From positions 124,001 to 188,000 of the forward strand of contig MDLA01000192.1 in the NCBI GenBank assembly GCA_001730015.1: a stretch of 64,000 bases of DNA, given 5' to 3'. This document shows positions 1 to 64,000 of this stretch, piece by piece. The position numbers were made by a program, and so were the translations under genes. Within the stretch, counting starts at the first letter, position 1. Every line of letters begins with the position of its first letter. The stretch comes from Chromatiales bacterium (ex Bugula neritina AB1). Its GTDB lineage: Bacteria > Pseudomonadota > Gammaproteobacteria > Granulosicoccales > Granulosicoccaceae. Under the pieces are notes generated by a model. That model searched no databases and had not been told where the DNA came from. It worked only from the letters and a program-made list of their open reading frames with translations.

Positions 1-1
1 T

Positions 2-3000
2 GCTTTCAAACACGGCGCAGGAACCGCAACGGTTTATGAGCTCGACGAAAATCAAAAAGCCGGATCGGCAAAAAAATTCTCAGGTGACTTTGTCTGCGCC
101 TCCTGCGACACAAGATTCAGACAACCGGTCCCGAGCCTGTTCAGCTTTAATTCACCAATGGGCGCATGCGAAGCCTGCCGGGGTTTCGGACGCACGATGG
201 GAATAGACTTCAATCTGGTTGTCCCTGATGAATCCCTCTCGCTCGCTGCCGGGGCGATTAAACCATGGCAGACAAAAACCAATGAAATCTGCCAGAAAGA
301 TTTAATAAGATTTGCCAGAAAGCACCAGGTACCAACGGATGTACCGTGGAAAGATCTATCAAAAAAACACCAGAAATGGGTATTGCATGGTGACGGTGAA
401 TGGGATGGAGAGCACTGGTACGGGGTACAACGTTTCTTCGACTGGCTGGAAACCAGAAGCTATAAAATGCATGTGCGGGTACTACTCTCTAAATATCGCT
501 CCTATACCCCATGCCAGACTTGCGATGGTGCGCGCCTCAAACCCGAAGCTTTGTGGTGGAGGCTAGGTACAAAAGCTAACGCTAACTCCGCACTGCCAGC
601 GGCTAACAGATTCATCCCGCGCAGCAATACACTGGATGCCGGGAAATTTAGAAAATTGCCCGGCCTGCTGCTACACGACATAATGCAACTGCCACTGAAT
701 GTGTGCGAAAGTTTTTTTTCTGATCTCGATCTCCCCAAACCTCTTGATGACGCAACCACATTGTTATTAAGCGAGATACGCACACGGCTTCGCTACCTGT
801 GCGAAGTGGGTTTAAGCTACCTGACACTTGATCGGCAATCACGAACCCTGAGCGGCGGTGAGGTACAACGCATCAACCTGACTACAGCATTGGGCACGTC
901 ACTGGTTAATACGCTTTTTGTTCTAGACGAACCAAGCATCGGTCTGCACCCGCGCGATATAGACCGTGTCATCGGTGTACTGAAACGCCTGCGCAACGCG
1001 GGCAACACCCTGGTCGTCGTTGAGCACGATCCGCAAATAATACTGGCCGCTGACCGGGTTATCGATATGGGCCCGGGCCCCGGAAGCGCTGGCGGAAATA
1101 TAATCTATTACGGAAACACTATAAAACTTGCGAAAGCAAAAAACTCGCTGACCGCTGATTACCTGAACGGCTGTAAAAAACTCACTCGAAAGCCCCAAAA
1201 AGTAACCGCCAGGGAAAGCAGCGCCAATAAAAAAACACCCGCGACAAAATCCCTAAAATCGCTGATCCTTAAAGGAGCACGTGAAAATAACCTGCGCGAT
1301 CTCACAGTCGAATTTCCGTTGCAGCAGCTTGTCTGCATTACCGGTGTCAGCGGTTCGGGTAAGTCAACGTTGGTACAGGACACCCTGTATAGAGCAATCT
1401 GCCGCAGCCTCGGAAAACCAACGGAGGCAGCTGGTGAGCACAAATCGCTGTCCGGCACCGGACAGATAGACGATGTAGTAATGGTCGACCAATCTCCTAT
1501 CGGTAAATCGGCACGGTCAAACCCTGTTAGTTATACTGGCGCGTTCGACGGAATTCGCAACCAGTTTGCCGCAGACCCGGAATCAAAACGGCGCGGCTAT
1601 ACCAGCAGCAGCTTCAGTTTTAATTCTGGAATGCGATGCCCGGCCTGCTCCGGCAACGGCTTTGAACACGTCGAGATGCAGTTTCTCAGTGATGTCTATA
1701 TTCGTTGCCACGCCTGCAACGGCAGCCGCTATCGCGACGAAGTACTGGATATCAAACTGATACATCCCACTAGAAACGAAGCATTTAATATTGCCGGAAT
1801 ACTGGCTATGACTATCGACGATGCAGTTGAGTTTTTCGCAGCGCACAAAGATATTGTAAAAGCACTATCGCCGTTGATTTCTGTCGGTCTTGGTTACCTG
1901 ACACTCGGGCAGCCGGTCCCCACTCTCAGCGGTGGTGAAGCACAGCGACTCAAACTTGCCGCACATCTGGCAAAGGCTAAAAAGGCGTCGAAAAGCTCTT
2001 TCGGAAAAAAACTGTTTCTTTTTGATGAACCGACTACCGGACTTCACTTCGACGACATAGCGAGGCTACTGGATGCGCTTGAGCAATTACTTGACGACGG
2101 ACACTCCGTTATTGTCGTTGAGCACAACCTCGACATCATCAGCAATGCTGACTGGATAATCGATCTAGGGCCGAAAGGTGGGACTGACGGCGGAAATATT
2201 TTGGCTTTCGGCACTCCGAAAAAACTAGCTTCCAGTAAAAAAAGCCACACGGGTCGCGCACTTAGAGACTATGCAGCAGCATTAAACGAATTTTCACGCG
2301 CTGCACAAAGCACTGAGATTTCTTTAGAATCAGACCGGGTAGCAGAGGCACGACACACCTACGACAGCAACACCATTAGCGTGGTTAACGCGCGTGAGCA
2401 CAATCTGAAAAATATTAATGTGCAGATTCCGCGCGACAAATTTACCGTTGTCACAGGACTAAGTGGCAGCGGTAAAAGTACCCTGGCGTTCGAAATTCTT
2501 TTCAACGAAGGCCAAAGACGTTATCTGGAATCATTGAATGCCTACGCCCGGCAATTCGTCCAGCCGGCATCCAGGCCCGACGTCGATGCGATCTACGGGA
2601 TTCCGCCGACCGTGGCTATAGAGCAACGCACCAGTCGCGGAGGGCGTAAAAGCACAGTCGCTACGATGACGGAAATCTACCATTTTCTGCGGCTGTTGTT
2701 TGTCAAACTCGGCACCCAGCATTGCCCCGACTGCGACACCCCGATTGAGGCACAATCTATAGAGAGCATTCACGCGCAGGTAAGCAAAGACTGGAAAGGC
2801 AAAACGGTACTGATTCACGCCCCGCTTGTTGTCGCACGCAAGGGCTACTACACTGACCTTGCAAAATGGGCACACGGGCGCGGATTTGACACGCTACGGG
2901 TAGATGGCGAGGATTTAGCGACCGGCAACTGGCCGCGATTAGACCGATTCCTCGAACACGATATCGATCTTCCTGTAGGCACGATAACAATATCCGGAAA

Positions 3001-4954
3001 AACCGAAGCCAAACTGCAGGAATTACTGCAGCGAGCACTCGACTACGGCAAAGGTGCGTTGAAAGTAGACGTTAAAAAAAGCCGCGCCAGCACTAAAAAA
3101 TCCAGAAGTGAGAAATTGTTTTCAACCAAACGAGCCTGCCTCAGCTGCAAGAGTAGTTTCCCCGAACTGGACCCACGACTGTTTTCCTATAATTCCAAAC
3201 ACGGCTGGTGTAAGAATTGTTTTGGTACTGGTGTCTATTTACCGGAGTTCGATGAAGAACATACCGGTGAAGAAAAAGACTGGCTGGAGGAAGACAGTAT
3301 CGCTTCCATCTGCCCTGTCTGCTCAGGCCAGAGGCTGAATTCCACAGCTCTTGCAGTACGCTATCAAAAGCTCAGTATAGCGGAACTCAATGAACTATCG
3401 ATCGAAGCGGCAACAAAATGGTTCGACAAACTCAAACCAGCGGGCCGCGAGGCAGACATTGCGCGCGATATTCTAAAAGAAATCAGGACGCGGCTACATT
3501 TTCTAAAAAAGGTCGGTTTAACTTACCTGACGCTAGATCGGTCTGCCCCCTCCCTGAGTGGAGGCGAAGCTCAGCGTATTCGCCTTGCCTCACAGCTCGG
3601 ATCTAATCTGCAAGGTGTTTGTTATATCCTCGATGAGCCCACAATCGGGCTGCATGCTCGAGACAACCTGATGCTGCTGGACACTCTCGACGGGCTGCGT
3701 GGCAATGGCAACACCGTGGTGGTGGTGGAACACGATGAAGACACTATCCGCCGCGCCGACCATGTTATCGACATGGGTCCGGGTGCCGGTGTGGAAGGTG
3801 GCGAGATACTCGCCCGCGGCACGTTAAAGCAGCTAATGAAAAACCGCGAATCAGTTACCGGACAAGCGCTTTCAGCTCCGCTCGCTCACCCGATTTTTCC
3901 TCCACGCAAAGAAGATTCAGGATGGATCGACATACAGGATGCCAATCTAAATAACCTGAAGAATATTAATGCGCGCTTGCCAATAGGAAAACTCAGTTGC
4001 GTCAGTGGTGTCTCCGGCAGTGGCAAGAGTACACTGGTGCGATCTGTTCTGGGGGACAACCTCAGACAACTGCTTTCAAAAAGTAAAAAAACTAAGCGAA
4101 CCACGCTATCAGGCTGTAAGAAATTATCCGGATGGGAGGTTATCTCACGGGTTCTTGAGGTCGACCAGACACCCATCGGCAAAACTCCACGCTCATGCCC
4201 CGCTACGTACATTGGCTTCTGGGACAATATCCGCCGTATCTTCGCCGACGCCACTGAAGCCAGAATCAGAGGTTATACGGCCAGCCGCTTTTCATTCAAC
4301 GTCAGCGCGGGGCGCTGTGCCGGCTGCGATGGCCAGGGAATGACCCGAATTGAGATGAACTTTCTGCCGGACGTCAGAGTTCCGTGCGACACCTGCAATG
4401 GCGCGCGCTTTAACTCAGAGACTCAAAGCGTGTTATACAAGGGAAAATCCATCGGTGATGTGCTGTCAATGAGCATCGACGAGGCGGTAGATTTTTTTAT
4501 CGCGCATAAAAATATTTATCATCCATTGCAGCTACTTCAGGATATAGGACTGGGTTACCTGACACTGGGTCAACCGAGTCCCACGCTGTCAGGCGGTGAG
4601 GCGCAGCGCATAAAACTGGTTTCCGAGCTCGCCAAAGCCGGAACCGGAAAAGAAGAGCGCAGAGGCAGAAAACTCAACCATACTCTTTATGTGCTGGATG
4701 AACCCACCGTTGGTTTGCACATGGCCGATGTAGTAAAGCTGATCAAGGTGCTGCACAAGCTTGTCGAGTCAGGCAACACTGTCGTGGTGGTAGAGCACAA
4801 CCTTGATTTTATGGCCAATGCAGACTGGATTATAGACATGGGACCTGAGGGTGGCTCCGGAGGCGGCCGTATAGTTGCACGAGGCCAGCCCGCGAAGGTG
4901 GCAAAATCTAAAACCTCCAGAACAGCTCCATTTTTGCAAAAACTACTTTCCTGA
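2..4954 (+). CDS. uvrA: Double-length UvrA (tandem UvrA fusion), 5' partial
   Basis: The protein is open at the left edge of the window; 1650 residues are visible. UvrA is the damage-sensing ABC ATPase of nucleotide excision repair. Normal UvrA has about 940 residues and two ABC modules, whereas this chain shows two UvrA units in tandem. In the first unit the N-terminal Walker A lies upstream of the window. Visible are a zinc module (CASC...CEAC, residues 36-57), LSGGE near 283, LDEPSIGLH near 308, a second Walker A GVSGSGKST near 447, CPAC...CHAC near 546, LSGGE near 642 and FDEPTTGLH near 674. The second unit is complete: GLSGSGKST near 819, the UvrB-interaction region with IPPTVAIEQ near 867, zinc cysteines near 1046, LSGGE near 1185, GVSGSGKST near 1335, LSGGE near 1530 and LDEPTVGLH near 1565. 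All visible ATPase motifs look intact, so it is probably functional. Such fused UvrA proteins occur in other proteobacteria, usually beside a normal uvrA elsewhere. The next gene starts 17 bp downstream. Confidence 0.93.
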   Translation, partial: AFKHGAGTATVYELDENQKAGSAKKFSGDFVCASCDTRFRQPVPSLFSFNSPMGACEACRGFGRTMGIDFNLVVPDESLSLAAGAIKPWQTKTNEICQKDLIRFARKHQVPTDVPWKDLSKKHQKWVLHGDGEWDGEHWYGVQRFFDWLETRSYKMHVRVLLSKYRSYTPCQTCDGARLKPEALWWRLGTKANANSALPAANRFIPRSNTLDAGKFRKLPGLLLHDIMQLPLNVCESFFSDLDLPKPLDDATTLLLSEIRTRLRYLCEVGLSYLTLDRQSRTLSGGEVQRINLTTALGTSLVNTLFVLDEPSIGLHPRDIDRVIGVLKRLRNAGNTLVVVEHDPQIILAADRVIDMGPGPGSAGGNIIYYGNTIKLAKAKNSLTADYLNGCKKLTRKPQKVTARESSANKKTPATKSLKSLILKGARENNLRDLTVEFPLQQLVCITGVSGSGKSTLVQDTLYRAICRSLGKPTEAAGEHKSLSGTGQIDDVVMVDQSPIGKSARSNPVSYTGAFDGIRNQFAADPESKRRGYTSSSFSFNSGMRCPACSGNGFEHVEMQFLSDVYIRCHACNGSRYRDEVLDIKLIHPTRNEAFNIAGILAMTIDDAVEFFAAHKDIVKALSPLISVGLGYLTLGQPVPTLSGGEAQRLKLAAHLAKAKKASKSSFGKKLFLFDEPTTGLHFDDIARLLDALEQLLDDGHSVIVVEHNLDIISNADWIIDLGPKGGTDGGNILAFGTPKKLASSKKSHTGRALRDYAAALNEFSRAAQSTEISLESDRVAEARHTYDSNTISVVNAREHNLKNINVQIPRDKFTVVTGLSGSGKSTLAFEILFNEGQRRYLESLNAYARQFVQPASRPDVDAIYGIPPTVAIEQRTSRGGRKSTVATMTEIYHFLRLLFVKLGTQHCPDCDTPIEAQSIESIHAQVSKDWKGKTVLIHAPLVVARKGYYTDLAKWAHGRGFDTLRVDGEDLATGNWPRLDRFLEHDIDLPVGTITISGKTEAKLQELLQRALDYGKGALKVDVKKSRASTKKSRSEKLFSTKRACLSCKSSFPELDPRLFSYNSKHGWCKNCFGTGVYLPEFDEEHTGEEKDWLEEDSIASICPVCSGQRLNSTALAVRYQKLSIAELNELSIEAATKWFDKLKPAGREADIARDILKEIRTRLHFLKKVGLTYLTLDRSAPSLSGGEAQRIRLASQLGSNLQGVCYILDEPTIGLHARDNLMLLDTLDGLRGNGNTVVVVEHDEDTIRRADHVIDMGPGAGVEGGEILARGTLKQLMKNRESVTGQALSAPLAHPIFPPRKEDSGWIDIQDANLNNLKNINARLPIGKLSCVSGVSGSGKSTLVRSVLGDNLRQLLSKSKKTKRTTLSGCKKLSGWEVISRVLEVDQTPIGKTPRSCPATYIGFWDNIRRIFADATEARIRGYTASRFSFNVSAGRCAGCDGQGMTRIEMNFLPDVRVPCDTCNGARFNSETQSVLYKGKSIGDVLSMSIDEAVDFFIAHKNIYHPLQLLQDIGLGYLTLGQPSPTLSGGEAQRIKLVSELAKAGTGKEERRGRKLNHTLYVLDEPTVGLHMADVVKLIKVLHKLVESGNTVVVVEHNLDFMANADWIIDMGPEGGSGGGRIVARGQPAKVAKSKTSRTAPFLQKLLS

Positions 4955-4971
4955 TCGGTGAATATATTTTC

Positions 4972-6153
4972 ATGGCTCCTGCAATAGAACAGACCACCCT
5001 GGTTGCCGACAGACTCTGCCTGCGACCATTCCAGTGGTCTGATAAAAGAAGTGTTGAAAACCTGATCGCCGAACCGGAACTCTCGGAGCAAACCAACAAG
5101 CTGTTGCATCCGTATACAAACGATCAGGTATCCAGCTGGCTGATGTCGCATGAAACTATGTACAAGCAGCAACTTAAAACCAGCTGGGCAATCACCAGAG
5201 CCAGCGATACCGAGTTGATCGGCTGCATTACCTTAACCTTCTCTAACGATTCAAACTCTGCCGAAATCGGCTACTGGATAGGCAAAGATTACTGGAATCA
5301 GGGCTTCGCCAGCGAAGCCTGCAATGCTGTAGTAAATCATGCCATTTACGATCTTTTAAAAAAACGCGTTTTCGCCTTTGTTGTTCCGGGCAATTCAGCC
5401 TCTTTGCGTGTGCTGGAAAAGTGCGGTTTGACTGTCGAAGGTAAATCACGCTCTATATTCTTTTTTAACAATTGTTATCAGGATGCAATTCTGCTCGCCC
5501 GGATTTCAGAGCACTCAACAACGCATGCGATGCCCGATCCACCGGAACTGGTTACCGACGTCTTACCGTTCGGCCACCCGCAGCTCACTGAAACGGCTCA
5601 GGTTGTTGACCCGGAAACAATTTCATCGTCTGACTTTCAGAAACTGATTGACACAATGATCGACACACTGCGCCAGCACGGCTGTATGGAACTCAGTGCC
5701 GGACAGATAGGGCAGCCGCTACAAGTGCTGGCTATAGAAATCGCCAGCACACTCTACGAGCCATACCGTGAAGAAATTCCACTGATAATTGCAATCAATC
5801 CCACCCTTGAGATTCTCACCGAAAATTATTTCACCTACTACGACCAGTGTATATCTATTCCCGGTATGGTCGCCGCCGTTCAGCGACCGGCAGAGGTACA
5901 ACTAAATGCCCTCGACCGTCACGGCAACCCCTTTTCGCTACAAATCTCGGGGATCTCAGCTGCCCTGGTTCACCATGCTACAGAGCACTTGCAAGGTCGC
6001 CTGTATACTGACCACCTGACCGAAATAAATTCCTTGTTAAGCCGGAGCTATTTTCATCAGTATGTTGAGCCGGACTATCGATTTTCCATGTTGCAGCTGA
6101 AGAGAAAATTCAAACAACCACTGGCTGATGTCAATTCGGCGGAACAAGAGTAG
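4972..6153 (+). CDS. GNAT acetyltransferase fused to a catalytically altered peptide deformylase-like domain
   Basis: The 393-residue protein has two domains. Residues 10-180 read as a GNAT acetyltransferase of the RimJ/RimL type (LRPFQWSD start, EIGYWIGKDYWNQGFASEA for the acetyl-CoA site, then NSASLRVLEKCGL). Residues 205-380 follow the peptide deformylase pattern. Motif 1 is ELSAGQIG (usual GLAAPQ; Gln245 kept), motif 2 is DQCIS (usual EGCLS; Cys293 kept) and motif 3 is HATEH (usual HExDH; His335 and His339 kept). The Glu that acts as general base in deformylases is Ala336. The metal site may therefore remain while hydrolysis is weak or absent. The gene lies 17 bp after the UvrA fusion and 35 bp before xdhC, so it may be co-transcribed with either. 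The substrate is unknown. A role in N-terminal modification of proteins (acetylation coupled to formyl recognition) is inference. Confidence 0.8.
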   Translation: MAPAIEQTTLVADRLCLRPFQWSDKRSVENLIAEPELSEQTNKLLHPYTNDQVSSWLMSHETMYKQQLKTSWAITRASDTELIGCITLTFSNDSNSAEIGYWIGKDYWNQGFASEACNAVVNHAIYDLLKKRVFAFVVPGNSASLRVLEKCGLTVEGKSRSIFFFNNCYQDAILLARISEHSTTHAMPDPPELVTDVLPFGHPQLTETAQVVDPETISSSDFQKLIDTMIDTLRQHGCMELSAGQIGQPLQVLAIEIASTLYEPYREEIPLIIAINPTLEILTENYFTYYDQCISIPGMVAAVQRPAEVQLNALDRHGNPFSLQISGISAALVHHATEHLQGRLYTDHLTEINSLLSRSYFHQYVEPDYRFSMLQLKRKFKQPLADVNSAEQE

Positions 6154-6188
6154 CTCCACTCACTCAAACAGATTTTCGGAAGAACATT

Positions 6189-7175
6189 ATGGATAACGGC
6201 GATACTGAGGTATTGACACAAGCCATCGATTGGCTGAACCATGGTCATCAGGTGGAACTGATCACTGTAGCCCGAACCTGGGGCTCATCTCCACGGCCAC
6301 CGGGTTCACTCGCTGCCGTTCGGGAAGATGGACATCTCGTCGGCTCTGTTTCAGGGGGATGTATCGAGAAACAGCTGGCTATCCGCATAGACAGCAACGA
6401 CCGCAGTACTTCTTTTGCCCATGAAATCAGCACCGATGAGGCCCGCAAATTCGGTTTACCGTGCGGCGGACAGCTGGAACTGGTTTTTGAAGCGCTAAGC
6501 GATTCTAAAGAACTGGAACATATTCTCGATCTGGTTTCACAGCGAAAACGCATTGCGCGCACAATTACCCTCGATACCGCAGAATCTACTCTGACCGAAG
6601 TCGATCGCTTAACCGACTTTCATTTCGACGGCAGGCAACTCAGGAAAGTGTTTGGCCCCGGTTGGAGAATGCTGCTGATAGGCGGTGGTCAGCTTTCCCG
6701 CTACGTTGCCCGGTTCGCACAGGCACTCGACTACGAGATTGTCGTGTGCGAGCCACGCGAGGAGTTTGCCAGTACCTGGAATGTCGCCAATTGCACCGTC
6801 ACCGATCTGCTACCCGATGAAGCAGTATTAAAGTATGCAACCGATCAGCACAGTGTGGTTCTGGCACTGACTCACGACCCGAATCTGGATGACTCAGCTC
6901 TCATCGAAGCTCTGCCCTCTTCCGCCTTTTTTGTTGGCGCACTCGGGTCGCAAGCCAACAATGACCGTCGGCGAAAACGTCTGATCGGCATTGGCGTCGA
7001 AGAGCACGACGCGAACCGGATGCACGGGCCAGTCGGCTTGCCAATTGGCAGCAGGAGTGCTGCCGAAATAGCGGTATCAATCGTGGCAGAATTAGTAAAG
7101 CAACGAAACGCGGGGGATAGCGTAAATCGCTCCTCACAGCGAACGGCTGAGACAGCAAATCACGACCCCGGCTAA
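6189..7175 (+). CDS. XdhC/CoxI-family molybdenum-hydroxylase maturation protein
   Basis: This 328-residue protein belongs to the XdhC/CoxF/CoxI family, which binds molybdenum cofactor and helps insert its sulfurated form into xanthine dehydrogenase or CO-dehydrogenase-type enzymes. The N-terminal XdhC_CoxI domain is recognisable from TWGSSPRPPGSLAAV followed by GSVSGGCIE (residues 30-60). The Cys in GGCIE is the conserved family cysteine. The C-terminal Rossmann-type domain starts near residue 160 with LLIGGGQLSRYVARFAQ and contains HDPNLD and FVGALGS motifs typical of XdhC. A GGAAG ribosome site precedes the ATG. With the MoxR and VWA genes at 8545 and 9431 it forms a CoxD/E/F-like set. No molybdopterin-binding structural subunit is visible in the window, so its client enzyme is presumably encoded elsewhere. 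Confidence 0.88.
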   Translation: MDNGDTEVLTQAIDWLNHGHQVELITVARTWGSSPRPPGSLAAVREDGHLVGSVSGGCIEKQLAIRIDSNDRSTSFAHEISTDEARKFGLPCGGQLELVFEALSDSKELEHILDLVSQRKRIARTITLDTAESTLTEVDRLTDFHFDGRQLRKVFGPGWRMLLIGGGQLSRYVARFAQALDYEIVVCEPREEFASTWNVANCTVTDLLPDEAVLKYATDQHSVVLALTHDPNLDDSALIEALPSSAFFVGALGSQANNDRRRKRLIGIGVEEHDANRMHGPVGLPIGSRSAAEIAVSIVAELVKQRNAGDSVNRSSQRTAETANHDPG

Positions 7176-7230
7176 TTCCGATAACTGCAGACCAATAGTA
7201 TCGTCATCTGCTAATTTCTATTATATATTC

Positions 7231-7262
7231 GGAGGTGACTATCCGTGTTGACCGCCTTGTAG
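7231..7262 (+). promoter_or_regulatory. Strong Shine-Dalgarno followed by a five-codon mini-ORF ahead of the Rieske gene
   Basis: GGAGGTGA at 7231-7238 is a full anti-SD match. It is 35 nt from the likely ATG at 7274, too far for direct use. Six nt downstream of it is an out-of-frame GTG (7245) that opens five codons and stops at TAG 7260-7262, 11 nt before the ATG. This may be a translated leader coupled to the oxygenase gene. Otherwise the true start may be another codon closer to the SD. Confidence 0.35.
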
Positions 7263-7273
7263 CAACCTGCCCT

Positions 7274-8437
7274 ATGAATAAAACCATCCCGATAGAAGAC
7301 GCTTTAAAAAGAGTTCACCTGCCAATTGAGTCAGCAAACGGCCTGCCCAACAGTTGCTATGTTGAACACTCGGCGTTCGAACGGGATCGCGACTGTGTGT
7401 TCGCGCCCGGCTGGATCAGTATCGGATTCGGTTCTGACGTACCCGCCAACTGGGCAGTGCCGGTAGAACTGATGGGCTACCCGCTTTTGATTACCCGTGA
7501 CAAAAACAACACCCTGCGCGTTTTTCACAACGTTTGCAGTCATCGGGGAATGCAACTGGTCACTGAGCCGGGCAAACTGGGCACCGGCTTAATTCGCTGT
7601 AAATACCACAGCTGGACTTACAATTTTAGTGGCGATCTCATTGGAACACCCTCGCTGGGCGGTCCTGATATCAATCAGCACAAAGACTTTAATCCAGAAA
7701 TCAACGGACTCAAGCCGGTAAGAACCGAAGTCTGGCTGGACAACATCTTTATCAACCTCGACAACACCGCAGAACCATTCGAGAACTTTCTCAGTCCGCT
7801 TATGCAGCACTGGAGCAAATGGGTTACCGCAGATGCGCTGAAAGAATTTAAACCGGCAACCACACACGGTAAGCTTGAACTGGTTGTTAACTGCAACTGG
7901 AAACTCGCCATTGAGAATTTTCTGGAAGCCTATCATCTGCCGTGGGTGCACCCGGGTCTGAACACCTATTCGCCGCTGTCTCAGCATTACGATATCAAGC
8001 GGGGAGAGAACTTCAGCGGCCAAGGCTCAAGTAGTTACAGTTCCCCCTCTGGTGCAGACGGCAGCCTCAGCAGCTGGCCCGAAGACCAAATGAAATATGC
8101 AGAGTATCCGGTATTGTATCCTAATACCCTGCTAGGCCTGCAGTCTGATCACTTTTTCACCATGACCATCCTGCCCATCAGTGAAACAGAATCACTTGAG
8201 CGCGTACAGCTCATGTTTCTTGGCGAGGTCGCAGAGGACAACAAATACGATGCCCACCGAAAATCTGTGCTCGAAGGCTGGCGGGAAGTATTCGCTGAAG
8301 ATATTTTTGCCGTTGAAGGTATGCAACAAGGGCGTCGCTCACCCGCCTACCAGGGCGGTGTATTTTCGCCGGTAATGGATCAGCACACACTGCACTTTCA
8401 TCAATGGATAGCCACAAGAATTGCCAGAGACCTGTGA
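7274..8437 (+). CDS. Rieske non-haem iron oxygenase, large (alpha) subunit
   Basis: From ATG 7274 the product has 387 residues. It is a ring-hydroxylating-type oxygenase alpha subunit. The Rieske [2Fe-2S] ligands appear as CSHRG and CKYHSW (residues 87-111, CxH-17-CxxH spacing). The catalytic domain carries the mononuclear iron pattern ENFLEAYHLPWVH (two His) and a later FAEDIFAVEGMQQGRR, which supplies the probable Asp ligand. The tail FHQWI resembles betaine, carnitine or choline-type Rieske monooxygenases, but the substrate cannot be read from sequence. No reductase or ferredoxin gene is adjacent. The start is uncertain: an in-frame GTG at 7235 would add 13 residues but lies inside a perfect Shine-Dalgarno sequence (GGAGGTGA, 7231-7238), so ATG 7274 is preferred. 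The gene sits between xdhC and moxR on the same strand. Confidence 0.88.
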   Translation: MNKTIPIEDALKRVHLPIESANGLPNSCYVEHSAFERDRDCVFAPGWISIGFGSDVPANWAVPVELMGYPLLITRDKNNTLRVFHNVCSHRGMQLVTEPGKLGTGLIRCKYHSWTYNFSGDLIGTPSLGGPDINQHKDFNPEINGLKPVRTEVWLDNIFINLDNTAEPFENFLSPLMQHWSKWVTADALKEFKPATTHGKLELVVNCNWKLAIENFLEAYHLPWVHPGLNTYSPLSQHYDIKRGENFSGQGSSSYSSPSGADGSLSSWPEDQMKYAEYPVLYPNTLLGLQSDHFFTMTILPISETESLERVQLMFLGEVAEDNKYDAHRKSVLEGWREVFAEDIFAVEGMQQGRRSPAYQGGVFSPVMDQHTLHFHQWIATRIARDL

Positions 8438-8544
8438 CAGGCTATCCGCCATACCCACCTTATGGACCCCGCCAGGCAACGCGCCATAGCGCTCCACTAA
8501 CGCCGTAGTTAAACACACCAGATAAACGCTGGATCAATGCCCCC

Positions 8545-9426
8545 ATGCAAGAAATAGAAAACCTTCAACACCGCCTTAGTGAAGCCGGGTATATTGCAGA
8601 TTCAGATTTAGCCACCGCTGTGCACCTTACTCAAGTACTGCAACGACCGTTACTCCTGGAAGGAGATGCCGGGGTGGGAAAAACGGCGGTTGCGCAGGCT
8701 ATGGCCAAATCATTTAACTGCGAATTAATACGCCTGCAGTGCTACGAAGGTCTGGATGTTAATACAGCATTGTACGAATGGAATTATCAACGTCAGCTGA
8801 TGACAGTCCGCTTACATGAAAAAGAATCAACGAGTCATCGCGAAATCGAAGCAGAAATATTCAGCAAAGATTATTTACTGCCACGCCCACTGCTACAGGC
8901 GATTACCACCAGCACACCCGCATTGCTGCTGATCGATGAGATTGACCGTGCCGATGATGAATTCGAAGCATTTTTACTGGAGCTGTTGTCAGATTTTCAA
9001 ATCACTATCCCTGAATTAGGAACAATTGAGGCCAGCCATAAGCCAACAGTCATTCTTACCTCCAACGCCACCCGGGACTTGAGTGACGCGCTACGCCGGC
9101 GCTGCCTATACCACTTTGTCGACTATCCGGGAAAACACAAGGAACTGAAAATACTGAACACACAGCTTCCCGAGCTGGATAAGCACCTGGCCTCCTCAAT
9201 CGTCAATTTTGTTCAGAAGCTCAGACGCGAGCATCTGAAAAAAATCCCGGGAGTCGCGGAGACACTGGATTGGGCAGCGGCACTGATTCACCTTGATACA
9301 ACAGATCTCGACAACGCCATTCCCCAGATAGAAGCCACCCTGAGCTGCCTGCTGAAGACCCGTGCTGATCGGGAAATGGCAACTACCGAGTGGCTGAAAA
9401 ACCTGGCGAGCTCCGAGGCGAGCTGA
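8545..9426 (+). CDS. MoxR-family AAA+ ATPase (CoxD-like)
   Basis: This 293-residue AAA+ protein has Walker A GDAGVGKTAVAQ (residues 40-51), Walker B LLLIDEIDRADDEFEAFLLE (residues 128-147), sensor 1 ILTSNATRDLSDALRRRC and a C-terminal helical lid. MoxR proteins are chaperone ATPases that work with VWA-domain partners to mature metalloenzymes. The closest functional model is CoxD, which assembles the metal site of the molybdenum CO dehydrogenase. Its partner gene follows after 4 bp, a classic MoxR-VWA pair. A 107-bp gap without a gene separates it from the Rieske gene, and no good ribosome site is visible. The client could be a molybdenum hydroxylase (suggested by xdhC nearby) or, less conventionally, the adjacent Rieske enzyme. 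Confidence 0.88.
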   Translation: MQEIENLQHRLSEAGYIADSDLATAVHLTQVLQRPLLLEGDAGVGKTAVAQAMAKSFNCELIRLQCYEGLDVNTALYEWNYQRQLMTVRLHEKESTSHREIEAEIFSKDYLLPRPLLQAITTSTPALLLIDEIDRADDEFEAFLLELLSDFQITIPELGTIEASHKPTVILTSNATRDLSDALRRRCLYHFVDYPGKHKELKILNTQLPELDKHLASSIVNFVQKLRREHLKKIPGVAETLDWAAALIHLDTTDLDNAIPQIEATLSCLLKTRADREMATTEWLKNLASSEAS

Positions 9427-9430
9427 GCAC

Positions 9431-10612
9431 ATGACGGGCGCCACCCAGCCAGTTATTAAGACCCCGGTAGAGACTATACGTCACAAGCTGATCACGTTTG
9501 TCACCCACTTGCGTGTCAATGGATTTGAAATCACCGCAGACGATATCAAAACTGCGCACGAGCTAAGCTGCACACCCTATTTTCACGATCGCAAATACAC
9601 ACGATTCGCTCTGCGCTCTGTTTTTTGCAAATCCAAAAGCAACTGGAAAGAGTTCAGCGCCTTGTTTAATGCCTATTGGCTTATGGGCATTGAACCGGAA
9701 GACATTCACGAGGAAGCACAACTCGCTAGCGCTGGCGGACGTGCGTCCGGCTTATCCTACTTTTCAGAATCAGAGGCACAGCGAACAGCAACCTACGCAG
9801 ACAAATCCGACTCCCCGGATACCACCAGCGGCGGCGCCAGCGACGCTCGGGTACTGGCACAGCGGGATTTCAGATTTGTGTTCAATGCCCGTGATATGCG
9901 CAATGTCGAGCACCTGGTCGACGATCTCGCTCGACAAGTCCAGCGACGTACACGGCGACGTACACACTGTTCACGCAAGCGCGGCAGACTAGATCCCCGA
10001 CGCATGACCAGAAACAACCTCGGGCACGGTGGATGGCCATTTGAGCTCAGCTTTCAGCGCAAGCGCAAAACGCCCGCTCGATTCCTGTTACTGCTCGATG
10101 TCAGCCAGTCGATGGAAATATACAGCTATCTGTTTCTGCGATTTGCGCGCGGCCTTCTACAGGCATTCTCGGATACTGATGCCTACGCCTTCCATACCGA
10201 TCTGGTCCCTATCGGAGTCGAATTGAAAGACAAGAATACGGATCGACTGGAAGAAAAAATGAAAGGGCTATCCAGTGGCTGGCTCGGCGGCACTCGAATC
10301 GCGGACTCGCTGACCGACTTCAACCGGCATTTCGCACAGCAGGCGGCCAATAGGCACACAATCGCATTCATTTTCAGTGACGGCTACGACAGCAGTGAGC
10401 CCGAGCAACTGGTCGAACAGGTGCTATCGCTAAAACAGCGTTGCCGCAAGATAGTCTGGATTAACCCGCTACTGGGTAGAAGTTCGCAGGCAACATCATC
10501 ATTGGCCGTGGATCAATGCATGCAGGCAGTAATCCCGCATCTGGATATCTACACAAGTGCACATAGCCTCGATTCACTGCGAGAGCTGGCACCGGCTTTT
10601 TCTATACGATAG
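9431..10612 (+). CDS. VWA-domain protein of the CoxE family
   Basis: The product has 393 residues. Its N-terminal half resembles the VWA-containing CoxE-like family, with a basic stretch (QRRTRRRTHCSRKRGR) near residue 180. The C-terminal half is a von Willebrand A domain: MIDAS motif DVSQS near residue 222, GGTRI supplying the metal-binding Thr, and FSDGYDSSEP supplying the Asp. CoxE-type proteins pair with MoxR ATPases in metal-centre assembly. The start is 4 bp after the stop of the ATPase gene, so the two are translationally close. There is no signal peptide, so it is cytosolic. A bidirectional terminator lies 70 bp downstream and ends the unit. Confidence 0.87.
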   Translation: MTGATQPVIKTPVETIRHKLITFVTHLRVNGFEITADDIKTAHELSCTPYFHDRKYTRFALRSVFCKSKSNWKEFSALFNAYWLMGIEPEDIHEEAQLASAGGRASGLSYFSESEAQRTATYADKSDSPDTTSGGASDARVLAQRDFRFVFNARDMRNVEHLVDDLARQVQRRTRRRTHCSRKRGRLDPRRMTRNNLGHGGWPFELSFQRKRKTPARFLLLLDVSQSMEIYSYLFLRFARGLLQAFSDTDAYAFHTDLVPIGVELKDKNTDRLEEKMKGLSSGWLGGTRIADSLTDFNRHFAQQAANRHTIAFIFSDGYDSSEPEQLVEQVLSLKQRCRKIVWINPLLGRSSQATSSLAVDQCMQAVIPHLDIYTSAHSLDSLRELAPAFSIR

Positions 10613-10683
10613 CAGCGCCAGATTCAATTGCAGTTGCAAACCTGGAGCCCAGACCCCGATATCGAATTCCGGTCGCTCAACAT

Positions 10684-10709
10684 AAAAAAGCCCGCATAGC
10701 GGGCTTTTT
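10684..10709. terminator. Bidirectional intrinsic terminator
   Basis: A 6-bp perfect GC stem (GCCCGC 10690-10695 / GCGGGC 10699-10704) with loop ATA is flanked by A-run 10684-10689 and T-run 10705-10709. It can terminate the coxE-like transcript on the plus strand and the rplM-rpsI transcript on the minus strand. Confidence 0.92.
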
Positions 10710-10749
10710 CACATCAGTTCCAACCGGCAAACGCCGGGAGCAACACACT

Positions 10750-11139
10750 CTATCGTTTCGAGTACTGGGTAGCGCGTCTGGCTTTTCGCAATCCCACTTT
10801 TTTCCGTTCCACTTCACGGGCATCACGAGTTAGAAAACCCGCTTTCCGAAGTTCTGCGCGATTTTCTTCATCGTACTTCAGCAATGCTCGAGAAATACCA
10901 TGACGAATAGCACCAGCCTGGCCACTGTTACCGCCACCAGCGACAGTAATATTGAAATCAAAGTTAGTCAGCACTTCGAGTGTTTCGAGCGGTTGACGAA
11001 CAATCATTCGTGCTGTTTCCCGACCGAAATACTCATCAAGCGGTCGCTTGTTAACAAGAATCTCACCTTTGCCGGCCTTCATAAAGACACGGGCACTGGA
11101 TGTTTTCCGGCGACCTGTACCGTAGTATTGTTCTGCCAT
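10750..11139 (-). CDS. rpsI: Small ribosomal subunit protein uS9
   Basis: The 129-residue product (about 130 is usual) begins [18 protein letters not shown] and ends with the conserved basic tail [10 protein letters not shown], whose final Arg reaches the P-site tRNA in known ribosome structures. It lies 6 bp downstream of rplM, the conserved rplM-rpsI operon. Transcription ends at the bidirectional hairpin at 10684-10709. Confidence 0.98.
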
Positions 11140-11145
11140 TGCGAG

Positions 11146-11577
11146 TTACCTGAGCTCCAGTAATTCTGGTGTCTGCGCCGCGTGCCGGTGAGCAGTACCA
11201 GGATAAATTTTCAGTTTCCGAATCATCGCCCGACCAAGCGGATTTTTTGGCAACATACCTTTAACAGCCAGCTGAATGACACGCCCTGGTGCTTTCGCCT
11301 GCATTTTCTCAAAATTCACTGATTTGAGATTGCCAATGTATCCCGTGTGATGGTGATACATTTTGTCTGAGCGCTTGTTACCTGTAACCGCTACTTTTTC
11401 AGCATTGATTACAACAATGTAGTCACCGGTATCGACATGAGGCGTATATTCGGGCTTGTGTTTGCCACGCAGTATCCGCGCGCACTCGCTCGCCAGGCGA
11501 CCAAGTGTTTTACCCTCTGCGTCAATGATGAACCACTGACGTTTTACCTCGGCCGGTTTGGCACTAAAGGTCTTCAT
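11146..11577 (-). CDS. rplM: Large ribosomal subunit protein uL13
   Basis: The product has 143 residues from ATG 11577 ([15 protein letters not shown]), the universal start of proteobacterial L13, preceded by a GGAG ribosome site. An in-frame extension of six residues upstream (to 11595) is possible but lacks family support. The conserved core [18 protein letters not shown] and [10 protein letters not shown] are present. L13 is an early 23S rRNA-binding assembly protein. It is the first gene of the rplM-rpsI operon, so its promoter must lie in the 11578-11750 region. Confidence 0.97.
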
Positions 11578-11982
11578 TGAAACTCCGTAACTCAAGATTG
11601 AGTAACTTTAACTCGGAAAAGCCCTCCATTTTAGGATAAGACCAGTCCGCGCACAAGCTCTTTACAGGAAATAGTAAAATTATAGTGAATATCTAAGCAA
11701 ATACCTGCATCCCAGACATTTCACCTCTCACAACACAAACATCAAGCCACCAACTTTTCTTTCACACGACGATTCCAGCATGATGATCAAGTGCCGTAGC
11801 CAAAGAACCTGCATTGTATTGTTCAATCTGATGGCAATAATCACCCCAGAATGGCGTGCAGAGTATTAGTCGATTGCCCTGTCCATCTCACCGACTATCA
11901 AAACCACCGGAATAATCACGCACGCACGAACAAAATCATACTGATTTTATTCTCGCACTAAGTATTCAGGGGAATTTTGAAC

Positions 11983-12003
11983 CCCGCAGCCGATAGCTGC
12001 GGG
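11983..12003. repeat. Perfect 8-bp-stem palindrome resembling an IS200/IS605 end hairpin
   Basis: CCCGCAGC (11983-11990), loop CGATA, GCTGCGGG (11996-12003). The flanks, TTTTGAAC before and ACTTCAG after, recall the GAA(C/T)CCC...GGGA.TTCA context of IS200/IS605-family right ends. No TnpA or TnpB remnant is recognisable, so this is only a suggestion. A simple transcriptional hairpin is the alternative. Confidence 0.35.
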
Positions 12004-12018
12004 ACTTCAGAATAAAGC

Positions 12019-12040
12019 GACGCGACCCGAAGGACGCGTC
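12019..12040. repeat. Second palindrome, GACGCG/CGCGTC
   Basis: A 6-bp stem (12019-12024 / 12035-12040) spans a 10-nt interior. It lies 15 bp after the hairpin at 11983-12003, and the two may form one structured element. No T-run follows on either strand. Confidence 0.4.
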
Positions 12041-12276
12041 TAACCAACCGTAGGAGGATGGAGGAGGAAATCTATAACCCGATAATAACCTCTACTGCGC
12101 GAAAAATCAAGAGCTGCAGCAATAGGCGCTCTACTTATGAGTATTGGTTCGCCGAATCAGCGATAACTGTCGGTTTGCTCTTGCTTATTTATTACTTTCA
12201 GTCTCATTGCGCGGGTAGACGTCCTGCGCGGACCAACGCCCACCTTCTTCCCGGAACCTCCTTATTAGCGCTGCTA

Positions 12277-12705
12277 CTAAGCTGTATCGATGATTTCGAC
12301 CTCATGGGTGATTTGCACGCTCTCCTCCAGCATCTTTGCGACAGAGCAATACTTCTCAACCGACAAACTGACGGCACGCTCAACTCGTTTCGATGACAAT
12401 GAATTGCCGGTAACCAGAAATCTCATATTTATTTTAGAGAATACGGCTGGCACCGCGTCTGCCCGCACAGCATCTATTAATACCTCGCAATCCAAAATAT
12501 CCTGTCGTGCCTTTTTAAGTATCAGAATCACATCAAAAGCTGAGCAGCCACCCAGACTGATAAGCAGATTCTCCATTGGGCGCACGCCAAGGTTCCGGCC
12601 CCCGTGTTCCGGCGAACCATCCAGTACCACACTATGGCCACTTCCGGACTCGCCGACAAAGCTCATGTGGTCCAGCCATTTCACGCGTACTTGCACAATA
12701 TTCAC
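12277..12705 (-). CDS. OsmC/Ohr-superfamily protein, YhfA type
   Basis: The product has 142 residues and aligns along its length with E. coli YhfA: VKWLDHMSFVGESGSGHSVV start, PMENLLISLGGCSAFDV with the first family Cys, and VEKYCSVAKMLE with the second. OsmC-fold proteins use this Cys pair to reduce organic or fatty-acid hydroperoxides; the physiological substrate of the YhfA branch is not established. It is divergent from crp, as in E. coli (yhfA/crp) and Pseudomonas (OsmC next to vfr). The 156-bp spacer should hold both promoters. Confidence 0.93.
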   Translation of the reverse strand: MNIVQVRVKWLDHMSFVGESGSGHSVVLDGSPEHGGRNLGVRPMENLLISLGGCSAFDVILILKKARQDILDCEVLIDAVRADAVPAVFSKINMRFLVTGNSLSSKRVERAVSLSVEKYCSVAKMLEESVQITHEVEIIDTA

Positions 12706-12861
12706 CTTCTGTCTGAGCGAACCGGGGCAAAAACGGAAAAGTTCTTGCTCTAGTTCACAAATAATTATTTAAAAGCTTCAATTCTTGGGCTGCTGTGAAC
12801 AGTTTTTGCTCTGTGTCCTTCCGGAATTTGAAAAAGTGCGAAATACCCGGAGAACGGACAC

Positions 12862-13500
12862 ATGCTTCCACCACGTAATATGCCTCAAAAAGCTGAATGG
12901 CTGGAGACCCTGCTACGCCATAGCCATCGGCGCCAGTATCCAGCAAAAACAACCATCATCCATCACGGTGACAAGCCCGATACGCTCTATTATATGGTCG
13001 ACGGATCCGTGAGCGTAGTAATTGAAGATGACGAAGGACGCGAGATTGTACTCGCCTATCTGAACAACGGTGATTTCTTTGGCGAAATGGGAATTTTCGA
13101 CGAAGAAAGCGAGCGCAGCGCATGGGTTGTTGCCCGCAATAAATGCGAAGTCGCAGAAATAAACTACGAGCAATTTAAACGCCTTGCAGAACAGTCACCA
13201 GAAATTCTTTTTGCACTTTCGACTCAGTTAGCGGCCCGACTTCGCAAGACCAGCACTAAAGTTCGTGATCTCGCATTCCTAGATGTCACTGGACGCGTCG
13301 CATCCACTCTACTTGATCTGGCCCAGCAGCCCGACTCCATAACACACCCCGACGGTATGCAAATTCGCATCACCCGCCAGGAAATCGCACGTATCGTCGG
13401 CTGCTCAAGAGAGATGGTCGGGAGAGTACTAAAGGACCTGGAGGACCGGGAACTGATTCATGCTCGCGGCAAGACGATGGTGATCTTCGGCACCCGTTAA
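12862..13500 (+). CDS. crp: cAMP receptor protein (Crp/Vfr), global regulator
   Basis: The 212-residue product matches E. coli Crp (210) and Vfr (214) throughout. The cyclic-nucleotide domain has [19 protein letters not shown] with the Glu, Arg and Ser that contact cAMP. The dimer helix spans residues 115-140. The winged helix contains [20 protein letters not shown], whose recognition helix keeps the Arg and Glu (CSRE.VGR) that read TGTGA half-sites. It should therefore bind classical Crp sites. The neighbours (OsmC divergent, trpC convergent) reproduce the Pseudomonas vfr locus. Targets in the window could include the capsule or pilus genes, but I saw no convincing TGTGA-N6-TCACA site. Confidence 0.97.
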
Positions 13501-13534
13501 GCAGTATAGAATAGGCTGCCAACATTCCCGCCTG

Positions 13535-13559
13535 TCCGCTGACACTTGTCGTTAGCGGA
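13535..13559. terminator. Hairpin between convergent crp and trpC (possible terminator)
   Basis: TCCGCT (13535-13540) pairs with AGCGGA (13554-13559), extended inside by GACA (13541-13544)/TGTC (13547-13550) with a small bulge. It sits between the two stop codons. No clear T-run is present on either strand, so intrinsic termination is uncertain. Confidence 0.4.
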
Positions 13560-13570
13560 GCCGCATCGAA

Positions 13571-14371
13571 TCAATAAAATAGTTTACGCAGCGCATCACC
13601 CGGTGAGTCCGCTCTCATAAAGGCCTCACCTACAAGAAACGCATTAACATTGCTGGCACGCATTAATGCAACATCTTCAGCAGACAGGATTCCACTTTCT
13701 GTAACCAGCAGACAGTCATCAGGAATCAATTCAAGCAGCTCCAGAGTGGTGTCGAGAGACACCTCGAAGGTTCTCAAATTACGATTATTCACACCGATCA
13801 TCAGTGGCGCCAGCTGCATCGCACGATCAAGTTCTGCACGATCATGCACTTCAATTAATACATCCATTTCCAGATGAAGGGCTAGGCCATAGAGCTCTCG
13901 CAGTGCCGCATCACCAAGCGCTGACACAATAAGTAAAATACAATCAGCTCCCATTGCTCGCGCTTCATAGACCTGATAGGGATCGATTATAAAATCCTTG
14001 CGTATAACCGGGAGCTCACAAACTCCACGCGCCTGCTGCAGAAATTCCGGCGAACCCTGAAAAAAATCCCGATCGGTCAGAACTGACAAACAGCACGCCC
14101 CGCCCTGGCTATAACTCTCTGCGATAGCGGCGGGATCGAAGTCCGCACGAATAATTCCTTTGCTCGGTGACGCTTTTTTTACCTCGGCAATGACTGCAGG
14201 CTCACCGGCAGAAACACGACCCTGCAAACTCTGCAAGAACCCTCTGACTGGTGACGCTTCTGAAGCGCGCTGCGCCACCGCGGCAAGCGACTCTATTTCA
14301 CAGCTTTCGGAAATCTCCTCAGCTTTTCGCGCCAGTATTTTTTTCAATACATCCGGGGTACCAGAAGCCAT
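13571..14371 (-). CDS. trpC: Indole-3-glycerol-phosphate synthase
   Basis: The 266-residue TIM-barrel enzyme closes CdRP to indole-3-glycerol phosphate in tryptophan synthesis. It has the phosphate- and substrate-binding motif [14 protein letters not shown] (catalytic Lys), [29 protein letters not shown] and VTESGI, and a monofunctional length. It is the last gene of trpEGDC and starts 5 bp after the trpD stop. Confidence 0.97.
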
Positions 14372-14376
14372 CAGGG

Positions 14377-15408
14377 TTACCGTTTTTCGTTGCTGCAGCT
14401 TACAAGCTCAGCAAGTTTATTTTTTACCGAACCATCTGATAACAACTGCAAAGCTCGTTCTACACCCCGCTGGTGGTCTTCAGCAAGCCCTGCGACATAG
14501 ATCGCAGCACCCGCGTTAAGCGCTACAATATCGCGAGCAGCACCAGTGCCACCGTCCAGTACCTGCCGAACCATGTCCAGACTTTCTTCGGCACTCGATA
14601 CCTGGATAGCGGCTGTATCAGCCGTAGTCATCGAGAACTGCTCCGGCTCTATAACATAGGATTCGATACGCCCGTTTTTCAGTTCACTGACACAGGTTGG
14701 TGCGCCAATAGATATTTCATCCATACCGTCCTGACCATGCACGACCATTGCACCAACACTGCCGAGTTTTTGCAGCACCTGCGTCATCGGCTCGACCAGA
14801 TGCTGACTATAAACGCCCATTACCTGACGCGGGGCAGAAGCCGGATTTGTCAAAGGACCCAATACATTAAATATGGTTCGCATCCCCAGTTCTTTGCGCG
14901 GGCCAATAGCAAACCGCATTGCACCATGATGTCGCGGGGCGAACATAAACCCTAGACCCACTTTATCTACACAGTAGGCCACGTCTGTTGCATCAAGTTC
15001 TATATTGACACCGGCAGCTTCAAGCAGATCTGCCGCTCCGGAACTACTGGAAACGGCGCGGTTGCCATGCTTGGCCACTTTCACACCGGCAGCCGCCGCT
15101 ACCAGTGCGCTGGTTGTTGAAACATTAAAGGTACTGCTGCCATCGCCACCAGTACCAACGATATCAAGCAGATCAGTTGATTCGCACTGAACACCACTGG
15201 CAAGTTCACGCATTACTTTGGCTGCGGCGGCCACCTCTTCCACTGATTCGCCTTTACTTCGCAACGCGACCAGCAGGCCACCGATTTGCGCATCGCTGCA
15301 GCCGCCCGACATAAGTTGCCGCATTGCGTAGACCATCTCACTCACATCCAGATCGTTGCCATCCGTAACTTTAGCAATTAGCTGGCGAATATCAGCTACT
15401 TCTGTCAT
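14377..15408 (-). CDS. trpD: Anthranilate phosphoribosyltransferase
   Basis: The 343-residue enzyme transfers phosphoribose from PRPP to anthranilate. Diagnostic motifs are [15 protein letters not shown] (PRPP loop), [18 protein letters not shown] and the [10 protein letters not shown] substrate-binding segment. Its ATG overlaps the trpG stop by 4 bp (15405-15408), so translation is coupled. Confidence 0.97.
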
Positions 15409-15992
15409 AAGCTTGATCTCATAAGAAAACTGTTCAACATGCTATGGCCGTGCTCAGTAAGAATGGACTCCGGATGAAACTGTACACCTTCTACATCAAG
15501 GCTACGGTGACGCACCCCCATGATTTCTTCCACCTCTCCATTATCGTTCTGCGTCCATGCAGTGATTTCAAGGCAATCAGGGAGTTTGTCCTGTTCTATC
15601 ACCAGTGAATGGTAGCGGGTTACTGTAAACGGACTCGGCAATCCGCTAAAGACGCCAGCTCCCTGATGATAAACAAGTGACGTTTTCCCGTGCATTATCT
15701 GTCCGGCGCTCACTATCTTTGCTCCAAAAGCCGCACCGATACACTGATGTCCCAGGCAAACACCAAACACTGGAATCTGTCCGGCCATTCTTCTTATCAA
15801 CTCAACCGATATTCCGGCTTTATCCGGTGTACAGGGACCGGGGGAAACCACCAGATGAGCCGGTTCTGCATCAACAATCTGTTGCACAGTTACACAATCA
15901 TTACGTACCACATTAATATCAGCCCCAAGCTCACCGAGATACTGTACAAGGTTAAACGTAAAGGAATCGTAGTTATCCAGCATAGTGAGCAT
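15405..15992 (-). CDS. trpG: Anthranilate synthase glutamine amidotransferase component
   Basis: The 195-residue class I amidotransferase delivers ammonia from glutamine to TrpE. The catalytic triad is visible: Cys in [13 protein letters not shown], and His and Glu in VQFHPES. It starts [20 protein letters not shown] as usual. It overlaps both neighbours by one to four bases. TrpG and PabA are hard to separate by sequence alone, but the operon context favours trpG; it may serve both pathways. Confidence 0.96.
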
Positions 15993-17497
15993 CAGGCTGT
16001 TCCCCCTATGTTGTCGAGCCCGCCTTCGGCAATCGCTGCTGCACGAAAGACAGCCCGCGCTTTATTGAGGGTTTCGTCCCACTCGCTCTTCGGATCTGAA
16101 TCGTAAACCACTCCGGCACCCGCCTGTATAGACAACACGCCATCTTTCAAAACAGCTGTGCGAATCGCAATAGCTGTGTCGACATTGCCATTCCAGGAGA
16201 GATACCCGACCGCACCGGAATAAACCCCTCGTTTGATCGGTTCAAGCTCGGCGATAATTTCCATTGCGCGAATCTTAGGTGCGCCACTGACGGTACCCGC
16301 TGGAAAAGTTGCCCGAATCACATCCATGGCCGTCATTCCCTTTTTTATCCGGCCGGTGACATTGGAAACAATATGCATCACATGTGAATATCGCTCCACC
16401 AGCATCTTTTCGGTAAGCTCAACCGTGCCGGTTTCGGATACACGGCCAGCATCGTTACGACCAAGATCAATTAACATCAGGTGCTCGGCGAGTTCCTTGG
16501 GATCTGCCAGCAAACTGGCTTCAAGCTCCGCGTCTTCCTGCTCAGTCGCACCGCGCGGGCGGGTACCGGCTATCGGCCTGACGGTGACCGTACCGTCTTC
16601 CAGCCGCACCAGTATTTCCGGGGACGACCCGACCACCTGATGGTCCCCCAGTTCCAGATAGTACATATAGGGTGATGGATTCAACATGCGCAACGCTCGA
16701 TACAGATCGATACCCGGCGCAGTAAAGTCAGCGGTCAGGCGTTGTGACAGTACCACCTGCATGCAATCGCCTGCGGTGATGTAGTCTTTAATCCTGCCGA
16801 CTCCGGACATATAGCTGTTCTGGCCATACAGAGAGACAAACCCTGAATCATCGAGATGACGCCGCTGGTGCTTCGCCAGCGGCGGCAGCGGGTCTCTCAG
16901 CTGCTCTTCGATCTCATTCAGACGCCTTTCGCCGTACCCCTGTTTATCAACCTCGGTATGAATAACAATAATCAATTTGCCGGAAAGGTTATCAAATACC
17001 ACCACCTCATTTGAAACCAGCAATAAAATATCCGGAGTACCCAGCGGATCTGCGTGCTTGATACCGCTAAGCCTGGGTTCAATATAGCTAATCGTTTCAT
17101 AGCCGAAGTAGCCGACCAATCCGCCAGTGAATCGCGGTAAACCATCAGTTTCAGCTACATCAAAACGGGCCTGGAAATCTTCTATCCATTGCAGGGGATT
17201 CTCGACTTCCTGTTCATCGGCCAAAGAACCCTGATACTCATGCCGCACCGTATTCCCGTGTACCTTTATGGCATCGGTGCATGGCAGTCCGATAATAGAG
17301 TAGCGACCCCACTTGTCGCCGCCGGTTACCGACTCAAATAAATAGCTTAACGGTTTGTTGGCTACCTTAAGGTAAACCGACAACGGCGTGTCGAGGTCAG
17401 CCAGTATTTCACGCGTTAAAACCTTACGCGGGAGCGGGTGCCCGGAAAAAGCCTGAAGGCGTTGGGTAGCGGAACTGGATGTCATTGTGGAACTCAT
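15992..17497 (-). CDS. trpE: Anthranilate synthase component I
   Basis: The product has 501 residues from ATG 17497. It converts chorismate to anthranilate with TrpG. The N-terminal regulatory region contains the LLESxxxG-like tryptophan site ([16 protein letters not shown]). The catalytic half has [33 protein letters not shown] and [14 protein letters not shown]. An upstream TTG (17554) would give 520 residues, but the family starts nearer to 17497 or the ATG at 17485. The 258-bp spacer to the divergent fumarase gene shows no Trp-rich leader peptide, so attenuation of the enteric type is unlikely. Confidence 0.95.
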
Positions 17498-17755
17498 GGT
17501 TTGGTACAAAATCAGCGGGTGCAAAGTGGTTTGTGCGCAGGAATTGGCAGGCAATTAACCCTCGCCAACTGAAGCCACCATAACACTGTGCTTTATATAT
17601 ACCGGTCGGGACCATGTTTCCGAAGCTTGCCAGAATACTTATCTGTCAATTTATCCACACACCGCTACTGAGTCAAGTCACAGGTACCCGCCAGTAGTGT
17701 CAAGTCGACAAACAACCGCTATATTAGGAAGCATCCCAAATTGAGCGATCTCCAC

Positions 17756-19282
17756 ATGACAGTCATTCATCAAGATCACCTGATCGACAGCGTCGCTGAT
17801 GCACTGCAGTTTATTTCCTATTACCACCCCAAGGATTTCATCGACGCTGTGCATCAGGCGTATGAGCGGGAAGAATCAAAGCCGGCAAAAGATGCCATGG
17901 CGCAAATACTTTTAAACTCCCGACTATGCGCAGAAGGCCATCGACCTATTTGTCAGGATACCGGCATCGTGACGGTATTTGTAAAAGTCGGCATGGAGGT
18001 TAGCTGGAAAGGATCGATGACTCCGTCAGAGATGATTAATGAAGGCGTGCGCCGGGCCTACCTGCATCCCGACAACAAATTACGGGCTTCAATCTTAATT
18101 GATCCCGCCGGCGCGCGCAGCAATACCAAAGACAATACACCTGCCGTGATTCACATGGAAATTGTCGCCGGAGACAAAGTCGAAGTCGATATCGCAGCCA
18201 AAGGCGGCGGCTCTGAAAACAAATCGAAAATGGTCATGCTTAACCCGAGCGACAGCATTGTCGACTGGGTCGTGAACACCGTTCCTGCAATGGGCGCCGG
18301 CTGGTGTCCCCCGGGGATGCTTGGAATAGGTATCGGTGGGACTGCTGAGAAATCAGCGGTACTGGCCAAGCAGGTACTAATGGACCCGATCGATATTCAC
18401 GAAGTGAAAGCACGCGGCCCTGCAAACCGGATTGAAGAGCTACGACTGGAAATATTTGAAAAGGTTAATGCGCTGGGCATCGGTGCGCAGGGACTCGGCG
18501 GGCTGACAACCGTTCTTGACGTAAAAATCGCCGACTACCCGACGCACGCTGCCTCGTTGCCGGTCAGTATGATCCCCAACTGCGCGGCTACCCGCCACGC
18601 ACACTTCGTACTGGACGGTAGCGGTGCCGCTCTGCAAACACCACCCGCACTGACAGACTGGCCAGAAATCACCTGGGACGTCGGGCCCACCGCCCGCTCG
18701 ATCAACCTCGACACACTCACCGCAGAAGACACACAGACCTTCAAACCGGGTGAAACCTTATTGCTAACCGGCACCCTGCTAACAGGCCGCGATGCCGCAC
18801 ATAAGCGCATCAAGGAATTACTTGACCAGGGCAAACCACTACCGGTCGATCTCAGTGGAAAACTCATTTATTACGTCGGCCCGGTTGATGCGGTTCGCGA
18901 TGAAGCTGTCGGTCCGGCAGGGCCCACCACTTCAACACGGATGGACAAATTCACTGAAATGATGCTGGCCCACACCGGAATTCTCGGCATGGTCGGCAAA
19001 GCAGAGCGCGGACCCTCCGGAATCGATGCTATAAAAAAACACAAGTCGGTTTACCTGATGGCCGTAGGTGGCGCCGCCTATCTGGTATCAAGAGCTATTA
19101 CTTCAGCGAAGATTGTCGCCTTTGAGGAACTCGGCATGGAAGCCATACACGAATTTGTCGTCAAAGATATGCCGGTTACTGTTGCCGTAGACAGCATTGG
19201 TGAAGCGGTACATCAAACTGGCCCGGCGATCTGGCGGGACAAAATCGCCAGCGGAGAAGTACAACCTATCTATTTCAAATAG
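17756..19282 (+). CDS. Class I (iron-sulfur) fumarate hydratase
   Basis: The product has 508 residues from ATG 17756 (MTVIHQDHLIDSVADALQF), matching the start of Pseudomonas class I fumarases. A TTG at 17741 with a better-spaced AGGAAG (17725-17730) would add five residues. It interconverts fumarate and malate in the TCA cycle using a labile [4Fe-4S] cluster. Candidate cluster Cys lie in HRPICQDTG, GAGWCPPG and IPNCAATRH. GIGGTAEKSAVLAK and the C-terminal beta domain VGKAERGP...GGAAYL are present. The gene is divergent from trpE and forms a single unit. A TATATT -10-like box is at 17720-17725, with no clear -35. Confidence 0.95.
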   Translation: MTVIHQDHLIDSVADALQFISYYHPKDFIDAVHQAYEREESKPAKDAMAQILLNSRLCAEGHRPICQDTGIVTVFVKVGMEVSWKGSMTPSEMINEGVRRAYLHPDNKLRASILIDPAGARSNTKDNTPAVIHMEIVAGDKVEVDIAAKGGGSENKSKMVMLNPSDSIVDWVVNTVPAMGAGWCPPGMLGIGIGGTAEKSAVLAKQVLMDPIDIHEVKARGPANRIEELRLEIFEKVNALGIGAQGLGGLTTVLDVKIADYPTHAASLPVSMIPNCAATRHAHFVLDGSGAALQTPPALTDWPEITWDVGPTARSINLDTLTAEDTQTFKPGETLLLTGTLLTGRDAAHKRIKELLDQGKPLPVDLSGKLIYYVGPVDAVRDEAVGPAGPTTSTRMDKFTEMMLAHTGILGMVGKAERGPSGIDAIKKHKSVYLMAVGGAAYLVSRAITSAKIVAFEELGMEAIHEFVVKDMPVTVAVDSIGEAVHQTGPAIWRDKIASGEVQPIYFK

Positions 19283-19416
19283 CAGCAGATTATAGAATAA
19301 GTTCTATACCTGCCGGGGACAATACCGCTCTGGAAGATTCAACCCAGCGGATTAAAATGAATTGCCGTGCCTGCCGATAACCTGCTACACCAGTACCCGG
19401 CAGGCGCGACATATTC

Positions 19417-20664
19417 ATGCGAACCAATTCACAAGCAATCAGCAGTTCCGGCGAGTTACCGCTTGCCAGTGAAAAGCGACAGCTCGATTTCGATCGCTGG
19501 CTGTTTGCAGCAAATGACGAAAACGCCCATCCGTTTGCCTGCCTCAAAGAAATAATCGAGGATCGACTGCAGCAAGGGCAGTGCGAAATTCACCTCGAGC
19601 AGGAAACCGATTTCTGCAGAGTACGATGCCGGACACATGGCAAACTGGATGAGCAGAAAATACCGGCTCAATCGCTGATATCAGACTTGCTAACGCAACT
19701 ACATTCAGCAAGTGACCAGACACTGGAAGAATCAACCTGTAGTGAGCTGATTACCGGCACAATCGTAAGCGGAAAACAATGTCGCATGGAAGCGACATAC
19801 TACCCGACAGCAAACGGCAGTAACCTCACACTGAAACTATCCGACGTTAAATCGCTTCCGGAAACGCTTGACCAGCTGGCACTGCCGGGCAATACCATCG
19901 AGGCCATTCGCCGGCACTACCAACGCAACGCGAACGGTATCACTGTAGTCAGCGGCGCTGATACACATCAATTGCAAATGCTCTATTACGCTTTGTTAGG
20001 TGAAACCAATCGGCTAGAGGAAAAAATTATTTCTCTGGAAAAATACGTCTCCAGACCTTTTGCCCGCATCAATCAGATACCCATAGGTGACGACGTAAAT
20101 CAGACAGCAGCTATAGCCTCGCGACACGCCGACCGGGTTTTTGTCGATTGCACCGGTAGCTGGCAGAATGACTTTGTATCCGGCCTGATTTCCAACCGAC
20201 AGCCCGCCTCGCTGCTGCTGTGTGCCGCAAACTCCGCAAACGCGATCAGGCAAATTCTGGATTCCGGCATTAATGAACGTGAACTTGCGTCTGCATTGTC
20301 AGCGGTCATCGAGATTGGAACATCCAGTGCTATCTGCCCGCATTGCGCGGATTCCTATACTCCGACAAATCGTGAGTTAAACTGGTTGAGCAGGTATTCT
20401 ATGGTCGACAAGAAATCCGCAATTGATATCTTTGTGCACGCAAACGGTTGCGATAAATGCAGCTATACCGGCCGCGCCCGGACAACAGCTTACGCATCAA
20501 TAATCCGGCGATCAGATGCTATCGCCGAGGCTATAATCTCTCGCTCGAGCGATAAAATAAAGGCTGTCCTGTACAGCTCACTTGGTGAGGAGTCTGTACC
20601 CTGTCAAATCGAAAAATCGGTTCGAATCGGACAAAGCAGCTTCGTAGATTTTACCCTGCGCTAG
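19417..20664 (+). CDS. Degenerate GspE/PilB-family secretion ATPase (pseudo-ATPase)
   Basis: The product has 415 residues. The C-terminal half follows the GspE/PilB architecture: the long segment ADRVFVDCTGSWQ...LLLCAANSANAIRQILDSG...ASALSAVIE, then the zinc-type pairs CPHC (about residue 306) and CDKC with the following TGRAR. In active family members these positions hold a Walker A (GPTGSGKTTT), an Asp box (GEIRD) and a His box (TLHTN). Here they read VVSGADTHQ, DCTGS and CAANS. All three catalytic boxes are therefore lost while the scaffold and zinc site survive. The frame is intact over 1.2 kb, so the gene looks maintained. It may be a regulator or structural partner of a pilus or type II-like assembly. 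It flanks the capsule locus and ends at a small terminator. Confidence 0.78.
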   Translation: MRTNSQAISSSGELPLASEKRQLDFDRWLFAANDENAHPFACLKEIIEDRLQQGQCEIHLEQETDFCRVRCRTHGKLDEQKIPAQSLISDLLTQLHSASDQTLEESTCSELITGTIVSGKQCRMEATYYPTANGSNLTLKLSDVKSLPETLDQLALPGNTIEAIRRHYQRNANGITVVSGADTHQLQMLYYALLGETNRLEEKIISLEKYVSRPFARINQIPIGDDVNQTAAIASRHADRVFVDCTGSWQNDFVSGLISNRQPASLLLCAANSANAIRQILDSGINERELASALSAVIEIGTSSAICPHCADSYTPTNRELNWLSRYSMVDKKSAIDIFVHANGCDKCSYTGRARTTAYASIIRRSDAIAEAIISRSSDKIKAVLYSSLGEESVPCQIEKSVRIGQSSFVDFTLR

Positions 20665-20666
20665 CA

Positions 20667-20688
20667 ACCTCAATCGAGGTCACTTTTT
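20667..20688 (+). terminator. Probable intrinsic terminator of the GspE-like gene
   Basis: ACCTC (20667-20671), loop AATC, GAGGT (20676-20680), then CAC and a five-T run (20684-20688). The 5-bp stem is short, but the position just after the stop codon fits. Confidence 0.55.
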
Positions 20689-20694
20689 CACTCG

Positions 20695-22038
20695 CTAAAC
20701 TACAAGCTTTTTCCCTTCGATCTCAACAGGTACATCGATAGGACGAACATCAAGCTTGCGATGCATATCAAGGTCTATTACTTCTGCGGGGCTCACTACG
20801 CCCGGCGTTGCTGCTATATGAGCTTTGAACATCGCCGGTGACCACTTTAGTCCGGCCTCTCCATCACAGCCTTCGAGATCGGTATAGACACTTCCATTTA
20901 CCTGAGTTGTCTCTACCAGATACTGGCGGAATTTGTTAAACAGACCCTTATCTACTGATCCCGGATCAGTCCAGAAATCCTCCAGAGACCCCTGATAGGT
21001 TAACCCTGGCAGATCGTAGATGGCAAAGCCCATAGATTTAACCGGAGTCTGGTGATAAAGCGATGAAATTCCTACCGTGCTATTGATTAACACAGTACCC
21101 TCAGCATTCTGCAATAGCTGTGGCAGATCAGTGTCATGCACATAGTGAATCCGGCCTTTCAGCCCATGGGTCCGGGAAAGCTGCTTTATCAGATTCTTAT
21201 AACTTTTATAACCACGGTCATAGGGATGATGCTTGAACACCAGTTTACAATCGCCAGGCGCCTGTACAAAAGAGATGATCACACGTTCGATGAACTCTTC
21301 TACAGTGCCGAATTGTGAGTGTCGGGTAACCTGCATATCATTGTGAACCTGCAGAGTAACCAGAAAAAATTTATCTTCCCCGCAACTAAGCTTACGGCTC
21401 AAAGATCTTTCAGAAATTTTATAGTACTGCTTTCTCAGCCCTGATTTAATCCAGATCAACCCTTCACTGAAGGTTTTCAAGGCCCGATGATGCTCATATT
21501 TCCGGAAGAACGGTCGAAGCGCAGATGAAGCCATATAATACTGCATGGCTGAACAGGCCGCACTCAGAAATACACTCTTCACCGGTGCAGATATTGACAC
21601 TTCATTCGCCGCACCGCCATTGGCATCAAAATGCTGTAACCGATCAAGCAACCCGGCTTTCCGACAGGCATCGGTGTGGCCATTTACACCATCTTTTTCA
21701 AGCGTAATATAATTCGGTCTGACATACCCTTCTTCAAAAACAAAAACTTCAATATCAAGTTTTCTGGCAATTTGAACGGCCTGGCGATGGTATGCCCTGC
21801 AATCGCCGAACAAGTAGATGCGCTCGATCTTGCGATCGATAAACTGCTGCCGTATCCAGTCAGCCCAGCAGGCCAGTGACGAGCGGTAATTCACATAGTT
21901 GCCGCTATGATAATAATACCAGTCCCCGCCGTTGAAATTCACTTTCGTAACGCTGTGGCCACTGTCCTCAAGCTGGCTGGCAAACTTTCGGAAAAAAGGA
22001 CCCACTGGTCCTTGCAGAAGCAGGACGTTACGCGGCAT
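20695..22038 (-). CDS. kpsS: KpsS-type capsule Kdo transferase
   Basis: The 447-residue member of the KpsS/LipB/WcbO family opens with RNVLLLQGPVGPFFRKFASQ and carries FGDCRAYHRQAVQIARK and EEGYVRPNYITLE. With KpsC it builds the poly-beta-Kdo linker that joins group 2 capsules to lysophosphatidylglycerol at the inner membrane; KpsS is thought to add the first Kdo. It overlaps the kpsC 3' end by 11 bp and is the last gene of the locus. There are no membrane segments. Confidence 0.9.
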   Translation of the reverse strand: MPRNVLLLQGPVGPFFRKFASQLEDSGHSVTKVNFNGGDWYYYHSGNYVNYRSSLACWADWIRQQFIDRKIERIYLFGDCRAYHRQAVQIARKLDIEVFVFEEGYVRPNYITLEKDGVNGHTDACRKAGLLDRLQHFDANGGAANEVSISAPVKSVFLSAACSAMQYYMASSALRPFFRKYEHHRALKTFSEGLIWIKSGLRKQYYKISERSLSRKLSCGEDKFFLVTLQVHNDMQVTRHSQFGTVEEFIERVIISFVQAPGDCKLVFKHHPYDRGYKSYKNLIKQLSRTHGLKGRIHYVHDTDLPQLLQNAEGTVLINSTVGISSLYHQTPVKSMGFAIYDLPGLTYQGSLEDFWTDPGSVDKGLFNKFRQYLVETTQVNGSVYTDLEGCDGEAGLKWSPAMFKAHIAATPGVVSPAEVIDLDMHRKLDVRPIDVPVEIEGKKLVV

Positions 22039-24085
22039 AAGTCAGACCTTTTTTTATGTTACGGGCAATGTTCACGTATTTTTTCAGTCCAGTAGCAGTC
22101 ATCGAGTCGCTGATATCCGCACGCTCCGCTTGCACGGCAGAAATAGTATTTTCCACGCTGGTAAATTCACCTGAGGCAATATCAAGATACGACGGATATC
22201 TGATATAGCTAATGTAAACAAGTTCTTGCAGAGAGCGTGGCCTGCTTCTACGCTCGAAGCTACAAAAATCTTCAGTCAGCCCCCACCCTGCGTAGAACGG
22301 CTTACCATATGTAACGACCTTTTTTCCATAAAGTAGTGCTTCCATACCCGCAAGTGATGTGATTGTGTGTATTTCCTCACACAGGCGTAATGCCAGATCT
22401 ATCGACAAATCGGTCTCGATGCGATCGCATAAGCCGGCAATATCATCATAGTTTTCAATTCCGTCCGAACGGTTTCCACTCACTACATCAGGGTGCGGCT
22501 TATAAACAACCGTTCGATTCGGGTTCGACTCACGCACCGCACTCAGCAAGGCTCTATTCGACTTTATACGATCACCACCAAACCGCAGTGAGGCATCACC
22601 TTCGACCTGTCCAATAACCAGAATAGCCTCTCGGCCTTCGTAAAAACTATCATCTGTGTGCTCTTCCAGGGCACCGGTATATTTACTGATTCTTTTTTCA
22701 AGAAGCACATCAATTAACGCTTCTGCACGCTGCAAATCAGACGGACTGCAGTCATAGTGCTGCAGCAGCATTTCCATCCGCGATGGTCGGGTCGCATCAA
22801 AGTAGATTCCCAGATCATCAATTACCAGTGAACGCGGGGCGGTGAAATTACTGCCAAGCCCCACCGAGCGAATAAAACCATCTTCCATTCGGGCGGTATT
22901 TTGATCAACTAGAGTGGATTCCAGTGCGGTTTCTATTGCTTTCCGCCCCCATACCAATGTTGCATCAGGCCCGCTGATGTCACGCTGCGCCAGGAAGCGC
23001 TTCGTTGAAAGGTGGCGATGCCCGAAATCATCCCGCATAAGATAACGATCAATGTAATTGCGCTTCCAGCCAGTAATACCCACACAAGTGAATGATTGCC
23101 CCACCCGATCGCGCTGCAGGATCTGTTCATGAATATGCTCCACGATATCTTCCAGCTCACACACTTGCTGATTCACCGGATGAACATATTTCGGATACAG
23201 CAAATAGGATGCTGCAAACAATTGATCCAGTGACCGAGCCATCGTGCGCCTGGCGATCGGCTGGTGATCACTGGTGACTCCCCAGCCCGAATAAAACGGC
23301 TGGCCAAAACAGCTAACCGCCACACCACGCTGTAGCGCCTCCATTCCAAACAATGAAGTACCAACATAGACACGACTGCAATGGTGCATGCTGGTGGCCG
23401 GAATATCACCGCTGATTACAGCAACCCCGAGCGATTTGGCAAGAGTCGATAAATACCCCTGTTTTTGTCCGGTTAGAACCAGCGGGTGAACCTTGACAAA
23501 AACCTTCTCCACTGGAAACTCACCCAGCGCGTAATGAAGCATTGCCTCAAAGCGCGCTTCATCCATGCCGCCCAGACGAAGTGACTGATCACCAACGGTT
23601 TGATCGACGACCAGCGCATAGCCCGTTACCCCTTCCAGCTCGCGGGGCATAGAACCAATGTGATTGTATTTGCTTATGTTCTGTTCAGTTAACGATTGCA
23701 TAAGGCGCTTACCGCGCTTTATAAATTCCTCGTCAGACAATTTCTGCGACAACGGATCCACACCATTGAGAATATTTTCCAGCAGCGATGGTTGAGTAGC
23801 ATCGTAGTAAATACCCACCGGATCAATAACCAGAGAATACTTGCGCAGTTGTGCGCCACGCCCGAAAGAACAGACAAATCCATCTTCCAGTCGCACATGC
23901 GGTATATCAGTGACTGACGCCAGATATTGAGAGTAACTACTGTAGGGCTTGGATCCCCATGAATAAATAGCGCGGCAAACACTCCGGTTAAGCACCCGTG
24001 GATTTCTCGACAGACGATCTATATCCAGAAACTTTTCAATATTGGCTATCTTCCCGATACCCGCGGACAATGTAAATCCTTTCAC
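22028..24085 (-). CDS. kpsC: KpsC-type dual Kdo transferase
   Basis: The 685-residue protein has the typical KpsC length and two homologous halves. Each half has a WG(S/R)K motif, an (R)xEDGF(V/I)xSxGxG motif (LEDGFVCSFGRG and MEDGFIRSVGLG), an SLVID..GIY(Y/F)DAT(Q/R)PS motif and a late CFGQPFYSGWG / TYGKPFYAGWG motif. KpsC alternately adds beta-2,4- and beta-2,7-linked Kdo to the capsule glycolipid anchor. This identifies the locus as ABC-transporter-dependent (group 2/3) capsule, and the surrounding kps genes agree. It lies 19 bp after the upstream tail-anchored protein gene. Confidence 0.93.
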   Translation of the reverse strand: MKGFTLSAGIGKIANIEKFLDIDRLSRNPRVLNRSVCRAIYSWGSKPYSSYSQYLASVTDIPHVRLEDGFVCSFGRGAQLRKYSLVIDPVGIYYDATQPSLLENILNGVDPLSQKLSDEEFIKRGKRLMQSLTEQNISKYNHIGSMPRELEGVTGYALVVDQTVGDQSLRLGGMDEARFEAMLHYALGEFPVEKVFVKVHPLVLTGQKQGYLSTLAKSLGVAVISGDIPATSMHHCSRVYVGTSLFGMEALQRGVAVSCFGQPFYSGWGVTSDHQPIARRTMARSLDQLFAASYLLYPKYVHPVNQQVCELEDIVEHIHEQILQRDRVGQSFTCVGITGWKRNYIDRYLMRDDFGHRHLSTKRFLAQRDISGPDATLVWGRKAIETALESTLVDQNTARMEDGFIRSVGLGSNFTAPRSLVIDDLGIYFDATRPSRMEMLLQHYDCSPSDLQRAEALIDVLLEKRISKYTGALEEHTDDSFYEGREAILVIGQVEGDASLRFGGDRIKSNRALLSAVRESNPNRTVVYKPHPDVVSGNRSDGIENYDDIAGLCDRIETDLSIDLALRLCEEIHTITSLAGMEALLYGKKVVTYGKPFYAGWGLTEDFCSFERRSRPRSLQELVYISYIRYPSYLDIASGEFTSVENTISAVQAERADISDSMTATGLKKYVNIARNIKKGLTYAA

Positions 24086-24104
24086 GCGTGCGTACCCGAC
24101 ACGC

Positions 24105-24734
24105 TCAGCTAACGAGTTTTATTGCAAAAAAGGATGCCAACAGACAGAACAGAGCATCAGTCAGCACCGGACGCCAGTGCTCCTTCAGAGCGCGCGTAAC
24201 TTGCTGGGGCGTTGTCAATGGTTCTATATCACTACTGGCCTCGTCGTTCGCTGCATCTTCAGTCGATGCAGCAGGTGCCGGGTTAGCATGCGTTTTTTCT
24301 GCAGCGGCAGCCGAACTATCGTCATCATTCAGCAACAGATTCAATTGACGGATGACTGACGCTCCGTGATCCTGCGGGCTCTGGTTCGCCGCCTGACCGA
24401 CGATTGTCAGCAGCGCCGCGTTAATACCGTTCTCCCGCGCTACACGCTGCAGTGTATTGACCTCCTCCTGCAGAGCAACCAGCCGTGCCAGTTCGTCGCG
24501 GCAATACTGAACTTTATCCTCTGAGCGATCGCCGGCTTCAACTTTCTCGAGACTGACAGTGGCGACTACCGACTGGTCATCGCAAGCACCGGTATCCGAG
24601 GCGGCATCGATAATGTATCGATTCATCAGAACCCGATCTATACCCACATCTATCAGCGCACGTTTACCGGCCTGCAGATTGGTATAGGCCGAACTGTATT
24701 CGTGGATAATTGACTGGCTCTGCTTTGGCGGCAT
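24105..24734 (-). CDS. Unknown tail-anchored protein in the capsule locus
   Basis: The product has 209 residues from ATG 24734; a TTG eight codons upstream (24758) is also possible. I do not recognise the family. The N-terminal 120 residues are probably helical with two Cys (GACDD and YCRDE). An acidic Ala/Ser/Asp-rich linker (residues about 135-175) follows, and a single hydrophobic segment TDALFCLLASFFAIKLV lies at the extreme C-terminus. This predicts a cytosolic body tethered to the inner membrane. It sits between the MFS carrier and kpsC and could tether the soluble Kdo transferases, but that is inference. Confidence 0.6.
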   Translation of the reverse strand: MPPKQSQSIIHEYSSAYTNLQAGKRALIDVGIDRVLMNRYIIDAASDTGACDDQSVVATVSLEKVEAGDRSEDKVQYCRDELARLVALQEEVNTLQRVARENGINAALLTIVGQAANQSPQDHGASVIRQLNLLLNDDDSSAAAAEKTHANPAPAASTEDAANDEASSDIEPLTTPQQVTRALKEHWRPVLTDALFCLLASFFAIKLVS

Positions 24735-24851
24735 CGCATTTCCGATGTAAGTAATCAAACCGACCGTGCAGAAAGCAAGCCAATCAGGCGCTCCGTTATC
24801 AATGTATACAAGCGGTAAGGCGTGAGGAATTCAACCGATTTTAACCTGCAG

Positions 24852-26063
24852 TCAGGGGGCTGTTGGTCTTGCGACACAATGAGAAAGACGAAACAACAGA
24901 TAGCCGGACAAAATCAGAACAAGGGATACCATCAAAACGACATCGTAGCCACCAACCGTCCAGATAATAGATCCGATATGGGGCGCTGTTGCTGCACCGA
25001 GCAGATAAACGGATGCCAGCAAACCGGATTTAGCACCAAAATTATCGCCGCCCAGCACATCTCTGGCAATGACCGGCCTGATAATACTGACCACACCATA
25101 GCCGCCCCCGAACAACACCACAAAAACCACGACAAGCATCGGTAAAGAACTGCTTTGCATCAGCGCGAAAATAGATAGCGCGACGCTTAGAAAACTGCAA
25201 TTGGCCACGGCGAAATTGCTAACACGCCTGGCAACTCCGCTTACGACAACTCGACCAGCCACCTGCATTGGACCGATAAACGACGCAACCAGTACAGCTT
25301 TAGATTCACCGAGCCCCCGATCAACAAGAATCGACAGTAAATGATGGATAGTCATTCCGTGAACCAGCCCGACGAGCGCGAACCCCAGCGCCAGACAGTA
25401 AAACACCGGCGTAAGTAAAGAACGAGTTGATACCGGTGTAGATTCGATGCTTGTAGTCTGTGCCCGACCTTGCGCTTCAACCCGCGACGCCCCGACCCAC
25501 AACAGGGGTGCACCCAGGCAAATAACTCCCATGCCGAATATAAATAGAGCTCGACGCCAGTCGTACATTTCAGATAATAAATGTGCACTGGAGAAACTCA
25601 CCGTACTGGCGAACCCCGCGATAAGGGTGACCGTAATTATTCCACGTTTGGCCTGCTCGCCGTAAGCACGTGTAATCAACGCAAAACAGGGTTCGTACAA
25701 ACACCCTGCCAGGCAGATACCGATAATGCTCCACACTACATAAAACTGCCAGGGCGAAGAAACGAAACCCAGACACATCAGCGCGAGCCCTCCTATGACG
25801 GCACTTGCTGTCATCACATGCGGACCCAGCCCGCGATCAATCAGCCGACCCACCAATGGTGAAGTAATTGCAGATAGCAATAAGGCTATAGTAATCGCAG
25901 CTGTCAGGCTCGCTTTACTCCATCCGAATGACTGTTCCCAACGCAATAGCATGGCTGGAAAAACATAAAACAGACCGGCCCAGACAACCACCTGGCCCAA
26001 TGCCAGAATCATTACACCTCTTGTTGTTTTCAATAGCCTGCTACCATAACCAACGGATACCAC
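24852..26063 (-). CDS. MFS transporter within the capsule locus
   Basis: The 403-residue protein has about 12 hydrophobic segments and the MFS loop 2-3 motif GRLIDRGLGPHVM (residues 72-84). The first segment VMILALGQVVVWAGLFYVFPAML and repeated Gly-rich helices resemble monocarboxylate/oxalate-type (OFA-like) carriers. Its substrate is unknown. Most group 2 capsule loci have no MFS protein, because export uses KpsMT. It might move a small precursor or substituent, or be a passenger gene. It is followed by the tail-anchored protein gene. Confidence 0.82.
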   Translation of the reverse strand: MVSVGYGSRLLKTTRGVMILALGQVVVWAGLFYVFPAMLLRWEQSFGWSKASLTAAITIALLLSAITSPLVGRLIDRGLGPHVMTASAVIGGLALMCLGFVSSPWQFYVVWSIIGICLAGCLYEPCFALITRAYGEQAKRGIITVTLIAGFASTVSFSSAHLLSEMYDWRRALFIFGMGVICLGAPLLWVGASRVEAQGRAQTTSIESTPVSTRSLLTPVFYCLALGFALVGLVHGMTIHHLLSILVDRGLGESKAVLVASFIGPMQVAGRVVVSGVARRVSNFAVANCSFLSVALSIFALMQSSSLPMLVVVFVVLFGGGYGVVSIIRPVIARDVLGGDNFGAKSGLLASVYLLGAATAPHIGSIIWTVGGYDVVLMVSLVLILSGYLLFRLSHCVARPTAP

Positions 26064-26118
26064 AACTGATCGATAATCACCAGCAAAACTCTGCAGCTAT
26101 CTACATGTGATATAGACT

Positions 26119-27129
26119 TCAGTCGAGCAAATCCAATCGTGCTCCGGCCTTATCCAGTTGATTCAGACAATCCTGCCGGAAACGCACTTCAGCAAGCCAG
26201 TTGTGACGTTTAGACAACGGCACACGATCGTAACTATGATTCTCATCAGACAGACCACTGGAAAAACCACCTATCAGGATCCGCTTGCCCGGCAGCACGG
26301 GATTTCGCGCAAGACAACCGAGTATCACCGCACCCGCCGATGGAGGTGCATTCAATTCCATATTCAACTCACACCACAATTGTCGCGGAGTTACATGGAT
26401 TCCGTCATAGGGAGGCAGATTCATAAACCGCCGCCAGACCTTACTGCGCCGATGAAAAATACTGTTACCCGTTATACACAGATGTTGCCCCGCTATTGGC
26501 TCCATCGCTTTCCAGGAGGGTGTTACCACATGAAGTTGCGGCTCACCGACAATACGCGGATTACGACGGTAACCATTAAAGCAGATAGCATGTACATCCT
26601 TGCCAATCCCCTCAAACCTGGCGCCTGGAGCATTTCCCAACACTGCAACTACCTCGCAATCACGCATCAACCTGGATAAAGATCGCTCAGATTTCAGAAG
26701 ATGTTGTTGCAGGTACTTCAGGCACGCAAATTCACGGCGGCTTAATCTTGGTAGCGGCAACTCGTGCGTCAGGGAATGTATCATCACCGCAGCAAACCAT
26801 TTCATTTCAGAACTGGCAACGCCTACAGAACGTAAAATCGCGGTCGCAGAACTTTCCCGGCCCAATTGAAGATACAGCGAAGCCAGATAATAAACAGACG
26901 GCCTGCTTTTACCATAACCGGATTCAAACAGCGACCCGGACAGACTATCCAGTGAATCGGAATTAAAGTTACCGCTGGCGGCCATACCATTTATAGAGTG
27001 CAGAAACTCTTTTTCTGTGCGCCGGGTAGAATCAACCGCATGATCCGGGTTATCAGCTGGCATTGTATTGACAAGCCGCTTTCTCCCAAACAATGAAAAA
27101 AAACCCGAGTTGCCTGTAATGCCACACAT
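26119..27129 (-). CDS. Putative sialyltransferase-fold (GT29/GT42-like) glycosyltransferase
   Basis: The product has 336 residues. The C-terminal half carries features of CMP-sugar-using sialyltransferases: VVAVLGNAPGARFEG (residues 160-174) resembles the GN(G/A)PS donor loop, ICFNGYRR the following Asn motif, and PPSAGAVILGCL...RILIGGFSSG (about 261-290) the SG...G(I/V)D/GF core, with ENHSY supplying a candidate catalytic His. The N-terminal 110 residues are helical and unassigned. In a capsule locus a sialyl-, Kdo- or other nonulosonyl-transfer role is reasonable, but no CMP-sugar synthesis gene is in the window. The start could also be ATG 27063. It lies 6 bp after the preceding gene. Confidence 0.55.
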   Translation of the reverse strand: MCGITGNSGFFSLFGRKRLVNTMPADNPDHAVDSTRRTEKEFLHSINGMAASGNFNSDSLDSLSGSLFESGYGKSRPSVYYLASLYLQLGRESSATAILRSVGVASSEMKWFAAVMIHSLTHELPLPRLSRREFACLKYLQQHLLKSERSLSRLMRDCEVVAVLGNAPGARFEGIGKDVHAICFNGYRRNPRIVGEPQLHVVTPSWKAMEPIAGQHLCITGNSIFHRRSKVWRRFMNLPPYDGIHVTPRQLWCELNMELNAPPSAGAVILGCLARNPVLPGKRILIGGFSSGLSDENHSYDRVPLSKRHNWLAEVRFRQDCLNQLDKAGARLDLLD

Positions 27130-27135
27130 ACCTGA

Positions 27136-28164
27136 CTATGCATCCTGACGGACAGCCGCCCGATCCGGAAAAAGCTGTGCCAGTATACGCAACAAAGCAT
27201 AGCTGGAATCATTGAAAAAACCTTTCGGATCTTCCCGCAACTTACAGAACTTTCTTTTTGCGCTGACCCTATGCAGAGCAACCGCATCGAAAAAATCACG
27301 TACCGGTAGTACCGGGCGGGTTATCACGGAGTCAGGAGAATTTTTATCCGCACACGTTGTCGGCTGGTGAAAACCGCCTGATACAGCAGCATCAAAAGCC
27401 GCCACTCGTGACAGAATTAAGTGCAAATCGTCTACTCGATTTTCACATAACACCCACCCGCCACCAACTGCTTCAGAAGAGTTTGCAAAGTCAGTCTGAA
27501 TTACTTCGCCAAAAGCTGATGACGATAAGCACTGAATCAGCACATCGGTTTTCAACGATCGAACAAAACCTCGAGTTGCAATTAACGTTGATGAGCACTC
27601 AGTCATCACGGCATCTATAACGCGACAGGAATCAACAAATACACAATGAAGCGCCTGTCGATAGGCAGTCACGTGCTGGTGAGCGCTGTACCATTCAGGT
27701 TTAATAAATTCTAGGTCCAACCCAAGCGACGCAATGGACTCGGTCATTTTAGCAGCGGCATTACCGCCCAGCACAGCCACGCGCTGACACCCTGGGTACT
27801 CTAGCTGTAATCTACGTATTCGCGCTTCAACATATGGCAGAACTTCATCGTCCGCGTGCGGGCAATCAATAAGAAAATAATCATCGGCAGACAGCCATCC
27901 CGGTGACATAATTGACTGATAAACAGCATTGAGTGTTTCAAATGTCGGCCAGTATTCACGCTCTGTTTCAACAGCCCCGACATCAGCTACCGCAATCTGA
28001 TTGAACAGCAATGAACCCGGAAATAACGCACCACACAATGGCGTTTTATTTAACACGGGCCGGGAAGAGCAATAGGTTCGAACCTCACGCGCTATCATCT
28101 CCTGCTGATGCCGTTCCCAGCGACCATGATAGGTCATTGGCTGGAATTGCTTCAGGCTGCGCAT
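27136..28164 (-). CDS. Unknown capsule-locus protein
   Basis: The product has 342 residues from ATG 28164, chosen because AGGAG lies 8 nt upstream; longer in-frame starts would intrude into the preceding gene. I do not recognise a family. Visible features are a PLCGALFPGSLLFNQIAV segment, YFLIDCPHADDEVLPYVEAR, a Rossmann-like strand-turn VAVLGGNAAAKM (about residue 165) and a middle Cys-containing region. There is no signal peptide or membrane segment. It overlaps the GT4-like gene by 13 bp and is followed after 6 bp by the sialyltransferase-like gene, so it is certainly co-translated with the sugar enzymes. A glycan-modifying or glycosyltransferase role is inference. Confidence 0.7.
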   Translation of the reverse strand: MRSLKQFQPMTYHGRWERHQQEMIAREVRTYCSSRPVLNKTPLCGALFPGSLLFNQIAVADVGAVETEREYWPTFETLNAVYQSIMSPGWLSADDYFLIDCPHADDEVLPYVEARIRRLQLEYPGCQRVAVLGGNAAAKMTESIASLGLDLEFIKPEWYSAHQHVTAYRQALHCVFVDSCRVIDAVMTECSSTLIATRGFVRSLKTDVLIQCLSSSAFGEVIQTDFANSSEAVGGGWVLCENRVDDLHLILSRVAAFDAAVSGGFHQPTTCADKNSPDSVITRPVLPVRDFFDAVALHRVSAKRKFCKLREDPKGFFNDSSYALLRILAQLFPDRAAVRQDA

Positions 28165-29201
28165 AACATATGCTCCTGCAAGACAGGCAAACGGCTTCGC
28201 ACAGAAAAACGTTCCGCCAACTGACCGGCTATCAACGAGTATTGTTGGCAACCGCTGGCTGCATCCCGAAGCGCACAATCCCAATCGCTCAACGATTCAG
28301 CGATTGTACTCATCTCATTATCATGATCCCGCATATCCTGATTGGCTGAAGACAGAATCGGTGTACCAACTGAAACCGACTCTATCAGCTTGACGGCTGA
28401 TTTCGAGTGGTTAAAAACATTGTTCTGTAACGGCGCAATCGATAAATCTACATGCGACAATGCACACAGGTAATTGTTATAGTCACAATAGGGCAGATAA
28501 GACGTATTGCTTGCTATCGATTCCAGGCCTTGCTGGCTCATTCTCCCGGCAATTAATAACCGTGCAGATGGAAAGTCAGCAAAAAATGACACCAGCACAT
28601 CCCGGATCATCATCATGTCGTGCTTGTGGCTGCCGCTTCCTGGAAAATAGCCAATTGTAAAACCTGTATCGGGCATTGCTGCACTCGTCGGACGAGGCGG
28701 TTGAAACAGTCTTGGCAGAGAATTCGGCAGTACCGTCAAGTCTGCCTCTGGCCACAGCGACTGAAATTTTTCAGCCAGATAACGGGTAGATATCAGAGCC
28801 CGGTCGAAACATTCAGCTGCCTGATAATTCAACTCAAAGTAGTCGCGCACTTTCTGTAGGGGACGATTACCATTTATATAAAGCGGACTCTGCTCAGCGA
28901 ATTGCGGATTAAAGATCAGATCGTCATAATCTGCGTGAAGCGTAGCACCCTCCGCCAGACACATCCGCAACACCGAGCGAAATCTGCTGGTGTATTTCGG
29001 GCGATGAAATATTATATGGTCAAAACCGCGCAGCCTTCGGCGTGTTACACTATCAAGCGTACCTACCAGAGCAGTCACACCGGTAGTAGCCAGCGCATCG
29101 GCATAATGAAAACATCGATGGCGAGCGGACGGGTCGTGCCAGGCGTCACGGCCATGACGGCTGTCTGTAAGGTAGAGAATTCGCAAACGGGTAGCAGGCA
29201 A
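28152..29201 (-). CDS. Glycosyltransferase, GT4/GT-B-like
   Basis: The product has 349 residues. The N-terminal domain begins LRILYLTDSR and includes HADYDDLIFNP. The C-terminal half is GT-B-like with FTIGYFPGSGSHKHDM, LLIAGRM and the nucleotide-sugar binding segment HSKSAVKLIESVSVGTPILSS (about residues 267-287), which contains the E-x7-E-like pattern in weak form. It probably adds one sugar to the capsule repeat in the cytosol. Donor and acceptor are unknown. Confidence 0.78.
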   Translation of the reverse strand: MPATRLRILYLTDSRHGRDAWHDPSARHRCFHYADALATTGVTALVGTLDSVTRRRLRGFDHIIFHRPKYTSRFRSVLRMCLAEGATLHADYDDLIFNPQFAEQSPLYINGNRPLQKVRDYFELNYQAAECFDRALISTRYLAEKFQSLWPEADLTVLPNSLPRLFQPPRPTSAAMPDTGFTIGYFPGSGSHKHDMMMIRDVLVSFFADFPSARLLIAGRMSQQGLESIASNTSYLPYCDYNNYLCALSHVDLSIAPLQNNVFNHSKSAVKLIESVSVGTPILSSANQDMRDHDNEMSTIAESLSDWDCALRDAASGCQQYSLIAGQLAERFSVRSRLPVLQEHMLCAA

Positions 29202-29257
29202 TCGCTAAAGTAACCCCTGCTATAGCCAGAATTGAACCAGAATATCCCGCACTGCTA

Positions 29258-30229
29258 TCAGCTGGCCGGCATAACCATCGGGCTATTAGGCAGTTCATAG
29301 GAATCGTCAGCGGTACGCACCGAAATACGGTCTCCGGCGGCCACAGTTCCCAGAGTCTCAAGTGGAATTTCAAATCCACACTTGCCATTGATATGAATTC
29401 CCTTACGCCGTATATCCTCTCTGAAAATATCAGCCACACCGGACAAACGCATCTCTCCGTTCACAGACACCTTAAGTTGCGCCGGTTGCTCGGACAGACG
29501 GTCAACAGTCCAACCATACATTTTCTCGTTCCGCACTCCCCCCAGATGCCCGCAGTACCGCTCAGCAGTCAGTAAAACGGTGTGTGGTGATTTGTCCTGC
29601 TTATCAAAATTCGCTAGTGCAGTTTCATAGATAGCAACATCATCGCTGTTCAGTTCGCGGATTTCGGCTATTTCATCGTCACTCGCAACCCCCTGATTTC
29701 CGACAGTATAATTACCCTGATTCAGCGTTGCCATCGGAAAGTTGGTACCATAACGATTATTAAATCGACGCAGACTTTCCTCATACTTTTCAGTTATTCC
29801 AAAGAAATCTATATCCATCGGTGCAGCGCCGGACATGGCGCGCGCCTGCCGATTCTGAAAATGCTTTTTGCGGTAGAAATCGGCAAGACCTCCCTCGAAT
29901 CCGTAGTGAGTGGAAAAATGCACATATTCCGAAATCACACGATCAACCGGCTCGCGAAAAAACGTAACTACCGGTGACTGCGGAAAGACCTCACGATATT
30001 TTCCAAGTGAAAAATGGCCTGTCAGAAATTTCTTCTCAATACCCTTGCTTTTCAACAGCTCAATATCATTATTGCTATAGAAAGCATTTAGAATGTCTTC
30101 AGATGTATTCGGCGAATTCTCGCCGTAGTCATTAAGGACATTCCACGGGCCGAAATAGTGCTCAGCACTGATACGGAAACTGGTTCCGGCAGTTTTCGGG
30201 ATATGCAGATAAATAATAGGAAATTGCAT
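29258..30229 (-). CDS. Sulfotransferase (heparan-sulfate 2-O type) of the capsule locus
   Basis: The 323-residue protein has the PAPS-binding signatures. The 5'-phosphosulfate loop is YLHIPKTAGTSF at residues 7-18, and the 3'-phosphate site is FFREPVDRVISEYVHF near 91-106. This is the Sulfotransfer_2-like group that modifies sugars. The C-terminal 95 residues (after YGWTVD) look like an extra beta-rich module of the kind often attached to capsule glycosyltransferases; its role is unknown. The enzyme suggests that the capsule is sulfated. It lies 6 bp after the GT2 gene, so it is co-transcribed. PAPS synthesis genes are not in the window. Confidence 0.85.
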   Translation of the reverse strand: MQFPIIYLHIPKTAGTSFRISAEHYFGPWNVLNDYGENSPNTSEDILNAFYSNNDIELLKSKGIEKKFLTGHFSLGKYREVFPQSPVVTFFREPVDRVISEYVHFSTHYGFEGGLADFYRKKHFQNRQARAMSGAAPMDIDFFGITEKYEESLRRFNNRYGTNFPMATLNQGNYTVGNQGVASDDEIAEIRELNSDDVAIYETALANFDKQDKSPHTVLLTAERYCGHLGGVRNEKMYGWTVDRLSEQPAQLKVSVNGEMRLSGVADIFREDIRRKGIHINGKCGFEIPLETLGTVAAGDRISVRTADDSYELPNSPMVMPAS

Positions 30230-30235
30230 GGCGAC

Positions 30236-32542
30236 CTACGCAGCTAGCGAGAAGTCTTCTCGCGAACGTGTTAAGTTGCGATTATAGGCTGGATCTGACA
30301 ACAGGCTCTTTCCCCATTTTTTTTGCATAAACAAAGCTTCACTTGAAAACCTGACTTGCTTTTCATGTGTATCTTCACGGCCACGGCTTAATGATTCGTG
30401 GTGATATAATAATGCGTAAGGTGTCCAAAGGTTCCGCAGACCAAGCGCCTGCACACGCAGGCAGAAATCCACGTCATTGAACGCAACCTTCAAATCACTT
30501 TCGTTTAACCCACCAGCGGCTTCGTACGTACTCTTTTTAACAGTTAAACACGCAGCTGTGACAGCTGACATATTCTGGGTCAGATGTAATCTGGAAAAGT
30601 ACCCGGCAGAATCCGCGTCAAAATACTTATGCGCATGACCCGCCACTCCTCCTATGCCAAGAATCACGCCAGCATGTTGTACCATATTATTTTTGTATAG
30701 CAGCTTGGCCCCGACACAACCGATCGATGGCCTTAGCGCATTTGCGACCATCTCACACAGCCATTCATCGGAAATTACTTCTACATCGTTATTCAGCAGG
30801 GTGACTACAGTTCCGTTCGCCTGACTGACGGCATAATTGTTTATTGCTGAATAATTGAATTCTTCCGCATAAGGTATAATCCTCACATTGTCCCGCTGCC
30901 CAATTTTTGAAAAATACTCATGCGTTTGCTGGGCTTTCGAGTTGTTATCTACAATGATAATTTCGTAGTTGGCATAGTGGGTCCTTGTCAGAATACTATG
31001 TACACACTGCGACAGTATTTCCAAGCCATCTCGCGTGGGAATAATAATCGAGACAAGAGGCAGCGGATCCGGAAGATTTCTAATAACCCGATAAGTATTC
31101 GGATATTTTCCAGCAACAACCGTCGCGTCCTCAGCACCGTTGGCCAGGTAATCAGACACCGCCGCAATACCACTGTCAGTGGAATAGCATTTTGCGGTCG
31201 CACTCGATGCTGTGGAGTCTGATGTAATTCGCCAATGGTAGAGAATCTGTGGAATATGATGAACATCGTCCGGGCTTATGTTTTTTGTCACACGCAGTAA
31301 TAGATCGTGATCCTGTGCCCCCTCATAACCCGTACGACAGCGTCCGGCCTTTTCAATTAAATCACGGCGAATCACACACAAGTGACAGATGTAATTTTGC
31401 GCCAGCAGCAGATCCGGATTCCAGTCCGGCTTAAAGTGCGGCTCAACTCGCTGTCCTTCGTTGTTAATCTTATCTTCATCAGAATAGATCAGCTTCACGT
31501 CAGGGTTATTAGCAATAACACTGGCGACTTCGTAAAACGCATGCTCAGCCAACAGATCATCGTGATCAAGAAACAGACAGAATCCGCCACTAGCAAGCTC
31601 AAGTGCACTATTCGTGTTGAGAGCAATTCCGCCACGCTCAGCGCGCACCGCCACCTTGACTCGGCCATCTGTGGATTGCAGCTCGGCTAGCAATTCCTGA
31701 GTCTGCGTTTTATCTGATGCATCGTCGGCAAGACAGATTTCCCAATGCGGGTAGCTCTGCGCCTGAACCGAGGCTATCGTAGCTCGAAGTAAATCCGGGT
31801 TCGTATTGCATGTGGGTATGATCACCGACAGAAGTGGTTTGTTTCTGTCAATACTCAAAGCGTCAATATCACTGGCATGCGGCAGTCTGGTTTCTTCTAC
31901 CGAGCGGATCCAATCCTGATATCCGTGGCTCTCAACTGGCGCGACGAACAACGAACCATAATGCCGCAACAGCACACTCTCGTAAGGTGTATTATTTTTT
32001 TCAGCGATTTCCTTCAATATACGTCGGGTACCACTTATCGTTTCATCCAGTCGCGATGCACTCCAGCGAGTCAGCTTACGCAGCATACGTGACTCGGCAA
32101 ATTTGAAAGCAACCGGTGTTATAGTCAGTCCGTTAATTTCAAATTCACCCGCAACCCCTTGTGGGTCGAAGCGCATTTTTTTCATTTTCCGTGAGAATTT
32201 CACGAAGCGTTTGGATACTACTGACGATCGATAAGGAATGCAGATCACATCGTTTTCGTTGAAACCATCACCGTTGTCTAAATAAAACTTGGCAACGTCA
32301 AAAGCTTCACTACACTCAATATCCACACTGATCAGATACCAGCCAGTATGTAATTCCAGCAGAGGAAATTCACACAGCAGTTGCGGATCAGAGCCGTCTG
32401 CCGTCCATTTTCCGGTTCTGGCACGACGCGTACCCAGTATATTGTGCATGGGCTTCAAACGTGGTTTCAACCGGGGGGCCAGACGGGCTACCGGGTCAAG
32501 TACGCGCTTTATTGTTTTTATTTTTGACGTAATTACGCTCAT
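30236..32542 (-). CDS. Bifunctional GT2 glycosyltransferase (two GT-A domains)
   Basis: The 768-residue protein opens with a beta-rich N-terminal domain (residues 40-150) resembling modules found on polysaccharide enzymes. Two GT2 domains follow. The first starts PLLSVIIPTCNTNPDLLRAT near 235 with ADDAS, LDHDDLL and YSDEDKI (DxD-type sites). The second starts PLVSIIIPTRDGLEILSQC near 497 with VDNNS, LNNDVEV and DVDFCLR. It probably polymerises or adds two sugars of the repeat unit, as a dual-domain capsule synthase would. A 247-bp spacer separates it from kpsD, so the serotype block may have its own promoter. Confidence 0.87.
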   Translation of the reverse strand: MSVITSKIKTIKRVLDPVARLAPRLKPRLKPMHNILGTRRARTGKWTADGSDPQLLCEFPLLELHTGWYLISVDIECSEAFDVAKFYLDNGDGFNENDVICIPYRSSVVSKRFVKFSRKMKKMRFDPQGVAGEFEINGLTITPVAFKFAESRMLRKLTRWSASRLDETISGTRRILKEIAEKNNTPYESVLLRHYGSLFVAPVESHGYQDWIRSVEETRLPHASDIDALSIDRNKPLLSVIIPTCNTNPDLLRATIASVQAQSYPHWEICLADDASDKTQTQELLAELQSTDGRVKVAVRAERGGIALNTNSALELASGGFCLFLDHDDLLAEHAFYEVASVIANNPDVKLIYSDEDKINNEGQRVEPHFKPDWNPDLLLAQNYICHLCVIRRDLIEKAGRCRTGYEGAQDHDLLLRVTKNISPDDVHHIPQILYHWRITSDSTASSATAKCYSTDSGIAAVSDYLANGAEDATVVAGKYPNTYRVIRNLPDPLPLVSIIIPTRDGLEILSQCVHSILTRTHYANYEIIIVDNNSKAQQTHEYFSKIGQRDNVRIIPYAEEFNYSAINNYAVSQANGTVVTLLNNDVEVISDEWLCEMVANALRPSIGCVGAKLLYKNNMVQHAGVILGIGGVAGHAHKYFDADSAGYFSRLHLTQNMSAVTAACLTVKKSTYEAAGGLNESDLKVAFNDVDFCLRVQALGLRNLWTPYALLYHHESLSRGREDTHEKQVRFSSEALFMQKKWGKSLLSDPAYNRNLTRSREDFSLAA

Positions 32543-32789
32543 TTTCCTGGAAACGCTTGCTCCAATTTAAGCTCGACTCTATTTTGAGTCGTTAGCTGTT
32601 GCATCGACTACACGCTTAACGTGCGTCAATCTAAAACCCCTCCGTGTGGTTTACTCAGTAAAACTTCGACACCCCGAACAGCAAGATTCTAATGCTCAAA
32701 CGCAATGTTCTTGCCGATAGTGAAATTCAGGCTCAACAGCTGGGGAAACAAACACAAAATTGTGCACCAGGGCTTGAAATTCGCTAGCC
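32543..32789. other. Spacer between kpsD and the serotype-type block
   Basis: This 247-bp stretch has no gene. It contains a short palindrome (CGACTC near 32573, GAGTCG near 32585). It is the largest break within the capsule locus and so a likely place for a second promoter or processing site on the minus strand. No strong -35/-10 pair was identified. Confidence 0.4.
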
Positions 32790-34475
32790 CTATATTGACA
32801 AAGCAACAGAAGTTGCCACTGCAATCTTATACAGAATATCGGCAATGCTTGTTGCTAGCTGCAGATTTTTTGTGGGGGCTTTCGGCAAAACCAGTAGTTC
32901 ATCGCCTGCGTCAACTAATGCGCTCTCTGCGTCCAGAACACGACCGTCCTGCTTTACTACAAGTACCGTTCGTCGATTGGCATTATTAGAGAAACCGCCG
33001 GCTTGCGCGATGTATTCAGCTGCTGAATCCCCCTTGCTCCAGAGAAACGCACGCGGCAGCCTGACTTCCCCCCCGACCAGCACGCTCGGACTCCTGCGCG
33101 GAATGAAGATTGTGTCATCGTTCTCCAGTACGATATCGGCTATGCCATCCTGTGCCGCAACAACCAATGTACCCTGCGGCTGCACACGTTCCACCTTGCT
33201 GACAAACTCCGAAATAAGCTGCGCTTCCTGTACCCTGATACTTGATTCACCATCAGTGCTGGAAGAGGCCGTAAGAAACTCTGATTCCAGTCTTTTTAGG
33301 CTTTCATCGATTGACGTTTTCTGCCGTCGGGCAATGCTTTTGCGCTTTATAAATATACTCTGGTACGCGCTCAGAACCGGATCTATTTCAATTAAATCCA
33401 GTACCTGACGCAGTGTAGCTTTTCGCCCCACAGTTAACGCAGAGGCTCCGACAAAAGACCCCTCAATATTAACGGTTATATTTCGATCATTGAGATCAGA
33501 ACGGAAGGAAACTATATCACCATTACTTATTTCCATTTTGGAAAACACATCAAGTGTAACGTAGTCAAAAACACTTTCACCGTTTCTGATGTAACTCAGA
33601 GCAGCATGCGTCACTGTGGGTCCCGGCCCAGCCAGCGAAATGACATCTGCTCCGCTTATTTTCTCTTCTGCATGTTCAAAACGAAATGGCTTTGCCACAT
33701 TTCCCTGTACAAAAACCGTCTGCATCAACGGCTTGACAACGATGGCATCACCCTCTGAAAAAATCAGATCCGCAATCTTCCCCAGGCGGATGAAGTCATA
33801 TAAATCGATATTCGCAACGACTTTGGATTTGCGCACAACTTCAATATGCCGATAGCTTCCGCTGGCGGCATCTATACCGCCAGCCTGGTCAATGAAGTTC
33901 AGTACAGAGCTTGAAGGGATACCACTGTACTTGCCCGGCTGCTTAACATAACCAGTGACATAGATACTCACCATCTGGGCGGTAATCAGATTGGTATAGA
34001 CTTCAACATCATTGGTATAAACTCTTGAGATCGATTTTTTCACCACGGCATTAACAGAGCGGTTTGCTACACCACCCAGCTTTACCGGGCCCACATCCGG
34101 TATAAATATATTGCCCTGAGTATCAACCGTCTGCACCGCATCAAAAGCGGTAGCCCCCCAGATACGAATTGATACGCGATCCCCTGGACTCACCAGATAA
34201 TCAGCATTAAGACCTACCGTCTGATCATTACCAAACCCTCCACCAAACAGTGTGTGACCGAAAGGCTTTGTTCTCTGCCGGATTGTCTGCAGCTGATCGT
34301 TGCCACTGTTTTCCAGTAATTCCGAGTGCGAATCCTCCGGGCTATCCGCCATCGAATCCCCGATTAGCTGAGCGCTCGCCGCGCCACTGCATAGCACCAG
34401 TACCGCCATTATTCCGAACCATGATCTTGTCGGGATTTTCACGGTACGTATATGTTTTCTAATGTGCAAAATCAA
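32790..34475 (-). CDS. kpsD: Capsule export outer-membrane/periplasmic protein, KpsD type
   Basis: The product has 561 residues, close to E. coli KpsD (558). A basic N-terminus and signal peptide end at about residue 35 (VLCSGAASA). A polysaccharide-export (Poly_export) domain follows with VSPGDRVSIRIWGA, then several SLBB repeats (IYVTGYVKQPGKYSG, VFVQGNVAKPFRF, VLVGGEVRLPRAF). It forms the periplasmic and outer-membrane path for capsule leaving KpsMTE. Its start overlaps the kpsE 3' end by 17 bp. The C-terminus ends in a hydrophobic helix as in KpsD. Confidence 0.88.
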   Translation of the reverse strand: MILHIRKHIRTVKIPTRSWFGIMAVLVLCSGAASAQLIGDSMADSPEDSHSELLENSGNDQLQTIRQRTKPFGHTLFGGGFGNDQTVGLNADYLVSPGDRVSIRIWGATAFDAVQTVDTQGNIFIPDVGPVKLGGVANRSVNAVVKKSISRVYTNDVEVYTNLITAQMVSIYVTGYVKQPGKYSGIPSSSVLNFIDQAGGIDAASGSYRHIEVVRKSKVVANIDLYDFIRLGKIADLIFSEGDAIVVKPLMQTVFVQGNVAKPFRFEHAEEKISGADVISLAGPGPTVTHAALSYIRNGESVFDYVTLDVFSKMEISNGDIVSFRSDLNDRNITVNIEGSFVGASALTVGRKATLRQVLDLIEIDPVLSAYQSIFIKRKSIARRQKTSIDESLKRLESEFLTASSSTDGESSIRVQEAQLISEFVSKVERVQPQGTLVVAAQDGIADIVLENDDTIFIPRRSPSVLVGGEVRLPRAFLWSKGDSAAEYIAQAGGFSNNANRRTVLVVKQDGRVLDAESALVDAGDELLVLPKAPTKNLQLATSIADILYKIAVATSVALSI

Positions 34476-35547
34476 TATGCTCCCGAACTGCAGCTCTGCA
34501 TAGAGCGAATATCGCGTATAGCAGGAAGGTCACTAAAATTGACCCCATAGCATCAAATAACCTGTCAGGTTCTGTCGATGAGGTCGGCAGATTGGGCTGA
34601 ACAAAGGTCTCCAGGTAGCGCTTTTGCTGCTGCGATTCCTTACGCGCTGATTCCAGCGCCATCAACGCCGCAGCATAGCGTTGCTTGGCCAGTTCTTCCT
34701 CAACGAGAAGTGGCTTGTATTGCTCCAGCAAGTGCCCGACCCCCTGACCTGATTCATCCGAAAGCCTGCTGCGCTCCCGCGAAATCTCTGCCTGCAAGCC
34801 GGAGATACGATTTTTTATAGCCCGCATTTCAGCCGAGCTTTCTCGCAGATATGCCGACTTTTCCGTGTACAGTGCTCTTGCTTCAGAGAGCTTGCTATCA
34901 AGGCTCGCAATTGAACCAAACAATGAATTTGTTTCTACACCCGGATCGAAAGACTCATTTTCAACCGCAAATCGAGATCGCCGCCCGCTTATTTCCTTCG
35001 CATTGGCAATAGCCCGATCCAGTTCTTTTTTTGCAATCCCCAGTGTGTCCCGCGCTATGCGGTCAGATAGCTGATTAATCAGCTCTTCACTTTTACGAAT
35101 AATCTCGCGATTAATATCCTGCGCCATACTGGCCGTAAATGCCCGGGTCGTCACAGAAATTACTTCACTGCTCTCTTCGTAAACGACTCCGATCATCGAC
35201 TGCAGATACTGATGGTATTCCTCAGTAGTTGCAGTCGTTTCAAGCCTCGACACAAAATCCACATTGGAATTCGTGTAGTGATCTCTTAACTCCAGCTTTT
35301 TATCGAGATAAACTGCCATCTCCATAGACTGGATAAAATCAGATACAACGACTAAATCCTGGGCACTGCCGGACGGTACCGGTAGCAAACCACCTAACGA
35401 AAAACTGCTATTAGATGAATTTCCACTTCGAACTACCACGCTGGATTCAGACACGTAGCGGTCAGTTGCTATAACCCCGAAATAGATCAACGCAACAAGT
35501 ACCGGCACAATGGCTGCCACTGTTACCCTCAATGCAACCGGGTTCAT
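34459..35547 (-). CDS. kpsE: Capsule export inner-membrane adaptor, KpsE type
   Basis: The 362-residue polysaccharide co-polymerase has an N-terminal TM (residues 8-26, VAAIVPVLVALIYFGVI), a periplasmic Wzz-like domain, a long coiled coil (about 190-300) and a C-terminal TM (about 332-350, GSILVTFLLYAIFALC). It bridges the ABC transporter KpsMT and KpsD. Its ATG overlaps the kpsT stop by 4 bp. Confidence 0.92.
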   Translation of the reverse strand: MNPVALRVTVAAIVPVLVALIYFGVIATDRYVSESSVVVRSGNSSNSSFSLGGLLPVPSGSAQDLVVVSDFIQSMEMAVYLDKKLELRDHYTNSNVDFVSRLETTATTEEYHQYLQSMIGVVYEESSEVISVTTRAFTASMAQDINREIIRKSEELINQLSDRIARDTLGIAKKELDRAIANAKEISGRRSRFAVENESFDPGVETNSLFGSIASLDSKLSEARALYTEKSAYLRESSAEMRAIKNRISGLQAEISRERSRLSDESGQGVGHLLEQYKPLLVEEELAKQRYAAALMALESARKESQQQKRYLETFVQPNLPTSSTEPDRLFDAMGSILVTFLLYAIFALCRAAVREHIDFAH

Positions 35548-36212
35548 GCAGCGCTCTTGTTGAATAGTATTTTTTTATACATTAAAAATGCATCGTCCAG
35601 CTTATCAAAATAATGCAACGTTCCCCCGAACAGGACCGCAGCAACATCGCAGTTGCGGCGTATCGTTTGCTCGTTGTGAGACACTAGAATCACAGAGGCT
35701 GTTTGCCTTCGCTCCTTGAAGACCTGTCGAAATTTCTCCTTGAGCCTTGCATCACCGGTTTCCAGTGCTTCATCTACCAGGTAATACTCAAAATCCAGCG
35801 CATAGCTCACAGCCATGGCAAATCGGGATCTCATACCTGCAGAGTACGAAGACAGCGGCATGTCGAAATATTTACCCAGTTCAGAAAATTCAACCGTCTG
35901 TTTTTCGACTGTGCGGAAATCAGCTCCGTAAATGCGAGCCACAAACCTAGCATTTTCCCTGCCTGTCAGAGTACGCTGAAACCCGCCGGCATACCCCATC
36001 GGCCAGGAGAGACGGCTGCTTCGAACAACGCGGCCGCTATCAGGTTTCTCTGCACCACCGATAATGCTGATCAAGGTACTTTTTCCAGCACCGTTTGCGC
36101 CTAGTATTCCAATACTCTTGCGGTAGGGAAAAGTGAAGGTAATATTATCCAGCACCCGATGCTGCTTACGTCCGACACCGTAGGTTTTGCAAACATTTTC
36201 AAGCGCTATCAC
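35544..36212 (-). CDS. kpsT: Capsule ABC transporter ATPase
   Basis: The 222-residue ATPase has Walker A GANGAGKSTL (residues 38-47), the signature motif LSSYSAGMRSRF typical of polysaccharide exporters, Walker B YYLVDEAL and switch His in LVSHNE. It powers export of the lipid-linked capsule through KpsM. The start is GTG 36212. It lies 11 bp after kpsM. Confidence 0.95.
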   Translation of the reverse strand: MIALENVCKTYGVGRKQHRVLDNITFTFPYRKSIGILGANGAGKSTLISIIGGAEKPDSGRVVRSSRLSWPMGYAGGFQRTLTGRENARFVARIYGADFRTVEKQTVEFSELGKYFDMPLSSYSAGMRSRFAMAVSYALDFEYYLVDEALETGDARLKEKFRQVFKERRQTASVILVSHNEQTIRRNCDVAAVLFGGTLHYFDKLDDAFLMYKKILFNKSAA

Positions 36213-36223
36213 AATCGTTCCAG

Positions 36224-37048
36224 TTAACGGCGAGCGCGTTCAAAAAAGTCAGCCAGCAGCAAGCCGAACCCGATCAATATCAACACAAAAACGATAACGT
36301 ATTGCAAATCGACATAGCGACTTTCAAAACTGTGAAATATTGCCGACCGAATCGCTTCAATACAGTGCAATACTGGATTGAACAAAGCATAGTAGCGAGC
36401 CTCAGCAGGCAGCACATCGGCGGTGAAAAACAAACCCGATGCCAGAAACAGCGGTCGGCTCAGCAGCGCATTGGAGAATGCGGAAACAAACTCATAGCGT
36501 ATGGTCAGCGCACCCAGTACCAGTCCCAGCCCCGTGCTCAGACCAACCAGTAACATTAACGCGGCCAGCACATCCAAAGGACGCTCAATAGTAAACGTGT
36601 ACCCCATCAGATAGCAGCCGGCCAGCAACAGGAATAGCACCAGAAAAGCGACAAGAGTTTCAAGAATCACCGTTGCTATTAGAATATCGAAACGTGAAAC
36701 CTGTGGAAACATCAGTAACGGGCTCAAACTCTTTGTACAAGCAGTTACCTGTGACAACACATCACGGAACATGAAAAACGGACTAAAACCCGTGATAAAA
36801 AACAACGGAGCTTCTATGCCGCTCTGGCTGGACCGGCCAATCAAGTGAAAGACACCGACAAACAGCGTTATAAACAGCACAGGCTCTATAAGCGCCCAGG
36901 TAAATCCCAGTCGGCGACCACCGTAGCGGGCTTTCACATCGCGAAGAAGCAATGCATGTACTACCCGGCACTGAATCGTAAAGGCACTTTCACGCGGGAT
37001 TGTGTTGCTCGCAATCACCTCTGGCAAGCCGATTCTATTGCTGCCCAC
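36224..37048 (-). CDS. kpsM: Capsule ABC transporter permease
   Basis: The 274-residue ABC-2-type permease has six hydrophobic segments. It carries LLLRDVKARYGGRRLGFTWALIEP at the N-terminal amphipathic and first TM region, the usual KpsM/Wzm opening, and YALFNPVLHCIEAIRSAIF near the C-terminus. It pairs with KpsT. The annotated start is a GTG with a poor ribosome site; no better in-frame start before the conserved region is evident. Confidence 0.94.
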   Translation of the reverse strand: MGSNRIGLPEVIASNTIPRESAFTIQCRVVHALLLRDVKARYGGRRLGFTWALIEPVLFITLFVGVFHLIGRSSQSGIEAPLFFITGFSPFFMFRDVLSQVTACTKSLSPLLMFPQVSRFDILIATVILETLVAFLVLFLLLAGCYLMGYTFTIERPLDVLAALMLLVGLSTGLGLVLGALTIRYEFVSAFSNALLSRPLFLASGLFFTADVLPAEARYYALFNPVLHCIEAIRSAIFHSFESRYVDLQYVIVFVLILIGFGLLLADFFERARR

Positions 37049-37063
37049 AGCACGGAATATTCA

Positions 37064-37414
37064 CTAGTAAGCAAACGTCGCCAGCGGAATTTCGCGCCAG
37101 TCAGTTTCCGATTCCTGGCAACTCAATCCTCTGACTGTTTTGTCCGTAGCAATACTTTTTTCTGTAAAGCGTCGGCAGGCTCTGCCATTCGCAGATATGT
37201 ATTCGGACACAACAATTATCTCACTTTTTTCACCGTTCAGGTTGTCAGTAAACAGCACCGGCGAATTAAGTGGAGTCTGAGCGACCAGGTTGCCTTTGGC
37301 GCTCACAGCGGGCTTTTGGTCCTGCTGCGTATGCCGGGCGGGCATCTGGGTGCAAGCCAGCATTATTACCGACGACATCAGCACAGCAGCACTACGGCAT
37401 CTTTTGATACTCAC
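37064..37414 (-). CDS. Small lipoprotein with a surface-antigen-like C-terminal motif
   Basis: The 116-residue protein has a lipoprotein signal (SSVIMLAC, acylated Cys at residue 21). The C-terminal 45 residues read SEYISANGRACRRFTEKS...RGLSCQESETDWRE, resembling the conserved end of 17-kDa/surface-antigen-type lipoproteins (GR.CReY...aC...dG.W). It is nested between kpsF (4-bp overlap) and kpsM (15 bp), so it is co-expressed with the export machinery. This is not a standard member of the kps set; a stabilising role at the outer-membrane exit is inference. Confidence 0.72.
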   Translation of the reverse strand: MSIKRCRSAAVLMSSVIMLACTQMPARHTQQDQKPAVSAKGNLVAQTPLNSPVLFTDNLNGEKSEIIVVSEYISANGRACRRFTEKSIATDKTVRGLSCQESETDWREIPLATFAY

Positions 37415-38457
37415 AGGCCGTCACCGAACAGATCCAGTATTCCGCAAATACGCTCGTGCTCGCCACCGCGCCCTGAGACAACCACCAGCGCTCGAACCTT
37501 ATGCTCTCGCATCAGAATTTCCGCATCCTTGATAAGATCGTCCGCCATAACGCAGACAGGATTAGCGGACATATATTTTTTTACCGGCTCGGAAAGCACC
37601 TGACCTTCAGCAACCATAGCGCGACGCAAATCACCATCAGTGAAGATCCCGACTACCTGATGATTATCCTGAACCACCACGAGCCCTAGCCGCGAAGACG
37701 TCATCGCCATCACCGCTGTAGAAATGCTATCGTCAGGCTGGCAAAGGGGCAGATCATTTGAGCGCATCACATCACGGACCTTAGAGTGCAGGCTCTTACC
37801 CAGCATACCGCCCGGGTGAAAATGTGCAAAATCTGCTGGTTTAAAGTTCTTAGCTTTCATCAGTGTCACGGCCAGCGCATCACCAACCGCCATAGCAACC
37901 AGTGCAGAAGTCGTCGGCGCCAGATTGTGCGGACACACCTCACGCTCGACTGGCAGAACCAGGTTGACATCAGCAGCGTCACCAATCGGAGATTTATCAC
38001 GCCCGACCAGACTGATAATCTTATTGCCAAAGTACTTGATTGACGGCAATAACTTAACAACCTCTTCGGTACCGCCGGAATTGGAGATCAGCAACAAGAC
38101 ATCCTGCGGCGTGATCATTCCCAGATCTCCGTGTATTGCATCGGCGGGATGTATATAGAACGAAGGGGTACCGGTAGACGCAAGTGTTGCGGCAATTTTT
38201 TGACCAACAATGCCAGACTTACCCATGCCAATCACGATCACGCGACCATTACAGGAAAATATCAACCTTATCGCATCATCAAACTCCTGCCCCAATCCAC
38301 CGGCAATAGCAGCCAGTGCAACTGACTGGGCCAGAATTGATTCACGCGCAATGTCGACTGACGACAACGAGTTATCCTGTATATGATTACTATCAATTAG
38401 AGATGAGACCAGCTCGGTCAATTTATTCACCGTACCCTGCAGATTGGAATTCAGCAC
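37411..38457 (-). CDS. kpsF: D-arabinose-5-phosphate isomerase (KpsF/KdsD)
   Basis: The 348-residue protein has a SIS domain (residues 50-190: VIVIGMGKSGIVGQKIAATLAS, SNSGGTEEVVKLLP, SALVAMAVGDALAV) followed by two CBS domains (about 225-345). It makes arabinose-5-phosphate for Kdo synthesis. As the first gene of the capsule locus it is the dedicated KpsF-type copy feeding the Kdo linker built by KpsC and KpsS. Confidence 0.94.
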   Translation of the reverse strand: MLNSNLQGTVNKLTELVSSLIDSNHIQDNSLSSVDIARESILAQSVALAAIAGGLGQEFDDAIRLIFSCNGRVIVIGMGKSGIVGQKIAATLASTGTPSFYIHPADAIHGDLGMITPQDVLLLISNSGGTEEVVKLLPSIKYFGNKIISLVGRDKSPIGDAADVNLVLPVEREVCPHNLAPTTSALVAMAVGDALAVTLMKAKNFKPADFAHFHPGGMLGKSLHSKVRDVMRSNDLPLCQPDDSISTAVMAMTSSRLGLVVVQDNHQVVGIFTDGDLRRAMVAEGQVLSEPVKKYMSANPVCVMADDLIKDAEILMREHKVRALVVVSGRGGEHERICGILDLFGDGL

Positions 38458-38752
38458 TTTCCTGCATACAGCAGCAAAGGCGGATAGTCAGTCAGCAAGT
38501 ATCACGCCTTCAGTACTGCGACTGCTTCCACAAAACGCGAGGTAACAACCGGCAGAATCGTAAAGCGTAAAATACCAATTCAGAAACATGAGGGCGCAAA
38601 AGCCGGGAATTAATACCCGGACAAGTAGCAGATTGTGTTGAAACCCGGGCGCGGTCGGTTATGTAAGTACCAGCCTAAAGTGCTGACAAGCGATTCTGCG
38701 ACAATCAGACGATAGCGAAATCCCGGTATTGAATTTAAAAAAAACCGACCTT
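38458..38752. other. Intergenic region upstream of kpsF (likely capsule promoter region)
   Basis: This 295-bp region lies between the end of the TPR gene and kpsF, both on the minus strand. A CCGGG (38603-38607)/CCCGG (38616-38620) palindrome with an AT-rich loop may end the mshL-TPR transcript. The capsule promoter should lie in the 38458-38600 part. No confident sigma-70 pair was seen. Confidence 0.4.
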
Positions 38753-40102
38753 TTATCGCCGAGCCTGCAAAGACAGCATCCGCTCTCTAACCTGCTCTTC
38801 ATCAAAGCTGTAGACCGAGCTATCGGTTACAGAAATCGCACGCTCATAATGCTGCACCGCCAGACCATATTCTCCGATATTATCCAGCGCTACCGCCAGA
38901 TTATAGAGATTATCCGCTTCTCCTCCTGCCACCTCGACAGCACGCGAGTACGCCCATCTCGAATCGGCCCAACGTGAATTGCGGCTGTAGTAATTGCCCA
39001 GTGCGGCATACAAAGGCCCGGAGTTGGCAGGGTGGGAGTTAAATATCCGTTGTGCGTGCAATGTCATTTCACTTTCGATTTCATTTGACTGACCCGGCAA
39101 GTTCAACATCGCCGAATACGCTGTAGCATCACGAGGATCGAGCGAGAGCAAATGACGATAGCGACTTCCTGCAAGACTGATATCACCCAGCTGCTGCGCA
39201 CTGGCCGCAACTCCAAGGTTTGCATCTCTGTGATAAGGATCGAACTGCAGCGCCCTGCCATAGAACGATGCGGCCAGCGCAAAATCGGCTTCCTGATACG
39301 CCCGGTAGCCCTGACTTACAAGTCGGGAAATTTCTGATCCTCCCTCTGCCACAACACTAGCGCGCTTAAGCTGATCAGCAGTTGAAACGGCTGTCACTTC
39401 CTCTTTTGACACTGACGTTGTGATTTCTGTAACCGTTACAACCGGCCTTTCAATCTGCCCACCGACCGTTGCGGTTTTCGCCGGCTTCTCTGCAACTACA
39501 GCGCGCAACGTTCTGTTTTCATCGACAAGCTGCTGCAACTGGCTACTCTGGCTCGCAAGCTCAATTCTGAGTGCAGCCAGCTCGTGCTGCACTGCGGTTA
39601 GATCAACAGCTGATTTATCAGCCGGGCTATTTGCAACACGATGAGATGGCTCATCCTGTGCTGGCGCATTTTCTTCATCTGTATTAGAACCCGCAACAAC
39701 GGATTCCGATTTATCCGGGTGGCTTTGTGCAGTTTTTTGCAATTCTCTATCAGCTACCTGGCTTGCAGCGGTTTTTTTAATCTCAGACGGCTCATTTACA
39801 GTGCCAGAGGGTAAGGGAGGAGTCTGGTCAGTTTGATATTGATTATTACGATCCAGATGGGCATTCAAACGAACATCGAGCGCCTCACTCTCGCGCTGCA
39901 GCAACGCATATTCGCGCTCAAAGTAGGCATCGTTCTGGATTAATAGTACATAGACCCCACCGAATAAGCCGAAAGCTGCTACTGCAATAATCACATAGAA
40001 AAGCGTATCCAGATTGCGAACCTGCATCATCAACTCTGACTGATGCGCAGCACCACCATCAGGTTTACGGGCTGTACTGGCTTCGTTGCTCAATGCCGTC
40101 AA
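38753..40102 (-). CDS. Membrane-anchored TPR protein, MshN-like
   Basis: The product has 449 residues. One TM segment (about 34-54, TLFYVIIAVAAFGLFGGVYVL) is followed by a coiled coil (about 60-90), an Ala/Ser/Asp-rich linker, a second coiled coil (about 168-198) and TPR-type helical repeats from about 265 to 440 (AYQEADFALAASFYGRALQFDPYHRDANLG; YNLAVALDNIGEYGLAVQHYERA). The layout matches MshN of MSHA-pilus operons, where it follows the secretin. It overlaps the secretin gene by 4 bp. It probably helps assemble or stabilise the secretin in the periplasm. Confidence 0.75.
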   Translation of the reverse strand: MTALSNEASTARKPDGGAAHQSELMMQVRNLDTLFYVIIAVAAFGLFGGVYVLLIQNDAYFEREYALLQRESEALDVRLNAHLDRNNQYQTDQTPPLPSGTVNEPSEIKKTAASQVADRELQKTAQSHPDKSESVVAGSNTDEENAPAQDEPSHRVANSPADKSAVDLTAVQHELAALRIELASQSSQLQQLVDENRTLRAVVAEKPAKTATVGGQIERPVVTVTEITTSVSKEEVTAVSTADQLKRASVVAEGGSEISRLVSQGYRAYQEADFALAASFYGRALQFDPYHRDANLGVAASAQQLGDISLAGSRYRHLLSLDPRDATAYSAMLNLPGQSNEIESEMTLHAQRIFNSHPANSGPLYAALGNYYSRNSRWADSRWAYSRAVEVAGGEADNLYNLAVALDNIGEYGLAVQHYERAISVTDSSVYSFDEEQVRERMLSLQARR

Positions 40103-41835
40103 CGCAATAATCCGCTACCCGTAGAAGAAGGTAGTCCGGATGCGGTGTTTGCTTCCATCAGCAAACGGTTATCCTCGACCGGTATAAAACGGTTTAGGCG
40201 TCGGTAATTTTGTCTTGAGGCAGACTCGCGCAGTACGGTCGGCCGCAAAAAGACCAGTAGTTCTGTTTTTTCTAAATTTTTCACGTCTTGCGCAAACAAT
40301 TTGCCGAGTAACGGGATGCGATTAAGCCCGGGAAGGCCGGTATTTCTATTATCCACCTTATTTTGCATCAGACCGCCAATGATTGCGACCTCTCCACTTT
40401 TCACCCTGATTACAGATTCCATCTCCCGCACCTGAATTTCTGGTATCAGGTTTCGTACCTGCGCTTGTCCAGCCAGTGCCGGACTGGGGTCTTCAGCAAA
40501 TTTCAGTATCCGCGAAATTGTTGGACGGACATTAAGAATTACATCGTCCGAGTAATTAATAAACGGCGTCACATTCATCACCAGCCCGACCGGCAGCGAA
40601 TGCACAGTGCTATCCACAATAGTTCGTTGATCACCATTTTCCCGCTCCAAACGATCCACCTCAAAAGTAAAGTAGACACGGTTATCAACGACCTTCAAAA
40701 TCGCTGGCTGGTTATTTAGCGCAATAATTTTTGGACTGGACAGAACTTTGACATCACCAAACTGCTGCAGCAGCTTAAGGGTGCCGGACACATCGCCAAT
40801 ACCCGACGCCGGGTCACGATAACTGACAACTCCTGTTGTCGGTGTTGACACCTCAGACGCACTGGGAGAGCCGGTGAGCAATTGCGCGAAGCCTATCGAT
40901 GCAGAACCTGCACTTTCCAGAATACGCCAGTCAACACCGGCTTCAAAATTCTCACTTAGCGTTACTTCCACTACCGTCGCTTCAATAAATACCTGCCGCT
41001 GAGCGCTGGCCACCGTGCGGTCTATCAATGCACCGATATCCCGATGCTGGCTGGACGTGGCGCGCACCGTAATAAGGCCGGTTTCACGATTAACAAATAT
41101 ATTGCTGTTATCCGCGCGCTCAGCTGCTTCGCCAAAATTGTATTTTTCCCCCAATATGCCCGCAACGTTCGCTATAAGAGAGCGCCAGAAGTGATTTTCA
41201 GATTTGTTTTCAATAGTCATTTGCGAACCATTTGAACCTTCCGCACTATTGCCATCGACACCACTACTCAACGAGCCAATCTGCGTCGCCAGATCAACCC
41301 GGCTACGGGTACTACGCGATATATTCAGGTAATCAACCCGGTAGCTTTGCAATGCTGGCACATCCGCCTGCACCCGAATTGTCCTGCCAGTAACTTCATA
41401 GCGCATCGGAACCTGGCGCGCCATCTTCTGCAAAATTGCCCGTAGCGGCTGGTTAACTGCATTCAGTGTTACCAGCCCCTTTATTTCTCCAACGAGATCT
41501 AGATCAGATTTCGAATCCTGCGCCAGTGCAAACAATATTTCATCAGCAGCAACCTTGCTGACCACAACGCTATAGCGCTCTAAAGGCGGGGTATCAGCAG
41601 GAGCGGGCAGCATGGGCAGTGCCGCGGTGGCCAGCGGTATGACCGCCGGAGGTACGGTACTCAAAAGCTCTTGAGTAACAGCAGCAGTCGTTTTCGGGGA
41701 CTTTTGACCTACCCCTGCTTCAGGGCCTACGGTCTGACACGCAATAAGAGCGGGCAACAGAAAACATAAACCACAACGTACAACAAACGGGAATCTATTA
41801 GTTCCCGGTATTTCTACATCAACACTACAGCACAT
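40099..41835 (-). CDS. mshL: MSHA/type II-family secretin (MshL-like lipoprotein)
   Basis: The product has 578 residues from ATG 41835, chosen because AGGA lies 9 nt upstream; ATG 41865 has no ribosome site. A lipoprotein signal ends LLPALIAC. A secretin/TonB short N-terminal domain comes next (VNQPLRAILQKMARQVPMRYEVT, about 130-155), then an N1-type domain with NIFVNRETGLITVRATSSQHRDI. The secretin core ends with IGGLMQNKVD and GLPGLNRIPLLGKLF...LLVFLRPTV. It would form an outer-membrane gate for pilin or protein. Only the TPR partner follows: the ATPase, platform and pilin genes of a full msh operon are missing here. Confidence 0.85.
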   Translation of the reverse strand: MCCSVDVEIPGTNRFPFVVRCGLCFLLPALIACQTVGPEAGVGQKSPKTTAAVTQELLSTVPPAVIPLATAALPMLPAPADTPPLERYSVVVSKVAADEILFALAQDSKSDLDLVGEIKGLVTLNAVNQPLRAILQKMARQVPMRYEVTGRTIRVQADVPALQSYRVDYLNISRSTRSRVDLATQIGSLSSGVDGNSAEGSNGSQMTIENKSENHFWRSLIANVAGILGEKYNFGEAAERADNSNIFVNRETGLITVRATSSQHRDIGALIDRTVASAQRQVFIEATVVEVTLSENFEAGVDWRILESAGSASIGFAQLLTGSPSASEVSTPTTGVVSYRDPASGIGDVSGTLKLLQQFGDVKVLSSPKIIALNNQPAILKVVDNRVYFTFEVDRLERENGDQRTIVDSTVHSLPVGLVMNVTPFINYSDDVILNVRPTISRILKFAEDPSPALAGQAQVRNLIPEIQVREMESVIRVKSGEVAIIGGLMQNKVDNRNTGLPGLNRIPLLGKLFAQDVKNLEKTELLVFLRPTVLRESASRQNYRRLNRFIPVEDNRLLMEANTASGLPSSTGSGLLR

Positions 41836-42086
41836 AGAGTCACATCCTGGTTCTACTACCGCCATACAACGGTAGAACCCGTTACTTCAGAGAAATTAGC
41901 GCTAACGCGCAGCGCCTGCTCAGAGCAAGTACCATTCCGATGCTGAAATATTGTGCGTCAGCAAGCCGTCATCTGACGCAGCAGTTAAAAAATAAACTCA
42001 AAGCCTGTACAAAAAAAGCAACAATCACTCGATTAACGCACAATCTGTCGTCGAAACCTATACAACATGCAGGATTGTCGATCTCA

Positions 42087-42545
42087 ATGTTTAATATTGT
42101 TCTCTTTGAGCCAGAGATACCACCCAACACCGGAAACATTATGCGGCTGTGCGCCAACACCGGCTGTTCATTACATTTGATTGAACCAATAGGATTCGAG
42201 CTGGACGAAAAACGTGTCAAACGGGCTGGTCTGGATTATCGCGATCTATCCGTCACCAAACGCTGGAGCAGCCTTGATGATTACCTCAGTGAGCAGTTGC
42301 CCGCAAGCATCTACGCATTTACCACCAAAGGCAGTTGCATTTATACCGACACATCTTTCAAACCAGGCGATACATTATTATTCGGGCCGGAAACTCGTGG
42401 CCTACCCGCGTCGATTCTCGACTCACTGCTGCCCGCGCAAAAGTTGCGTTTACCAATGATGCAGGGCAGCCGAAGTCTGAATTTGTCGAACACGGTGGCA
42501 ATTGCAGTCTATGAGGGATGGCGGCAAAATCAATTTACCGTATAA
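42087..42545 (+). CDS. trmL: tRNA (cytidine/uridine-2'-O-)-methyltransferase TrmL
   Basis: The product has 152 residues from ATG 42087 (MFNIVLFEPEIPPNTGNIMR), aligning directly with E. coli TrmL/YibK (157). The reading frame extends 49 codons further upstream, but that part has no similarity. The trefoil-knot SAM site is visible as LLFGPETRGLP and LPMMQGSRSLNLSNTVAI. It methylates the wobble 2'-OH (C34/U34) of tRNA-Leu isoacceptors. It is convergent with gpsA; in E. coli trmL is also in the gpsA-secB cluster. Confidence 0.93.
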   Translation: MFNIVLFEPEIPPNTGNIMRLCANTGCSLHLIEPIGFELDEKRVKRAGLDYRDLSVTKRWSSLDDYLSEQLPASIYAFTTKGSCIYTDTSFKPGDTLLFGPETRGLPASILDSLLPAQKLRLPMMQGSRSLNLSNTVAIAVYEGWRQNQFTV

Positions 42546-42575
42546 AGCCAGCGCGCGGCACAGCCGCAGCAGGTT

Positions 42576-43580
42576 CTACCCGGCCTCTTGCCTACGCTCA
42601 CGGCTCAGCAAAGCCTCGACCGCAGCAGTGGCAGATTTGCTGCCCTCAACCACTTCATAGACTTGCTGCACTATCGGCATATCAACATCGTGTTGTTGCG
42701 CCAGACGCACTGCAACCCGGGTCGCTGCAATGCCTTCGACTGCCTGGCCAATCTGCTTACAGGCTGCATCAACAGACAAACCCTCAGCCAGTGCCAGCCC
42801 AAAGCGACGATTACGGGATTGATTATCAGTACAGGTTAGTACCAGATCTCCCATCCCCGACAGACCCATTAGAGTTTCCTGTCGAGCACCAAGCTTCATA
42901 CCCAGGCGAGACAACTCAGCCAGACCCCGTGTAATTAATGCCACCCTGGCATTCGCACCAAAATGTAAACCATCGGAAATGCCGGCAGCAATTGCGTAGA
43001 CGTTTTTTAATGCCCCACCGAGCTGGACTCCGTTAAGGTCATTCGTGGTGTAGGCACGAAAGCGATCCGTATGCAGCCACTCACTTACAGCAAGGCTGTA
43101 GTCCGGTTTGCCAGATGCCACTGCAATCGCCGTCGGCAAACGCGACGCTAGCTCAGTGGCAAAAGTAGGGCCGGACAGCACCGCGGTATTTGCCTCTTCA
43201 CCGAGTTTTGCGGCAAGTACGGTACTCAGGAATTGTCCCTTCTCGCGATCCAGGCCCTTACAGGCCCACATGACACCACACTGCCTGCCACGGATTGTTA
43301 TTAGCTGATCAATCACATCGCCAAAGCTGCCACTGGGTACGGCAACGAGCACATCACTAACGCCCGCTAGTGCGCTTGTCAGATCTGTTGTACAGTCAAG
43401 CCCCGCTGCCAGAGTTATACCCGGCAGATACCGGGTATTCTCGCGTTGATTGACAATCACCGAAGCCGTTTCACTACTACGGCTCCACAACACTACACGA
43501 TGACCGCAACTGGCAAGATGACTGGCGAGTGCGGTACCCCAGCTGCCCGCCCCTAACACAGCAATTTCTTTCACAAACAA
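42576..43580 (-). CDS. gpsA: sn-Glycerol-3-phosphate dehydrogenase [NAD(P)+]
   Basis: The 334-residue enzyme makes glycerol-3-phosphate for phospholipid synthesis. It has the Rossmann motif AVLGAGSWGTALASHLA (residues 8-24), SGPTFATEL, and the catalytic Lys segment GALKNVYAIAAGISDGL, followed by NARVALITRGLAELSRLG. It starts 36 bp after the secB stop. Confidence 0.97.
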   Translation of the reverse strand: MFVKEIAVLGAGSWGTALASHLASCGHRVVLWSRSSETASVIVNQRENTRYLPGITLAAGLDCTTDLTSALAGVSDVLVAVPSGSFGDVIDQLITIRGRQCGVMWACKGLDREKGQFLSTVLAAKLGEEANTAVLSGPTFATELASRLPTAIAVASGKPDYSLAVSEWLHTDRFRAYTTNDLNGVQLGGALKNVYAIAAGISDGLHFGANARVALITRGLAELSRLGMKLGARQETLMGLSGMGDLVLTCTDNQSRNRRFGLALAEGLSVDAACKQIGQAVEGIAATRVAVRLAQQHDVDMPIVQQVYEVVEGSKSATAAVEALLSRERRQEAG

Positions 43581-43616
43581 ACCGTCGTTAAAGCAAAGTA
43601 CTGCCTGAAAAACATA

Positions 43617-44117
43617 CTAATGCTGTGTTTCAGAGGCAGGTGCTGCTTGCGGCTTCTTTGATTCCATGTGTTGCGCGTACAATGCATCAAAGTTAATCGG
43701 ATCAAGCAGCAATTGCGGGAAGCCGCCCTTCACCGCCAGATCAGAGATTACCTCCCGTGCAAACGGAAAAAGTACACTCGGCGTGTAACTTCCCAGCAGA
43801 TGGCCCATCTCGCCCTCTGCAAATCCGGATATGGTAAACAGGCCAGCCTGCTTGACTTCAGTCAGATACGCAGACTTTCCAGCCAGATCCACTGTCACGG
43901 TAATCATCAATGTACATTCGTAGATATCATCTTTGATGTTCCGGCTTTCCGTGTTCAGCTGCACCTTCACTTCCGGCGCCCATTGTGCCTGCTCGGTAAA
44001 AATCTCGGTTGATCTCGGCGTCTCGAAAGAAACATCTTTGATATAAACCTTCTGAATCCGGTAAACCTGGGTTTTACCGGTTTCTCCGCCTGCCGCCGCT
44101 TCTGTTTCTTCAGCCAT
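43617..44117 (-). CDS. secB: Protein-export chaperone SecB
   Basis: The 166-residue tetrameric chaperone holds secretory precursors unfolded and hands them to SecA. Its core QVYRIQKVYIKDVSFETP, GLFTISG and YTPSVLFPFAREVISDLAVKGGFP is fully conserved, with acidic and polar extensions at both ends (EETEAAAGGETG; PQAAPASETQH). It lies between grxC and gpsA as in E. coli. Confidence 0.98.
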   Translation of the reverse strand: MAEETEAAAGGETGKTQVYRIQKVYIKDVSFETPRSTEIFTEQAQWAPEVKVQLNTESRNIKDDIYECTLMITVTVDLAGKSAYLTEVKQAGLFTISGFAEGEMGHLLGSYTPSVLFPFAREVISDLAVKGGFPQLLLDPINFDALYAQHMESKKPQAAPASETQH

Positions 44118-44276
44118 TAATAATTAAGTCCCGTGAATATAGAGTTCGTTAGTATTCTAGTGAATTGATTCGACACATGCAGAATTTGCACAGCTCAAAC
44201 CAGATTTCACAACCGTTCATAGAATGGCTGTGCCACGCTTTAGCGGAATAGATCACGCCTGGAGTAAGTACAGCAG

Positions 44277-44540
44277 CTAACCCGACAATACCTGATCTAG
44301 CTGACCCGTTGCTTCCAGTTCCGACAAATCATCAAAACCACCAATATGGTGATCACCAACAAAGATCTGCGGTACGGTGCGTCTACCGCTACGCTGTTTC
44401 ATGATGTCGAGCTGCTCATGATCCTGATCAACCCGAATGGTCTCGTATACAACATTTTTTTTGTCAAGCAAACGCATGGCCGCTTTGCAGAACCCACAAA
44501 GTCCAGTCGCATAGATCAGTACATTACTATTTTCAGACAT
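44277..44540 (-). CDS. grxC: Glutaredoxin 3-type protein with a CGFC active site
   Basis: The product has 87 residues from ATG 44540 (MSENSNVLIYATGLCGFCKA), with GAGG a few bases upstream; a 14-residue in-frame extension lacks support. The thioredoxin fold is complete with TVPQIF (cis-Pro) and GGFDDLSEL for glutathione binding. The active site is CGFC, where grxC usually has CPYC, so the redox potential may differ. Position between the rhodanese gene and secB matches E. coli yibN-grxC-secB. Confidence 0.94.
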   Translation of the reverse strand: MSENSNVLIYATGLCGFCKAAMRLLDKKNVVYETIRVDQDHEQLDIMKQRSGRRTVPQIFVGDHHIGGFDDLSELEATGQLDQVLSG

Positions 44541-44618
44541 TCTACCCTCGAACCGTGCCGCCCCGGGGCTACGGACATTCATTGATATCAGATTTAAGCC
44601 AGGTGGCTGTCCAGGAGC

Positions 44619-44767
44619 CTGTCCGGGAATCAGGATCTACTGCGGACGCGATCTTTTGGTCAGCTATTCCGATCAATTTCGTTAAAGAAGAACAACTATT
44701 CGCCTCTAATGATCAAATTATCTGGCCAAAAGACCGCATCCGCAGTAGATCATTCATTCTCGGACAG
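44619..44767. repeat. 149-bp imperfect long palindrome with five GATC sites
   Basis: The left arm runs from about 44619 to 44680 and the right arm from about 44703 to 44767. The outer parts pair as CTGTCCGGGAAT / ATTCTCGGACAG. The middle pairs GATCTACTGCGGACGCG (44634-44650) with CGCATCCGCAGTAGATC (44735-44751), and CTTTTGGTCA (44653-44662) with TGGCCAAAAG (44723-44732). The inner parts pair around GATCAA 44671 and 44711. GATC occurs at 44634, 44650, 44671, 44711 and 44748. The element fills the spacer between the rhodanese stop (44772) and grxC. As RNA it would be a very long hairpin; as DNA it could extrude a cruciform. Confidence 0.75.
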
Positions 44768-44771
44768 CAAC

Positions 44772-45200
44772 CTAGCCTTTAGTAGATATGGGCATCGTTG
44801 CTTTTTCCCAACCACCGAGACCGCCGGCCAGTGTATATACAGATTCAAAATTTGCTTTACGCAATTTACCCGCCGCACGGGAAGCTCGCGGGCCATTGGA
44901 ACAATATAAAATGATGGGCTTTTTCTGAAACTTTTCCAGCTCGGTCATGCGCTTGTCGAAATTGCTCATCGGTATATGTCGAGCCCCGAGAATATGGCCT
45001 TTTTTGTATTCGGAATCATCACGCACATCAACAAAAATCGCATCTTCGTCATTTTGCAGGCGAGTTGCCTCTGTCGGGCTGAGTTGCTTAACGCCGGAAA
45101 ATAGACGCTGATATTCAAAGAAAGCTATCATGCCGATCACCGCAGCTAATGCGAAAAACAAAATAGGATGATTGCCCACAAATTCCGGTATACGATTCAT
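44772..45200 (-). CDS. Membrane-anchored rhodanese (YibN-like)
   Basis: The product has 142 residues from ATG 45200. One TM (residues 11-29, HPILFFALAAVIGMIAFFEY) is followed by a single rhodanese domain: AIFVDVRDDSEYKKGHILGA and the active-site loop ILYCSNGPRASRAA with the sulfur-carrying Cys, then YTLAGGLGGWEKA. Membrane topology puts the domain in the cytosol. The gene order with grxC-secB-gpsA is that of E. coli yibN. A further 26 in-frame codons upstream are unlikely to be translated. Confidence 0.92.
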   Translation of the reverse strand: MNRIPEFVGNHPILFFALAAVIGMIAFFEYQRLFSGVKQLSPTEATRLQNDEDAIFVDVRDDSEYKKGHILGARHIPMSNFDKRMTELEKFQKKPIILYCSNGPRASRAAGKLRKANFESVYTLAGGLGGWEKATMPISTKG

Positions 45201-45476
45201 AATACGGTCAGTTAGTTGGGTTGTAATATACGGTGTGGTTGCGACATCGCGAGCGCTTGTCCACGCGCGATAATACACGTACAGCCTTTTTTTTGCGCAT
45301 GTATTTTATCTGAACCGCCAGTCATCAGGCCGGCATAAGTACGTGAGCCGCTGTGTTCAGGCAAGAACCAATCCGCAGGAATTTCATGCCGATCTCAAAA
45401 TTTCAGTGACCAGCCAAACCTCAATGACCAGTCACACCGTGATAACCGATTCAATCAGCGCAGGAATCAACGGCCC

Positions 45477-46646
45477 GTGAACGAGGAGTCTATTCTCTAC
45501 ACCATTTTCCTGATTTTCACAGGTGCATCTATTGTCGCCACCGCGGCCTTGTTCGCCCGCCAATCATTGCTGGTGGCATACATTGTTGTCGGCTTGCTGG
45601 CAGGACCACACATTAGTGGCCTGATCTCCGATCCGGCCCTTATCACCGATATTGCTAATGTCGGTATTATTTTTCTGCTGTTTCTACTGGGTCTGAATCT
45701 GGAGCCGGACGATCTCAGAAACCTGTTGCGCGAGGCCACAGTTGTGACCCTGATCAGCAGTAGCGCATTCGCCTTTTGCGGTTTTTCCATCGCCCTTTTT
45801 TTTGGATTTACAGCAACAGACAGCGTTGTAATCGGTGCAACGTTGATGTTTTCTTCCACCATTGTCGGCCTCAAATTACTGCCGACAAGCGCTTTGCATC
45901 ATCAGCGCATGGGTGAAATCATCGTCAGTATTCTGCTCCTTCAGGATATGATCGCCGTCATTGTGCTGTTACTGCTTCAAGGTATTGGCAGTGACGGATC
46001 GCCTCTGTTTGAAGTCATTCGAGCATTGCTGCTACTGCCACTGATAAGTACCGCGGCCTACTTTGCTTCCAGACATCTGCTTTCCAGGCTGTTTATCCGA
46101 TTCGATCAGATCAGTGAGTATATATTTCTACTCACCCTTGGCTGGTGCCTTGGAATTGCAGAGCTTGCACATGCTATCGGGCTATCACACGAGATAGGCG
46201 CATTTATCGCCGGAGTCACACTGGCCGCCAACCCGATTGCACGCTTTATTGCAGAAAGCCTCAAGCCTCTGCGGGACTTCTTCCTCATTATGTTCTTCTT
46301 CGGTCTCGGCGCCGGATTCGACGTGTCGCGAGTTACTCAAGTAATTGTACCGGCAACTGTTCTGGCAATCGCAGCCATTCTCCTGAAACCTCTGGTTTTC
46401 AGGCTGCTACTGAGACGGGAAAAAGAAAAGAAAAGTATCGCCGGGGAGATTGGCGTACGCCTGGGGCAAATCAGTGAATTTTCGCTACTGGTTGCTGTTG
46501 TCGCAACCAGCACCGGAATTATCACCGCACGTGCATCCATGACAATTCAGACTGCAACCATACTGACCTTTGTGCTGTCTTCCTACTGGATAGTCATGCG
46601 CTACCCGACACCAATCGCCAACGATGAAAAACTGCGTCGAGATTAA
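45477..46646 (+). CDS. Cation:proton antiporter, CPA2 (Kef/GerN-type) membrane domain
   Basis: The 389-residue membrane protein has about 12-13 TM segments and the Na_H_Exchanger fold: YIVVGLLAGPHISGL, LFLLGLNLEPDDL, FSSTIVGLKLLP, and GLSHEIGAFIAGVTLA with the motif typical of Kef/CPA2 ion paths. It stops after the membrane domain: there is no KTN/RCK nucleotide-binding domain as in KefB/KefC, so gating must differ. The start is GTG 45477 with AGGA upstream. It stands alone on the plus strand and is convergent with the cytochrome gene (2-bp gap). Confidence 0.9.
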   Translation: MNEESILYTIFLIFTGASIVATAALFARQSLLVAYIVVGLLAGPHISGLISDPALITDIANVGIIFLLFLLGLNLEPDDLRNLLREATVVTLISSSAFAFCGFSIALFFGFTATDSVVIGATLMFSSTIVGLKLLPTSALHHQRMGEIIVSILLLQDMIAVIVLLLLQGIGSDGSPLFEVIRALLLLPLISTAAYFASRHLLSRLFIRFDQISEYIFLLTLGWCLGIAELAHAIGLSHEIGAFIAGVTLAANPIARFIAESLKPLRDFFLIMFFFGLGAGFDVSRVTQVIVPATVLAIAAILLKPLVFRLLLRREKEKKSIAGEIGVRLGQISEFSLLVAVVATSTGIITARASMTIQTATILTFVLSSYWIVMRYPTPIANDEKLRRD

Positions 46647-46648
46647 GA

Positions 46649-47611
46649 TTATTTAGTGAGCATATACTCGATAGCCCAGCGCAGCTCTTCATCACTAAGC
46701 TGGCTCCCTCCGCGAGGCTGCATAGCGCCTACACCAGAGATCACACTGGCCAGCAAGCCGTCAACGCCATTTTCCATGCGTTGTTCCCAGACTGCCTTGT
46801 CACCGTATCTGGGGGCATCGCCAATACCAGATAAATGACAGGCTGCGCACAGAGAGTCCACCTGCGCTTTTACTTTCTCAGGCACTTCCGAAGCCGCTAT
46901 AACCGGCTCATCAATGACGTCCGGCGGTACAACTTCCAGTGGTATTTCTTTGATGCCGGCATCCAGAGGTGCAACACTCACTGCATTCACTATCGGTGCC
47001 ATTGTATTGTTGTCAGATCCGATCGCGGTTTGCAGCAAATGAGCAACAGCCAGACGTAACTGATCATCATTTAAAGAACTTTCCGCTCGTGCCGGCATAC
47101 CACCTTTGCCCCTGATAACGCTCGCTGTCAGCGCATCTATTCCCTTTTCCGAGAGCACCTGCCAGGCACGGCTGTCGTCCATTCGTGGTGCATTACTGAT
47201 CCCGGTCAAGTGGCAGCCCGCACAGTTAACAGCAACGGTGGCCCGCACCCTGACTGAAATGGCAGAATCTTCAGTCTCAACTGTCGGGAGCAATTCAGCC
47301 GCTTGCACTGATGAAGTAGTAGTCATAGATGCGTCCGTGCCATCAACAAGCTGATCCTGATCTACGACCGCCGCACTGACTTCATCTACCGGTGCGGCAA
47401 CTGAAGGCACAACTGTCCTTACCGACTCGACCCTCGATTGTCCCACAGGGGAAATCTGCTGCAGAATCCGTTGCACAACCAGCGGATCAGAACCCGGATC
47501 CGCCTTTGGCGACAAAAGATTGGCCAACGCAATTATAAAGAGAGTGAACAGCACCAAAGCCCCGAGAACAAATACAAAAGGCTTATAAAAACTGGAGTCG
47601 TCGTGACTCAT
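46649..47611 (-). CDS. Membrane-anchored di-haem cytochrome c (cytochrome c5-like)
   Basis: The product has 320 residues. An N-terminal TM anchor (residues 12-33, FVFVLGALVLFTLFIIALANLL) is followed by a polar linker and two class I c-type domains. Domain 1 has CAGCH (about 134) and domain 2 CAACH (about 257). Each is followed by a GI.(N/D)APR stretch, and the second ends MQPRGGSQLSDEELRWAIEYM as in cytochrome c5. The Met in the GGMPAR and GAMQPR regions is the likely sixth ligand. It probably carries electrons to a terminal oxidase from the periplasmic face. See the anchor-only paralogue at 47820. Confidence 0.92.
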   Translation of the reverse strand: MSHDDSSFYKPFVFVLGALVLFTLFIIALANLLSPKADPGSDPLVVQRILQQISPVGQSRVESVRTVVPSVAAPVDEVSAAVVDQDQLVDGTDASMTTTSSVQAAELLPTVETEDSAISVRVRATVAVNCAGCHLTGISNAPRMDDSRAWQVLSEKGIDALTASVIRGKGGMPARAESSLNDDQLRLAVAHLLQTAIGSDNNTMAPIVNAVSVAPLDAGIKEIPLEVVPPDVIDEPVIAASEVPEKVKAQVDSLCAACHLSGIGDAPRYGDKAVWEQRMENGVDGLLASVISGVGAMQPRGGSQLSDEELRWAIEYMLTK

Positions 47612-47819
47612 TGGTATCTACACCTATGGTCGATCGATCGCGATTGCACCGGCAACCGCAATGCCCGGTTTGCATGCAACGACCGAATCACCGCAGACCG
47701 GGGATCCATATTATCTCTTCGTACACACATCATGAGAATGCGAAAAACAAAGAACGGACGGAACCCCGATTGATCAATATCCGCTGTCGCAAAGGAGTAT
47801 CGACCAATGAGAACAGGAT

Positions 47820-48014
47820 TTATGGCGATACCCTTGACTGACCAACCGGCATGAGTCGTTCCTGCGTCTGCGCAGCCACCAGAGGATCTGTTGAGGTCAT
47901 ACCTGGCGGAGAAAAAATATTCGCCATAGCAATAATGAAAAAAGTAAAGAACACCAGTGCGCCCAATACCATTCCAAACATTTTAAAATCTGTATCTTCA
48001 TACCCGCTCATCAC
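47820..48014 (-). CDS. Anchor-only paralogue of the cytochrome c N-terminus
   Basis: The product has 64 residues and a strong AGGAG upstream of ATG 48014 (a second ATG lies at 48011). The sequence MFGMVLGALVFFTFFIIAMANIFSP followed by STDPLVAAQ and MPVGQSRV closely mirrors residues 10-60 of the cytochrome at 46649 (FVLGALVLFTLFIIALANLLSP, DPLVV, SPVGQSRV). It stops where the cytochrome linker would continue, and no haem motif is found in any frame of the 208-bp spacer. It is either a small stable subunit (a partner or spare anchor) or the remnant of a duplicated cytochrome. Confidence 0.75.
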   Translation of the reverse strand: MMSGYEDTDFKMFGMVLGALVFFTFFIIAMANIFSPPGMTSTDPLVAAQTQERLMPVGQSRVSP

Positions 48015-48239
48015 GGTACTCCTAAAGTAAATAATATAAAGTTTAGTAAACCAACCGACGACACCCGCCGCGAATCGGCGGAGACACCGGCAATCTGCTT
48101 GCCAGACCGCTACGCCAAGCCGATATCATGGAATACCGATTTTGGCGAACCAGACCTGCGGGATCGCGATTTTAGCAAACCGCCAATCCATAATCACAAT
48201 ATACAGGGATTATCAGCTGCCCCTTACAGAACTCTCTCC

Positions 48240-48995
48240 CTACCGCAATGATCCAAACACCCGCTGCAAAAGCTCTGTCGTACGCTTGACCGGATTCTCC
48301 CGGATTGCCTTCTCCTCAACCGCCAGGTAATGGAAGATTCCATCCATAGCGAGTCCCACCACATGGTCTGTCAAATCAGCATCCACCTCCGGCGCCAGCG
48401 GTATGCGGTTGTAGCGATCCATGAAATCATTAAAGACGCGCACAGCACCTACCTCTGACAATGAAGATTCAACAATCGGCTCCATCTCGCTGATAAGCGT
48501 TGACCCCATCGACTGCCGAAAGTAGCTTGTTGCGGCGTCATCAGGCCCCTGAAGGATATTTTTAGCATCATCAAGCGTCATTTGCTGTATCGCCACCAGG
48601 AACAATTGCTGAGCCCGTGGAGTTGCCAGTTCCGCGGCCCGGTTCAACCGTAGTTCAAGTGAATCGAAGCTGTCACTCAAACCTACTTTTGCGGCAATCT
48701 TGCGAGTGCGATCGAGCGCGCTCGGCAGAGGAATTCGAATGGTCGGATCACCATTAAAACCATCTTCCCGACCAAGCTGTCTCACTACCTGCCTGGAACC
48801 GACCTTAAGCGCCTCCTTCAATCCACTTGCAATTTCGCTGACTTCAATGCCGCCATCGCCTCCTTTTGCAAACCCGCCGACCCGATCGATCTCCTTGAGA
48901 AGATCACCGCTGCTGGCACACGCGGCTAACAGAATTACGCTCGACAGAAAAAACGAAATACGTACAGACCAATGGGCAAAACTACAAATAGACAT
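48240..48995 (-). CDS. DUF4197 lipoprotein
   Basis: The 251-residue protein has a lipoprotein signal (SVILLAACASS, Cys at about 26). The body fits the DUF4197 family: GLKEALKVGSRQVVRQLGREDGF, RIPLPSAL, NRAAELATPRAQQLFLVAIQQMTLDDAKNILQGPDDAATSYFR. The function of the family is unknown. It is exported to the periplasm and lipidated. Alone on the minus strand, divergent from the 49304 gene. Confidence 0.88.
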   Translation of the reverse strand: MSICSFAHWSVRISFFLSSVILLAACASSGDLLKEIDRVGGFAKGGDGGIEVSEIASGLKEALKVGSRQVVRQLGREDGFNGDPTIRIPLPSALDRTRKIAAKVGLSDSFDSLELRLNRAAELATPRAQQLFLVAIQQMTLDDAKNILQGPDDAATSYFRQSMGSTLISEMEPIVESSLSEVGAVRVFNDFMDRYNRIPLAPEVDADLTDHVVGLAMDGIFHYLAVEEKAIRENPVKRTTELLQRVFGSLR

Positions 48996-49303
48996 CAGAC
49001 ATTTCCAGTAAATTGATTCAATTCATTAAATTTGCTGCCGGACTCTACACTCAATAAACAGCGTATCGGCGTATCGCAGCGGGTATTAAAATATAATTCA
49101 GATCTCATTATTAAACACCGGAGCCCGTCGATCGGCTTAAGCATTGCACAATTCGGCCGTTATCTGAGCAGTTGATTTTCAGTGTTGCTCGTTCAATCGC
49201 TGCGATCTTACAGGTATAAAAATACCAGTTCAAAATAATCATAAGAACAAGCGGCAGATTAAGTTTACGCCGCCCTACAACTGGTCAGGTGAGGATTTAG
49301 AAA

Positions 49304-49918
49304 ATGGCTAACATCGGTGGACTGAACTCAAGCGACCACATATCACATGCCCAGCAAAGCTCCAACGATCAAAACAAAAACTCTTCATCTGACTATCAGA
49401 ATGCTCCGCTAGGCGACCTTGCCAACAAAGCACGTGACGGTGATCAGACTGCCCTCGATAGACTTGCCGCGTTGATTTACGCGCTACAAAACACCCTGTC
49501 ACACGGTATTACGCCGTCAGCACCCACTGGCAACGCCAATCACTTAGGCGGCAATATTCAAACGACTAACCGCGACCTGCATGCCCCGCAGATGCGCATG
49601 CTAAGTGCCAGTAACCAGTTTTCCAACGGTGCTGCAATAAACGGCTCCACGGGCGCCGGGAAAGGGTTTAACAGTATCGGGGGGATTAACTCTCGTCAGC
49701 ACTCCATGGGCAGCAACTTTCAAGGCTCCGGCAGTGAGTCGAACTTTGAGGCAGGATCGGTCTTCCGTCGATCTAATGACATCTTTGATCAGGTTGCTGA
49801 ACTACTCGAAGAACAGCAACGCATTGGCATGCAATCCGCTCAGTTAACGGCATCATCCGGTGCAATCTCAAGCGCACTACAGGCATTGCAGTCTGTTGCA
49901 CGAAACATAAGAGCCTAA
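49304..49918 (+). CDS. Small Gly/Ser/Asn-rich protein preceding the HlyD-M50 cluster; possible client
   Basis: The product has 204 residues and no recognised family. It has no Sec signal and no Cys. The N-terminus (MANIGGLNSSDHISHAQQSS) is polar. Residues 33-65 form an amphipathic helix (APLGDLANKARDGDQTALDRL). The middle (65-150) is low-complexity Gly/Asn/Ser with a second IGGINS motif echoing the N-terminal IGGLNS. The C-terminal 45 residues are helical (DIFDQVAELLEEQQRIGM ... LQALQSVARNIRA). GAGG lies upstream of the ATG, and a TATAAT-like box is at 49092-49097. The gene is followed, on the same strand and after 310 bp, by two membrane adaptors and an M50 protease with a peptide-binding-type domain. 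It could be the substrate they handle; this is inference. Confidence 0.65.
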   Translation: MANIGGLNSSDHISHAQQSSNDQNKNSSSDYQNAPLGDLANKARDGDQTALDRLAALIYALQNTLSHGITPSAPTGNANHLGGNIQTTNRDLHAPQMRMLSASNQFSNGAAINGSTGAGKGFNSIGGINSRQHSMGSNFQGSGSESNFEAGSVFRRSNDIFDQVAELLEEQQRIGMQSAQLTASSGAISSALQALQSVARNIRA

Positions 49919-50228
49919 ATACCGCAGGCACATCCTGATCAATCCTTGCTGCGGGGGTTCGCAGCTGGCTTTCAACGGCCACCACTTATAGAAAAGCTGA
50001 CACCCGCATTTACCTGCCTAAAAGGTCAGGCCCCGGAACGCGGGTCGTCAACCATCTGCAAAACAGCGCACAGTTCATATTTTCCTGCTCCGGCAGACAA
50101 TTCCTTTGGTTCATTTGTTGCTGATCACATCTGTTAGCAACAACGTCTGTTCAAAGAACGGTACCAGAGGATTTTACCATCAGCATGCGTCTATTCCCAT
50201 CTGATCAGCACACCGGCGGAGTACCGTC
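49919..50228 (+). other. 310-bp spacer with a GC hairpin
   Basis: No gene is seen. GCTGCG (49948-49953) and CGCAGC (49960-49965) form a stable hairpin about 30 bp after the stop of the small protein gene; there is no T-run. It could act as a partial terminator or 3' stabiliser, making the small protein more abundant than the downstream membrane proteins. A GGAG ribosome site precedes the GTG at 50229. Confidence 0.45.
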
Positions 50229-52115
50229 GTGAATGTTGTTGCTGAGCTGCCTGTTAATGACGACGGACCAAAAAACAACTCGATCGGCCACATTGCTGAC
50301 ACCGATACCGGGTCAAGTAACGACGCTGAGCATGCTACACACACATTGAATCCGGGTGGGTTGAACAGCGAGCTGGCGAACCGCTGGTTACTCTGGCAGT
50401 GCCGTATGATCGCTGATGTAATCACCGGCTGTGTATTCGATATCAACGGAAATGTCCTCGCCACCCGACCAGCCCGGGGAGAAGGTTTCAGCATACTCTC
50501 CGACGCGGCAATGGAGGCGCGGCAGGCAGACCACTCATTCATTAAAACCGAAGTCACTTTCGGACCGTCCAACGGACGACTCGGCGATACCATCGCTACA
50601 CCAATCAAAGCCAACAATAAAACACTCGCTTACGTAGCAGTGCTCATGGCTCCACGACCTCAGTCGCGGCAGAATGTTGTACTTCAATTGCTGCAATGGG
50701 GAGGCTACTGGCTTGAATCACTAAGTCAGCTATCTGACGGCGTACATCAGGAAGCAGGATCTTTTACTCAATCGTTGCTGGTCGCTGTATTAAAGCATTC
50801 GAACTCCCGGAAAGCCTGCATGGAGATTGCAAATCGTCTCGCCGATCGGCTTAGCTGTGATCGGGTATCTATCGGGCTGCGCCAGGGTCTGGTTGTCAGA
50901 GCAGAGTGCATATCACACCTGGCGAGCTTTGATCCGCGTACGCAGCTGGTCAGGCGACTGGAAGCAGCAATGGAAGAATCGTTTGATCAGAAAACAGTGA
51001 TCAGCGCACCGCAAATAAAGTCAACCGGCGCCTGTATAGATAAAGCGCATCGCGAACTGCTTACACACAATGGAAGTTCCGTCGTCAGTACTTTCCCGCT
51101 AACAGGCCAGCAGCAAATATTCGGATCAATCGTATTTGAGCGCAGCACAAACAATCCGTTCGATTCCGACACAATCCGCTGGTGCGAAGCAGTACTGAGT
51201 TCCGTTGCACCGGTTATCGAACTAAAACGATTTGAAGAGAGATCACTGCGCAGCAAAGCTGCCGACTCCCTGCGCTCCTCTCTGACAGATCTAGTCGGCC
51301 CGGAATACCTGAAACTGAAAATGGCCGCTGTTTTCGTTGCAGCCATTCTCTTTCTTGGCTCTATTGTTAATGGTACCTACGAAGTATCGGCACCGGCCCA
51401 GGTAGAAGGATCCATCTCACGGGTAATTGCCGCCCCCATTGCCGGATTTGTAAAATCATCCAGCGTGCGCGCCGGCGATCTGGTCAAGGAAGGTGAAATT
51501 CTAGCCACACTTGATGACCGCTCGCTTCAACTGGAGTTGAAAAAATGGCAGGGCGAAGAAAATAAATTAAAAAAAGCCTACCAGGAGGCATTGGCAAAAA
51601 AGGCACGTACAGAACTGAGCATCCTGCGTGCGAAAGCAGATCAGATAGATGCGGAGCTCGCACTCACGTACCAGCGCATAGAACGCACACAACTTCGGGC
51701 ACCGTACAACGGCTATGTTGCCAGTGGCGATCTGAGCCAGTCCCTTGGTGCGCCGGTAGAAATAGGAGATGTGCTGTTTGAAGTGGCTCCGCTGGAGAAT
51801 TACCGGGTAGTGCTGGAAGTGGATGAGCGCGACATGGCGGGCGTTGAGAAAAACAACACCGGCGAAGTTGTCATCGCCGCCCTGCCTTCCACGCCTATAC
51901 CTTTTACTATAGATCAAGTTATTCCGGTAGCAGTATCCGGTGAAGGTAACAGTTATTTTCGAGTAGAAGCCACAATACCGGACCACACTCAGGAATTGAG
52001 ACCCGGAATGGAAGGCATCGCACGCATTGATATGGGCCATAGGAAATTATTATGGATCTGGACACACAATCTGGTTGATCGAATTAGATTGTGGCTGTGG
52101 TCAGTCGGTTGGTAA
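50229..52115 (+). CDS. GAF-domain HlyD-family membrane adaptor
   Basis: The 628-residue protein starts at GTG 50229 with GGAG upstream. The cytosolic N-terminal part includes a GAF-type sensor domain (about residues 190-335). One TM follows (about 360-380, MAAVFVAAILFLGSIVNGTY). The periplasmic part is HlyD-like: a biotinyl-lipoyl half (VIAAPIAGFVKSSSVRAGDL, about 398-417), coiled coil (440-490), the second lipoyl half (TQLRAPYNGYVASGDLS) and a beta-barrel. It ends with a Trp-rich amphipathic helix (LLWIWTHNLVDRIRLWLW) as seen in adaptors paired with M50 proteins. The M50 gene starts 16 bp later. Fusion of a ligand-sensing GAF to an export adaptor suggests signal-gated activity. Confidence 0.85.
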   Translation: MNVVAELPVNDDGPKNNSIGHIADTDTGSSNDAEHATHTLNPGGLNSELANRWLLWQCRMIADVITGCVFDINGNVLATRPARGEGFSILSDAAMEARQADHSFIKTEVTFGPSNGRLGDTIATPIKANNKTLAYVAVLMAPRPQSRQNVVLQLLQWGGYWLESLSQLSDGVHQEAGSFTQSLLVAVLKHSNSRKACMEIANRLADRLSCDRVSIGLRQGLVVRAECISHLASFDPRTQLVRRLEAAMEESFDQKTVISAPQIKSTGACIDKAHRELLTHNGSSVVSTFPLTGQQQIFGSIVFERSTNNPFDSDTIRWCEAVLSSVAPVIELKRFEERSLRSKAADSLRSSLTDLVGPEYLKLKMAAVFVAAILFLGSIVNGTYEVSAPAQVEGSISRVIAAPIAGFVKSSSVRAGDLVKEGEILATLDDRSLQLELKKWQGEENKLKKAYQEALAKKARTELSILRAKADQIDAELALTYQRIERTQLRAPYNGYVASGDLSQSLGAPVEIGDVLFEVAPLENYRVVLEVDERDMAGVEKNNTGEVVIAALPSTPIPFTIDQVIPVAVSGEGNSYFRVEATIPDHTQELRPGMEGIARIDMGHRKLLWIWTHNLVDRIRLWLWSVGW

Positions 52116-52131
52116 CTGAAGGCCTGACAAC

Positions 52132-54321
52132 GTGACTGAAGCTGCCGGAAACACACCAGAGAGCACCACTGCCGCGGACGGTATTCCAGAGCAATGGAGT
52201 CATATCTCATCGCTTCGACCACAGTTGCAACAGCATGTATCAGCACACCCTCAGGATTTTCGTGGTGTCAGATGGTATATCCTCAGTGATTCTGCTCGCG
52301 GCCGTCATCTTCGCTTCAATGAAATCGCCTATGAATTTATAGGGCGCCTGGACGGTGACCAGACCGTAGAGGAAATATATCAGCAACTTGAGACATCCGC
52401 CGATTATCAGGCTCTCTCCCGCCACGATATCGTTACCATACTTACACAGCTTTTTGCGGTTGAAGTACTGCGCAGTGGCCTGCCTACAGATGTCGAACAA
52501 ATGTTCAAGCGCAGCCAGGCTGAAAAGCAGGCTAATCGCATAAAGCGCTGGATGAATCCGCTGGCTATCCGTTTTCCGCTCTTTGATCCAGACGTCTTTT
52601 TAAATCGAGCCATCCCAACCATACGGCCTGTATTTTCACTGGCAGGAGCGGTGCTATGGTTCCTGGTGATTATGATCGCAGGGATGTTTCTGTTGATCCA
52701 CTATCAGGAGCTGGCTTTTGCTCTAAAGCAGGACATCCTGTCTCCGCGCAATATTTTCCTTGTAATCGCACTTTTTCCGATCATGAAGACATTCCACGAA
52801 TTTGCACACTCGTTTACCGTAAAAGCATGGGGCGGAGAGGTTCACGAGATGGGCATTACCCTGCTTGTATTAATGCCGGTACCCTATGTCGATGCCTCGG
52901 CAGCATGGGCTTTCAGAGAAAAATATAAACGAATTCTGGTTAGCGCCTCAGGCATGATCATGGAATTGTTTCTGGCAGCGCTGGCTTTTATCATCTGGAC
53001 TCTGGTACAGCCCGGTCTGATCAAAGATGCTGCACTATCTGCATTTCTTATTGGCAGTGTTTCTACCATACTCTTTAACGCCAATCCTTTGCTGCGATTC
53101 GATGGCTATTATATTTTGCAGGACTGGATTGAGATACCCAATCTCTATAGCCGATCAAGTCGCTACAATATTTATCTGCTTAAAAAGATTCTTCTAGGCC
53201 AGAACAATGCTGTCTCGCCGGTAACAGACCCGGGCGAAATCAAATGGTTTATCGGGTACGGTATCCTGGCCTGGATGTACCGACTGTTTATAACTTTTGT
53301 CATAGCGGTATTTCTTGCCAGCAAATTTCTGGTTCTTGGCGTAATACTGGCTGTCTGGTCTATGGTTTTACTGTTTGTAGTGCCAGTCTATCGCGGCATT
53401 CGCTATTTATTGTTCAACGATGCACTCACTGGAATAAGAACCAGGGCATTAAGCAGAATAGGTGGACTGGCAATGCTGATGTTAGCAACAATATCCATCA
53501 TTCCGTTCTCACTCTACACCAACGCCGAAGGCATAGTGTGGGTACCGGATCAGGCGCAACTCTATGCAAAAACCGACGGATTCGTACAAACACTTAGCAT
53601 ACCAGCCGGAACTCAGGTAAAGCCTGACACCACCGTATTGCAACTGGATAATCCAGACCTGCATACACGTAAGCTGGTTCTGAACGCAAAATATCGAGAA
53701 CTTTACGACAGACACAAGAGCGAGCGCTTCACTGATCCGGTGAAGGCCGAGCAGACCAAAGTTGAGCTGATTACCGTCGAAGCAGATATTCACTCGCTGC
53801 AGCTGGAACTGGAATCCCAGACACTCATCAGCCGCTCATCAGGCACACTGGTTTTTCCGGGAGAGCAGAATCTTGTCGGGCGCTATGTAGAGAAAGGTCA
53901 GGCCGTCGCCTATGTTGTCGATCCCGATCAGTTGATCGTGCGCCTGGTGGTCCCGCAGGCCGCTGTAGGGTTGCTGTCAAAAGAAATAAGAAACGTAGAA
54001 GTCAGGCTCGCCGACAGAGTCAGTAAAGTACTGGATGCAACAGTTATACGGCAGACACCATCAGGTAGCAATTCGTTACCAAGCCGTGCACTGGGTGCAG
54101 GTGGCGGCGGAGATATTGCTGTCGTCGGCAGCGATACCAATGGCACCACGACAGCGGAAAAGGTATTCCAGATAGATCTGGAGTTACCAGACAACAGTGA
54201 CGTTGCAGGTCTTGGAACACGAGCCTTCGTGCGGATCAACCATGGTCGTGAAATACTGGCCTCGCAGTGGCTCAGGAAGACCCGCCAGTTACTCCTCAAT
54301 ACGCTTCCCTTTTTAATGTAA
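52132..54321 (+). CDS. PqqD-like / M50 site-2 protease / biotinyl-lipoyl membrane protein
   Basis: The product has 729 residues (GTG start). Residues about 40-115 match a PqqD-like winged-helix domain (RGVRWYILSDSARGRHLRFN ... IGRLDGDQTVEEIYQQL), the fold used as a RiPP precursor recognition element. From about 180 to 440 it is polytopic, with zinc protease motifs HEFAH (residues 223-227) and NPLLRFDGYY (about 320-329), both intact as in S2P/M50 enzymes. The C-terminal third is an HlyD-like periplasmic lipoyl/coiled-coil region (YAKTDGFVQTLSIPAGTQVK, about 478-497) ending in an amphipathic helix. One chain thus combines peptide recognition, intramembrane cleavage and adaptor modules. It is flanked by two HlyD adaptors (16 and 19 bp). 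Confidence 0.87.
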   Translation: MTEAAGNTPESTTAADGIPEQWSHISSLRPQLQQHVSAHPQDFRGVRWYILSDSARGRHLRFNEIAYEFIGRLDGDQTVEEIYQQLETSADYQALSRHDIVTILTQLFAVEVLRSGLPTDVEQMFKRSQAEKQANRIKRWMNPLAIRFPLFDPDVFLNRAIPTIRPVFSLAGAVLWFLVIMIAGMFLLIHYQELAFALKQDILSPRNIFLVIALFPIMKTFHEFAHSFTVKAWGGEVHEMGITLLVLMPVPYVDASAAWAFREKYKRILVSASGMIMELFLAALAFIIWTLVQPGLIKDAALSAFLIGSVSTILFNANPLLRFDGYYILQDWIEIPNLYSRSSRYNIYLLKKILLGQNNAVSPVTDPGEIKWFIGYGILAWMYRLFITFVIAVFLASKFLVLGVILAVWSMVLLFVVPVYRGIRYLLFNDALTGIRTRALSRIGGLAMLMLATISIIPFSLYTNAEGIVWVPDQAQLYAKTDGFVQTLSIPAGTQVKPDTTVLQLDNPDLHTRKLVLNAKYRELYDRHKSERFTDPVKAEQTKVELITVEADIHSLQLELESQTLISRSSGTLVFPGEQNLVGRYVEKGQAVAYVVDPDQLIVRLVVPQAAVGLLSKEIRNVEVRLADRVSKVLDATVIRQTPSGSNSLPSRALGAGGGGDIAVVGSDTNGTTTAEKVFQIDLELPDNSDVAGLGTRAFVRINHGREILASQWLRKTRQLLLNTLPFLM

Positions 54322-54340
54322 TCGCTTGTAAGAGATTAAT

Positions 54341-55189
54341 ATGCGAACTTCCTATATCTATTTGAAAATCACCGCATTGCTCACGTTACCATTTTCGGTT
54401 ATGGCACAACAGACAACAGTATTGTCACTCGAGGGTGATCCGCTGAAAGCCATGGATTGCATTGTCGAGCCGAGTGAGATTGTCGAGCTAGGCAGCAGTG
54501 TTCCGGGGGTTATAGACAAACTGTACTTTGAGCGGAATAATTTTGTCAATGAAGGCGACACTGTTGCTGAACTCGATGCCAGAGTCGAACGTGCAACCCT
54601 GGAGCTGGCCACTGCACGTGCAGAAATCGATACCAGCCTGAATTTACGCAGAGAGAATGCCGCCTTTGGCATGCGCACTCAAAGCCGCAACCAGGAACTG
54701 TTCAATGAATCGACCATCTCGGCTCAGGATATGGATAAGGTAAAAACCGAAACGTACATAGCTCAGTTACAGGCACGTCAGGAAGAAGACAACAAACGCA
54801 TCGCAAAACTGGAAGCAGAACGCGCCTTGCAGGCACTTAATCAACGTACCTTGAAAAGCCCTATTGCCGGGGTGGTGATGGAGCGCTACAAATCAGTGGG
54901 CGAATACCTGGAAGCAGAACCTGTGTACCGTATCGCAAATTTAGACCCGTTACATGTTGAGCTTATTGTACCAGTGCAACAGCTGGGCTCAATTGCAACT
55001 GGAATGAAAGCCGAAATAACCATTGATCTCGAATCAGCCAGCAACGAAAAACACATAGCGATCGTCACCAGCGTTGATCGTGTAGCCGATGCGGCAAGTG
55101 GCACCTTTGGCGTACTGCTGAGCATGCCGAACTCCGGTTTCAGAATACCCAGCGGGGTGCGCTGCAATCTGGATTTCATCAGCGAGTAG
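54341..55189 (+). CDS. Periplasmic HlyD/RND-type adaptor
   Basis: The 282-residue protein has a Sec signal peptide ending about residue 22 (LPFSVMA). Lipoyl half-motifs VELGSSVPGVIDKLYFERN (48-66) and TLKSPIAGVVMERYKSVGEYL (about 170-190) flank a coiled-coil hairpin, followed by a beta-barrel. It has the size of a minimal periplasmic adaptor. It forms an operon with the M50 protein (19 bp). No outer-membrane TolC homologue or energising ABC/RND pump is found in the window. Confidence 0.87.
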   Translation: MRTSYIYLKITALLTLPFSVMAQQTTVLSLEGDPLKAMDCIVEPSEIVELGSSVPGVIDKLYFERNNFVNEGDTVAELDARVERATLELATARAEIDTSLNLRRENAAFGMRTQSRNQELFNESTISAQDMDKVKTETYIAQLQARQEEDNKRIAKLEAERALQALNQRTLKSPIAGVVMERYKSVGEYLEAEPVYRIANLDPLHVELIVPVQQLGSIATGMKAEITIDLESASNEKHIAIVTSVDRVADAASGTFGVLLSMPNSGFRIPSGVRCNLDFISE

Positions 55190-55507
55190 CAGAGCGGAGC
55201 TCGATAGCATTCCACCTCCACACTGACACCGGGGAAGCCATCGCAGCTCCATAGAGCTTGCGTTCAGCATAGCTCGATCCACAGACACCTCCAGGTCAAA
55301 CCCCTGGAGCCGTCACATTGACTACTTACCTGTTTAGTCAGGCACATCTTTGCCGCCATTCATACTAACTGGCACTTTGACTTACATCGAAACCCCATCG
55401 TATTAATCAGCAATTCGGGCGAATGCAGAGCGCCGGAGCGATGGTTTCCAGTAACGAATACTACAGTTGATGGAGAGTTACCAGACTAGTGAAGCGGGTG
55501 TTATCAA
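55190..55507 (+). other. 318-bp spacer with a 7-bp hairpin
   Basis: No gene is seen. CTCCAGG (55289-55295) and CCTGGAG (55303-55309) form a perfect stem about 100 bp after the adaptor stop; there is no T-run, so it is a possible terminator or processing site. The promoter of the c-di-GMP gene should lie in 55320-55490. Confidence 0.45.
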
Positions 55508-58500
55508 ATGATTAAATTTATTCGCTCTCCGCTATTTCGCATCAGCTTCAGCATGATGATGCTGGTTGTATCGATTCTTCTCGCCAGTGAACTGCTGGGT
55601 CTGTTCCCCAGTTCGAACAAAGACAGTCTCACCCAACGAAAATTCATCGTTAACACGTTAGCGGTGCACGTCGCTATGGAACTCGACGGCGATAGCCAGA
55701 AAATCTCTGAGATGCTGCGCACAACGGTTACGCGTAATCCTATAGTCGCCTCGGTGGCAATACGGCGTTCCGACAATACCATCATCGACATGTACGGTAA
55801 CCACGTTGAAAACTGGACACTGAAGCCTACAGACAAACCAACGCCAACCCAGGTACAAGTACCTCTCTATGAGGGTGAACGACAGACCGCAACGGTCGAA
55901 ATCCGTTTTAAACAACCAAACGAGGGCACAAGCCTGCTGGACCGGCGAGCCTCATTTCCCAACGTAGTGATATTCGTCGCACTGTCCGCATTCTTCGCTT
56001 TCAATATGTTTCTTAAGCGCACACTGCGGGAACTCGATCCGGATGCTGTTATACCTGAACGGGTGCGAAAAGCACTGGATACTCTGGCGGAAGGCTTGCT
56101 GATTATCAACCGCGAAAATGAAATCGTTTTCTCCAATGCTGCATTTGCCCGCACAATAGGACTTTCCGCCACAGATCTGGCCGGAAAAAGCTGTGACACG
56201 TTAAAATGGCAGACTGACGAATCCAGTGAATTACCATGGATTCCTTTAATCAACGGCGGCGAGATCGCAAGCGGCGCAACCGTCAGATTGAACACAGGCT
56301 TCGAACAACTTTCGACATTCACCGTAAACGCAACACCAATTATTGCGCAGGCCGATGAAATCCGTGGCGCTCTGGTCACCTTTAACGACATAACAGAGGT
56401 CGAAATCAAAAATGCCGAACTGCGCAATGCCCTGGTTAATCTGGAAAAAAGCCAGCTGGAAATTACCCGCCAGAACGAAGAGCTGGAATATCTGGCCACT
56501 CGAGATCCACTTACGGGCTCACTGAACCGACGCTCATTTTTTAACGGTTTTGATTTACTGTTTGCAGAAGCACGCCAGAATCAGGACGAACTGACCTGCA
56601 TCATGACCGACATCGATCACTTCAAAGCAGTGAATGACACCCACGGCCACGGTGTGGGCGATGAGGTCATAAAGTACCTGGCCGACGTACTTGCCGAACA
56701 TTCCCGCCCGAATGACCTGGTCGGTCGATTCGGTGGCGAAGAATTTTGTATTGTAATGCCCGCCACGTCGCTGCATGAAGCTGCCAATCTGGCCGAGACA
56801 CTTCGGGATACACTGGAGAAAGGGATTGGTGCAAATTTCCTCGACAAATGTCAGATTACAGCCAGTTTTGGCGTCGCATCAATTCATTCGGGTGCTAGTA
56901 AGCCGCACGATATGGTAGAGCAGGCAGACAGAGCGTTATATTTTTCCAAAGAGAACGGTCGCAACAAGGTGACTAACTTCACCAGTGCGATGGAAGATTC
57001 CGAGTTCACTTCAGGTTCAGCAGCAGACAGCACCGCTGAACCACAGCCGGCTATCGCACCGACACCAGTGATTAAAGTCGCACCGGAGCCACCGGTACCC
57101 GTGCTCGCGATAAAAAACACAGACCAGAAAACTCCGCTGGCCGACTTACCCAAAGCGACCCAAAAAATGATCAGGGAAGACTCATCAGTCCCTGTACTGC
57201 TGCTGAAAACGCCAACGCCTGAATCAAATAATTCACAGAAGAAAACCGACGTCGGTACCCAGCGGCTAGAGCGTAACCTGCTTCTGGATCGCGTGGATCA
57301 GGCATTGCAGGTTGCCACTCGCAAAAACTATCATGTTGGCGTACTGCTGCTTTCTATCAGTGCTTTGCAACGTATTAACGATACCCTGGGTTTTTCAGTC
57401 AGTGAGAAACTCTATCTAAAGATCGTCAGCCGCTTGAAAACCGTCCTCAATGACGAAACAAATATAGGACTGATCGGCGCTGGCGAGCACAATATTGCAA
57501 TCACCCGATATGGCGACACCGGAATCTGCCTGACGCTGAACGATATAAAACACATCAGCGACTTTAATATTATTCATGAGCGAATAATGGACGGATTCAA
57601 CCGTACAATTTCGGTGGATGGTCATGAAGTGTACGTATCCATGGATACCGGAGTGAGCGTCTATCCGAATCACGGTACCGATGCCGATATTCTGATACGC
57701 AGCGCCAGTATCGCTATGCGTGAAGCGCGCGACGGTTCGGGTCAAAACAATATAGTTTTCTACTCTCCCGATATGAACCAGACCTCTCGTAAGCTGATTC
57801 GTTTGGAGACCGAGTTACATCAGGCATTGTCACGCAATGAGCTATTCGTAGCTTATCAGCCGAAAATTGATTTACGCACCGGCGCCATTGTCAGCATGGA
57901 AGCACTAGTTCGTTGGCGTCATCCGGAATTCGGAATCGTATCACCAGGTGAATTCATTCCTGTGGCAGAAAAAACCGGGTTAATAAACCAGATAAGCGCC
58001 TGGATAACCCGGGTTGTATGCGCTCAAATATCGATGTGGCGAGAAGCCGGCTATAAAGATCTTAGCGTGGCGGTAAATATCTCGCCGGCAGAGATGAAAA
58101 ACGGATTGCTCGCAGACAATATACTTAATGCGATACGTGAATTCGATATACCACCAAATACACTGGAAGTAGAGATTACCGAATCTCTGGTAATGCAAGA
58201 CATGAATATGGCTATTCGCACTCTGGAAAAGCTGGAACGCAATGGCGTAGAAATATCGATCGACGACTTCGGCACCGGCTTCGCCTCGCTAAGCTATCTG
58301 AAATTGTTCCCTATATCCAAGGTTAAGATAGATCGCTCCTTTGTCTCAAACTTTGAAACCAACCTGGCTGACGCTCGAATTGTCAGTAGTGTTATTGCGA
58401 TGAGCCATAGCATGGGTGTTACGGTCGTTTGCGAAGGTGTAGAACGAGAAGACCAACTGCGCTTTTTGCAGGATCACCACTGCGATGAAGTTCAGGGAAA

Positions 58501-58705
58501 TCTACTGAGTTTGCCACTCCAGCGTCAGGAAGCCACCAATCTGCTAGCCAACCCGAGACGAATCAAGCGCATGATTACCAGCTACAACGCAGCAGAATTC
58601 GGTCTGTCTACTGTCAACGCTGCCGGCACGCAAACGATTATAACGGGCGTTCTAAACGCTTTTCCCGATGAAGAGCAACCCCGATTGAAATCTGCGACTC
58701 CCTAA
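55508..58705 (+). CDS. Membrane PAS-GGDEF-degenerate GGDEF-EAL cyclic-di-GMP protein
   Basis: The product has 1065 residues. Two TM segments (about 10-28 and 150-166) frame a periplasmic sensor region. A PAS domain (about 185-300) and a helical linker follow. GGDEF domain 1 has an intact GGEEF site (409-413), so it is a probable diguanylate cyclase; no RxxD inhibitory site five residues upstream is obvious. A Pro/Thr-rich linker (about 505-590) leads to a second GGDEF-fold whose site is RYGDTG (667-672), so it is inactive. The EAL domain has EAL at 798-800 plus ITES, DDFGTG, KID and EGVE, so it is a likely active phosphodiesterase. Having both activities plus a spare GGDEF module implies signal-dependent switching. 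It may control the upstream export cluster or biofilm functions. Confidence 0.93.
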   Translation: MIKFIRSPLFRISFSMMMLVVSILLASELLGLFPSSNKDSLTQRKFIVNTLAVHVAMELDGDSQKISEMLRTTVTRNPIVASVAIRRSDNTIIDMYGNHVENWTLKPTDKPTPTQVQVPLYEGERQTATVEIRFKQPNEGTSLLDRRASFPNVVIFVALSAFFAFNMFLKRTLRELDPDAVIPERVRKALDTLAEGLLIINRENEIVFSNAAFARTIGLSATDLAGKSCDTLKWQTDESSELPWIPLINGGEIASGATVRLNTGFEQLSTFTVNATPIIAQADEIRGALVTFNDITEVEIKNAELRNALVNLEKSQLEITRQNEELEYLATRDPLTGSLNRRSFFNGFDLLFAEARQNQDELTCIMTDIDHFKAVNDTHGHGVGDEVIKYLADVLAEHSRPNDLVGRFGGEEFCIVMPATSLHEAANLAETLRDTLEKGIGANFLDKCQITASFGVASIHSGASKPHDMVEQADRALYFSKENGRNKVTNFTSAMEDSEFTSGSAADSTAEPQPAIAPTPVIKVAPEPPVPVLAIKNTDQKTPLADLPKATQKMIREDSSVPVLLLKTPTPESNNSQKKTDVGTQRLERNLLLDRVDQALQVATRKNYHVGVLLLSISALQRINDTLGFSVSEKLYLKIVSRLKTVLNDETNIGLIGAGEHNIAITRYGDTGICLTLNDIKHISDFNIIHERIMDGFNRTISVDGHEVYVSMDTGVSVYPNHGTDADILIRSASIAMREARDGSGQNNIVFYSPDMNQTSRKLIRLETELHQALSRNELFVAYQPKIDLRTGAIVSMEALVRWRHPEFGIVSPGEFIPVAEKTGLINQISAWITRVVCAQISMWREAGYKDLSVAVNISPAEMKNGLLADNILNAIREFDIPPNTLEVEITESLVMQDMNMAIRTLEKLERNGVEISIDDFGTGFASLSYLKLFPISKVKIDRSFVSNFETNLADARIVSSVIAMSHSMGVTVVCEGVEREDQLRFLQDHHCDEVQGNLLSLPLQRQEATNLLANPRRIKRMITSYNAAEFGLSTVNAAGTQTIITGVLNAFPDEEQPRLKSATP

Positions 58706-58834
58706 GGCTCGTACTCACACCGGCCTGGTGTTGTTCAACTGAACCCGAAACCCGGCGGGAAAGCCAATAAACAAGGCAATCCAAAATACAAGCCGTTAGA
58801 ATTCATTTTACCCTGATTACCCCTGATCATCACC

Positions 58835-59593
58835 ATGGCTAGCAGAAACACTCTATCAACCGGCAAATCAATTGTGCTGGCGCTGTCACTACTCGTCAAC
58901 ATTGCTTTGCTGGCAGGTTTATATGTTCTATCAAATAAATTCAGATATCTCTATATAGACTACCGCCATTTTCGCTCCCAGGAGATCGGCGTCAGCAGTG
59001 CCACACTGACAGACAGCACCGATCAAACGCTGCAAAAAATTGTACTGTTCGGCGACTCCCGCATTGAAACCTGGGATCCTCTGCCGTCCCTGGATAATTT
59101 TAGTATCCTAAATGCCGGTGTCATTGGTGAAACCACAACAGAAATGCGCCGCCGGTTCACTACCGATGTTCTTCGCCACACACCGGAAGTGGTGGTGATT
59201 CAGGCCGGTATCAACGATCTCACCGCCGCAGCCACACGTGATATCCCGGAACCTGATGCACTTATCAGCGCAATGCACAGGAACATAGAATATTTTTTAT
59301 CGGAGCTGGAAAAAAGCAATACACAGGTTCTGCTATTTTCTATTATTCCAACAAATGAATTTAATCTATTGCGGAAATTTTTCTGGTCACCGTCACTAGG
59401 CGAATCGATCGAGGCCAGCAATAGAAAGCTCCAGGCGCTCGCCGCAAAATACAACGCCCAATGGATAGACGTCACCAGCGACTATGAAGATGAAAACAAA
59501 AACCCTCGTGCCGAACTGTTCGCCGACACGCTACACATTAACTCACAGGGCTATAAGGTATTAAACAACCGACTGACGAGCCTGCTGAAATAA
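58835..59593 (+). CDS. SGNH/GDSL-type hydrolase, membrane-anchored
   Basis: The product has 252 residues. An N-terminal hydrophobic segment (about 12-32, IVLALSLLVNIALLAGLYVL) acts as signal anchor. The catalytic blocks are present: FGDSRIE (Ser), NAGVIGETT (Gly), QAGINDL (GxND, Asn) and DTLHINSQGY (DxxH). This family includes esterases and O-acetyl or acyl hydrolases acting on cell-surface glycans; the substrate is not evident. It is a monocistronic gene on the plus strand. Confidence 0.9.
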   Translation: MASRNTLSTGKSIVLALSLLVNIALLAGLYVLSNKFRYLYIDYRHFRSQEIGVSSATLTDSTDQTLQKIVLFGDSRIETWDPLPSLDNFSILNAGVIGETTTEMRRRFTTDVLRHTPEVVVIQAGINDLTAAATRDIPEPDALISAMHRNIEYFLSELEKSNTQVLLFSIIPTNEFNLLRKFFWSPSLGESIEASNRKLQALAAKYNAQWIDVTSDYEDENKNPRAELFADTLHINSQGYKVLNNRLTSLLK

Positions 59594-59695
59594 AAGACAA
59601 CAGGGGATATAACCCGGGCTATCGTTAGACCCCCATCAGTCAATTTATGGACGGGCGTTGTCAATTGTCAAGTCTGGCAGTGGAGGCAAAACCTC

Positions 59696-60685
59696 TCAGG
59701 CATTCACATCCACAACAACTCGGCCCTTAACCTGTCCTTTTAATATTGATTTACCCAGCGCTGGCAAATCGGCCAGCGTGGCCGTTTCCATCATAGCGTC
59801 AACTTTATCCAGCGGTACGTCAGAAGCCAGACGCTGCCAGGCGCGCAATCGATTCTCATAGGGTTGCATCACTGAATCGATACCTAACAGATTGACTCCG
59901 CGCAGTAAAAAAGGGACCACAGATGCCGGTAAATCAGCTCCACCGGCCAACCCGACTGCCGCCGCTGAGGCACCATACTGCAGCTGACCCAGAACGCGAG
60001 CAAGCGTCGCACTGCCGACTGCATCAACGCAGCCCGCCCAAAGTTCTTTTTCCAACGGACGCTTCACTGTTTCATTGAGTTCTTCACGCGCTAGAATCTG
60101 ATCAGCACCCAGTGATTTCAGGTAGTCAGCGGTCTCAGCTCGCCCTGTCACCGCGCTAACCTTATAACCCAGTTCTGCCAGCATCGCCGTGGCAACTGAA
60201 CCCACTCCACCTGCAGCACCGGTCACCAGCACCGGCCCCTTGCTCACCGCCAGACCATGATCCTCCAGCGCCATAACAGCCAGGGCAGCTGCCAGGCCCG
60301 CAGTACCCAGTGCCATTGCCTGCTGCCCGCTCAAGCCATCGGGTAGCGGAACCAGCCAGTCGGCATTGACGCGGGCTTTCTGGGAATACCCTCCCCAGTG
60401 CGCCTCACCGACTCGCCAACCGGTCAGCACCACTTTATCACCGACCGCATAACGTTCATCGGACGACGCTTCAACGGTGCCGGCAAAGTCAATTCCAGGT
60501 ACGTGCGGGTAATTTCTGACCAGCCCGCCACCCGGGCCGATGCACAGTCCATCTTTGTAGTTAACAGTCGAATAGTCGACTGCCACGGTAACATTGCCTT
60601 CCGGCAGTTGATCAAGACTGATCGATTCCACTGCTGCCGCTGTTTTACCATCGTCCAGCTTGTTAACGACAAGTGCATTAAACAT
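59696..60685 (-). CDS. acuI: Acrylyl-CoA reductase (AcuI/YhdH family)
   Basis: The product has 329 residues from ATG 60685 (MFNALVVNKLDDGK), with GGAG upstream; an extension to 60736 is unsupported. It is a zinc-free medium-chain reductase with VNYKDGLCIGPGGGLVRNYPHVPGIDFAGTV and the NADPH loop VTGAAGGVGSVATAML. AcuI reduces the toxic acrylyl-CoA formed in DMSP or 3-hydroxypropionate metabolism, and YhdH of E. coli is the same type. No DMSP lyase is adjacent, so a general detoxification role is as likely. Confidence 0.9.
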   Translation of the reverse strand: MFNALVVNKLDDGKTAAAVESISLDQLPEGNVTVAVDYSTVNYKDGLCIGPGGGLVRNYPHVPGIDFAGTVEASSDERYAVGDKVVLTGWRVGEAHWGGYSQKARVNADWLVPLPDGLSGQQAMALGTAGLAAALAVMALEDHGLAVSKGPVLVTGAAGGVGSVATAMLAELGYKVSAVTGRAETADYLKSLGADQILAREELNETVKRPLEKELWAGCVDAVGSATLARVLGQLQYGASAAAVGLAGGADLPASVVPFLLRGVNLLGIDSVMQPYENRLRAWQRLASDVPLDKVDAMMETATLADLPALGKSILKGQVKGRVVVDVNA

Positions 60686-60788
60686 AGTATTCTCCGATAT
60701 CCAGAATTTCCAGCCGCTGATTAGATCAGCAGTCATCGTCGATTACAACGTTGATCACCTTCAACCGGAACAACAAACCGGAGCATCT

Positions 60789-61253
60789 ATGCAAGACTTC
60801 GCCATCCGTCGCGCCACCCCAGACGATATCAACACCATCAGCGATTTCAATCGTGCAATGGCATATGAAACAGAAGATAAAGATCTGCTGGAGAAAATCA
60901 TAAAACGCGGTGTCAGCCGGTTAATGCAAAGACCGGAATACGGATTTTATGTTGTGGCCGAAAAAGCTGATGAGGTAGTCGGCACGCTGATGATCACCAC
61001 CGAATGGAGTGACTGGCGGGACGGCCTTTTCTGGTGGATACAAAGCGTCTACGTAAGCCCGTCGTTCCGGCGTCGCGGTGTCTACCAGCAGATGTACAGC
61101 TTCATTAAAATACAGGCCTCAGACAACCCGGATGTCTGCGGCTTCCGGCTCTACGTGGAAAAGAATAATACCATCGCACAGCAAACCTATCAGGCTCTCG
61201 GAATGGAAGAGACAGACTACCTTTTATACGAGCAGCTGACCGCCTCAGGATGA
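60789..61253 (+). CDS. GNAT N-acetyltransferase
   Basis: The product has 154 residues from ATG 60789, with GGAG six bases upstream. GNAT blocks: FAIRRATPDDINTISDFNRAM at the start, then WIQSVYVSPSFRRRGVYQQM with the acetyl-CoA-binding R-R-x-G pattern, and NNTIAQQTYQALGM near the end. The substrate is unknown. It is divergent from acuI with a 103-bp shared upstream region. Confidence 0.9.
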   Translation: MQDFAIRRATPDDINTISDFNRAMAYETEDKDLLEKIIKRGVSRLMQRPEYGFYVVAEKADEVVGTLMITTEWSDWRDGLFWWIQSVYVSPSFRRRGVYQQMYSFIKIQASDNPDVCGFRLYVEKNNTIAQQTYQALGMEETDYLLYEQLTASG

Positions 61254-61418
61254 AAGTAATGCGTCACATGATGCCACTCAAGTAATTTTTAGGGAACAAT
61301 AAGTATCATAAATATTACAAATTTACTCAAAATCGACTCTGTTTCTCAGAAATAATCCCCGCTGGGATTTACCATCCGGACGAATCTGTTTAGCCACATT
61401 TACTTCGGAATTCTGCCC

Positions 61419-63098
61419 ATGAGAATATTGATCTACACTGGCTACCACCACTCCCGCTTTTCCATGGGTCAGTGGCGCGACAGCGGCGGCGACGGCGTCA
61501 GCAACAGCACTATTCAGCTGGCAGAGACACTCGCGAGCAATGGCCATGACGTCATTGTCAGCGGCCAGGTTAACAATGAGAACGCCGATAAAATACAGTT
61601 CATCGAAACCGGTATGCTCGAAGAAAACAGCCACTTCGACGTCGTTATCGCTATATCCTTTCTGCATTATCTCAAAGCGCTTGATGAGAAAAACATAACC
61701 TTCGGAAAATCGTTACTGTGGGTTCACTATTCGCAATGTTACCTGTGGTGGAAAGGCGAGCAACTTGAAAACAACGGGGATGATATTTTTCGCGATGACC
61801 GAATGACCTGGGTTGTTTTGCAATCAGAGTCGCAGGCCATTTCATTTTCCCGCAAATATCCGTACGCAAGTCGCAAAATCCGGCTGATCGGCAATGCCGT
61901 CGGCGGCAAGGCGTGGCCTGCAAAGGCGGTTAAAAAGCCCGGTAAATTCATCAGCTGCTCATCCCCGGACCGGAGTCTCGGCAATCTACTCTCCATCTGG
62001 CCACAGATCAAAGAACTGGTACCCGAGGCCACACTAACAGTGGCAACGCCGTACACCGGCAAAGACGAATCCCCCCCTGAAAATCTGCAGTCCATTGATG
62101 GTGTAACTTATGTTGGCAGCCTCTCCGCAGCCAGTCTCTATAGAGAAATTGCCGAGTCAGAGTACTGGCTGAACCCGTCCGACTATTCCGAATCTTACGG
62201 ACTGACGGCGCTGGAAATGATGAAGGGCGGCGTTAAGATCATTAGCACCAACAATGGCCACCTTGAAACACTGCTTGAAGACAAAGCCGCAATTGTACGA
62301 GTTGCAAACGGCGAAACAATAGCGTCAGCCACCCTGCGTACGTTTACCGAGTACCACACCAATTCTGAGCAATCGAAAGAGCATCTTGCCAACGCTGCCG
62401 GTTTTGCGGCCGAGAGAAGCTGGGACAAACGCCTGGAAAAATGGCTGGACCTATTTAATTCCGAACCGGATTTAAGCGTCAAACACCCCGAGCTATACAC
62501 CTATTTTGACGATAAAGAAGCCTGGGAGCAGCGTTTCGTCACCTATGCAGCGAGAACCAAAGAGTGGGAACTGATCACCGACGAACCGTTTGACAACTGC
62601 TTTACCTTCCCGCTGTTTACCGAGGAATTCTGCACCAAGCTGCGGGAGGAAGCCGAGCATGCCCAGAGCTGGACCACAAAACGGCACGTCAGTTTTCCAA
62701 CAACCGATATGGTGCTGCAGGTACTCAATTTGAACGATACCTACCGTGCTGTTATTGCCGACTACATAATGCCCTGCGCCATATACCACTGGGAGCTGGG
62801 CCCCGGCTGGCGAAACTTTAGAGCGGAGACTTTTCTCGCCAAATATACAGCAACCGCTCAGGGGCATTTATCAATACACCATGATGAATCCGATGTTACC
62901 TGCCTGATTCAACTTTCCGATCTTCACGAATACGAAGGTGGCGGAACCTACTTCAGGCGGCAGCGAAAAGTAGTGAAAAACAGCATTGGTTACGCCACTT
63001 TGCACCCCGGACACATCACGCACAAGCACGGTGGCCGCGCAATCTCAAAAGGGCTGCGCTATATTCTGGTTTCGTTTATTCATCGCAATAGAGGTTAA
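61419..63098 (+). CDS. Glycosyltransferase fused to a 2-oxoglutarate/Fe(II) oxygenase
   Basis: The product has 559 residues. Residues 1-345 form a GT-B-type glycosyltransferase (GT4-like): MRILIYTGYHHSR start, KFISCSSPDRSLGNLLSIWP, and the sugar-nucleotide region LNPSDYSESYGLTALEMMKGGVK. The C-terminal part (about 390-559) is a prolyl-4-hydroxylase-like double-stranded beta-helix. Iron ligands are His487 and Asp489 (HHDES) and His537 (THKHGG), and the 2-oxoglutarate Arg is 547 (GLRYIL), exactly ten residues after His537 as in the family. The fusion suggests coupled hydroxylation and glycosylation of one substrate. It is convergent with the transaminase gene, with one base between stops. Confidence 0.87.
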   Translation: MRILIYTGYHHSRFSMGQWRDSGGDGVSNSTIQLAETLASNGHDVIVSGQVNNENADKIQFIETGMLEENSHFDVVIAISFLHYLKALDEKNITFGKSLLWVHYSQCYLWWKGEQLENNGDDIFRDDRMTWVVLQSESQAISFSRKYPYASRKIRLIGNAVGGKAWPAKAVKKPGKFISCSSPDRSLGNLLSIWPQIKELVPEATLTVATPYTGKDESPPENLQSIDGVTYVGSLSAASLYREIAESEYWLNPSDYSESYGLTALEMMKGGVKIISTNNGHLETLLEDKAAIVRVANGETIASATLRTFTEYHTNSEQSKEHLANAAGFAAERSWDKRLEKWLDLFNSEPDLSVKHPELYTYFDDKEAWEQRFVTYAARTKEWELITDEPFDNCFTFPLFTEEFCTKLREEAEHAQSWTTKRHVSFPTTDMVLQVLNLNDTYRAVIADYIMPCAIYHWELGPGWRNFRAETFLAKYTATAQGHLSIHHDESDVTCLIQLSDLHEYEGGGTYFRRQRKVVKNSIGYATLHPGHITHKHGGRAISKGLRYILVSFIHRNRG

Positions 63099-63099
63099 A

Positions 63100-63954
63100 C
63101 TAAACAGCTCCCTGCAACGCTGTCTCGATATACAGTTCACGTAACCGCCCGGCCACGGCACCGGGCTTGCCGTCTCCAATCGGGTGGCCGTCAATGGATA
63201 TGACCGGCCATACAAAAGTTGAAGCACTGGTAAGAAAAGCCTCTTGCGCATCAAGCGCTTCGGCAACAGTAAACGCACGTTCTTCAAGCGCTATATTGTG
63301 CTGCTGAGTCAGCTTCAACACCGAAGCCCGGGTAATACCGTGCAAAATATCATTCCCGAGCTGGCGGGTAATAATGCAACCGTTTTTATCGACGATAAAT
63401 GCATTATTAGAGCTTCCTTCGGTCACAAAGCCGTCTTCGACCATCCAGGCATCTGTGGCGCCAGCGTCCAGCGCTGCCTGCTTGGCCATAGATTGTGCAA
63501 GTAACCCCACCGTTTTTATATCACGGCGTTTCCAGCGAATATCCGGCATAGTGACCACAGCAATACCATCTCTGGCCTGAGGTGAATCACGCAATTGCTT
63601 AGCTTGTGTAAACAACACCATTCCCGGTACTGCGTTGGCTGGAAAAGCAAAGTCCCGATCTGCTGCACCACGGGTAACCTGCATATAAACAGCCCCTTCA
63701 ACGAGCTCGTTCCGCTTTATCAGTTCTTTTTGCACGCCGGTAATCGTTTCATCACTGGCGGGACTGGGAATATTCAACTCGCCAAGCGACCGACGCAAGC
63801 GAGCCAGGTGGCGGTCGTTATCAAGCAGCTTTCCCTCAATTACCGAGGATACTTCGTAGACTGCATCTGCAAACAGAAACCCTCTGTCAAACACGGATAT
63901 CTGCGCGTTTTCTTCTGCGACAAACTCACCATTGACGTATACCGTTCTACTCAT
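63100..63954 (-). CDS. dat: D-amino-acid transaminase (class IV aminotransferase)
   Basis: The 284-residue PLP enzyme of fold type IV opens SRTVYVNGEFVAEENAQISVFDRGFLFADAVYEV. It has the catalytic Lys in DIKTVGLLAQSMAKQAA, EDGFVTEGSSNNAF for PLP phosphate binding, and a late ASTFVWPV. Length and motifs fit D-alanine aminotransferases, which supply D-Ala/D-Glu for peptidoglycan. Branched-chain or ADC-lyase relatives are less likely. Confidence 0.9.
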   Translation of the reverse strand: MSRTVYVNGEFVAEENAQISVFDRGFLFADAVYEVSSVIEGKLLDNDRHLARLRRSLGELNIPSPASDETITGVQKELIKRNELVEGAVYMQVTRGAADRDFAFPANAVPGMVLFTQAKQLRDSPQARDGIAVVTMPDIRWKRRDIKTVGLLAQSMAKQAALDAGATDAWMVEDGFVTEGSSNNAFIVDKNGCIITRQLGNDILHGITRASVLKLTQQHNIALEERAFTVAEALDAQEAFLTSASTFVWPVISIDGHPIGDGKPGAVAGRLRELYIETALQGAV

Positions 63955-64000
63955 AATAAATACCTATCCCCACAACGCACTTTCCGGCGCTGCCACAGAG
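63955..64000 (-). other. Window end; possible 3' tip of an upstream minus-strand gene
   Basis: One minus-strand frame is open from the edge (63999) to a TAG at 63964-63966 and reads SVAAPESALWG. In other proteobacteria dat often follows dacA, but eleven codons are too few to identify anything. The dat ribosome site (AGGT) lies in the same stretch. Confidence 0.2.

What the first reader, a model, noticed from the sequence alone, without database searches (positions are those of the whole stretch)
49304..55189. Candidate processing/export system: small repeat protein + GAF-HlyD + PqqD-M50-lipoyl protein + HlyD
Seen: three consecutive same-strand genes (16 and 19 bp spacing) encode a GAF-fused adaptor, a 729-residue protein joining a PqqD-like domain, an intact M50 protease (HEFAH, NPLLRFDGYY) and an HlyD-like arm, and a periplasmic adaptor. 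They are preceded by a 204-residue Gly/Ser/Asn-rich protein of unknown family without a Sec signal. Known: PqqD-fold domains bind precursor peptides in RiPP pathways, M50 proteases cut within membranes, and HlyD proteins bridge the periplasm. Inference: the PqqD-like domain recognises a client, possibly the 204-residue protein, which is cleaved and passed to the adaptors, with the GAF domain gating the process. No ABC pump or TolC is present, so the energy source is unknown.
Basis: partly seen in the sequence, partly recalled or inferred. Interest (0 to 1): 0.85.

Follow-up and report, generated by a model that had tools for sequence, protein, structure and literature searches.

The report
Likely exporter of giant surface proteins
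The three genes look like part of a little-described bacterial machine that may read a short tag at the start of giant surface proteins and export them, while the small protein beside them, proposed as its cargo, is probably an unrelated newcomer.

Summary
The genes are as described: GAF-HlyD, PqqD-like/M50/HlyD and HlyD (gaps 16 and 19 bp), preceded by a 204-aa gene. The proposed client is not supported. The 204-aa gene was found in 2 of 14 genomes of the genus, while the operon is in 14 of 14. Its C-terminal ~50 residues belong to a dispersed family of ~55-aa proteins (10 places here, 6 in the sister species).

Relatives point to other clients: giant DUF4347/cadherin/VCBS proteins with an N-terminal LEPR-XLL motif. 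Of 321 genomes of the class, 28 have the motif and 45 the M50 protein; 25 have both (Fisher 7e-22). In 20 loci with a linked motif, the variants LEPRxLxSAD and LEPRxxLDGA split exactly with two M50 clades. The PqqD-like region matches solved PqqD and TfuB1 by profile. Related operons add a SecA-like ATPase or a TolC-type channel.

Best reading: a leader-guided, ABC-less export/processing module for giant surface proteins, here with unlinked clients. Binding, cleavage and export are inferred, not shown.

The parts
50229..52115 (+). GAF-HlyD inner-membrane adaptor (628 aa), one hydrophobic segment at 360-384
   Evidence: syntenic in the genus
52132..54321 (+). PqqD-like (RRE-type) domain + M50 site-2 protease (HEFAH, NPLLRFDG) + HlyD arm (729 aa)
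   Evidence: in 14 of 14 genus genomes; M50 tree
52195..52530 (+). PqqD-like N-terminal domain used in alignment A2
   Evidence: PF05402 24.9 bits alone; A2 profile matches PDB 3g2b and 6jx3_B
54341..55189 (+). HlyD-type periplasmic adaptor (282 aa)
   Evidence: syntenic
55508..58705 (+). PAS-GGDEF-EAL protein (1065 aa), conserved downstream neighbour
   Evidence: present in 12 of 13 genus loci compared, the 13th (L066) ends at a contig edge
49304..49918 (+). 204-aa protein: lineage-specific insertion, probably not a core part; C-terminal ~50 aa belong to a dispersed small-protein family

Best explanation
The operon 50229-55189 is one subtype of a widespread export/processing module for giant surface proteins that carry an N-terminal LEPR-XLL motif. 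Proposed steps: (1) the client's N-terminus (Lys/Arg-rich, no Sec-type hydrophobic stretch, then LEPRxLxSAD) is bound in the cytosol by the PqqD-like domain of the M50 protein, as RiPP leaders are bound by RRE domains (inferred). (2) The intact M50 site-2 protease cuts near this leader during or before passage (inferred). (3) Three HlyD-type arms form a periplasmic conduit to an outer-membrane channel, which is encoded in one subtype and would be borrowed here (inferred). (4) One subtype encodes a SecA-like ATPase as likely motor; here the motor is unknown, possibly housekeeping SecA. (5) The conserved GGDEF-EAL gene couples it to c-di-GMP (inferred). In this genome the clients would be unlinked LEPRxLxSAD proteins, such as the 4437-aa DUF4347/cadherin/CBM9 protein on contig C67. 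Shown by computation: synteny, adjacency, co-occurrence, motif-clade pairing, profile match of the PqqD-like domain.
For: Giant proteins with the motif lie next to the M50 gene in 20 loci of a 73-row tree; 9 have the SAD form, 11 the DGA form, and the tree needs one change between them (0 of 500 label shuffles as low); the window's M50 is in the SAD clade. Class-wide co-occurrence: 25 both, 3 motif only, 20 M50 only, 273 neither. Genus: LEPR hits over cut-off in 14 of 14 genomes; on reading 70 of the 79 rows, real-looking SAD-type motifs in 13 of 14 (not in G008, 77% complete). Genomes with DGA clients and DGA-type M50: 9 both, 1 client only (G001), 0 M50 only, 4 neither (p=0.005; 7 of the 9 M50s are placed in the tree, those of G002 and G009 by score). 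PqqD-like profile: PDB 3g2b PqqD 7.9e-5, 6jx3_B TfuB1 7.3e-4. SecA-like gene in 14 loci, all on the SAD side (14 of 47 rows, 0 of 26), OEP in 12 of 26 DGA-side rows and 0 of 47. HExxH in 73 of 73 M50 rows. Clients lack a hydrophobic stretch before the motif in 74 of 75 SAD and 15 of 15 DGA cases scored.
Against: No linked giant beside this operon in any genus locus compared, so the client is in trans by inference. The motif-clade pairing is one evolutionary split, so co-descent of neighbours explains it as well as recognition does. 53 of 73 tree rows had no labelled motif. 20 of 45 M50 genomes had no motif hit at E<=0.005 (in 5 of them I saw a motif in the locus by eye), and 3 motif genomes had no M50 even at E<=0.001. 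AlphaFold2 of residues 1-135 without an alignment gives helices only, pTM 0.61, not an RRE fold. 19 of 45 PqqD-like regions do not match PF05402 at E<=0.05, and 5sxy, 5v1u and 5vrd match only at E 0.02-0.4, among unrelated chains. The one client read whole in this genome has W in place of the motif's R. M50 and HlyD proteins also serve other processes.
Confidence: 0.62

Rival explanations
1. One reading: the 204-aa protein is the client, bound by the PqqD-like domain, cleaved by M50 and passed to the HlyD arms.
For: Adjacent and on the same strand in both species that have it; no Sec-type hydrophobic N-terminus; PqqD-like domain supported.
Against: Found in 2 of 14 genus genomes while all 14 have the operon; 310 bp upstream, in G013 about 590 bp; no LEPR-like motif; its conserved tail occurs at 9 other places in this genome without the operon beside them.
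Confidence: 0.06
2. The module retains or releases the giant proteins at the surface (LapA/LapG-like control) instead of exporting them; the M50 protease cuts them for release.
For: Same co-occurrence and pairing data; conserved GGDEF-EAL neighbour fits c-di-GMP control.
Against: The motif is N-terminal and the PqqD-like domain precedes the first membrane segment, which fits a cytosolic encounter; some relatives encode a SecA-like ATPase or an outer-membrane channel, which fits transport.
Confidence: 0.15
3. A RiPP-type maturation and export system for an unrecognised short peptide, like daptides; the LEPR association is lifestyle or co-descent.
For: NF041824 daptide protease model matches residues 31-417 at E 1.4e-46, though below its cut-off; the daptide RRE is N-terminally fused to a site-2 protease (PMC10036551, passages).
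Against: 159.4 bits against a cut-off of 300; no daptide-type enzymes among the neighbours scanned; the motif variant tracks the M50 clade.
Confidence: 0.1
4. An envelope-stress or efflux-type assembly without a protein client.
For: HlyD families here also resemble RND adaptors (TIGR01730 over cut-off for the first and third protein).
Against: No RND, MFS or ABC pump among the scanned neighbours; strong link to LEPR-XLL proteins.
Confidence: 0.07

Closest known systems
Daptide intramembrane metalloprotease (RRE + site-2 protease; NF041824)
   Same: N-terminal RRE-type domain fused to an M50 protease over residues 31-417; clients have a short conserved N-terminal acidic/hydrophobic motif (daptide ELExMEAP, PMC10036551 passages)
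   Different: Score 159.4 against a cut-off of 300; extra C-terminal HlyD arm; operon of HlyD proteins; likely clients of thousands of residues
Type I secretion / tripartite HlyD-TolC systems
   Same: HlyD-family periplasmic adaptors; TolC-type channel in one subtype of relatives (L059); clients with cadherin, VCBS or RTX-type repeats
   Different: No ABC transporter seen; conserved sequence at the N-terminus of the client; fused PqqD-like and protease domains
LEPR-XLL domain proteins (NF012209) and DUF4347 (PF14252)
   Same: The likely clients; the motif is a named domain in NCBIfam
   Different: I found no paper in the held library that links them to a PqqD-M50-HlyD operon
SecA
   Same: The SecA-like protein in 14 related loci matches SecA_DEAD, P-loop and cross-linking domains (L080) and has GEGKT and DEAD
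   Different: About 650-730 aa and encoded inside the operon; no such gene in this operon or in the genus loci compared

Membership tests
Daptide protease NF041824 | Score over the curated cut-off (300 bits) | tested here: not met
   159.4 bits, E 1.4e-46
Daptide protease NF041824 | Daptide cluster partners (decarboxylase, aminotransferase, methyltransferase) beside it | tested here: not met
   8 window proteins at 46649-59590 scanned with Pfam; none of these families
M50 site-2 protease | HExxH and the distal NPxxxxDG zinc-ligand motif | tested here: met
   HEFAH 222, NPLLRFDG 318; HExxH in 73 of 73 relatives, the NP..DG pattern in 59 of 73
M50 site-2 protease | Pfam PF02163 gathering score | tested here: not met
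   21.1 of 27.2 bits
PqqD / RRE domain | Sequence-profile match to PqqD or RRE | tested here: met
   PF05402 24.9 of 23.4 for the isolated stretch; whole protein 19.7, below cut-off; A2 profile to 3g2b 7.9e-5 and 6jx3_B 7.3e-4
PqqD / RRE domain | Winged-helix fold with a three-stranded sheet | tested here: inconclusive
   Single-sequence AlphaFold2 model without strands, mean pLDDT 69, pTM 0.61
Type I secretion system | ABC transporter encoded with HlyD | tested here: not met
   None among the 8 window proteins scanned
Type I secretion system | HlyD-type adaptor | tested here: met
   PF13437/PF16576 in three proteins
LEPR-XLL client (for the 204-aa protein) | N-terminal LEPR-like motif | tested here: not met
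   No L[EQPSD]xRx[LM] in the protein
Type III secretion client (for the 204-aa protein and tail family) | Host encodes an export-gate (FHIPEP) protein | tested here: not met
   G013, with 6 tail copies and 98% complete, has no FHIPEP match; G000 has two

The most novel reading that the evidence does not exclude
A distinct secretion pathway: N-terminal LEPR-XLL sequences are leader-like export signals read by an RRE-type domain fused to an intramembrane protease and a HlyD arm, with signal variant matched to machine clade (SAD or DGA), and with SecA-driven, TolC-linked and minimal subtypes. It would export surface proteins with open frames up to about 14,000 residues without an ABC transporter or a Sec signal peptide.
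Probability: 0.42. Interest if true: 0.88.

Novelty: new variant of a known kind. Interest (0 to 1): 0.7.

Why it matters
LEPR-XLL giants are common surface proteins whose export route I did not find described in the library searched. If this reading is right, recognition modules known from small peptide natural products also sort giant adhesins, and one binding assay plus one gene deletion would test it. The match between motif variant and machine clade gives a built-in specificity control.

Tried and rejected
Client hypothesis for the 204-aa protein: rejected on distribution and synteny. Type III secretion (needle- or harpin-like small proteins): rejected because G013 has no FHIPEP match. 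Phage or plasmid origin of the tail family: no match of the 204-aa protein in plasmids, of one 54-aa member in phages, and no PHROGs hit for the four tails and the 204-aa protein scanned; Pfam gives only sub-threshold helical-repeat matches, PDB sequences nothing significant. A RiPP cluster around the small proteins (a P450 near two copies, a B12-radical-SAM gene near one) was not consistent between copies; NAD-glutamate dehydrogenase flanks another. Structure: 204-aa protein with 4 relatives gives pLDDT 55.7, pTM 0.26, helices at 36-44, 48-66 and 150-203 and a disordered middle; no fold search was made with such models. Promoter/terminator scan of 48990-50400: no promoter-like site, one terminator-like site on the minus strand, no more than in shuffles. 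RNA fold of one small-gene copy: z -0.24. Rfam: no match in the window. A wider search for the tail family than 57 relatives was one pattern-based scan of genome contigs, which returned 4 loci, all of one Granulosicoccaceae MAG.

Rows dropped: 9 of 79 LEPR rows in the genus were not read, eight at E>0.1 with short or weak matches and one (G007 C211) seen in L168; 53 of 73 tree rows without a labelled motif were not counted. Two adjacent giants in SAD-clade loci, L138 (LEPRILLAAD) and L153 (QERRILFSAD), were missed by my pattern and not counted. The class search scored at most 3 candidates per genome, so M50 copies per genome are lower bounds. The tree is FastTree only and warns of long branches. 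Control for the LEPR model: 0 of 14 named genomes at E<=0.005, but 7 of 14 at E<=1, one over cut-off. Gene names KefB, QOR and 'RecG-like' in my scripts or reasoning were given by eye.
Full report
Observation. The four ORFs are at the stated places with the stated features. The window lies in a 7.4-Mb draft genome (G000, 98.6% complete, 5.1% contaminated). The nearest named record is that of its sister species G013, an uncultured Granulosicoccaceae MAG, identified by equal contig lengths.

The operon is old, the small gene is new. The M50 protein has a close relative in all 14 genomes of the genus and a match in 36 of 57 relatives (in G002 it is split over two contigs). In 13 genus loci that I compared, GAF-HlyD, M50 and, save in one cut by a contig edge, HlyD and a GGDEF-EAL gene follow each other. 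The 204-aa gene is present in 2 of them. In the other 11, and in L072 of another genus, about 80-790 bp separate DUF4197 from GAF-HlyD (from the coordinates, longest-ORF starts), against about 1230 and 1570 bp in the two species with the gene. Protein and profile searches found no homologue in the other 55 of 57 relatives.

The tail family. The last ~50 residues of the 204-aa protein recur in G000 at 10 places, its own included, and in G013 at 6, mostly as stand-alone proteins of about 55-70 residues ending in a conserved ARNIR-type C-terminus. Four tandem copies on contig C128 encode the same 55 residues with 25-30 nucleotide differences of 165 in each pair, so the protein sequence is under strong selection. 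They are typically followed by GC-rich hairpins with T runs, as read by eye. An exact 22-nt inverted-repeat element lies about 41-46 nt upstream of three of these genes and nowhere else in 14 genus genomes with up to one mismatch. G013 has no FHIPEP match, which argues against type III secretion. Their function is open.

Who is the client? I mapped the neighbours of related M50 genes. Many lie beside very large ORFs whose N-termini carry LEPR-XLL-like sequences, with tandem-95, VCBS and cadherin-like repeats, and DUF4347 in the three scanned. Of 73 M50 rows, 20 had a labelled motif in the fetched locus: 9 of the SAD form, 11 of the DGA form. On a FastTree tree the two forms need one change, 0 of 500 shuffles doing as well. 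Read genome by genome, 17 class genomes with SAD-type motifs all have an M50 in the SAD clade, and 5 with DGA-type motifs all have one in the DGA clade, G336 counting in both. G211 and G317, with intermediate motifs, have M50s on a branch of their own. G213 has a weak hit. G111, G155 and G247 have a motif hit but no M50; the G155 hit, in a 99-aa frame, looks like chance.

Class-wide, 45 of 321 genomes have the M50 protein (E<=1e-20) and 28 of 321 the LEPR model (E<=0.005): 25 both, 3 motif only, 20 M50 only, 273 neither, Fisher p 7e-22. Shared ancestry inflates this p. In 5 of the 20 (G016, G147, G196, G328, G339) I saw a motif beside the gene by eye. In the genus, 9 of 10 genomes with DGA-type clients have a DGA-type M50, and the 4 without such clients have none (p 0.005). 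The exception, G001, is 80% complete.

In this genome the SAD-type candidates are unlinked to the operon: a 4437-aa protein on C67 (L300:3542-16855, my choice of start) with DUF4347, cadherin, CBM9, pentaxin and C-type lectin matches, whose motif reads LEPWVLYSAD; a protein on C110 cut by the contig edge (LEPRILFSSD); one on C161 whose frame is interrupted (LEPRILFSAD); and a short frame on C133. Across 79 SAD and 18 DGA instances found by pattern, the motif sits a median of 21 and 30 residues from the chosen start, after a stretch with about 20% Lys+Arg. A hydrophobic 17-mer occurs there in 1 of 75 and 0 of 15 scored. Because patterns defined these sets, their conservation at the pattern positions is not independent evidence.

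The reading domain. The profile of 45 PqqD-like regions (A2) matches PDB sequences of PqqD (3g2b, 7.9e-5) and TfuB1 (6jx3_B, 7.3e-4); 5sxy, 5v1u (TbiB1) and 5vrd follow at 0.02-0.4 among unrelated chains. PF05402 matches 26 of 45 members at E<=0.05. That TfuB1 and TbiB1 bind lasso-peptide leaders is recalled. The AlphaFold2 model of residues 1-135, made without an alignment, shows helices only and does not confirm the fold. [quoted passage not shown]

Subtypes. A SecA-like gene lies in 14 loci, all on the SAD side of the tree (14 of 47 rows against 0 of 26). A TolC-type gene lies in 12 of 26 DGA-side rows and 0 of 47. Contig edges make these lower bounds. The one examined (L080) has the SecA domains and GEGKT and DEAD. 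In the genus, PF07517 finds one strong SecA match per genome where assembly allows, and a second weak match (about 25 bits) that I did not identify. So the motor of the window's subtype is unknown.

Mechanism and verdict. The most economical reading is a leader-guided export and processing module for LEPR-XLL giants. Steps shown: gene content, conservation, association. Steps inferred: binding, cleavage, conduit, energy, c-di-GMP coupling. The pairing of motif and clade rests on a single split and may reflect co-descent. I rate the overall reading at 0.62. Ten paper searches in an open-access library found no description of the link. Papers seen: passages of PMC10868602 (a giant LEPR-XLL protein in a Vibrio), PMC8277102, PMC10036551 and PMC12322963; PMC9611531 and the others in search listings only.

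Noticed in passing
window 49754-49915; L048, L049, L050, L051, L052, L054-L058, L095: A family of ~55-aa helical proteins with a conserved C-terminus, 10 places in G000 and 6 in G013, found in no other of 57 relatives; four tandem copies on C128 encode identical proteins with 25-30 synonymous-type nucleotide differences per pair. Function unknown.
   Followed up: partly
L048:7815-7836, L054:7102-7123, L058:7811-7832: An exact 22-nt inverted-repeat element occurs three times in 14 genus genomes, each time about 41-46 nt upstream of a tail-family gene. The loop holds a GGA; a post-transcriptional regulator is a guess.
   Followed up: partly
L080:12748-14781 and 13 other loci: A SecA-like ATPase of about 650-730 aa encoded inside related M50-HlyD operons.
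   Followed up: partly
L050:5085-9499, L055:1675-2901: P450 genes lie near two of the small-protein genes, and a B12-binding radical SAM gene near one of them.
   Followed up: no
G274:C84:83224, G088:C1:429854, G142:C1:2506229: LEPR-XLL open frames of 14112, 13848 and 12249 residues.
   Followed up: no
G000:C121:21829-23889 (L059): The same genome has a second, DGA-clade M50-HlyD operon (24% identical to the window's protein) with a TolC-type gene and a VCBS/tandem-95 protein beside it.
   Followed up: yes
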